From a virus, in the IMG/VR virus record IMGVR_UViG_3300017783_000113, positions 1-32,022 of that record: 32,022 nt of DNA; one strand, written 5' to 3'. The number at the start of each line of letters is the position of its first letter. Within the stretch, counting starts at the first letter, position 1. A program made the translations under genes and the position numbers. Positions 1-32,022 of the stretch are shown here, piece by piece. The notes beneath the pieces are model-generated. The model saw only the letters and a list, made by a program, of their open reading frames with translations. It did no database searches and was not told the origin of the DNA.

Positions 1-156
1 GGTGCCTTCGCTATGATGTGGGCTAACATTCAATCTATTAAAGTAGAGATGAATACTCCTAAACCACGTCATCCAGAAGCACCACAAGCAGGTGAAGAAC
101 TGATGTATGTAGATCTATCCAGAGAAAAACTGGAACAAATTTATGGGAAGGACTAG
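1..156 (+). CDS. 3' end of a small hypothetical protein (partial)
   Basis: The frame is open from the window edge to TAG at 154-156, giving the last 51 residues of a protein. It begins with a hydrophobic run (GAFAMMWANIQ), which may be the end of a membrane anchor. A Pro-rich stretch (NTPKPRHPEAPQAGE) and a polar tail ending YGKD follow. I do not recognise a function. The hydrophobic start and charged tail suggest a small membrane-associated phage protein. The true start lies outside the window. The next small gene follows within 25 bases on the same strand. Confidence 0.7.
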   Translation, partial: GAFAMMWANIQSIKVEMNTPKPRHPEAPQAGEELMYVDLSREKLEQIYGKD

Positions 157-179
157 AGGATGTTGTGGAGCAGGATGTT

Positions 180-314
180 ATGACTGTCCATTCAGACCAC
201 CACCGAAAAGGTGAAGATACTATTCCTCCATGGCTTTGGATAATATCAGGTAGTCTTTTAGTCTTCACGATTATATGCTTTCTGATTATGCTTGCGGGAA
301 TGCTCTATTGGTGA
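180..314 (+). CDS. Small single-pass membrane protein, 44 aa
   Basis: ATG at 180 opens a 44-codon frame. AGCAGG ends about four bases upstream and could be the ribosome-binding site. The first 18 residues are polar and His-rich (MTVHSDHHRKGEDTIPP). Residues about 18-42 are one strongly hydrophobic segment rich in Ile, Leu and Phe, ending MLYW. This is a typical small phage membrane protein with a single spanning helix; the function is unknown. A GTG at 165 in the same frame could give a start five codons longer. A Rho-independent terminator follows nine bases after the stop, so this closes the first transcription unit. Confidence 0.6.
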   Translation: MTVHSDHHRKGEDTIPPWLWIISGSLLVFTIICFLIMLAGMLYW

Positions 315-322
315 TATAATGT

Positions 323-346
323 AAGGAGGTGTCAAACCTCCTTTTT
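323..346 (+). terminator. Rho-independent terminator
   Basis: AAGGAGGT at 323-330 pairs perfectly with ACCTCCTT at 336-343 across a five-base loop (GTCAA). A T run continues to 346. It lies just after the small membrane protein gene and separates it from the speD unit. Confidence 0.8.
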
Positions 347-442
347 AATGTCTGCTAAAAAGTAAAGTAGAAAATTAAATATATAAGAGTGGAGAGTTTA
401 TAAAACCTCTTCTTGTTAAATTATCACTGGATGTAAATTATT

Positions 443-637
443 ATGACTGAAGAAAATGTAATCGTTGATGTTGAATCTGAAGAAGTAACTGATGAAGAAG
501 AACAAGCTCCTAAAATTCCTTACAAACAAAGGAAGGCAATGGAAGAAGCTCGTACTAGAACGATAAATAAAATGTTGAAAGATTACCGTAGGAGAACAAA
601 GAACCCTCTTACTATTGTCAGAAACATGGACAAATGA
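443..637 (+). CDS. Small hypothetical protein, acidic N-terminus and basic C-terminus
   Basis: A 64-codon frame. The first 22 residues are strongly acidic (many Glu and Asp); residues about 25-64 are strongly basic (KIPYKQRKAMEE, DYRRRTKNP). This charge split could suit a small adaptor or nucleic-acid-binding protein, but I do not recognise the family. It ends in an ATGA overlap with speD, so the two are probably translationally coupled. The region 350-442 upstream is non-coding and AT-rich (TTAAATATATAAG, TTTATAAAACC); I see no clear sigma70 promoter there. Confidence 0.65.
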   Translation: MTEENVIVDVESEEVTDEEEQAPKIPYKQRKAMEEARTRTINKMLKDYRRRTKNPLTIVRNMDK

Positions 638-975
638 AACATGTATTGTTTTCTCTTTATGGATGTGATGCAGAACTTTTAAACGATGAAGAATTTATAA
701 GAAAGATTTTATTTGAAGCAACTAATGAAATGGGTGCCACTTTTATTATGACACAATCTCATAAATTTGATCCTCAAGGTGTTACCGCTGTAACTCTCCT
801 TGCTGAAAGTCATATAAGTATCCATACATGGCCAGAAAATGGAACTGCAGTGTGTGATGTGTTTACATGCGGCAATGCAAATCCTAAAGTTGGTGCAATT
901 TACATGGGTAAAAAATTAAAAGCAACAAAATTTACCGCAAAAACTATAGACAGAAACCTGGAACTTCAAATATGA
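634..975 (+). CDS. speD: S-adenosylmethionine decarboxylase proenzyme (SpeD type)
   Basis: The product (113 aa) makes decarboxylated S-adenosylmethionine, the aminopropyl donor for spermidine synthesis. The bacterial SpeD signature ESHISIHTWPE is present. In this family the chain cuts itself before the Ser of that motif (here Ser59) to make the pyruvoyl cofactor. The downstream CDVFTCG segment holds the conserved Cys region. The length is close to the short bacterial and archaeal class. The start codon overlaps the previous stop (ATGA), and its own stop overlaps the glutaredoxin start in the same way, so the three genes form a coupled operon. speD is a known auxiliary metabolic gene of cyanophages. 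Supplying polyamines for packaging or for host metabolism is inference. Confidence 0.93.
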   Translation: MKHVLFSLYGCDAELLNDEEFIRKILFEATNEMGATFIMTQSHKFDPQGVTAVTLLAESHISIHTWPENGTAVCDVFTCGNANPKVGAIYMGKKLKATKFTAKTIDRNLELQI

Positions 976-1208
976 AAGCAGTAGTCTACTCAAAACAAAA
1001 TTGTCAATGGTGTGATAGAGTTAAGTATCTTCTTGATCATTTGGACATTGACTATCTCGAATATAAATTTGATGAAGATTTTACAAAAAATCAATTTTAT
1101 AATGAGTTTGGGGAAGGAGCAACATTTCCTCAAGTAACTTTGGATAACAAACATATAGGTGGTTGTAAAGAAACCCTACAATATCTGCAAGAAAAGAAAA
1201 TGCTATGA
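972..1208 (+). CDS. Glutaredoxin
   Basis: A 78-aa thioredoxin-fold protein. The dithiol active site is C11-Q-W-C14, right after the first beta strand (KAVVYSKQN). The cis-Pro loop is TFPQV and the glutathione-binding GG follows in HIGGCKE, which is the glutaredoxin order. It reduces disulphides with glutathione; in T4-like phages such a protein commonly feeds electrons to ribonucleotide reductase. No nrd genes lie in this window, so that link is inference. The gene sits between speD and a hypothetical gene with ATGA overlaps at both ends. Confidence 0.92.
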   Translation: MKAVVYSKQNCQWCDRVKYLLDHLDIDYLEYKFDEDFTKNQFYNEFGEGATFPQVTLDNKHIGGCKETLQYLQEKKML

Positions 1209-1522
1209 CTCACATAGATACAATCTGTCAATTTGTCGATACTATTCTCGATGAATTTTCTATGACAAAGAAAAAAAATAGAGTTGATTTTTATAAGTAC
1301 TTTCAATGTGAAAATATTGATAGAAAAACTATCAATGAATATGCTTCTACTAAAATGTATGTTGTGATTGATTTACTTGAGGAAGTTAATGGTGCTTTAG
1401 ATGGGGACGCATTACTATCTGAAGCATATGCACACTTTAAAAAATCAGAACTCAAGGAATTTAAAATTTTATTAGACAGATTTGTTTCTGATGTAGAAAA
1501 ATATCAAAAATTTTATGTTTAA
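1205..1522 (+). CDS. Hypothetical protein, 105 aa, helical
   Basis: Starts in an ATGA overlap with the glutaredoxin stop. The sequence looks wholly alpha-helical with mixed charge (CQFVDTILDEFSMTKKK, LLDRFVSDVEKYQKF). I see no signal peptide, membrane segment or catalytic motif and do not recognise the family. The gene is real by context: same strand, tight coupling, AT-rich codon use like its neighbours. Confidence 0.65.
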   Translation: MTHIDTICQFVDTILDEFSMTKKKNRVDFYKYFQCENIDRKTINEYASTKMYVVIDLLEEVNGALDGDALLSEAYAHFKKSELKEFKILLDRFVSDVEKYQKFYV

Positions 1523-1712
1523 AAATTCTCCGATTGAAAATGATGTCTCAGATAAGATACCAGAAAAGTATCTAAATATTAATGTACGGGCTATGATAAG
1601 TGGAGGTACTCAAGAACCCGAAAAAAAATATATTTTTTGCTTTGATAAATTAGTTTCTTTTTTTAAAAGAACATATCAAGTAGAGATTAAAATTTCTAGA
1701 GAAGATACTTAG
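1515..1712 (+). CDS. Hypothetical protein, 65 aa
   Basis: The start overlaps the previous gene by eight bases. The product is short and polar, with an aromatic and basic stretch near the C-terminus (FCFDKLVSFFKRTYQVEIKI). I know no family for it. It could be a small inhibitor or adaptor, but nothing in the sequence decides this. The next gene begins nine bases after the stop, with GGAGAG as its ribosome-binding site. Confidence 0.5.
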   Translation: MFKNSPIENDVSDKIPEKYLNINVRAMISGGTQEPEKKYIFCFDKLVSFFKRTYQVEIKISREDT

Positions 1713-1720
1713 GAGAGATT

Positions 1721-1954
1721 ATGACAGAAATAACGACATTGTTTTTTAGTTTCATGTTCTGTCTTGGTGGGGTCGTATTAGGATTTATTTTTGGATGGTT
1801 TGGCAATGAGTACGTGAGAAGTTACATTGAATCAAAAACTATGGGGAATGTTCATCCTGAAATGTTAACTGATGATGGTTATTATATAAATGAAGAACTT
1901 TTATCAGTTAGGTTTATAGATGAAGAACATGAACAAGAATATGAGGATGATTAA
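1721..1954 (+). CDS. Small membrane protein with acidic cytoplasmic tail
   Basis: A 77-aa product. Residues about 5-27 form one hydrophobic segment (FFSFMFCLGGVVLGFIFGWF) with GxxxG-like spacing that could allow helix packing. The rest is soluble and very acidic, ending EEHEQEYEDD. GGAGAG lies seven bases before the ATG. The form is common for small cyanophage membrane proteins of unknown role. A GC-rich hairpin follows 24 bases after the stop, so this is the last gene of the speD transcription unit. Confidence 0.65.
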   Translation: MTEITTLFFSFMFCLGGVVLGFIFGWFGNEYVRSYIESKTMGNVHPEMLTDDGYYINEELLSVRFIDEEHEQEYEDD

Positions 1955-1978
1955 CTAGTTAAATAGTACTGACACTAC

Positions 1979-1995
1979 GGGGAGGTTGACTCCCC
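1979..1995 (+). terminator. GC-rich hairpin, possible terminator
   Basis: GGGGAG at 1979-1984 pairs with CTCCCC at 1990-1995 across GTTGA. Only a short ACTTTAT follows rather than a strong T run, so termination may be partial, or the hairpin may stabilise the 3' end. Confidence 0.5.
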
Positions 1996-1999
1996 ACTT

Positions 2000-2007
2000 T
2001 ATAAATT
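2000..2007 (+). promoter_or_regulatory. Possible T4-type late promoter (TATAAATT)
   Basis: TATAAATT matches the T4 late consensus TATAAATA at seven of eight positions. It lies 15 bases before the start codon at 2023 and just after the hairpin at 1979-1995. The region is AT-rich, so a chance match is possible. Confidence 0.35.
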
Positions 2008-2022
2008 ATAGGATTTTAAACT

Positions 2023-2475
2023 ATGGCTGAATTACCAGTTCAAAAAATGTTGATTTCTGAAATACTTCAGAAGATATCTAACGCTAAAACAAAAAAAGAA
2101 AAAGTTGAACTGCTTAGAAAGTATAAAACACCAGCATTACAATCAATTTTGATTTGGAATTTTGATACAAGTGTTGTAAACATGCTTCCAGAAGGAGAAG
2201 TTCCCTTTACTCCAAATGATACCCCGGAGGGTACACAACATACTCTCTTACTTCATGAATATAAAAAATTATATAATTTTGTGAAGGGTGGTAATGATGG
2301 ACTTCAAAAATCTCGTAGGGAAATGATGTTTATTCAATTACTTGAAGGTCTTCATGAATCAGAAGCAACAGTAGTTTGTCTTGCTAAGGACAGAAAAATT
2401 GGAAAAAGATATAAAATTACTAAAGCATGTATAAGTGAGGCATATCCAGAAATTGATTGGGGTAAACGTTCTTAA
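2023..2475 (+). CDS. Conserved cyanophage-type hypothetical protein, 150 aa
   Basis: A soluble, mostly helical protein. It begins with a Lys-rich helix pair (EILQKISNAKTKKEKVELLRKY). A Pro and Asp/Glu-rich loop follows (LPEGEVPFTPNDTPEGTQ), then a helix with a double-Arg motif (SRREMMFIQLLEGLHESEA). It resembles a family I recall as DUF6433 in marine T4-like phages, but I could not check this. No function is known to me. It starts after a possible late promoter and is followed closely by another hypothetical gene. Confidence 0.7.
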   Translation: MAELPVQKMLISEILQKISNAKTKKEKVELLRKYKTPALQSILIWNFDTSVVNMLPEGEVPFTPNDTPEGTQHTLLLHEYKKLYNFVKGGNDGLQKSRREMMFIQLLEGLHESEATVVCLAKDRKIGKRYKITKACISEAYPEIDWGKRS

Positions 2476-2477
2476 TT

Positions 2478-2774
2478 ATGGTACTATCTAGCACGGACAT
2501 ACAAAAATTTAAAGATACATATAGTATTATTGTTATAGCTTCTAATTGCTCTACGGATGCTGCTAAAGATAGTACTTTACCTAGAGATGCTTACCTAGTT
2601 AAATGTGTAAACTCAGAAGAAGTGTGGTATGATATAGTCATGGGATTAAAACCTGATATCTTTGATGCATACTATGATACTTTTGGTAACGTTATCAAAG
2701 ATATTACATGGACAGATGGAAAAGTAAATTCTAAACTATGGGGGAACAAACCCAAACCCACAGCTAAAAAGTGA
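2478..2774 (+). CDS. Hypothetical protein, 98 aa
   Basis: Begins two bases after the preceding stop. The product has a hydrophobic beta strand near the start (SIIVIAS) and several aromatic residues in the middle (WYDIVMG, FDAYYDTFG). It ends in a basic Pro/Lys tail (KPKPTAKK). A small alpha/beta fold is likely; the family is unknown to me. The thyX start lies seven bases after its stop. Confidence 0.6.
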   Translation: MVLSSTDIQKFKDTYSIIVIASNCSTDAAKDSTLPRDAYLVKCVNSEEVWYDIVMGLKPDIFDAYYDTFGNVIKDITWTDGKVNSKLWGNKPKPTAKK

Positions 2775-2781
2775 TTAAATT

Positions 2782-3423
2782 ATGAACACAGCAAAACTTA
2801 TTTCCGTTACTCCTGACGCTGAACAAACTATGGCATATATTGCTAGAGTTTCTAATCCAGCCAATCAAGATAATGAAAAGTATTCTAGACTCCTAAAATA
2901 TTGTATTACTCATAACCACTGGAGTGTGTTTGAGCAATCTACAATGACCCTGGAGATCTCTACGACCAGGGCAATAGCAGCTCAAATATTGCGTCATAGA
3001 AGTTTCACATATCAAGAATTTTCACAACGGTATGCAGATTCATCTCTGCTTGGTGATAAGATTTCTCTGCCTGAACTTCGTCGTCAGGATGATAAGAATC
3101 GTCAGAACTCGATTGATGATCTTGACCCTTTCATTACTCAGAAATTAGAGATGCAAATGCAGACTCTGTTTGATTCTTCTATGGCATTGTATCAACAGAT
3201 GCTTGGACACGGTGTTGCAAAGGAGTGTGCAAGAAATGTGCTACCACTCTGTACGCCAACTAAAATTTACATGACCGGCTCATGTCGTTCATGGATCCAT
3301 TACATCTCATTGAGGTCTGCAAATGGAACACAGAAAGAACATATGCAAGTCGCAGAGTCCTGTAGAGTCATCTTTAAAGAACAATTCCCAGAAGTATCCG
3401 AGGCACTCGGATGGAACGTATAG
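2782..3423 (+). CDS. thyX: Flavin-dependent thymidylate synthase (ThyX)
   Basis: Converts dUMP to dTMP using FAD, NADPH and methylene-tetrahydrofolate. The family signature RHRxxS/T...S.RY is present as RHRSFTYQEFSQRY from Arg71. The region NHWSVFEQSTMTLEI upstream and CARNVLPLCTPTKIYMTGSCRSWIHYISLR downstream also follow the family, the latter with the residues for dUMP and flavin contact. At 213 aa the length is normal and the gene looks intact. It supplies thymidine for an AT-rich genome. ThyX is used by many marine cyanobacteria and their phages. A short ORF overlaps the last 101 bases in another frame. Confidence 0.95.
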   Translation: MNTAKLISVTPDAEQTMAYIARVSNPANQDNEKYSRLLKYCITHNHWSVFEQSTMTLEISTTRAIAAQILRHRSFTYQEFSQRYADSSLLGDKISLPELRRQDDKNRQNSIDDLDPFITQKLEMQMQTLFDSSMALYQQMLGHGVAKECARNVLPLCTPTKIYMTGSCRSWIHYISLRSANGTQKEHMQVAESCRVIFKEQFPEVSEALGWNV

Positions 3424-3574
3424 GATTGAATTAAAAACGAAACAAAATTTTTGGATACCATTTCCCGGTCATCGCTTCTTGACATTTCGAGAAGCTCATG
3501 ATATCATATGTAAGTTAAGGGAACAAACTGACTATCACAATGTCAGAATTACTCCTGAATGTCAAATTTTATGA
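3323..3574 (+). CDS. Small hypothetical protein (start uncertain)
   Basis: The last ~50 codons look genuine: TYRIELKTKQNFW, PGHRFLTFREAHDI and TDYHNVRITPE form a plausible small beta-alpha-beta domain. The stop overlaps the next start (ATGA). The only canonical start in frame is ATG 3323, which would overlap thyX by 101 bases; the part inside thyX (many Ser, Lys, Asn) does not look conserved. The true start may be a rare codon such as ACG 3416 or ATT 3425. Function unknown. Confidence 0.5.
   Translation: MEHRKNICKSQSPVESSLKNNSQKYPRHSDGTYRIELKTKQNFWIPFPGHRFLTFREAHDIICKLREQTDYHNVRITPECQIL
3479..3507 (+). promoter_or_regulatory. Possible sigma70 promoter inside the small ORF
   Basis: TTGACA at 3479-3484 and TATCAT at 3502-3507 are 17 bases apart, the preferred spacing. 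It could drive the run from 3571 through phoH to genes 33 and 59. It lies within coding sequence, so chance is not excluded. Confidence 0.35.
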
Positions 3575-4098
3575 ACATTTTCGTTACTGATCCCTGTCCC
3601 ATCAAGTCAGCACTTGTTCTTCCAGACAAACACATTGTCAAGATGCCCCTTGAGTGTTGTCAAATGCTTTCTATAGTTGCATCAGAAGAATGGGGACATA
3701 GTTTTGGTTCACTTCCAAAAAATGATGGTAAACCATACAAAACAAAGAAGGGTGCCTTTCGTAACCATCCATGTACAACTTGGGCAAATCAATTTGTTTT
3801 AAACTGGAGATGGTTAATTCGACATGGTATAGCATTGTGTGATGAATACACTCAAAGGTATGGAAAAATCCATTCTTGTCTACGCACTCTTGCTTATGCT
3901 AATCAAATTTTTCCATTCGCAGATCCTACGGGTCGAAGTGGAAAAGAACCAACACCTTTTGTAAGAGCAATGCCTGATGAATTTAAATATGACACAAGCA
4001 TTGACACTTTTACTGCTTACAAGATGTACATTAGCAGCAAACCTTGGGTTGCATCTAATTATCTTCGTATGCCAGAACGTAAACCTAATTGGGTCTAA
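3571..4098 (+). CDS. Conserved phage hypothetical protein (MNIFVTDPCP family)
   Basis: I place the start at ATG 3571 (MNIFVTD), which overlaps the previous stop as ATGA; an ATG at 3559 is also in frame. The protein (175 aa) has a widespread phage pattern: an N-terminal DPxPxKSA strand, then PDKHIVKMPLECCQMLS, NHPCTTWANQF, DEYTQRYGKIHSC, and a C-terminal W-rich MPERKPNWV. Conserved His, Lys and Glu in the DKHxVKMxLE helix suggest an active or binding site. I know homologues only as uncharacterised proteins, and a DNA-metabolism role would be guesswork. Confidence 0.75.
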   Translation: MNIFVTDPCPIKSALVLPDKHIVKMPLECCQMLSIVASEEWGHSFGSLPKNDGKPYKTKKGAFRNHPCTTWANQFVLNWRWLIRHGIALCDEYTQRYGKIHSCLRTLAYANQIFPFADPTGRSGKEPTPFVRAMPDEFKYDTSIDTFTAYKMYISSKPWVASNYLRMPERKPNWV

Positions 4099-4100
4099 TT

Positions 4101-4340
4101 ATGCCAACTTATCCAGTAATAAATAAAACCACGGGAGAGACCAAAGATCTTTCCATGACAGTTAACGAGTATGTTGAGTGGAAAAATATGAATCCCGAAT
4201 GGGACAAAGACTGGTCAGCAGGTTGCGCTTCTTCCGTTGGTGAGGTTGGAGATTGGAGGAATAAAGTTCCGAAAGATGTCCAAACAAAAATTAATAATAT
4301 TAAAAAAGGACATTACGGATCGACAATTAGAGGTTTTTAA
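4101..4340 (+). CDS. Conserved small phage protein (MPTYPVINKTTGE type)
   Basis: ATG 4101 gives 79 aa; a TTG at 4089 would lengthen it by four codons. The N-terminus MPTYPVINKTTGETKDL, followed by VNEYVEWKNMNPEWDKDW, matches a common phage layout that resembles FmdB-like zinc-ribbon proteins (MPTYxFxxxxTGE). The usual Cys pairs are missing, so no zinc ribbon can form. The C-terminus has VGEVGDWRNKVPKDVQ. No function is known to me. It lies directly before phoH with a three-base gap. Confidence 0.6.
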   Translation: MPTYPVINKTTGETKDLSMTVNEYVEWKNMNPEWDKDWSAGCASSVGEVGDWRNKVPKDVQTKINNIKKGHYGSTIRGF

Positions 4341-4343
4341 AGT

Positions 4344-5096
4344 ATGCCTAGAGCTAAGAAAAAACATACACCAGATATTAATGGCATGTCAACTAAACAG
4401 AAGAAAAGACGGAAGCCAATTAATTCCGACATAATGGTCAGTGTTGAACCATGGACTCCATCACAGGAACAAGTTTTTGAAAACTGGAACAACGATAAAA
4501 ACTTATTCATGTATGGTGCAGCGGGCACTGGTAAAACATTCGTTGCTTTATATTTAGCTTTAAGGGATGTATTAAGTGAAGATACTCCTTTCGATAAAGT
4601 TTATTTGGTTAGATCTTTAGTTGCTACTAGAGAGATTGGTTTTCTTCCTGGTACACATGAAGACAAAGCAGACATCTATCAAATTCCATATAAAAATATG
4701 GTAAAATATATGTTTGAAATGCCTAGTGATGCAGATTTTGAAATGCTTTATGCTAATCTTAAAGCACAAGAAACAGTATCGTTCTGGTCTACTTCATTCC
4801 TTCGTGGTACTACACTGGATAATGCCATCGTCATTGTTGATGAATGTCAGAACCTAAACTTCCACGAACTTGATAGTATCATCACTCGTTGTGGTCAAGA
4901 TACTAAGATCATTTTCTGTGGTGATGTTCAACAATCAGATTTAATTAAAGCAAACGAAAAGAATGGTATTCATGACTTCATGTCTATTCTTAGACAGATG
5001 GAAGAATTCGGTATGACTGAGTTTGGTGTTGAAGACATCGTTCGTTCTGGTTTAATCAAGAGTTACCTTGTCAACAAAATTGCACTTGGATTTTAA
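4344..5096 (+). CDS. phoH: PhoH-like P-loop ATPase
   Basis: A 250-aa PhoH-family NTPase. The basic N-terminal tail (about 30 residues) precedes the PhoH start SQEQVFENW. Walker A is GAAGTGKT at about residues 58-65 and Walker B is IVIVDECQNL at about 161-170. FCGDVQQSD, the family's sensor region, follows. phoH is one of the commonest cyanophage marker genes; its job in infection is unsettled (phosphate response or RNA metabolism have been proposed). The stop overlaps the start of the nuclease gene by one base, so the two are coupled. Confidence 0.93.
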   Translation: MPRAKKKHTPDINGMSTKQKKRRKPINSDIMVSVEPWTPSQEQVFENWNNDKNLFMYGAAGTGKTFVALYLALRDVLSEDTPFDKVYLVRSLVATREIGFLPGTHEDKADIYQIPYKNMVKYMFEMPSDADFEMLYANLKAQETVSFWSTSFLRGTTLDNAIVIVDECQNLNFHELDSIITRCGQDTKIIFCGDVQQSDLIKANEKNGIHDFMSILRQMEEFGMTEFGVEDIVRSGLIKSYLVNKIALGF

Positions 5097-5755
5097 TGTT
5101 TAATCATGTAGAAATTGACTTACCATACAAACTTGAAAGAGTTCATAAAGATGGTAAACGTTATTATAAAATCCCTGGTGAAGATATAAAACTAGTTTCT
5201 GTCACTACGGTAACTAGTTTTCAAACTGCTAAGAAAATTAAAGCGTGGAGAGAACGTGTTGGTGAGGAAGCTGCCAACCGTAAAACAAAACGTGCTACTA
5301 GTAGAGGAACTGGTATGCATACTCTTACAGAACATTTTCTTAAAAATGAACCATTACCAAAATCAAATCCTCTACCAGAAATATTATTTAAAGTTGCTAA
5401 ACCAACATTAAAAAAGATAAATAATATTCATGCACTAGAAAGACCCCTATATAGTAAGACATTAGGGTTAGCGGGTACCGTCGATTGCATTGCCGAATAT
5501 GAAGGCGAGCTCGCTGTAATAGACTTTAAGACATCAGAAAAACCAAAACCAGAAGAATGGATTGAAGGTTACTTTGTTCAAGCTGTTGCATACGCTTGCA
5601 TGTTGTATGAAATGACTGGTATAATAGTAAAGAAACTTGTTATCATTATGTCCTGTGAAAATGGAGATTGCATCGTCTATGAAAAAACTAACAAAAGAGA
5701 ATACATTAGAAAACTTACTCAGTATATACGAGAATGGAAATCTGCTAATGAATAA
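5096..5755 (+). CDS. PD-(D/E)XK family nuclease (RecB/Cas4-like exonuclease)
   Basis: A 219-aa protein with the order of RecB-type nucleases: SRGTGMHTLTEHF holds the conserved G...H helix, AGTVD ends in the catalytic Asp130, and VIDFKTS gives Asp143 and Lys145. FVQAVAYACML is the family's Q-x-x-x-Y helix. It likely cuts or resects DNA during recombination or host DNA breakdown. The four-Cys cluster of Cas4 proteins is absent. It sits between phoH and gene 33; its end overlaps the gp33 start. Confidence 0.85.
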   Translation: MFNHVEIDLPYKLERVHKDGKRYYKIPGEDIKLVSVTTVTSFQTAKKIKAWRERVGEEAANRKTKRATSRGTGMHTLTEHFLKNEPLPKSNPLPEILFKVAKPTLKKINNIHALERPLYSKTLGLAGTVDCIAEYEGELAVIDFKTSEKPKPEEWIEGYFVQAVAYACMLYEMTGIIVKKLVIIMSCENGDCIVYEKTNKREYIRKLTQYIREWKSANE

Positions 5756-6017
5756 AGGAAAGGAAACTATCAATGAAGCATTAGATAAAAAGTTCATGAA
5801 CTCTGCAAAGTTTTCTATGGAAGTAGAACAAATTGTAAAGGAAAGTGATGGTCAACTAAACTACATTGAAGCAGTCCTTACATTTTGTGAAGAAAATGAA
5901 ATTGAATTTGAGTCAGTTTCAAAATTACTATCAAAAACTTTAAAAGAAAAATTAAAGTATGACGCACAGAGATTGTGCTTCATGAAAAAATCATCTAAAG
6001 CTAAATTGCCTATTTGA
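5748..6017 (+). CDS. 33: Late transcription co-activator, gp33-like
   Basis: In T4, gp33 bridges host RNA polymerase and the sliding clamp to activate late promoters. This 89-aa protein shows the cyanophage gp33 pattern: FMNSAKFSMEVEQIVKESDG, then NYIEAVLTFCEENEIEFESVSKLL, then LKYDAQRLCFMKKSSKAKLPI. I chose ATG 5748, which overlaps the nuclease stop by eight bases; ATG 5796 (MNSAKF) is the alternative. Gene 59 follows one base after the stop, which is the T4 neighbourhood (32, 59, 33), and this supports the call. The late-type promoters at 11509 and 22043 would be its targets. Confidence 0.82.
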   Translation: MNKGKETINEALDKKFMNSAKFSMEVEQIVKESDGQLNYIEAVLTFCEENEIEFESVSKLLSKTLKEKLKYDAQRLCFMKKSSKAKLPI

Positions 6018-6018
6018 T

Positions 6019-6618
6019 ATGGATGGGTATGAAGTTTATAAAATTTATCTATCACTAAAACTTCATTTTTCAAAGGACAATTATAATTTTGTTACTTTTA
6101 ATGGAAAATCAAGAGCAAGTTTAAAGTCTTTTGAGAATAGAAAGGATAAATATTTTTTTAAAAAACTTGGTTTAAAATTTGAACGCCAAGAACTTATAGA
6201 ATTTTTCGTAAGTCATTTTATTATAGATAGTAACTTGTGGATAGGAAATATATCAATACATAAATCAAAGACATACTCTACTTGGAAATCAAAGATACAG
6301 AGTATGTCTTTTATATTTGAGAATGAAATGCAATCTCTATTCTACGATAGAGATTTTGATTCTGTATTTAAAATTACTAATGGTCAACACCCAGATTTGC
6401 TAAAAGAACACTTGTCTGGTCGTGTAAGTTTAGAGTCTATGGTAATATTAAATCAGTTAGTAAATTATATACCACACTTTAATAATAAAATTTCTGACCC
6501 TATTGTATGGCCGGAAACAAAAAAGAAAGTAGTAAAATACGAACCATTCCTTTCAGTTAATAAGTCTAAATATAAAGGTATCCTGTTGAATCTATGCAAT
6601 TCTTTGACAACGACCTAG
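6019..6618 (+). CDS. 59: Loader of gp41 helicase, gp59-like
   Basis: T4 gp59 loads the replicative helicase gp41 onto forks covered with gp32. This 199-aa protein has the family start (YEVYKIYLSLKLHFSKDNYNF), the SRASLKSFENRKDKYFFKKLG helix region, and a helical C-terminal half that should contact gp32 (NQLVNYIPHFNNKISDPIVWPE). The length is close to T4 gp59 (217 aa). It lies between genes 33 and 32, the expected cluster. The 3' end overlaps the next gene by 25 bases. Confidence 0.85.
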   Translation: MDGYEVYKIYLSLKLHFSKDNYNFVTFNGKSRASLKSFENRKDKYFFKKLGLKFERQELIEFFVSHFIIDSNLWIGNISIHKSKTYSTWKSKIQSMSFIFENEMQSLFYDRDFDSVFKITNGQHPDLLKEHLSGRVSLESMVILNQLVNYIPHFNNKISDPIVWPETKKKVVKYEPFLSVNKSKYKGILLNLCNSLTTT

Positions 6619-6926
6619 TTAGATCTCAATCTGCAGAACTTATGAGCATTTATGAGGACATTCAAGATCTTATTAATAGTCATAAGTTTCGCACTAAAGA
6701 AGGAGCAGAACTATATTTAACAAAAATGTTTCGACTGTTAGAATTGCAGGAGATGATTTATTTTCGTGCAATATATTCTGAAGAAGGTGATGCTAAAGAA
6801 TATATTAAAGTAATCAATAAAACATTTCCTCTGGTTGCTCAGAAAGATGAGACGGATCCATTTCAAACCTTTCGTCGTATGAAAAGTGAGCTGATGAAGC
6901 TCAAAGAACAATCTGAAAGGTCTTGA
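6594..6926 (+). CDS. DUF1825-like protein, 110 aa
   Basis: The N-terminus MQFFDNDLVRSQSAEL followed by long helices (EDIQDLINSHKFRTKEG, YLTKMFRLLELQEMIYFRAI) resembles DUF1825, a small helical family I know from cyanobacteria and cyanophages. Function unknown. The gene starts inside the end of gene 59. Its TGA stop lies inside the -35 box of the gene 32 promoter. The call rests on pattern memory and should be treated as moderate. Confidence 0.6.
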   Translation: MQFFDNDLVRSQSAELMSIYEDIQDLINSHKFRTKEGAELYLTKMFRLLELQEMIYFRAIYSEEGDAKEYIKVINKTFPLVAQKDETDPFQTFRRMKSELMKLKEQSERS

Positions 6927-6951
6927 CATACGCAGACCACTCTGGTATTAT
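6923..6951 (+). promoter_or_regulatory. Sigma70-type promoter of gene 32
   Basis: TTGACA at 6923-6928, a 17-base spacer, and TATTAT at 6946-6951. The spacing is optimal and only one of twelve bases differs from consensus. Transcription should begin near 6957-6959, about 47 bases before the gene 32 start. The -35 overlaps the stop of the upstream gene. Confidence 0.85.
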
Positions 6952-6956
6952 AGCCA

Positions 6957-6970
6957 TGTGGTCAACCACA
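6957..6970 (+). promoter_or_regulatory. Inverted repeat at the predicted 5' end of gene 32 mRNA
   Basis: TGTGGTCAACCACA is a 6+2+6 inverted repeat, or a five-base-pair stem with a TCAA loop in RNA. It falls at the predicted start of transcription. It could be an operator or a 5' stem-loop for gp32 autoregulation. A second small stem (CGTA at 6980-6983 with TACG at 6989-6992) touches the GGAG ribosome-binding site. Confidence 0.5.
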
Positions 6971-7004
6971 AACCAAATACGTACACAATACGGAGAATAC
7001 AAAC

Positions 7005-7964
7005 ATGTCTTTTGCTGCACTTAAAAAAAATTCCAACTCTTCCTTTGAAAAACTTACTCGGGAACTAGAAAAAGTTGCTAACACTGAGAAAGGATCTAAT
7101 GATGATCGTTTCTGGAAACCCGAATTGGACAAATCTAGTAATGGTTATGCAGTGATTCGATTCCTCCCTGCACCTGATGGTGAGGATCTTCCTTGGGCAA
7201 AAGTTTTTAGTCACGCTTTCCAAGGACCCGGCGGATGGTATATTGAAAACTCTCTCACTACGATCAACAAGTCTGATCCGATTGGTGAACTAAATCGACA
7301 ACTCTGGAACAGTGGTGTTGATTCTGACAAAGAAATTGCACGTAAACAGAAACGCAAACTGTCTTACTACAGCAACATCTATGTCGTTCGTGATCCTCTG
7401 CACCCTGAAAATGAGGGTAAAGTATTCCTCTATAAGTATGGTAAGAAAATCCATGACAAGATTATCGGTGCAATGCAACCTGAGTTTGAAGACGAAACCC
7501 CGATCAATCCTTTTGATTTCTGGCAGGGTGCTGACTTCAAACTGAAGATCAAGAAGGTTGCAGGTTACTGGAACTATGATTCTTCTGAGTTTGCACCTGT
7601 ATCTACTCTTGGTAATTTTGAGGATAGTCAACTAGAAGAAATTTATTCTAAGACTAATTCTCTTGCTGCGTTTACTGATGTTTCAAACTTCAAAACTTAT
7701 GAAGATTTGGAAAAGCGTCTCAATGCAGTTCTAAATTCTAAACCTCAATCTCCTAGAGTTGATCCTGAAACTTACGAAGATGAAAGTGATGGACGTGGTA
7801 ATGCACCAGAATGGGCATCAAGTGGTGGTGATTTCAATTCTCCAGACATCACTCGTTCTGCAGTTAGAGAACCAGTTCGTGCAGAAGTCACACCTAGAGA
7901 ATCAGTTGGTGGTGATGAAGATGCTCTGAGTTTCTTTGCTAACCTTGCTGAGTTTGACGATTGA
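7005..7964 (+). CDS. 32: Single-stranded DNA-binding protein, gp32-like
   Basis: Coats single-stranded DNA in replication, repair and recombination. The N-terminal basic region (FAALKKNSNSSFEKL) corresponds to the cooperative self-binding part. The OB-fold core follows: GWYIENS, then KRKLSYYSNIYVVRDPLHPENEGKVF and KYGKKIHDKI, then WQGADFKLKIKKVAGYWNYD. The tail ends DEDALSFFANLAEFDD, the acidic tip that contacts partners such as gp59. The Cys residues that bind zinc in T4 gp32 are absent; SLTTINKSDPIGELN fills that place. GGAG lies ten bases before the ATG. It has its own sigma70 promoter and a strong terminator. Confidence 0.93.
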   Translation: MSFAALKKNSNSSFEKLTRELEKVANTEKGSNDDRFWKPELDKSSNGYAVIRFLPAPDGEDLPWAKVFSHAFQGPGGWYIENSLTTINKSDPIGELNRQLWNSGVDSDKEIARKQKRKLSYYSNIYVVRDPLHPENEGKVFLYKYGKKIHDKIIGAMQPEFEDETPINPFDFWQGADFKLKIKKVAGYWNYDSSEFAPVSTLGNFEDSQLEEIYSKTNSLAAFTDVSNFKTYEDLEKRLNAVLNSKPQSPRVDPETYEDESDGRGNAPEWASSGGDFNSPDITRSAVREPVRAEVTPRESVGGDEDALSFFANLAEFDD

Positions 7965-7972
7965 TTATTTAG

Positions 7973-7998
7973 AGGAGAGTCCTAGGACTCTCCTTTTT
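7973..7998 (+). terminator. Strong Rho-independent terminator after gene 32
   Basis: A perfect 22-base palindrome at 7973-7994 (AGGAGAGTCC on the left arm) is followed by a T run to 7998. The gp53 stop on the minus strand overlaps the T run. On the minus strand no T run follows the hairpin, so it favours plus-strand termination. Confidence 0.9.
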
Positions 7999-8743
7999 AA
8001 ATGCTTTCAGATATTCTCTCTCCAGATTTAGTAACCTTATAATTTGTTTCATATTTCAAGAGTTGTGTTAACTCTTCCTGTAAAGTATTTAAGACCGTAA
8101 CCCTGGGTAAATATATTTCTCTTTTTAATTCATTAATTTGATATTCAAATTCTCTATTAGTTATCTTACTAAGATTTTGTGCGGCTGTAACTGTTTTATA
8201 TTGTGGTACGTTACCTAGAAAACTATCAATGTATGTAAATGTCCAAGGTACTTTATCAAATTCTTTAACTGCACCAGGATCAATACCAAACTTAGACACA
8301 TATACTTGAGGAACATAATTAGTTTGATTCTGTTCAGGAGTGTTATTATAATACTCTACAATATTCCCTGATGGTAATACAACTTCTCCGGCATCATTTT
8401 TTATTTCATTTGTTTCCCAATACTTAACACTATCTACAAATGAACCATACTTTTTATCTACGAGTTTGTCCAACTCATCGCTATCAAGAGGCCAATGATA
8501 ATGAATGTTAGTAATATTATTTAAAATTAAAATAGTCCAATACCATTCACCAGAACCAAGTTTTGTTTCTGCAATAGAGTCAGCAGTTTCTCCATTTTGT
8601 ATTGTGTATGGTGTAGACGATGCATAGATTGCATTAAAACTATCTCTCGCTCTAATTTTTCTGAATAAATTTTTTGATAATTTAAATTTACCAGCGGTCT
8701 GAAAATCTGGGTATAAAAAATTTGGTGTTGCGTCGAAAAACAT
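7997..8743 (-). CDS. 53: Baseplate wedge subunit, gp53-like
   Basis: A 248-aa protein on the minus strand. The start MFFDATPNFLYPDF, the core RDSFNAIYASSTPYTIQNGETADSIAETKLGSGEWYWTILILNN and NIHYHWPLDSDEL match the gp53 family of T4-like phages; the YTIQNGET...GSGEWYW part is its LysM-like domain. Gp53 joins baseplate wedges into a ring. It is coupled to gene 48 (one-base gap) and faces gene 32 convergently, with the terminator between them. Confidence 0.88.
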   Translation of the reverse strand: MFFDATPNFLYPDFQTAGKFKLSKNLFRKIRARDSFNAIYASSTPYTIQNGETADSIAETKLGSGEWYWTILILNNITNIHYHWPLDSDELDKLVDKKYGSFVDSVKYWETNEIKNDAGEVVLPSGNIVEYYNNTPEQNQTNYVPQVYVSKFGIDPGAVKEFDKVPWTFTYIDSFLGNVPQYKTVTAAQNLSKITNREFEYQINELKREIYLPRVTVLNTLQEELTQLLKYETNYKVTKSGERISESI

Positions 8744-8744
8744 T

Positions 8745-9719
8745 TTAGTAACCTGCCTTTACTAGATCTGAAGTTATAATTTCTGTTTCACCGAAAGATA
8801 ATGTTAGATTGTATGCAACTGGGTGTGGATTATCTTCACTCATTAAGTGAGTTGCCCAAACATTATCAGGTGTGTATTGAACATTAATGTCTTTACATAC
8901 ACAAGTTTTAATTTTTGGTAGTGATTTAATTGTAGTACCATTAGACTTCCACGAAAGATCAAATACTTTAGGAACTTCCAACCATCTTTCTGTACTAAAA
9001 TCATCCATAGTTCCTTCTTCTGTACCACCAAGACCAAACGTATCACTTTTATTTGGAAGGATTGCCATTCTAAGAGTTTTTATAATTTTGTTAATTGAAT
9101 TCTGTTCTTTTTCATTTCTGGGAACTAGTTTCCAACTAAAATCAAATTGTCTTAATCCTATTCCACCAAAAACTTGTTCGACATATGGATTAGCAATCTT
9201 CCCGTTTATGTTTTGAGTAATTGCATTTGGATCAGCACCTGTATTTTTTTTAACTATCTCTAATAATTTTCCAATTGATCCTGCTTTTGCAAACCTTTGA
9301 ATACTTTCTGTTAACGCTTCCGTACCTCCTTCCCCTATAACCCCCTTCACGATATCTGGTCCAAACCTACCGATAGCTCCTACTGGTTGGTCTGACCATT
9401 GTGGGTTATCTTTATATGAAACTTCTTCCGGTATTGGTAACAAGATAGTATCAGACCCTACTAATCTAGTAGATGCAGCATTAAAACCACCGTTAGTCAA
9501 TGTAGGAACAAATAGATTAAGTAGATCTATACCTGTACCTGTACTTGTAGTTGGTGTACTTGATGTTGAAGATTCTGACCCCTCATTAAATCGCCCAAAG
9601 AAAGGTTTAAATTCTTTTATATTAAGTTCCAAATAATCAAATGAATTTATTAAATTTTCAGGCCAATACAAGCTACCTTGCGATGAAAAAATATTATTAT
9701 AATTTCTACTTACCGACAT
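8745..9719 (-). CDS. 48: Baseplate tail tube cap, gp48-like
   Basis: A 324-aa protein on the minus strand, upstream of gene 53. Its middle (ANPYVEQVFGGIGLRQFDFSWKLVPRNEKE, then INKIIKTLRMAILPN) and end (NPHPVAYNLTLSFGETEII) follow the tail-tube-like fold of gp48, on which the tail tube is built with gp54. A Ser/Thr/Gly linker (about residues 48-62) follows the N-terminal segment. The start codon at 9717-9719 overlaps an ATAAATA element that reads on the other strand toward gene 4. I see no clear late promoter on the minus strand. Confidence 0.85.
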   Translation of the reverse strand: MSVSRNYNNIFSSQGSLYWPENLINSFDYLELNIKEFKPFFGRFNEGSESSTSSTPTTSTGTGIDLLNLFVPTLTNGGFNAASTRLVGSDTILLPIPEEVSYKDNPQWSDQPVGAIGRFGPDIVKGVIGEGGTEALTESIQRFAKAGSIGKLLEIVKKNTGADPNAITQNINGKIANPYVEQVFGGIGLRQFDFSWKLVPRNEKEQNSINKIIKTLRMAILPNKSDTFGLGGTEEGTMDDFSTERWLEVPKVFDLSWKSNGTTIKSLPKIKTCVCKDINVQYTPDNVWATHLMSEDNPHPVAYNLTLSFGETEIITSDLVKAGY

Positions 9720-9724
9720 AAATA
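9718..9724 (+). promoter_or_regulatory. Possible late promoter for gene 4 (ATAAATA)
   Basis: CATAAATA matches TATAAATA at seven of eight positions and lies 29 bases before the gene 4 start. It overlaps the gene 48 start codon on the other strand. It is the only promoter-like element between the divergent genes. Confidence 0.45.
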
Positions 9725-9752
9725 CTTTTACGCAATAATCCTATAGCTATAT

Positions 9753-10190
9753 ATGAATACTTTGAAGGGAAAATACATCCCTAAAAATTATGTTAAGTAT
9801 AGGGGTGACTATAGAAATATTATTTATAGATCTTCATGGGAATTAAAATTCATGAAGTACTGTGATATCAATAAAAATATTTTGGAGTGGGGTAGTGAAG
9901 AAATTATAATACCATATCGATCTCCATTGGACAATAAAGTTCATAGATATTTTGTTGATTTTTATATCAAAGTTAAAGATATAAATGGAAAGGTTCAAAA
10001 ATATTTGGTAGAAGTAAAACCAAAAAAACAAACTAGAGAACCTAAAGTTCAACAGAGAATGACTAAAAAATATTTACGTGAAGTGACCGAGTATGCAAAA
10101 AACAAAGCGAAGTGGAAAGCTGCTCAGGAATTTTGTGATGATAGAAATTATAAATTTATACTAATAACTGAAGACGAACTCAAAGTATGA
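9753..10190 (+). CDS. 4: Head completion protein, gp4-like nuclease
   Basis: A 145-aa protein close in length to T4 gp4 (150 aa). It has a TnsA-like PD-(D/E)XK layout: YRSSWELKFMKY with Glu30, HRYFVDFYIKV with Asp69, and YLVEVKPKKQT with Glu87-x-Lys89. A basic helical tail (KKYLREVTEYAKNKAKWKAAQEF) follows. Gp4 trims or prepares DNA ends so that filled heads can join tails. The next gene begins in an ATGA overlap. Confidence 0.87.
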   Translation: MNTLKGKYIPKNYVKYRGDYRNIIYRSSWELKFMKYCDINKNILEWGSEEIIIPYRSPLDNKVHRYFVDFYIKVKDINGKVQKYLVEVKPKKQTREPKVQQRMTKKYLREVTEYAKNKAKWKAAQEFCDDRNYKFILITEDELKV

Positions 10191-10693
10191 GTATCTTCCA
10201 AGAGATAAAAGAACTAGCAGGAAGTGAACCAAGATCTTACTCTTGGTATAGAGATGCTGTGAGGATGTCCTTTCAGAGGTCTGATCTTTATAGTGACATG
10301 ACATCATTGGAAGAATCTATAATTCCTTCTGGTGGTGAGTTATATATGTTTGAATATAAAGCAGTCTATGCTAGAAAATTAAAATATTATGATGAGTTTC
10401 CTTTAGTATATGTTTTAAGCGGTGGATCAAAATTTTACGGGGCAAATTTACACTACCTACGTTATAGATCTAGAATGAATGTTATCCTTGGATTAGAAAA
10501 AGGTTCAGCAAGATTTCCAAAACAATGTTTCCACAATTATCTTGTCGAAGGATTAGAGACACCACTCTATAAAATAAATAGAGAAGATTATAAAACAGCT
10601 ATATTTCTTCCTATAGAAAATTTCGTATCTAGGAGGAAAGGTATGTATCAACAGTATAGTAAATCTGCCGTCTGGGGGGAAGTCTCACAATGA
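10187..10693 (+). CDS. Conserved structural-operon protein, 168 aa, function unknown
   Basis: Coupled by ATGA overlaps to gene 4 on one side and the gp54-like gene on the other. The core LYMFEYKAVYARKLKYYDEFPLVYVL and GANLHYLRYRSRM looks like a compact beta-rich domain that I have seen in many T4-like marine phages without a firm name. Since T4 places gene 2 (DNA end protector) next to gene 4, a gp2-like role is possible, but this is weak inference from order only. Confidence 0.65.
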   Translation: MSIFQEIKELAGSEPRSYSWYRDAVRMSFQRSDLYSDMTSLEESIIPSGGELYMFEYKAVYARKLKYYDEFPLVYVLSGGSKFYGANLHYLRYRSRMNVILGLEKGSARFPKQCFHNYLVEGLETPLYKINREDYKTAIFLPIENFVSRRKGMYQQYSKSAVWGEVSQ

Positions 10694-11505
10694 GTATAAA
10701 TTTTGAAGGAGAAATGTCTAATTACAGTGACTTTCGTAGTCAATTAAAGAAGACTGGATTTAGTATAAACAATTTTTATGATGTACATTTCAATTTAAAT
10801 ACCACAACTAAATTAAGAAATCAACTCTCAAAATATCGAGGAGTTAATTTCAGTGAGTCTGACAGATTGATGAGATTGTATACGGATGAAGCATCTCTTC
10901 CAGGAATTCAGATGTCAACAGGAGAATATCGTCTTACTAATACTCCAACATTAAAGTATGCTTATGGAGCTGTTTTTAGTGAGGCGCAGTTTTCATTTAT
11001 CATGGATGCAGATGCTCAAATTAAATCTATATTTGATTTGTGGTCAAACTGGATGTATAGTTATACAGTAGAAAGAGAATCTATTGCTGATACTCCGTTT
11101 ATTACAACCAGACAAGATAAATTTAGATCGGCATATAGAGATGATTATACAGTAGACATTCTTATTGTAAAGTATGAAAGATCTGAAAGTAGTGATAAAA
11201 ATAAAGGCAAGGAATCATTTCCATTAGCAAGAATAATTCCAGATTCACCATCTCCAGGAGAACCGAGTGGATTCTTTAAAGCAATTCCTACTTATGCAGT
11301 TAAATTATTTAAAGCGTTTCCATCAAACATTGCTTCTATTCCAATGAACTCTGGTACGTCAGAGTTAAGTAAAATGTCAGTTGGTTTTGAGTATGAAACT
11401 TTTTCCACAACGGCAATAGTCGATGGTAAAGTTAGTTCTATGTTTGATTCTGTCAACGGTGGGTCTGGTGAAGGAATACTAGAATTACTTTCATCGTTCA
11501 TCTAA
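10690..11505 (+). CDS. 54: Tail-tube-fold baseplate protein, gp54-like
   Basis: A 271-aa protein that would start the tail tube on the baseplate. The segment RLYTDEASLPGIQMSTGEYRL then YGAVFSEAQFSFIMDADAQIKSIFDLWSNWMYS follows the gp54/gp19 tube-fold pattern: a strand that presents the protein to the ring, then a helix with conserved Trp. The C-terminus has SGTSELSKMSVGFEYETF, the last tube strands. A tail tube protein (gp19) is the alternative, but length and the neighbours 4, 48 and 26 favour gp54. A late promoter follows directly. Confidence 0.68.
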   Translation: MSINFEGEMSNYSDFRSQLKKTGFSINNFYDVHFNLNTTTKLRNQLSKYRGVNFSESDRLMRLYTDEASLPGIQMSTGEYRLTNTPTLKYAYGAVFSEAQFSFIMDADAQIKSIFDLWSNWMYSYTVERESIADTPFITTRQDKFRSAYRDDYTVDILIVKYERSESSDKNKGKESFPLARIIPDSPSPGEPSGFFKAIPTYAVKLFKAFPSNIASIPMNSGTSELSKMSVGFEYETFSTTAIVDGKVSSMFDSVNGGSGEGILELLSSFI

Positions 11506-11508
11506 CTC

Positions 11509-11516
11509 TATAAATA
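11509..11516 (+). promoter_or_regulatory. T4-type late promoter of gene 26
   Basis: TATAAATA, a perfect T4 late consensus, 35 bases before the gene 26 start. The 13-base core ACTCTATAAATAA is shared exactly with the promoter of the giant gene at 22039-22051. Confidence 0.8.
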
Positions 11517-11551
11517 ATTTCAGTTAGTATTCCTACATTATAGAAATTGTT

Positions 11552-12268
11552 ATGCCTTTACCAAAATTAAGTACGCCAACATATGAGTTGGAAGTTCCAT
11601 CCACCGGAAAGAAAATTAAATATAGACCTTTCCTAGTTAAGGAAGAAAAAATTCTTCTTCTTGCTATGGAAACTGAAGATGAAAAACAGATGGCATCAGC
11701 TGTAAAAACTATCTTATCTAATTGTATTCAAACATCTAGGTTTAAAGTTGATAGTTTATCACTGTTTGATATTGAATATATCTTTCTAAATATTAGAGGT
11801 AAGTCTGTTGGAGAAACAGTTGATTTAAATATCACATGTCCTGATGATAATGAGACTGTAGTTGGTGTTGAGATTGATTTGGATGATATCAAAGTTCAAA
11901 AATCTGATGACCATAGTAATATTATTAAATTAAATGATGACGTTTCTATTGTAATGAAGTATCCAAGTATGGATCTTTTCATTAAAAACAATATGAAAGA
12001 AACAACATCTGAAGTAGATGATGTATTTGAGATTGCTTCTATGTGCATTGATCAAGTTGTAGAAGGTGAAGAAGTTTATGAGTCTGCTAATTTTACTAAG
12101 AAAGAAGTTTTAGAATTTTTAGATAGTCTAGACACAAAACAATTCATGGATTTGCAGAAATTTTTTGAAACCATGCCAAAACTTTCTCATACAGTGAGTA
12201 TTAAAAATCCAAATACTGGTGTGAAGAGTGACGTTGTAATTGAGGGACTAGCAAGTTTTTTCGGATAG
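11552..12268 (+). CDS. 26: Baseplate hub assembly protein, gp26-like (unshifted product)
   Basis: A 238-aa protein of the T4 gp26 family. The start (LPKLSTPTYELEVPSTGKKI, YRPFLVKEEKILLLAMETED) is the signature of this family, and FDIEYIFLNIRGKSVGE and ITCPDDNE follow. The helical C-terminal part (FTKKEVLEFLDSL) ends ASFFG. The last codons contain T-TTT-TTC, a canonical -1 slippery heptamer, just two codons before the stop. Gene order (tube-like protein, this gene, tape-measure-like genes) equals that of tail assembly chaperones, so a chaperone role for the tape measure is the likely reading. Confidence 0.87.
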   Translation: MPLPKLSTPTYELEVPSTGKKIKYRPFLVKEEKILLLAMETEDEKQMASAVKTILSNCIQTSRFKVDSLSLFDIEYIFLNIRGKSVGETVDLNITCPDDNETVVGVEIDLDDIKVQKSDDHSNIIKLNDDVSIVMKYPSMDLFIKNNMKETTSEVDDVFEIASMCIDQVVEGEEVYESANFTKKEVLEFLDSLDTKQFMDLQKFFETMPKLSHTVSIKNPNTGVKSDVVIEGLASFFG

Positions 12269-12447
12269 CCCTATCCCATGAATCACTTGAAAATTTTTAT
12301 AGAGTTAACTTCAGTTTGATGCAACATCATAAGTATAGTTTGACTGAACTTGAACATATGATACCTTGGGAACGTGAAATATATATTACATTACTAATTG
12401 AATATATCAAAGAAGAAAACGATAGACAAAAACAACAAAATCAATAG
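11552..12447 (+). CDS. gp26 frameshift extension product (gpGT-like), 298 aa
   Basis: If ribosomes slip back one base at 12256-12262, translation leaves the gp26 frame after Phe237 and goes on for 61 codons to TAG 12445-12447. The added part reads RIALSHESLENFYRVNF, then HHKYSLTELEHMIPWEREIY and LLIEYIKEENDRQ. It is a helical domain with a Trp-Glu core, as in the T part of tail assembly chaperones. The frame has no natural start with a ribosome-binding site: its first ATG (12319) lies deep inside and no Shine-Dalgarno precedes it. The next gene starts five bases after the stop. Confidence 0.72.
12256..12262 (+). promoter_or_regulatory. Programmed -1 ribosomal frameshift site
   Basis: The heptamer T TTT TTC in the gp26 frame is a canonical X-XXY-YYZ site. 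A Shine-Dalgarno-like GAGGGA lies at 12242-12247, about ten bases upstream, where bacterial -1 sites often have a stimulator. GGATA (12263-12267) can pair with TATCC (12272-12276) right after the site, although this is closer than most stimulatory hairpins. Confidence 0.75.
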
Positions 12448-12451
12448 TAAT

Positions 12452-14929
12452 ATGGCGATACCGGCAGTACTAGGAGGATTATTAAAAGCAGGTGCTGGAG
12501 CAGCACGTGTTGGTGCTAAAGGAATGATCACTAGTGCTGTTTCTAACGTTGGGAAAAAGGGCGCTAAAAATAAAATCAAAGCTGGATCTGCATTAGTAAG
12601 GAGAGATGGTGGTGGTAGTGGCAAAGGTGGTGCCATTGTACCTATTGGTAGAAAAATTCCTACTATGTCATCCTCCATAGTATCAGCACCTAAAAGTGAA
12701 AAATCCATAACAGTTTCAAAAAGTAAATCTATATTAGATGTATTAAATCAAATAAAGTCTACGTTAGATCAAATTTTAGAAGTAGAAAAGCAAGAGAAGT
12801 CAAAATTAGAAGATACTATTCTAGATTTTGTTCGTAATGATGAACGAGAAAGAAGAGATGCTGAACAAGCTAAACAAGAAAAATCAAAAAAGAAACCTAA
12901 GAAAACTAAAGAGAGTCCAGTAGTTAAAAAGGCTAAGAAAGCTGTACAGGGTATCTGGGGATTTATTAGTGATATAGTAAAAGATTTTTTAATGTTTAAA
13001 ATATTAGAATGGTTTGGTGATCCAAAAAATAAAGAGAAGATAGGAAGAATTGTAGATTTCTTCAAGTGGATGGGAGGTATACTACAAAAGTTATATAAAT
13101 TTGTAATTAAACCTTTAGGGTCTTTACTTCTTGGTGGGTTAATAAAGACAATAGAAATTGCTGGTAAAGTATTTACTGGATTGATAGGGTTCTTTAGTTT
13201 TGATTGGTTACCTGATGCTCAAAAGTTTTTAACTGATTTAGCAAACTTACCTATGACTATATTGGGTATGATTCCTGATATGATAGGTAAGTTATTGAAC
13301 TTCTTAACCTTTGGTTTGTTTGATAACATGGGTAACTTTGTTAGTAACTTATTATCAAATCTAAATCCTTTTAATTTATTTGGTGGCAGCAAGGAAGAGG
13401 ATCAATCAGAAGAAGTAAAACCAGAACCAGAACCAAAAAAACCAGAACAATCTGGAAACATATTCACAAATATGTTTGATGGTTTATTTGGAAATAAATC
13501 TAAAGATAAAGAAGAAAATAATAAAGACGTACCCAAGCTTGAGAAGGGTGGTATTGTAGAGAAAGATACAACTAATTCCACTGTAAGTGTAGAACCTCTT
13601 CAGAATTTAATTAAAGCAACAAAGTTATCAGCTATCGTTGATGATGCTGTAAAACCTTTCTTAAAATTAATTCTTGCACCATTCAAAATTATTGGTACAG
13701 CTATAGTTGGATTGATATTAAGGACTGTAAGTAAAATTCCTTTCGTTGGAAATTTACTAGAACCAATTGTAAGAATGGCAGCAACAACATTTGGTGTTCC
13801 ACCTCAAGTTCTTGGTCAACTTAGTTCTGCAACTAAAGATGATTTAGTAAAACCAATAGACAAAGAAGATTTATTGAAAGATTTATTTAATGGTGTTAGA
13901 GATTTAAATACATCTATAAAAGATAGTATGAAGGATGGTGGTAATCCTTTCGCAGGATTCATGTCATCTATGGGAGGAGTTGCCAGTGCAGTGGGAGGAT
14001 TCTTAGGTAATATATTTACATCACCTGCTGCAGCTGCGACTACTCCTACACCTACTGTAGTACCACCTACACCACCAATGCAGTCCTTTGATTCTCACGC
14101 TGATGCAGGTGCTGCTGGAGTAACACAGTATAGTAATACTGAAACTGGAAAGTCTTATCAGAAAAATGAAGATGGGAGTGGTTGGTCTGAGATGACTGCT
14201 CCAACATCAGGAAATGGACTGTCAACATTCGGTGAGACAGATGGTGGATCTGGAAGATTAGTTAATGCTGCTGGATATGTTCATGGACACTTCCAAACCA
14301 ATACTGGAACTAGACAAGATGTTATTAACGATACATCACAGATGGTACGTGCTATGTTGAATACTGGTCTAACTGATATTTCCATAGCAGATGGAACTAC
14401 CTTTATGCCGAGTATGTCTGATAGTGAAATTAAGGGACTAGTAGAACGAGGATTAGGATTGCACGGACATAGTGGTGATGGAAGATCTGTTGATATTTTT
14501 GTTCCAAAAGGCACTCCTGTTCCGTTCCCATTAACTGATGTAAGAACTGCTGGTGGTGGTGAAGGTAGAAGTGGTGTTGTTCCTGGATCTGGACATACTT
14601 GGGTGGGACACTTAACCCCTGATTCTCAGTCGGGATCAAGAAGTAATGTATCTGCTAATATTACACAAGAACCAGATACATCTGGGGCAATTATGCTTGC
14701 CCCAGCAGAAATTTCTAAAACACCACCAACAAATAGTACTGGTAGTCAGATGCAATCAGTACAACAGGAAAGTTTTAATCTTCAATCATTATCCGAATCT
14801 ATAAATTCTAGTACAGCAGTTTTAAATAATTCAACTCAAAATGTTTCAGATTCATCTCCTGGTGGAGCATCTCTTGGAAATACTTTGCCAATAGATGGAT
14901 TATGGGCAACCTTCAAAACAAATCTATAA
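12452..14929 (+). CDS. Large tape-measure-like structural protein 1
   Basis: I start at ATG 12452 (MAIPAVLGGLLKAG), five bases after the frameshift stop; an in-frame TTG at 12398 is unlikely. The product has 825 aa. Order: Gly/Ala-rich N-terminus; coiled coil (about 93-160, KSTLDQILEVEKQEK); hydrophobic helices with ILEWFGDPKNKEKI (about 183); amphipathic segments to about 330; an acidic Pro/Glu linker; KGGIV and further hydrophobic helices (about 365-450); an Ala/Pro linker; then a domain at about 605-715 with HGHF, GLHGHSGDGRSVDIF, PKGTPV and GHTWVGHL, reminiscent of M23 peptidases but without the normal HxxxD pair. It shares several segments with the next gene. Confidence 0.75.
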   Translation: MAIPAVLGGLLKAGAGAARVGAKGMITSAVSNVGKKGAKNKIKAGSALVRRDGGGSGKGGAIVPIGRKIPTMSSSIVSAPKSEKSITVSKSKSILDVLNQIKSTLDQILEVEKQEKSKLEDTILDFVRNDERERRDAEQAKQEKSKKKPKKTKESPVVKKAKKAVQGIWGFISDIVKDFLMFKILEWFGDPKNKEKIGRIVDFFKWMGGILQKLYKFVIKPLGSLLLGGLIKTIEIAGKVFTGLIGFFSFDWLPDAQKFLTDLANLPMTILGMIPDMIGKLLNFLTFGLFDNMGNFVSNLLSNLNPFNLFGGSKEEDQSEEVKPEPEPKKPEQSGNIFTNMFDGLFGNKSKDKEENNKDVPKLEKGGIVEKDTTNSTVSVEPLQNLIKATKLSAIVDDAVKPFLKLILAPFKIIGTAIVGLILRTVSKIPFVGNLLEPIVRMAATTFGVPPQVLGQLSSATKDDLVKPIDKEDLLKDLFNGVRDLNTSIKDSMKDGGNPFAGFMSSMGGVASAVGGFLGNIFTSPAAAATTPTPTVVPPTPPMQSFDSHADAGAAGVTQYSNTETGKSYQKNEDGSGWSEMTAPTSGNGLSTFGETDGGSGRLVNAAGYVHGHFQTNTGTRQDVINDTSQMVRAMLNTGLTDISIADGTTFMPSMSDSEIKGLVERGLGLHGHSGDGRSVDIFVPKGTPVPFPLTDVRTAGGGEGRSGVVPGSGHTWVGHLTPDSQSGSRSNVSANITQEPDTSGAIMLAPAEISKTPPTNSTGSQMQSVQQESFNLQSLSESINSSTAVLNNSTQNVSDSSPGGASLGNTLPIDGLWATFKTNL

Positions 14930-14933
14930 TTAA

Positions 14934-17522
14934 ATGGCAGACTTAAACGCAATAGCACATGGTATAGATTCGGATTCTGGAGAGTATCTAACTTCAGAAC
15001 AGAGGAAAGCTTTATTTAAAAAAGGGAAGATGAAAAGCCCTATCAATACTAAAGCTATTCGTTCTGGAATGATAACAGTATCTAGATCAGACGCTCCTAA
15101 ACCTGGTGCGTTAGCTAGATCATCTGCCTTAGTTAAACAACCTAAAGTAGAAGAAAAAACAGAACAAGCTGAGTTTGAAACAGACGAAGTACAAACTGTA
15201 TTTAATCAAACAAAAATTACCTTTGTTAATATATTAAAAGTTAAAAGAGAAAAGGAAAATTTAAGAGATAAGTATTTTAAATTATTAGGAAAGAAAAAAC
15301 CTACTCCAGTACAGGAAGAGAGTGAAGAAGATACACCTAAGAAGAGTGGTAAAATGCCATTCAAAGTTCCAAAGCTTAATGTAATGGGATTGCTTGGCGA
15401 CCTTATTCAGTTCGCTATATTAGACTGGATAGGTAAACCAGAAAATAAAAAAATTGTAGAAACATTTGTAAATGTATTCAAAGTAGTTGCTGGATTCTTT
15501 GATTGGTTTATAACTGGTGTTGTCGATAATATACTCACTGGTTTTTCTGAATTAGTTGGTGGGGATAGTATAATAGAAAGGATAGGAGGGTTCTTTAAAC
15601 TTGCCTTTGGTCTTGTAGGATTACGATGGCTCCTTAATCCATTAAAAATATTTAAAGATATTGGTAGAGTAAAAAAAATAATTAAATCTTTTGCAAAGAT
15701 GTTTAAAGGCACATTTGCAAAGGGTGCTAAAGGGATGACAAAAACATTCACAAATATGTTATCTCTTGCTGGAAAAACATTTCAGAAAACTTTTGGTAGA
15801 TTAATAAAGAGATTCTTCTTAAAACTATTTGGTAAAACAATTACAAAAGGAATTAAAAAACTTGGTAAGATTGCATTGAAGAGAGGTGTAGGATTAGTAA
15901 GAAGATTTCCAATAATTGGTCCCATTATTGCTTTTGGTATTGAACTTGCCATGGGAGAACCAATCGGTCGTGCTGCATTTAAAGCTATTGGTGCTACATT
16001 ATTAGCTGGTATTGGTACTGCTTTTGGTGGACCAGTTGGTACAGTTTTAGGTGGTCTTGCTGGTGAATGGGCAGGTGGTAAGTTATATGATCTTTTCTTC
16101 AAAGGAAAGGAAGGTAATAAAGAAGAAACTGATAAACCAGAATTAGCAACAGGTGGTATTGCATCAGGACCAAAGAATGGATATCTTGTCATGTTACATG
16201 GCACCGAAGTTGTAATACCAATTAATAAACTTGCTGATATTTTAATACTACCATTCCAAACATTAGGTGCTGGTATTATTGGAGCAATGATGGGTTCAGT
16301 TAATTCTATGGGTAGTGCTGGAACTTTTATACGACCAATCATGGTCAGTGTTCTTGGACCATTATTAAAAGTATTTGGGTCTGAAAAATATACCGTGACT
16401 GATAAGGTTGGAAAGACTCAAGGTAGTGCTGATACTTTGACCAGACATATAGAAAGAGAGACAGAAGAGAGAGATTTAGATAAGTTTTTTGAAAAAGATA
16501 TGTTAAAAGAACTAGGATCAGCTTTATTAATGACTGGAGGGAATATATTCAATTCTATAATGGGTGGATCTGCACAAGCAAAATCATCCGATCCAGGTAG
16601 CAAGAGACCTGCTTCTGGTCAAGAATCCTCAACACCTGGAACTACCTCATCTGTTTCTGGACAAGCAGGTAACATGAATAAAGGTGCTGAAATGCTTAGA
16701 AATGCTGGAGTTCCCGATAAGGGCGCTGCATATTTGGCTGGCAATATTCAACAGGAATCATCTTGGAATGGTCAACGTGATTGGGGACAAGTTATGGGAG
16801 ATGGTACATCACGTAATGGCGGTTTGGTATCCTGGGCATCGTGGTCTGATGACCCCGCTCGTCTAGGTAAGATTGAAAAGTATTTAGGTAAAAATATTAA
16901 AGAAGCTTCTGACGGCGAACAGATTAATGCGATGCTATGGGAAATGAAGAATGATTATCCTGGAACATATAAAGTTTTCATGGATCCAAATTCTAGTGAT
17001 CAACAATTAGAGAAAGCATCTTATCAATACTGGGGATATGGAGAGGTAGGAGAAAGATATCATTATGCACAACAGGCACTGCAACACTTGCAAAAGTCTC
17101 CGAAACAAACTACACCATCAGCAACTCCACCAGTAACACCTGGACAAAACTTAACACCAGAACAAAAATCTAGTATGTTCCAGAAGTCAGGTATGACTGC
17201 TTTATCAGCAGACATTTTATCTTCTGTTTCTACTGGTGTAGAAAGAGAACCAGATACTTCTGGAGCAAAAATGTTAACTGGTACTAATAAAGGTCCAGTT
17301 CCACCATTAACACCACAAGCAACTGTATCAAAAAATACTCAAACGTCTGCTATGGTACCAATGAGTACTAATTTTTCAATAGATAGAAAAGTAAAACAAA
17401 CTAGATCTCTCAGTGCTAGTACATTTATATTGAATACTCAGACTAGTAACAGTATGAATGTACAATCAGCACCTCTAAATAGTACAAGTATAGGAGAATC
17501 TATTCTCCTTAATAGGATATAA
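14934..17522 (+). CDS. Tape-measure-like structural protein 2 with tail lysozyme domain
   Basis: An 862-aa paralogue of the previous gene. N-terminal coiled coil; ILDWIGKPENKKIV (about 161); long amphipathic and hydrophobic helices with strongly basic stretches (about 225-330); a Gly-rich segment (about 345-385). Residues about 405-435 hold GYLVMLHGTEVVIPI, a motif typical of tape measure proteins. Residues about 580-719 match phage tail lysozymes (Phage_lysozyme2 type): LRNAGVPDKGAAYLAGNIQQ, ESSWN with the candidate catalytic Glu608, and LVSWASW. It would span the tail and open the peptidoglycan. The stop overlaps the gene 27 start. Confidence 0.8.
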   Translation: MADLNAIAHGIDSDSGEYLTSEQRKALFKKGKMKSPINTKAIRSGMITVSRSDAPKPGALARSSALVKQPKVEEKTEQAEFETDEVQTVFNQTKITFVNILKVKREKENLRDKYFKLLGKKKPTPVQEESEEDTPKKSGKMPFKVPKLNVMGLLGDLIQFAILDWIGKPENKKIVETFVNVFKVVAGFFDWFITGVVDNILTGFSELVGGDSIIERIGGFFKLAFGLVGLRWLLNPLKIFKDIGRVKKIIKSFAKMFKGTFAKGAKGMTKTFTNMLSLAGKTFQKTFGRLIKRFFLKLFGKTITKGIKKLGKIALKRGVGLVRRFPIIGPIIAFGIELAMGEPIGRAAFKAIGATLLAGIGTAFGGPVGTVLGGLAGEWAGGKLYDLFFKGKEGNKEETDKPELATGGIASGPKNGYLVMLHGTEVVIPINKLADILILPFQTLGAGIIGAMMGSVNSMGSAGTFIRPIMVSVLGPLLKVFGSEKYTVTDKVGKTQGSADTLTRHIERETEERDLDKFFEKDMLKELGSALLMTGGNIFNSIMGGSAQAKSSDPGSKRPASGQESSTPGTTSSVSGQAGNMNKGAEMLRNAGVPDKGAAYLAGNIQQESSWNGQRDWGQVMGDGTSRNGGLVSWASWSDDPARLGKIEKYLGKNIKEASDGEQINAMLWEMKNDYPGTYKVFMDPNSSDQQLEKASYQYWGYGEVGERYHYAQQALQHLQKSPKQTTPSATPPVTPGQNLTPEQKSSMFQKSGMTALSADILSSVSTGVEREPDTSGAKMLTGTNKGPVPPLTPQATVSKNTQTSAMVPMSTNFSIDRKVKQTRSLSASTFILNTQTSNSMNVQSAPLNSTSIGESILLNRI

Positions 17523-18847
17523 TGGCAAATCAATTTCCGGGAGATTTTGCTTTAAGAGAAGTCAATCTCTATTCCCATTCCAACGAAAAATTAGATATAA
17601 AAAATCTCGTATTAGAAATTAATCTTTACGAGAGTATTCTCTCATCTAATCTCCAAGCGACATTAACTATTGAAGACGTAGGTCAGAACTTAATAACACA
17701 TCTTCCAATATTTGGCGAAGAAAGAATACAAATTATAATTGCTAGTGATGGAAAATATTATGATTTAAATTATTATATCTATAAGATTGATGGTCGATCC
17801 ATGAAGGAGAAGGACCAGGTATATGTTATTAGTTGTGTATCTATAGAAGCACTAAGAAATGAAAACTTTAAATGTTGTGAGAGAATAGATGGTAAGAAAG
17901 CTGAAGAGATAATACCAGATTTCTTAGGTCGTGATGGGTTTTCTACTAAATCACTTGATGCTGACACCACTGTGTTTCCGTTTGATATGTATGTAACTAA
18001 CTGGAGACCATTTGATTTCTTTAACTGGTTGTCTACAAGATCTGTACCTGAATATAAAAAAGATTCTATTGGATTTTTATTCTATGAAACCTTTGATGGA
18101 TACAAATTTAAATCTATAGATAAACTAATAGATGAACCAGTATATCCATCACCAAAAGTAAAGTACAAATATTTTCAGGGTAACACTAAAGGTGTTGGTT
18201 TAGATACTGATGATAAGTATCGTGTCATGAGTTATAACTTACCAAAAGCTTTTAATCTTTATGATGATCTAAGAAGAGGTGCTTTTGCTCATGCATGTAT
18301 ATACTTAGATGTTAATAGAGGCACTTATAGATCATTTAGAACTACTGTAGATGATTTCTGGGATTCCAGTTCTCATTTAGAAGATGCTAAACCATATCAG
18401 AGTAGAGGTTCAGCACAATTGTTAGATAGACCAAGTAGATTTATTTACAGACCTTCTACGATTAGTACTTGGGGTGATTGGGAAGAGATGGATGACACTG
18501 AAACAAATAACATTGACGATATGAATAAAATGTTTGAGAAAGCATTCTACAGATATTATTTCTTAGAATATATTCATATTGATATAGCAGTTCCTGGAGA
18601 TCTTAGAAATAGAGTTGGTAATGTAATAGACATATCAATACCAGATCCGAGAAAATCTAAGAGTAATAGAGTAGTAGAAGATAAGAGAGTAAGTGGCAAA
18701 TACCTGGTTAGTTCAATTAAACATACCATTCTAAATAGAAGTGAACTCCGTACATATATAACTCTATCAAGAGATACGTATAAAGGAGATTCAATAAACA
18801 ATACTGAAGTCTTCGGTAGACAGATAAATTTAGACGGACAAAACTAA
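17522..18847 (+). CDS. 27: Baseplate central hub, gp27-like
   Basis: A 441-aa protein; T4 gp27 has 391 aa. The start (FPGDFALREVNLYSHSNEKL) and LVLEINLYESILSSNLQATLTIEDVG are the first tube-like domain. YVTNWRPFDFFNWLSTRSV is a family landmark, and IHIDIAVPGDLRNRVGNVIDISIPDP with KYLVSSIKHTI are the second domain. Gp27 forms a trimeric ring that holds the gp5 spike and starts the tail tube. It overlaps the preceding stop and is separated from gene 5 by a CP12-like gene. Confidence 0.9.
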   Translation: MANQFPGDFALREVNLYSHSNEKLDIKNLVLEINLYESILSSNLQATLTIEDVGQNLITHLPIFGEERIQIIIASDGKYYDLNYYIYKIDGRSMKEKDQVYVISCVSIEALRNENFKCCERIDGKKAEEIIPDFLGRDGFSTKSLDADTTVFPFDMYVTNWRPFDFFNWLSTRSVPEYKKDSIGFLFYETFDGYKFKSIDKLIDEPVYPSPKVKYKYFQGNTKGVGLDTDDKYRVMSYNLPKAFNLYDDLRRGAFAHACIYLDVNRGTYRSFRTTVDDFWDSSSHLEDAKPYQSRGSAQLLDRPSRFIYRPSTISTWGDWEEMDDTETNNIDDMNKMFEKAFYRYYFLEYIHIDIAVPGDLRNRVGNVIDISIPDPRKSKSNRVVEDKRVSGKYLVSSIKHTILNRSELRTYITLSRDTYKGDSINNTEVFGRQINLDGQN

Positions 18848-18848
18848 A

Positions 18849-19076
18849 ATGGAAAGTATCGAAAAACACATTCAAAAAGATAAGGAAATACTAGATAATC
18901 CTAGCACTTCCCCACAACAACGTCGTCACATCGAAGGTGAACTTCAAGAACTAGAAGTTTATATTCAGAATCATAAAAAAGAAATTGATGCAGGAGATCA
19001 TCATGATCCCACTCCATTAGAATTGTTTTGTGAAATGGAACCAGATGCAGATGAGTGTAGAGTTTACGAGGACTAA
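18849..19076 (+). CDS. cp12: CP12-like Calvin cycle regulator
   Basis: A 75-aa protein whose last 19 residues (LELFCEMEPDADECRVYED) match the C-terminal GAPDH-binding end of CP12, with the redox pair Cys61 and Cys70 eight residues apart. The N-terminal part is helical (SIEKHIQKDKEIL, PQQRRHIEGELQEL) and has no N-terminal Cys pair, as in many short cyanobacterial and phage forms. CP12 ties up glyceraldehyde-3-phosphate dehydrogenase and phosphoribulokinase in the dark, stopping carbon fixation; phages use it to divert carbon to the pentose phosphate pathway. It lies between hub genes 27 and 5 and overlaps the gene 5 start by one base. Confidence 0.85.
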   Translation: MESIEKHIQKDKEILDNPSTSPQQRRHIEGELQELEVYIQNHKKEIDAGDHHDPTPLELFCEMEPDADECRVYED

Positions 19077-21526
19077 TGTCAACTTTTAATCCCACACTAC
19101 CTAATACAAGTTTTATTGGTAACAATGATTTTACTTGGTGGTTAGGTACAGTTGAAAATGCAGACGACAGAGATGCTAAATTAGGTAGAGTTAAGGTAAA
19201 CATCTTAGGTTTTCATAAACCAAGAGAGACACCAGAAAATTTACCTTGGGCAATTGTTTCATCTCCAACCAGTGATGCAATGGCAAATGGTGTGGGATCT
19301 GCTGCTAATCAATTAAAACCAGGTAGTTTTGTTGTAGGATTTTTTCTAGACTATCCTGATTGTCAACAACCAGTAGTGTTAGGAACATTACTGAGTAAAA
19401 TTAAAGCAATCGGTGAAAAAGATAGTCAACAATCAAAAGATTATCCTAGGTCATATAACAATACTATAGATAATTTAGTTGCAAACGATAGAGGACAACC
19501 AGCTGAAGCATTAGCAAATAAAGATGGTAATGGTGTTGTATCAGACTCAGTTGCTGCTGCAACTGCTGCACACTCTGCAGCCAATCCCTCCGGTAAAGTT
19601 GATAAGGTGCCTATTGCTGATGGAAAAAATGGTGGTGATTCTACATTAGATTCTAATATAGCTTATGCTATTAATAATATAGCACAGATGTTGCAACAGA
19701 TAAAACTAATCAAAAAGGATTTAGAAACTAAACTTGTTAGAGAAATTGATAGAGAAGAACAAACTATACCTGTAGAAAGTACCGAGGGTTTCCCTCCCAG
19801 AGGACTACTAATAATTGAAGATAAGGATGGTTTAACTGAGTTAGTTGGTTATACTAATTTGACTGAGGGTAAATTTGTTCTTGCTAAAAGAGGATTTGAT
19901 AGGACAGAAAGAAGAAAATTTGAAGAAGGAGATATAGTAAAACTAATCCAAAAGAGTGAGTATCTTGGTGCTGACAATAGTGATGATAACGAGGGAGATA
20001 TTTTCGGCATACTTACAGACACTATTGTAGATGTTAAAAATGTTTTTGATACTAATCTTAAATTTATAGAAGATGCTTTGTGGTGGTTAGTTAATCAAAT
20101 TAAATCCTTTTTAATAGGTAAAGTCAGTGAAATTTTAAATACAATTGGTATTGCCGCAAGCGCAGCAATGCCAATGTTTGGTAAAATACTTACCGATGCA
20201 ATAATTTTTATACTAAAAGAAATTGTATGTGATCTTGATGAAAATTTAATTGTTGCATTAATGTCTGTAATTGAAGATGCACTTAATGAACTACTATCAG
20301 CTGCATTAGGATTACTTGAGTCTATTAAATGTTTATTTGATGCAGTATTTCAAGCTATCTTTAGTATTCTTGATATTGCATCAAATATTATATCTGTCGT
20401 TAATGATATTGCATCTGGATTCTCTTCAGTAGCAGATATAGGATCAATTGATAATCTTTCTAGTTTCAATGTCACTAGTGTTTTAGAAAAGATATTCAAT
20501 TTATTAGGAATTGGATGTAATGACCGAGAGGTCGAAGATCCATTTGGACTTACTTTCTCATCATGTCCAATAGCATCTATTACATGTTATTCCAATGATC
20601 CAGTGATTTCATTTGAAGGAACTGGTATTGCTGGTAGATGGAATCCAGAATACTCAAAAATCATTGGTACTTTCTCGGAGACTGGAACCATGGTTGCTAT
20701 GGATGATACTCCATACAATTCTAGATTGATAATTGAACATGGACCTAGTAAATCAGGTATTCACATTTATGATAATGGTGACGTTAGAGTTACTAATAGT
20801 CAAAGAAAAACAGAAGTTGTTATAAAAGATCAAGAAGTTGTTATTCATGGTAATGCTGTAACAGTAGTTGATGGAGATTATAATTTAAAAGTTGGCGGTA
20901 ACTATCACTTAGAAGTTCTAGGTCAATATAATTTAGTTGTAAATAAAGAAAGTACTCTTACTTATGCGGGTGATCATTCCTCACTTTATAAAATGGACGG
21001 TAGACTTGAAGCATCTAATGGTCTTGCTTTAGTTGGATCTAAAGTTGGTGTATCTGCATCTGGTCAGTATGAATTACAAACACCAATTCATACATCATGG
21101 TGTACAGAAGTAAATCATTTTGCTTTAGGATCATATAATCTAATGGTGATGTATTATAACAAATTTGTTGGATTAAATAATTTATCTGCTATTTCTGGTA
21201 ATAAAGTTGCCACTAGAGTTGGTACAAATTACGATTTTGGACTCGGTATATCTGATAAGAGTCAAGTTGGAATAGAAAGTGAGTGGTGGGGTGGTAAACA
21301 TAATCAGATTGGGATGGGTATTTGGACAGAAAATAAACTTGCTGTTGATCAAGAAACAACCACCGGCGTGACATCAATCAATAGACTTGCTCTATCACAA
21401 GAAAGTGTTACAGGAGCTATGTTCAGATCTACACAAGGTTTGTTATCAGACAACGCAGTTGGTCTAGGTTTGAATACTTCAGAGTCTATACTATTCATCA
21501 CAGCACCAATAGTTTCTATCAATTGA
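19076..21526 (+). CDS. 5: Baseplate hub and tail spike, gp5-like, without recognisable lysozyme
   Basis: An 816-aa spike protein. Residues 16-117 form the OB fold that fits on gp27 (WWLGTVENADDRDAKLGRVKV, PVVLGTLLSK). Residues about 220-300 form a small beta domain (LIIEDKDGLTELVGYTNL). Residues about 308-480 are a long hydrophobic helical block (DALWWLVNQIKSFLIG, AMPMFGKILTDAIIFILKE, LLESIKCLFDAVFQAIFSI). From about 545 on there are beta-helix repeats (GDYNLKVGGNYHLEVLGQYN). T4 gp5 has a lysozyme domain between OB fold and helix; I see none here. The TGA stop lies in the -35 box of the next promoter. Confidence 0.87.
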   Translation: MSTFNPTLPNTSFIGNNDFTWWLGTVENADDRDAKLGRVKVNILGFHKPRETPENLPWAIVSSPTSDAMANGVGSAANQLKPGSFVVGFFLDYPDCQQPVVLGTLLSKIKAIGEKDSQQSKDYPRSYNNTIDNLVANDRGQPAEALANKDGNGVVSDSVAAATAAHSAANPSGKVDKVPIADGKNGGDSTLDSNIAYAINNIAQMLQQIKLIKKDLETKLVREIDREEQTIPVESTEGFPPRGLLIIEDKDGLTELVGYTNLTEGKFVLAKRGFDRTERRKFEEGDIVKLIQKSEYLGADNSDDNEGDIFGILTDTIVDVKNVFDTNLKFIEDALWWLVNQIKSFLIGKVSEILNTIGIAASAAMPMFGKILTDAIIFILKEIVCDLDENLIVALMSVIEDALNELLSAALGLLESIKCLFDAVFQAIFSILDIASNIISVVNDIASGFSSVADIGSIDNLSSFNVTSVLEKIFNLLGIGCNDREVEDPFGLTFSSCPIASITCYSNDPVISFEGTGIAGRWNPEYSKIIGTFSETGTMVAMDDTPYNSRLIIEHGPSKSGIHIYDNGDVRVTNSQRKTEVVIKDQEVVIHGNAVTVVDGDYNLKVGGNYHLEVLGQYNLVVNKESTLTYAGDHSSLYKMDGRLEASNGLALVGSKVGVSASGQYELQTPIHTSWCTEVNHFALGSYNLMVMYYNKFVGLNNLSAISGNKVATRVGTNYDFGLGISDKSQVGIESEWWGGKHNQIGMGIWTENKLAVDQETTTGVTSINRLALSQESVTGAMFRSTQGLLSDNAVGLGLNTSESILFITAPIVSIN

Positions 21527-21551
21527 CACTGATACTCAAGTGTGTTATAAT
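21523..21551 (+). promoter_or_regulatory. Consensus sigma70 promoter
   Basis: TTGACA at 21523-21528 and TATAAT at 21546-21551, separated by 17 bases: a perfect match to the bacterial housekeeping consensus. It should start transcription near 21558, just before the small ORF at 21573. The -35 contains the gene 5 stop codon. Confidence 0.93.
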
Positions 21552-21572
21552 TTGAATACATGAGAGTTTTTT

Positions 21573-21758
21573 ATGGACATTCGACCAGAGTCACTACTAC
21601 ACGGCGTAAAAATTAATATGCTGACAAGAGTCGTTACTTTATTGGGTGAAGATGGGGAGGAATTAGATATTGATAACAATACTTCCGAAGAATTTATTAA
21701 CATGTGCAGCTTTATTAACAAAAATTTAACAGAAGAAATGATAGAGTATACCTATTGA
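21573..21758 (+). CDS. Small acidic hypothetical protein, 61 aa
   Basis: Starts about 15 bases after the predicted transcription start, with a weak ribosome-binding site (TGAGAG at 21561-21566). The product has a beta-strand-like middle (GVKINMLTRVVTLLGEDGEEL) and an acidic helical end (SEEFINMCSFINKNLTEEMIEYTY). I do not recognise it. Because it has its own perfect host-type promoter inside a late-gene region, it is probably made early and may act on the host. Its stop lies in the -35 of the next promoter. A second ATG at 21560 opens only an 18-codon frame. Confidence 0.6.
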   Translation: MDIRPESLLHGVKINMLTRVVTLLGEDGEELDIDNNTSEEFINMCSFINKNLTEEMIEYTY

Positions 21759-21783
21759 CATCGCACGGACATCATAGTATACT
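21755..21783 (+). promoter_or_regulatory. Sigma70 promoter before the structured leader and tRNA
   Basis: TTGACA at 21755-21760, a 17-base spacer, and TATACT at 21778-21783, with one mismatch to consensus. A 12-base perfect palindrome (ATAGTATACTAT, 21774-21785) covers the -10. Transcription should start near 21790. Confidence 0.85.
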
Positions 21784-21789
21784 ATACAA

Positions 21790-21880
21790 GTAAAGGTTAA
21801 AACCTCAGTGAAATCCCGACTTTAGTTACCAAAAAGTCGGGAAAAAAATCCCGGGCCAAAATCAACTTTAGGCCTTTTTT
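21790..21880 (+). ncRNA. Putative structured leader or small RNA before tRNA-Leu
   Basis: About 90 bases between the promoter and the terminator, with no convincing ORF. Three stems can form: AGGT/ACCT (21794-21797 with 21802-21805), CCCGACTTT/AAAGTCGGG (21815-21823 with 21833-21841), and the GGCC terminator stem. A competing stem, CGGGA (21838-21842) with TCCCG (21849-21853), would break both the second stem and the terminator. This could be a terminated small RNA or an attenuator. Boundaries are predicted, not measured. Confidence 0.55.
21854..21880 (+). terminator. Rho-independent terminator just before tRNA-Leu
   Basis: GGCC at 21854-21857 pairs with GGCC at 21871-21874. The inner AAA and TTT add pairs around one A-A mismatch. 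Six T follow (21875-21880). The next base begins the tRNA. Confidence 0.7.
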
Positions 21881-21965
21881 GGGACGGTGGTGGAATTGGT
21901 AGACACACCAGACTTAAAATCTGTCGAGCATTACGCTCATGAGGGTTCAAGTCCCTCTCGTCCTA
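21881..21965 (+). tRNA. trnL: tRNA-Leu (anticodon UAA)
   Basis: An 85-base class II tRNA. The acceptor GGGACGG pairs with TCGTCCT (G-T pairs at both ends), with A as discriminator. The D region is GTGGAATTGGTAGAC. The anticodon loop CTTAAAA gives UAA, and the outermost pair of the anticodon stem is a C-T mismatch. The variable arm has GAGC/GCTC, and the T arm is GAGGG-TTCAAGT-CCCTC. No CCA is encoded. No intron is present, unlike many cyanobacterial tRNA-Leu(UAA) genes. It reads UUA (and UUG), frequent in this AT-rich genome. Confidence 0.95.
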
Positions 21966-22010
21966 TTTTTCAGTCCGTATTTTTTAAAAAAATATACTCC
22001 GAAAACCCTG

Positions 22011-22017
22011 ATAAATA
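22011..22017 (+). promoter_or_regulatory. Possible late promoter (GATAAATA)
   Basis: GATAAATA at 22010-22017 matches TATAAATA at seven of eight positions. It lies 26 bases upstream of the perfect late promoter and could be a second start for the giant gene. Confidence 0.45.
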
Positions 22018-22020
22018 CAA

Positions 22021-22042
22021 GAGTTTTTTAGCTAAAAAACTC
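22021..22042 (+). repeat. Perfect 22-base palindrome abutting the late promoter
   Basis: The left arm GAGTTTTTTAG mirrors the right arm CTAAAAAACTC with no mismatch, and TATAAATA follows immediately. In RNA it forms a stem; in DNA it may be a protein site or a cruciform. It lacks a following T run, so it is not a standard plus-strand terminator. Confidence 0.7.
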
Positions 22043-22050
22043 TATAAATA
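22043..22050 (+). promoter_or_regulatory. T4-type late promoter of the giant gene
   Basis: Perfect TATAAATA, 34 bases before the start codon at 22085, with the same 13-base core (ACTCTATAAATAA) as the gene 26 promoter. Confidence 0.83.
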
Positions 22051-22084
22051 AAACCAGGTAAAGTTTAAACATTCGGAGTAAAAT

Positions 22085-25000
22085 ATGGCTCTAACTAGAG
22101 TTACTTCTGGTGGTATTGCACAAGGCGTCCAAATTAAATTTGATAGTGCTAATACACCAACAACCCCAGCATTTTCTTTTCAAGGTGATGAAAATACTGG
22201 TATATATCAAAGTGGTGCTGATGAACTGTCTATTTCAACAGGTGGTGTTCGTAGAGTAACATTTAAAGCTGATGGTAGTATCGAGACTGGTAATGGTACT
22301 GTTCTTGGTGGTACAAACCCAGATTTTGATAATGCACAAAATATTACGTTATATGTAAATCAGTCAGATCAGAACGCTACTGATGCAACATCAAATACTG
22401 GTGGTAATTTAAATAAACCATTTAAATCTATTGAAAGAGCACTTCTCGAAGCTGCTAAAAGGAGTTATAAAGCAGATCCGTCCCCAACAGCTGCTGGATC
22501 ATTTATAGCTGGAAAAACTTATATTGTTACATCATTATCCACAGGTGGTGGTGCAACAACAGATTTTATCTCAATTGGTGCTTCTAGTAATACTGTAGGT
22601 GTATCATTTATTGCAACTGGTACTGGTGCAGGTACTGGTACAGCAACTCTTAATAATGATAAATTTGAAGCATTTACTATTATGGTGCTTCCTGGTCAAT
22701 ACGAAGTTGATAACAGACCAGGACTTGATCTCTTCAACACAAACGTTTTAAACACTGCAGCTGTAGAAGATCCATCTGATGGTTTAGGTGCTAGAACTAT
22801 TGCAGACCTTCAGGATGGAGGTACGTGGAGATTTAACCCAAGAAATGGTGGTATTATTGTTCCTAGAGGAACATCTATTGTAGGTTATGACTTAAGAAAG
22901 ACAGTTATCAGACCAAAGTATGTTCCTGCACCTTTCTCGATTGATGGCAGTATTACTGGTGATAGTTATTCACTCCGTCAAATAGCACTTGATGGTGCTA
23001 TAATGATTGAAAGAAGTCGTGGATATATTGTTGAACAAGCTAGACTTGCTATGTCTGGTGGTTATAATACCGTTGGTCAAGGTGCTGGTAGTAACACAGC
23101 AGCTCAAAATGGATGGAATGGTTTAACTACTGCTCAAGAAGCTCTCTGTATTCGTGACATCGGATACTTTGTTGATGCATTGATCAAAGACTTGCGTGAA
23201 GGTGGTAACGAAAATACCTTTGTTAACGCTGAATCATATGTTGATGGAAATGGATATAGAAAGGAATTCCTTGATGGAGATGATGATAATTTAACTAATG
23301 AAATTGCTGCTACTAGACTTGCTTTTGCGGTTGCGACTAATGCTGCAAGACATATCACTAAGAGTAATAGTGATTCCTCTACATATTACAATACTATTTC
23401 AGGTGGTACTATTGCAACACCATCATTTACTCCAGGTGATGGATACGTATCAAATGGAAACTGTAATGATGTTGTAAATGCTGTTGCAGTTCTTGGTGCA
23501 ATTGCTGATGGTATTATTGCAAATCCAAATACTTACACTGCTACTAATGCAACTGGTATTCCTGTAATTGGTGGTGGTGCAACACCGATTACCATTCCTA
23601 TCAGAAAAACCCAAGGTGTATATGAACAAACATCTATCTTTAAGGTAACTGGTGGTTGTTATTTCTGGCAGATGACATTTAAAGATGCTGTTGGACAACC
23701 TTATGAGAGCACTTCTTACACTAATGGTATTCCAACACACACCAAAGCTTCTAATTCAACTTATTCCCACCATAGAGTAGTTGCATTCACATATGCTGAC
23801 CAAAGAAATACTGATGGTGAACTTAATCAGTATTACGGAAAAATTGATGCGTGGCAAGGAAGAACCCCTCCTGCGGATGTTCTTGACGTAAGAACAGAAG
23901 AATTCCAAATTGTTGGTGACAGAAGTAAGAATTACACGATTGATACTGTAAATTCTTGTTCTCCATATATCTTTAACTGTTCACTACGTTCTGTCTTTGG
24001 TATGTGCGGTATGCACACCAATGGTAGTAAAGTTGCTGAAAACAGCTTTAAATCTATGGTTGTTGCCCAATTTACGGGTATTTCACTACAAAAAGATAGA
24101 GATGTATTCATTCAACCTAAAGATGCACAAGGTGACAATGATGATTCGGATTATAATGATGATAATCCAGCAACAGATCAACAACCTCCAATTTTTGCGG
24201 ATCCAGACGGACAATATAAGAGTGATTGTAGACACTTCCACATTAAGGCGTCAAACGGTGGATTTATTCAGGTAGTTTCCGTTTTCGCTGTTGGTTATGC
24301 GGATCAATTCCTTGCCGAGTCTGGTGGTGATATGTCGATCACCAACTCTAACTCTAACTTCGGTCAACTATCACTAAGAGCAAAAGGATCACAGTTTAGA
24401 TCATTCAAACCATCTGCTCAAGGAAGAATTACTGCACTTATTCCACCTAGAGGTATTAGTAACAAATCTGTTGATAACAGTTTCTATAGTATTGATGCAT
24501 TGAGCACATGGGCGCAGGAAAATCTTTCTGCTGACTCCGGAGATGATTTTACAGAAGAATTAAAGAGTAAACTTTCTAACTTCAAAGCAGTTGGTGGATT
24601 TAAACTATATCTTCAGACTGGTGCAGATTCAGAAGCTAATATTCCAGAACTAGTCGTAACTAGTTACGATCATGACACTGACCAAATGGTAACTAAGAGA
24701 TTCTTGACTTATGGATCTCAAGGAGAATTTGCTTTATTCAGAGATTTTTATGAAAATGATGGTTTAACTCCAACTGCACAAAGAAAGTTAAAACTAATAT
24801 TAGAAACTTCTGAGGGACAAACTGGTTCTGGTGATAGTGGTACAACTTTTAATATCTCACTTAATACAAGTTATGATAGTAACGCTGATAGTTATGCTGA
24901 TGAACAACATAATAGTGAAAGACAAGGTTATTATTGGAACCCTAATGCAGGTGCAATTTACATAAAATTAAATAATGATACTGCTACAAATTCTTTCCTA

Positions 25001-28000
25001 GACGGATTTATTTTTGCTTCTGATTCAGAACAAACATTCACATTTGAGACCATATTTGATTCAAATACTGGTGCAACAACTACACAATTAGTTAGTGGTA
25101 CAAAAGATACTCTAAGATATAGACAAGGTTTCCCATCTAACTTACTTACGTCTAAGTATTTTGATGATAGAGATTCTTCGCCGGAGGATTTATTGTGGAG
25201 AGTAGAATACACCATTCCTAAGTATCTAGCATCTGGTGTAAATCCAAAACCACCAGAAAAGAGATTTATTATCAAGGGAACCAGACCAGCTAATGGTGAG
25301 GATAACGTTCCATATACTGATTATAGGTTTATGATTTGGGATGTTCAAGAAGTTCAAGCATGGGAGAATAATTCAAAAGATGGTATCTACTATCTAACAA
25401 TTGTTAGAGCAGACGTTAACAAGTTTGTTGACGTATTTAATAGTAGTAATGAAGTTGGTAAAATTACTAGAAGACCTCTTGGTATTACCGCTGGTCAAGA
25501 TTTTGATTGCGAGAATATTGAATCCCTCAACTTGTTTGATAAAGAAACCAAGTTGATGACAAACGTCAACTATCTATATCCATCCGTAAACCAAGAAGCT
25601 CCTATTTACGACACAAGAACTATTTGGAACCCACCACAAGCTGACTCTAGAGTCATGACTGAATCATTGGGAATTAGTGGCGAAGGTAGAAGAATTAAAG
25701 ATATTTCTGTTCCAAACTTTAAGAGATTTCATGCTACTGCATCAAATTCACCATTTAAAGATATTCCTGCATTGCAATCGGTAACTGCAGAAACTGTACA
25801 TAGACTTGTACAAGCTCTTGACTTAAGATATATTACTGATACCGGATCATCTACAACAAGATCAACTGATAGAGTCTTTATTGCTCCTGTAACAAATTGG
25901 GATGCTAGACCTTCTCAATCTGGACTTGGTTACACTACTACTTCTAGTGATTTGTATCCAACAAATAGTAGATTTGGTTTCTCCGAAACCGTTCCTACTG
26001 GTACTCGGGCCGGCGGCGATGATTTTGTTATATTTAATAATTTTGGTATTGCTAAAGAATCCTTAGACAGAAGAATTATTGTTTGTTCTGAATCTGCTGA
26101 AGGTGTTGCATCTGGTGGTAATATTACATCTGCTGTTCTACAAAACAGTTCTTCTGCTAACCCAACTGGTTTAACATTTGCTCCTGTAATTCCTCTTTAT
26201 AGACCATCAATTCTACGTGCGTCTTCACATACCTGGGAATATATTGGTCTTGGTTCTGGTAACTACTCGACTGGATTCCCCAACCTTCAGACAAGAGTTC
26301 TCAAAATATTTGAACAGTTTATTGCACAGGGATACGAAAACGCTGGTGGTTTCGTTGCATCATCTGGTACTAACTCTGCTGGTGATTTCTATATTGGTAA
26401 CCAGGTTATCCAAGCAGGTGGTACAAGTACAGTCACTCTAAACGTACCTAAAGTTCGTAAATCATCTGAATCAAACTTTGTTGACGTTGAAAATATTGAA
26501 AACAGAATTTCCAACGCAGTTATTAATATTACTACTGTTGGTAGGGCAACCGCTCAACAAAATGCATTAAAGGATCTAACTAACTTCTTTAACATTCAAA
26601 AACTTACTGTTAGTGATACAGCAAACATTACCAATCTAATTGTAGATAGGTTCTTTATTAACAGATCCGAAATTAATAATGCTGCTTTCTTCCCAGAAGG
26701 TAATACTAGTGCATATGGTTTCGTTAAGGGTGCAAAACCAGAAAAAACCGGTTTCATCTCAACAGACACTAACGATAAATTATATGTATCTCCTAAGTAT
26801 CTCGATGCATGGAGAGTTAAGAGACAACTTATTTCTGCTGCCGCAGTTACGTTGGATAACAATAGAGTTTACATCCAACCTTATCTACAGTCTGCCACTC
26901 AGGGTTATGTATCTACATCACCAGGAAGTGGTCAACCAGCAATTTTTACATCAACTGCTTTAACTTATAGTAGTACACAGGTTAATGGTTCTAATGCCGC
27001 AACATCAAGTGCTGATCTAATAAAACTCAATGTAGTTGAAACTGCTGGTCTTGCATCATTCGGTAAGGTCGATGTTTCTATGTCATTGACTGGTATTGGT
27101 ATTGAGGATTATTATATATCTGGCGGTAATAAAATTTATCTAAATGCCAAGGTAAATATTCCCTTATCTTATGAGTCTGTTGACTATACGACAAATGAAA
27201 TTGTCCTTTCAAAAGTACAAAATGGTATACCCATTATTGATTATCTTGAAAGTTATCTTAAAGGAACTCACAAATCGTTAATTAAAAATTATCCACCGAT
27301 TACAGCATCTGGTGCAGCCGGTATTAATGCATCTGAGAATGACGTTAAGTTCTTAAAAGCAAAATTACATGCTGACTTTAACGCATCAACTGCTGGCGGA
27401 GGTTCTTCTACAATCGATCCAAATACCGTTGGAACATACGCTACTATTCAGGTTTCTATCGCATCTCAAGCAGAATATGACGCTTGGCCAGACAGAGGTT
27501 CTATCTCACTAAGAGAATATGAAAAGGGTGGCACATATTACATTTCATCTTATAAGTATTACAAGACAGGATTTACTTTTACTGATGACAGCAACCCTGC
27601 TAATGATTATGGAACTTTCGTATTATTTGATAACTATGGTGCTGCATCTAACAATGCAGGTTTAGGACACACATTCGAAGCATCATACAACAACAAATAT
27701 CCAGGTATAGATTCTAAGAACGTATTCTTTACTGGTTGCGATAGTTTAGTATTTGATTCTGATAGATGGACATCTGAATCTCCATTCATTCCACCTCTGG
27801 ATCCAACTAAGGGTGTTGTTGAAGAGGTTAATATTGAAGATGCTATTCTTTATAGAGTTCCAGAGAAGAAACTTCCTATTGCTATAGAGTTAGATGAGGA
27901 TTATTTCGATAGAAATCTTCCAAACCCATACAGCTCAAAAGCACTTGGTGTCAACATTCAGGAAAGAAATGAAGTTAAGAGATTTAGTCCCCTATTCTCG

Positions 28001-31000
28001 TTTAGTCAGTGTAGACAATGGGCAGAACAATCTGGTTTCAATTCTAGTGATGAGTTAGAAATGTTAATGAAACCTGGTTATTATAAAATGGATGGATCTG
28101 CATTCCCATGCTCTGTTAAAATTAATGGAACTGGTATTTCTAAATCATCGGTTTTTGCAGGTAAAGAACAAACCAGAACTTCTGCTGGAAGAATGGGTGG
28201 ATATCTTGAAGATACAGTGAAGAGAGGAGATAGTGTATATCTCTATCGTACATTAGGTTTCACTAAGCAATATGGTGTTGGTAATGATGCAATTGCTAGT
28301 AGTATTTCAGGTGGATTGAGTGCTGATGGATCATTTAATTTGTCAAATGTTCACTTATTAGGTATTAATGAATCAATCACCAAAAATGAAATTCCTGATA
28401 GTGTGTTTAGTGATGACAATAATACTCAAAATGCACGAAGAGTTGTAAGAAATGCATACTTCACAAAAGGTGCTATTAAATCATCAACCAATACGTCTGG
28501 ATCTGGTCTCACACCAGCAATTATTAATGCTAATATAGGAAACACTATAAACACATCAGGTGTCGATGGTGCAATCGAAATAATTATGAGACAAGATGGT
28601 GGTGGTGCATCTGGTCATGGTTGTGAAGCACATCCAGTTATTAATAGTGGAAATATTATTCAACATGATCCTACCGCTGTTCAAATTGACGCCAATAATG
28701 CATCTTTCTTTGAATTAAATAATGCTGATTTTACTAATTGCAGATACTTCTCTATTAGAATTAAAGCATCTGATTATGCTACTGATGCTAATTCTAAATT
28801 AAAATTTGATCGTATGAGAAAATATATTATTCCCGGTACAACTATGTACTACATGGGTACTGACTCTCTAACAGACAATCAGGTTGCTGATTCTAAAGTT
28901 ATAGTACTATCAGACGTAGCAGCAACATCTAATATAACTACTTCTACTAAAGTTCTAAGTGTAAGGAAAGTAAATCCTTCTGTAAACTTAGATTTTGATG
29001 CTACTTCAACTGAATCTATCGAAGTATTAGTTTCTGTATACAGAAGTCCTGGTGGTCAAACAAATGGAAATTCAAGTTCATATACTAACGATACTGAAGA
29101 TTTGGACACAGGAACTTGGGCATCTGGTAAGTTGAGAAAAATTGTATTTGTAAATGAAGATGGTGCAGAGTATTCTACTTTATTATATAATTGGGCTATA
29201 GAAACTAGAAGAGATTTCCTTCCAAAAGGATTTATGCATGAAGGTGGATATCAGGGTCCTATCCTTAAGAAAACTGTTGCATCTGTATCTGGTAATGGTA
29301 GTAATAAAACTATTTCTCTTGATAGTATTAGAGATATTACTGTTGGTGACCGTGTTACATGGAGAGATGAAAATGGCACTGATCAGTTAAACAACTTTAG
29401 AGTTAATGCTATTAACGCAGGACTAAAAACTATTGAACTTTCTGATCCTGTACCTACTGGGGTTACTATTAGTACTGATAACTTTATATCTGTTACTAAA
29501 TTTGATATCTTTGGTGACGAAGTAACTAAATTTGATTCTCCTGAAATATATGGTATATTGAGAAGTGCTGAAGCTGATCAGTTAGTTCTAGTTATTGATA
29601 GAAATCCAAATAAAGAATATGACACTTCAATTTCCGCATATCCATATGCTTCTGGATCATTTGGACAACATCCAACACAATTGATTCAATTGAAGAATGA
29701 GTATGATTTCCCAGAAAAATCCAACAATACTAAGTATGGATCTTTAGAAGATGCTTCTCTTGCATTTAATAGAGTTAAAGCATCGTATCAAAGAATTAAT
29801 GGTATTGAAAATGATAGATTCTTATTCATTGACGTTGATCCTGCAGGATTTGCTACTTTAGCTAATACTGAAGGTAGTGCAACTCCAGACCAAGTAGATA
29901 TTACTGGTAGTTACTTAGAAAACGCTGGTATTCACCAAGATATCTTAACTGGATTTGCAAACTTTAATCAACAGTCAATTGCTAATGGCGGTGCATTTGG
30001 TAAAGGATTTGTTCAAACAACAACTGCTTCAGTAAATACAACTGGTCTATCTTATGCAAATGCTAGAAGTGCTTTAGAGACTGCTATATCAAATGCTATT
30101 GGTAGTATGATTACCAGTACCAGAAACTATAATAGTAGATTAAGAGTTTTAGTGTCCGGTACAAGTGTTGGTAATTGGAGATTCTATGCAAGAATTAATA
30201 CTAATCCAAATAGTGGTACCTATAAATTAGGTGAAATTACAGAAATCAAGTGTTACAGTACTAATAGTGGTTCTCCTACTGTTGTTAACAGTACTTTAAC
30301 TCTTGATGTTGTTGATGGTAGAGGATATGTTATTTCACAATCTGGAAGAACTGTTTCTACATCTTCTACAATTGGTTCTATTAGTTCCAGTGATTTTACA
30401 GCTGTTGCTAAAGCAAACTTACTTGCTGCTGCAAAGCTTAATATTAGTGAAACTCCCGGTCAAGATGATACTACTGAACTAGGTTCTCCATATTTAGAAT
30501 CTGTTCTTTATGATGGTGTATACACTGATGACCCAATTATTGAAAGTGCCAGAGGTAAGAAAATATTCAACTCCTGGCCTAAGAGTTATAGAACCCTAAG
30601 AAGAAGATTCCCTCTCGCTGGTATGCCTGTAAATGGTAATTATCAGTCTTCAATGATTTCTGTTAATTCTCTCCCAGGTTCTGGTTTTACATTAAATCTA
30701 ACTGGAGTAACTATTGGTGCTCAATCTCCCGCTGACTCTTCTGCAAATACATTTGGTGGTGGATATAGAGGTGGTTTGATCAAGTGTAGAGGTGCTCAGT
30801 TAACACTTAAGGGAACAAGGTTTAGAGGTAATTTATCTCTTGACTGGATGGGAATTGCTACTATTGGTGATGCTCGAGCAAAAGATTCGGGTAATGGATC
30901 ATTCGTTGCAGGACACTCCATTGAAATGTTCCAGATGGAAGATCAAAATTCTTTTGCTTCTATTGGTGGTTCAGCACCAGCAAAAGAAATCAGAACATCT

Positions 31001-32022
31001 AACTTGGATGAAGAGTTTAGACAGTTAACAGAATTTGATCCAGTATCTAATGTTTACTTAGAACCTGGTAAAGATCCTTATGGTAGATTGTCTGATGGTG
31101 ATGCAAGAACATTCCCACTTTCTACGAGACAAGCTGTTAGAAGATTTAACAAGTCTAGTGCTCCTGTAACTCCATGGACTGGTGAAAGTCCTATTGGTGC
31201 TGGTGATTTATTGACAAAAGTTGCATTGTTTGAAAGATATCAAGCACCATTTGGTATTGTATATGATGCACCTAGTGCAGATCCTGTAAATCCAGGTTTA
31301 GTTACTGGACACATTCCAGTAAGTATAAATGGTACAACTAGTAATGCTTCTGGTGTTATGTTGAGATGGAGAGATACTAGTGCTGCTGTAACATATACAG
31401 TTACTAGTGGAGAAAACCTTTCACTTCCTACAAGAACATTAGGTTTCTTTGTTGCTGATGATGTTTCTGGTCAAGACATTCCATCAAACATCTTCTTTGG
31501 TAAAAATGCAACTGGTATAGTTAAAGCGGAAGTATCTGGTGCTACTACTACAACTTTCGTCGAAAGTACTTATGCCCTTGTAAAATCAACCTCATTATCA
31601 TCTAAAAAGTATGATATTACCACAGCTGGTGTTATTACAGAGTCGATATCTGGTAAGTATCTCTTTATTCAAGTAACATTTGATAGGAACAATGCATTTG
31701 ATCCTCTAGGGACAGGATCATCCGGAACTGCAATAAATGTAAATACTGATTATCTAAATGCTAAGAGATATAATTATGTTTCTACCGTAACTTCCAGATA
31801 TTCTAAGTCTACGCAAAACAATTTTGCTAAACTTATTGTAGAACAATCAGATGATAACACAGTATATTCACAACCAGCAAACTATGCGATTGATGGTGAA
31901 AATAATACTTGTAGTGTTGGTTATGATAATTTTACAACTGTAGATGCTAATGAGTTATTCTTAGTTAACACAACTAATAGTAATTATGTAGCAGCAGATG
32001 CTGGTAGAGTTCTTATTACAAC
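22085..32022 (+). CDS. Giant virion or tail-fibre-type protein (partial, runs off the window)
   Basis: ATG 22085, preceded by GGAG, opens a frame that I read without a stop to the window edge: 3,312 codons and still open. The start MALTRVTSGGIAQGVQIKF and the GDENTGIYQSGADELSI motif are typical of marine phage fibre and structural proteins. LYVNQSDQNATDATSNTGG with NKPFKSIERAL looks like the entry of a pectate-lyase-type beta-helix, and GGIIVPRGTSIVGYDLR continues it. A Cys-containing helical insert follows (ALCIRDIGYFVDALIKDL). The rest is Gly/Ser/Thr/Asn-rich beta-repeat sequence with further beta-helix-like stretches. It likely forms a long fibre or appendage for host recognition. No enzyme motif was recognised. 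Confidence 0.85.
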   Translation, partial: MALTRVTSGGIAQGVQIKFDSANTPTTPAFSFQGDENTGIYQSGADELSISTGGVRRVTFKADGSIETGNGTVLGGTNPDFDNAQNITLYVNQSDQNATDATSNTGGNLNKPFKSIERALLEAAKRSYKADPSPTAAGSFIAGKTYIVTSLSTGGGATTDFISIGASSNTVGVSFIATGTGAGTGTATLNNDKFEAFTIMVLPGQYEVDNRPGLDLFNTNVLNTAAVEDPSDGLGARTIADLQDGGTWRFNPRNGGIIVPRGTSIVGYDLRKTVIRPKYVPAPFSIDGSITGDSYSLRQIALDGAIMIERSRGYIVEQARLAMSGGYNTVGQGAGSNTAAQNGWNGLTTAQEALCIRDIGYFVDALIKDLREGGNENTFVNAESYVDGNGYRKEFLDGDDDNLTNEIAATRLAFAVATNAARHITKSNSDSSTYYNTISGGTIATPSFTPGDGYVSNGNCNDVVNAVAVLGAIADGIIANPNTYTATNATGIPVIGGGATPITIPIRKTQGVYEQTSIFKVTGGCYFWQMTFKDAVGQPYESTSYTNGIPTHTKASNSTYSHHRVVAFTYADQRNTDGELNQYYGKIDAWQGRTPPADVLDVRTEEFQIVGDRSKNYTIDTVNSCSPYIFNCSLRSVFGMCGMHTNGSKVAENSFKSMVVAQFTGISLQKDRDVFIQPKDAQGDNDDSDYNDDNPATDQQPPIFADPDGQYKSDCRHFHIKASNGGFIQVVSVFAVGYADQFLAESGGDMSITNSNSNFGQLSLRAKGSQFRSFKPSAQGRITALIPPRGISNKSVDNSFYSIDALSTWAQENLSADSGDDFTEELKSKLSNFKAVGGFKLYLQTGADSEANIPELVVTSYDHDTDQMVTKRFLTYGSQGEFALFRDFYENDGLTPTAQRKLKLILETSEGQTGSGDSGTTFNISLNTSYDSNADSYADEQHNSERQGYYWNPNAGAIYIKLNNDTATNSFLDGFIFASDSEQTFTFETIFDSNTGATTTQLVSGTKDTLRYRQGFPSNLLTSKYFDDRDSSPEDLLWRVEYTIPKYLASGVNPKPPEKRFIIKGTRPANGEDNVPYTDYRFMIWDVQEVQAWENNSKDGIYYLTIVRADVNKFVDVFNSSNEVGKITRRPLGITAGQDFDCENIESLNLFDKETKLMTNVNYLYPSVNQEAPIYDTRTIWNPPQADSRVMTESLGISGEGRRIKDISVPNFKRFHATASNSPFKDIPALQSVTAETVHRLVQALDLRYITDTGSSTTRSTDRVFIAPVTNWDARPSQSGLGYTTTSSDLYPTNSRFGFSETVPTGTRAGGDDFVIFNNFGIAKESLDRRIIVCSESAEGVASGGNITSAVLQNSSSANPTGLTFAPVIPLYRPSILRASSHTWEYIGLGSGNYSTGFPNLQTRVLKIFEQFIAQGYENAGGFVASSGTNSAGDFYIGNQVIQAGGTSTVTLNVPKVRKSSESNFVDVENIENRISNAVINITTVGRATAQQNALKDLTNFFNIQKLTVSDTANITNLIVDRFFINRSEINNAAFFPEGNTSAYGFVKGAKPEKTGFISTDTNDKLYVSPKYLDAWRVKRQLISAAAVTLDNNRVYIQPYLQSATQGYVSTSPGSGQPAIFTSTALTYSSTQVNGSNAATSSADLIKLNVVETAGLASFGKVDVSMSLTGIGIEDYYISGGNKIYLNAKVNIPLSYESVDYTTNEIVLSKVQNGIPIIDYLESYLKGTHKSLIKNYPPITASGAAGINASENDVKFLKAKLHADFNASTAGGGSSTIDPNTVGTYATIQVSIASQAEYDAWPDRGSISLREYEKGGTYYISSYKYYKTGFTFTDDSNPANDYGTFVLFDNYGAASNNAGLGHTFEASYNNKYPGIDSKNVFFTGCDSLVFDSDRWTSESPFIPPLDPTKGVVEEVNIEDAILYRVPEKKLPIAIELDEDYFDRNLPNPYSSKALGVNIQERNEVKRFSPLFSFSQCRQWAEQSGFNSSDELEMLMKPGYYKMDGSAFPCSVKINGTGISKSSVFAGKEQTRTSAGRMGGYLEDTVKRGDSVYLYRTLGFTKQYGVGNDAIASSISGGLSADGSFNLSNVHLLGINESITKNEIPDSVFSDDNNTQNARRVVRNAYFTKGAIKSSTNTSGSGLTPAIINANIGNTINTSGVDGAIEIIMRQDGGGASGHGCEAHPVINSGNIIQHDPTAVQIDANNASFFELNNADFTNCRYFSIRIKASDYATDANSKLKFDRMRKYIIPGTTMYYMGTDSLTDNQVADSKVIVLSDVAATSNITTSTKVLSVRKVNPSVNLDFDATSTESIEVLVSVYRSPGGQTNGNSSSYTNDTEDLDTGTWASGKLRKIVFVNEDGAEYSTLLYNWAIETRRDFLPKGFMHEGGYQGPILKKTVASVSGNGSNKTISLDSIRDITVGDRVTWRDENGTDQLNNFRVNAINAGLKTIELSDPVPTGVTISTDNFISVTKFDIFGDEVTKFDSPEIYGILRSAEADQLVLVIDRNPNKEYDTSISAYPYASGSFGQHPTQLIQLKNEYDFPEKSNNTKYGSLEDASLAFNRVKASYQRINGIENDRFLFIDVDPAGFATLANTEGSATPDQVDITGSYLENAGIHQDILTGFANFNQQSIANGGAFGKGFVQTTTASVNTTGLSYANARSALETAISNAIGSMITSTRNYNSRLRVLVSGTSVGNWRFYARINTNPNSGTYKLGEITEIKCYSTNSGSPTVVNSTLTLDVVDGRGYVISQSGRTVSTSSTIGSISSSDFTAVAKANLLAAAKLNISETPGQDDTTELGSPYLESVLYDGVYTDDPIIESARGKKIFNSWPKSYRTLRRRFPLAGMPVNGNYQSSMISVNSLPGSGFTLNLTGVTIGAQSPADSSANTFGGGYRGGLIKCRGAQLTLKGTRFRGNLSLDWMGIATIGDARAKDSGNGSFVAGHSIEMFQMEDQNSFASIGGSAPAKEIRTSNLDEEFRQLTEFDPVSNVYLEPGKDPYGRLSDGDARTFPLSTRQAVRRFNKSSAPVTPWTGESPIGAGDLLTKVALFERYQAPFGIVYDAPSADPVNPGLVTGHIPVSINGTTSNASGVMLRWRDTSAAVTYTVTSGENLSLPTRTLGFFVADDVSGQDIPSNIFFGKNATGIVKAEVSGATTTTFVESTYALVKSTSLSSKKYDITTAGVITESISGKYLFIQVTFDRNNAFDPLGTGSSGTAINVNTDYLNAKRYNYVSTVTSRYSKSTQNNFAKLIVEQSDDNTVYSQPANYAIDGENNTCSVGYDNFTTVDANELFLVNTTNSNYVAADAGRVLIT

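Follow-up and report, generated by a model that had tools for sequence, protein, structure and literature searches.

At the end of gene 26, a putative tail-assembly chaperone gene in a 32,022-nucleotide stretch of DNA from a marine T4-like phage (IMG/VR record IMGVR_UViG_3300017783_000113, positions 1 to 32,022; hereafter the window), the sequence carries a potential −1 frameshift signal, and the locus raises the question of whether gene 26 and the open frame that follows it are two genes or one gene with two products. Gene 26 (11552–12268, + strand) encodes a 238-aa protein that was classed as a short, G-like tail-assembly chaperone (TAC-N), with matches to PF12322 (T4_baseplate, E = 5.9e-74) and phrog_150 (E = 1.3e-81). 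The 3′ end of the gene reads ATT GAG GGA CTA GCA AGT TTT TTC GGA TAG; within it, 12256–12262 (+ strand) is the −1 slippery heptamer of the original prediction, T TTT TTC, and 12266–12268 is the 0-frame stop codon TAG. Past the slip site, the −1 frame (12262–12447, + strand) was confirmed to stay open for 61 sense codons (12262–12444) before a TAG at 12445–12447, and on the upstream side this frame is closed by a stop codon ∼6 codons ahead of the extension. A gap of 4 bases, and not the 5 counted previously, separates the TAG at 12445–12447 from the following ATG at 12452. The extension matches phrog_634, baseplate hub assembly catalyst (E = 2e-28), and would provide a gp51/T-like C-terminal domain to a predicted long form of ∼298 aa, compared with 238 aa for the short form, in which SFF at the slip site is followed directly by RIALSHES. 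As argued below from the sequence and its relatives, gene 26 and the following −1 frame very probably constitute one tail-assembly chaperone gene, from which short and long forms would be made by −1 frameshifting.

We considered how readily such a site could arise by chance. Among the 7790 codon positions of the window's long ORFs, 3 carried an in-register TTTTTT, and the chance of one falling within the last few codons was ∼0.1–0.2%. Homologues of gp26 were gathered from IMG/VR and annotated phages, giving 264 loci with a gp26 ORF. In 249 of these 264 homologues, a −1-register T TTT TTN was found at the gene end or close to it, and a chance origin of the gene 26 heptamer is ruled out because of this conservation. 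Some records among the 249 are duplicates; clustering at 85% nucleotide identity left 113 representatives. Further, the −1 frame was open in all loci: none of the 264 had a −1 frame shorter than 120 nt, and the extension measured 56–68 codons in all 113 clusters. The heptamer was present in Straboviridae outside the T4 type (nt-1, Ah1, and phiAS5), in Pootjesviridae (phiM9 and P10VF), and in Stenotrophomonas phage YB07, pf16, and the methylotroph phage Melnitz; the 15 loci without it were 12 T4-type loci with split genes and 3 Ackermannviridae.

The first slip codon was TTT in all 113 clusters, compared with 68% TTT among Phe codons elsewhere, and the base preceding it was T in 113/113; the second slip codon was TTC in 92 clusters, TTT in 11, TTA in 8, and TTG in 2. 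Among 54 conserved columns, the slip column had the highest codon conservation; elsewhere, conserved Phe columns contained both TTT and TTC (e.g. 56/54, 47/62, and 47/66). Given that the sequences are related, we relied on the contrast with these control columns rather than on the very small nominal probabilities. Two variations on the site were also seen. In the three Ackermannviridae loci (L093, L094, and L095), the −1 extension is retained and the heptamer is degenerate (GTTTTTC, ATTTTC, and CTTTTC), which suggests a weaker or different slip mechanism. In ∼30 loci of the L101–L180 set (e.g. L121), the heptamer lies 7 codons before the 0-frame stop codon instead of 1 with its position in the protein unchanged, and the short form therefore carries a longer tail.

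We next consider how the extension itself has evolved. Pairwise dN/dS in the −1 frame was 0.155 for extension codons 1–18 and 0.04 for codons 19–55, whereas the other two frames gave values from ∼0.9 upward. A subset of 42 clusters, to which the window belongs, has no ATG, GTG, or TTG before extension codon 10, and here the value for codons 1–18 was 0.17. Judged by these ratios (0.04–0.17), the extension evolves as a protein in the −1 frame and in no other, and this applies equally to the stretch that precedes any start codon. Selection on codons 1–18 counts against an internal start because an internally started protein would omit this first part. In the window, the first start-type codon of the −1 frame is a TTG at extension codon 19, followed by an ATG at codon 20 with background-level ribosome-binding strength. 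For the first −1 ATG, this strength was −2.1 kcal/mol, equal to background complementarity to the 16S tail, versus an average of −4.4 kcal/mol at gp26 starts; the −1 frame was rightly said to lack a good start of its own. The gp26 start in the window has no clear Shine-Dalgarno sequence. An independent start of the extension was rejected for the window clade on the strength of the missing early start codon, the selection on codons 1–18, and the background-level ribosome-binding site.

Three other readings of the locus were weighed. In the one that survives best, frameshifting makes the long form and reinitiation additionally provides a free C-terminal domain in lineages in which the stop codon of gene 26 overlaps a start codon. 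The heptamer and a perfect TAATG/TGATG overlap do occur together in nt-1, YB07, phiM9, and P10VF, and at loci of this kind a free C-terminal domain could also be made. However, such overlaps are found in only 5 of the 113 clusters, and the scheme is inapplicable to the window, in which the stop context is TAGCCC and offers no start; we regard it as unlikely. The loci with a −1 frame TAATG/TGATG overlap at the gene 26 stop were L084, L087, L089, L092, L094, and L095, and the adjoining heptamer is intact in four phages.

It is more improbable still that the extension is a separate small gene, the gp51 of cyanophage annotation, that is translated from its own start or by stop-start coupling and involves no frameshift. 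A separate gp51 is indeed entered in the public records of the cyanophages S-PM2, P-HM1, and Bellamy, and the TAATG/TGATG overlaps of YB07, nt-1, phiM9, and P10VF, all from other lineages, are of the kind that coupling would use. However, the annotated gp51 starts differ among phages, and the window has no ATG, GTG, or TTG before extension codon 19, yet codons 1–18 are under selection in the clusters without early starts. The background ribosome-binding strength at the first −1 ATG also speaks against this reading, as does the fact that T4 gp51 is the fused form, and the invariant in-register heptamer is left unexplained. Finally, the notion that T TTT TTC is kept merely for a Phe-Phe pair, which is conserved in the protein, with the −1 frame open by accident, has a negligible probability and is refuted by the codon-level tests, namely the synonymous invariance of TTT and of the preceding T, and by the selection on the −1 frame and the homology of its product to gp51.

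The original prediction of a −1 frameshift is thus supported by the invariance of the heptamer, purifying selection on the extension, the lack of a usable start in the window clade, and homology to gp51, along with 3′ RNA structure in most relatives. From the heptamer, the open frame and its conservation, the selection on the extension, and the homology to T4 gp26 and gp51, we infer the slippage itself, its rate, and the chaperone action of the products. Most ribosomes would terminate at the TAG at 12266, giving the 238-aa short form. At T TTT TTC, a minority would shift back by one base, with both Phe tRNAs re-pairing with TTT, pass the 0-frame stop codon in the −1 frame, and complete the 298-aa long form with its gp51/T-like C-terminal domain. 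If lambda G/GT is a guide, the short form may coat the tape-measure protein, and the long form may recruit tail-tube subunits.

We then examined the surroundings of the slip site for elements that could stimulate slippage. The folding z-score along the locus was flat (∼−0.6 to +0.2) except at +7 to +57 past the heptamer, where the mean was −2.09 and 63% of clusters had z < −1.5, as would be expected of a 3′ frameshift stimulator. No convincing consensus structure for a common 3′ stem was found in any of four groups, and because of this the 3′ structure signal is one of individual lineages; P-HM1, for example, has a textbook hairpin 5 nt past the heptamer. In the window clade, such structure is absent (mean z +0.69, 5 clusters), and its slip rate may therefore be low. 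In the window, the 50-nt stretch past the heptamer was unstructured (z +0.4). A weak hairpin directly after the heptamer, GGATA-GCCC-TATCC (12263–12276, + strand; 5 bp), in which the 20-nt segment has −3.8 kcal/mol and z −1.97, is a candidate stimulator only.

Upstream of the heptamer, a Shine-Dalgarno-like GAGGGA (12242–12247, + strand) is a possible 5′ stimulator. It had been placed ten bases from the heptamer, and the element is present as described, with a spacing of 10 nt when counted from GAGG and 8 nt from its last base; it is, for the most part, a by-product of a conserved Glu-Gly in the protein, which yields a GAGG-like motif ∼10 nt upstream of the slip site. This Glu was encoded by GAG in 55 of 81 cases, compared with 31% elsewhere. 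Shine-Dalgarno-like matches of at least 5 nt were moderately enriched (44 versus 30 ± 4 in a synonymous null), and those of at least 4 nt were not enriched over the same null (104 versus 101). Duplex energies clearly beat the synonymous null only in the window clade and in the L010–L081 set. The element was thus rejected as a strong conserved signal, and it lends weak support to frameshifting. As a tentative proposal, which we think somewhat more likely to be wrong than right, the window clade has kept the heptamer and lost the 3′ RNA stimulator of most other Kyanoviridae-like relatives, so that a poly-U slip site on its own, or perhaps aided by GAGGG, sets the ratio of products, and more widely the T4-like phages have replaced frameshifting by split genes within a single family, Straboviridae, as a comparison of nt-1 and Ah1 with T4 would indicate.

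The position of gene 26 among the tail genes is as expected of a frameshifted tail-assembly chaperone, in that it sits between a tail-tube-like gene and a putative tape-measure pair. The upstream gene (10690–11505, + strand) matches phrog_45, tail tube (E = 7.3e-29), and PF23849, Phage_TTP_2 (E = 9.6e-14). Downstream, candidate A (12452–14929, + strand; 825 aa) has an endolysin-like C-terminal part (phrog_34252, E = 2.7e-46, residues 573–805), and candidate B (14934–17522, + strand; 862 aa) matches phrog_167, tail length tape measure (E = 3.4e-11), phrog_9570 (E = 1.2e-8), and, with a tail lysozyme domain, PF18013, Phage_lysozyme2 (E = 1.1e-7). Candidates A and B (12452–17522) are paralogues with three matching stretches by blastp (E = 1e-6), and S-PM2 has a similar paralogous pair. 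It is plausible that these two genes are the tape measure, as had been proposed: candidate B matches tape-measure PHROGs and candidate A is its paralogue, but no similarity to T4 gp29 was found among the window proteins. The AlphaFold model of candidate B was unusable (pLDDT 32.5). The AlphaFold model of gp26 (pLDDT 84.8) matches predicted gp26/gp51 structures of other phages, and the HK97 tail assembly chaperone 2ob9 had the top probability in the PDB list for this model, albeit weakly (0.41–0.47, E ∼1). Sequence searches of the PDB with gp26 and candidates A and B gave no meaningful matches. Elsewhere in the window, an ORF of at least 3312 aa (22085–32020) runs off the end, and a gp59-like helicase loader (6019–6618) lies between the exonuclease and gp32 genes, where the counterpart stretch of S-PM2 has gp33 and DUF1825 instead.

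The cyanophage records that we inspected do not reflect a frameshifted gene. The extension is left blank in ACG-2014d, S-CAM1, and S-WAM1 and is called a separate gp51, with differing starts, in S-PM2, P-HM1, Bellamy, and Sf-CH8; a joined gene was annotated in none of the records inspected. On the frameshift reading, the stand-alone cyanophage "gp51" is no gene of its own but the C-terminal portion of a longer, frameshifted protein, which would explain the variation of its annotated start among phages.

In T4, both gp26 and gp51 are classed as hub assembly chaperones, and the tape measure is gp29 (PMC3004832); the former supports the original assignment of gp26 as a G-like chaperone of the G/GT type. 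By profile alignment (hhalign), T4 gp26 (208 aa) corresponds to the short form of the window, and its alignment stops at the slip site (99.8%, E = 1.5e-28), whereas T4 gp51 (249 aa) corresponds to the full frameshift product and aligns along all of it, with its C terminus on the extension (99.6%, E = 3.9e-24). T4 thus carries as two genes what the window phage would make from one gene and its −1 extension. Genes 26 (− strand) and 51 (+ strand) of T4 are separate, and a frameshift between them is impossible because they lie on opposite strands. Parsimony suggests that frameshifting is ancestral and the gene split derived; a tree of the gp26 and gp51 N-domains, in which gp51 formed one group on a branch of 1.74, did not resolve the order of frameshift and split. 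The ICTV family Straboviridae holds both solutions, the frameshift (nt-1, Ah1, and phiAS5) and the split genes (T4), and thereby offers natural test pairs for the effect of the short/long ratio.

Frameshifted chaperone genes are already known from many long-tailed phages. Beyond T4, a parallel in organization is lambda, in which tail assembly chaperones of the G/GT type are made by −1 frameshifting (Levin 1993 and Xu 2004, as cited in PMC12859696). Lambda and the window share a single gene for both short and long products (predicted for the window), a slip site just before the 0-frame stop codon, a tail-tube-like gene upstream, and tape-measure-like genes downstream. The window differs in its slippery site, T TTT TTC, and in its weak fold match to the HK97 chaperone, and family scans detected no sequence similarity to lambda G/T. 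The chaperone locus of Vandenendeviridae and Andersonviridae, e.g. of phage Adele (PMC12846349), resembles the window in a −1 frame that is uninterrupted in all genomes, a poly-T slip motif, and an extension annotated as a separate hypothetical gene; its motif is GTTTTT, in other phage families, compared with T TTT TTC here. Among T4-like phages, poly-T slip signals in TAC-N genes (Vladimirov, Gautam and Davidson 2022, Virology 566:9–15, as cited in PMC12846349) and, in some, the alternative of a short gene accompanied by a fused long one (Vladimirov et al. 2022, as cited in PMC10274946) have been described. As far as these citing articles relate that work, frameshifting of the T4-like chaperone has already been reported, and the window gene is not the first of its kind; the present analysis adds that 3′ structure differs by lineage and is missing from the window clade, and that the extension is misannotated in the cyanophage records inspected.
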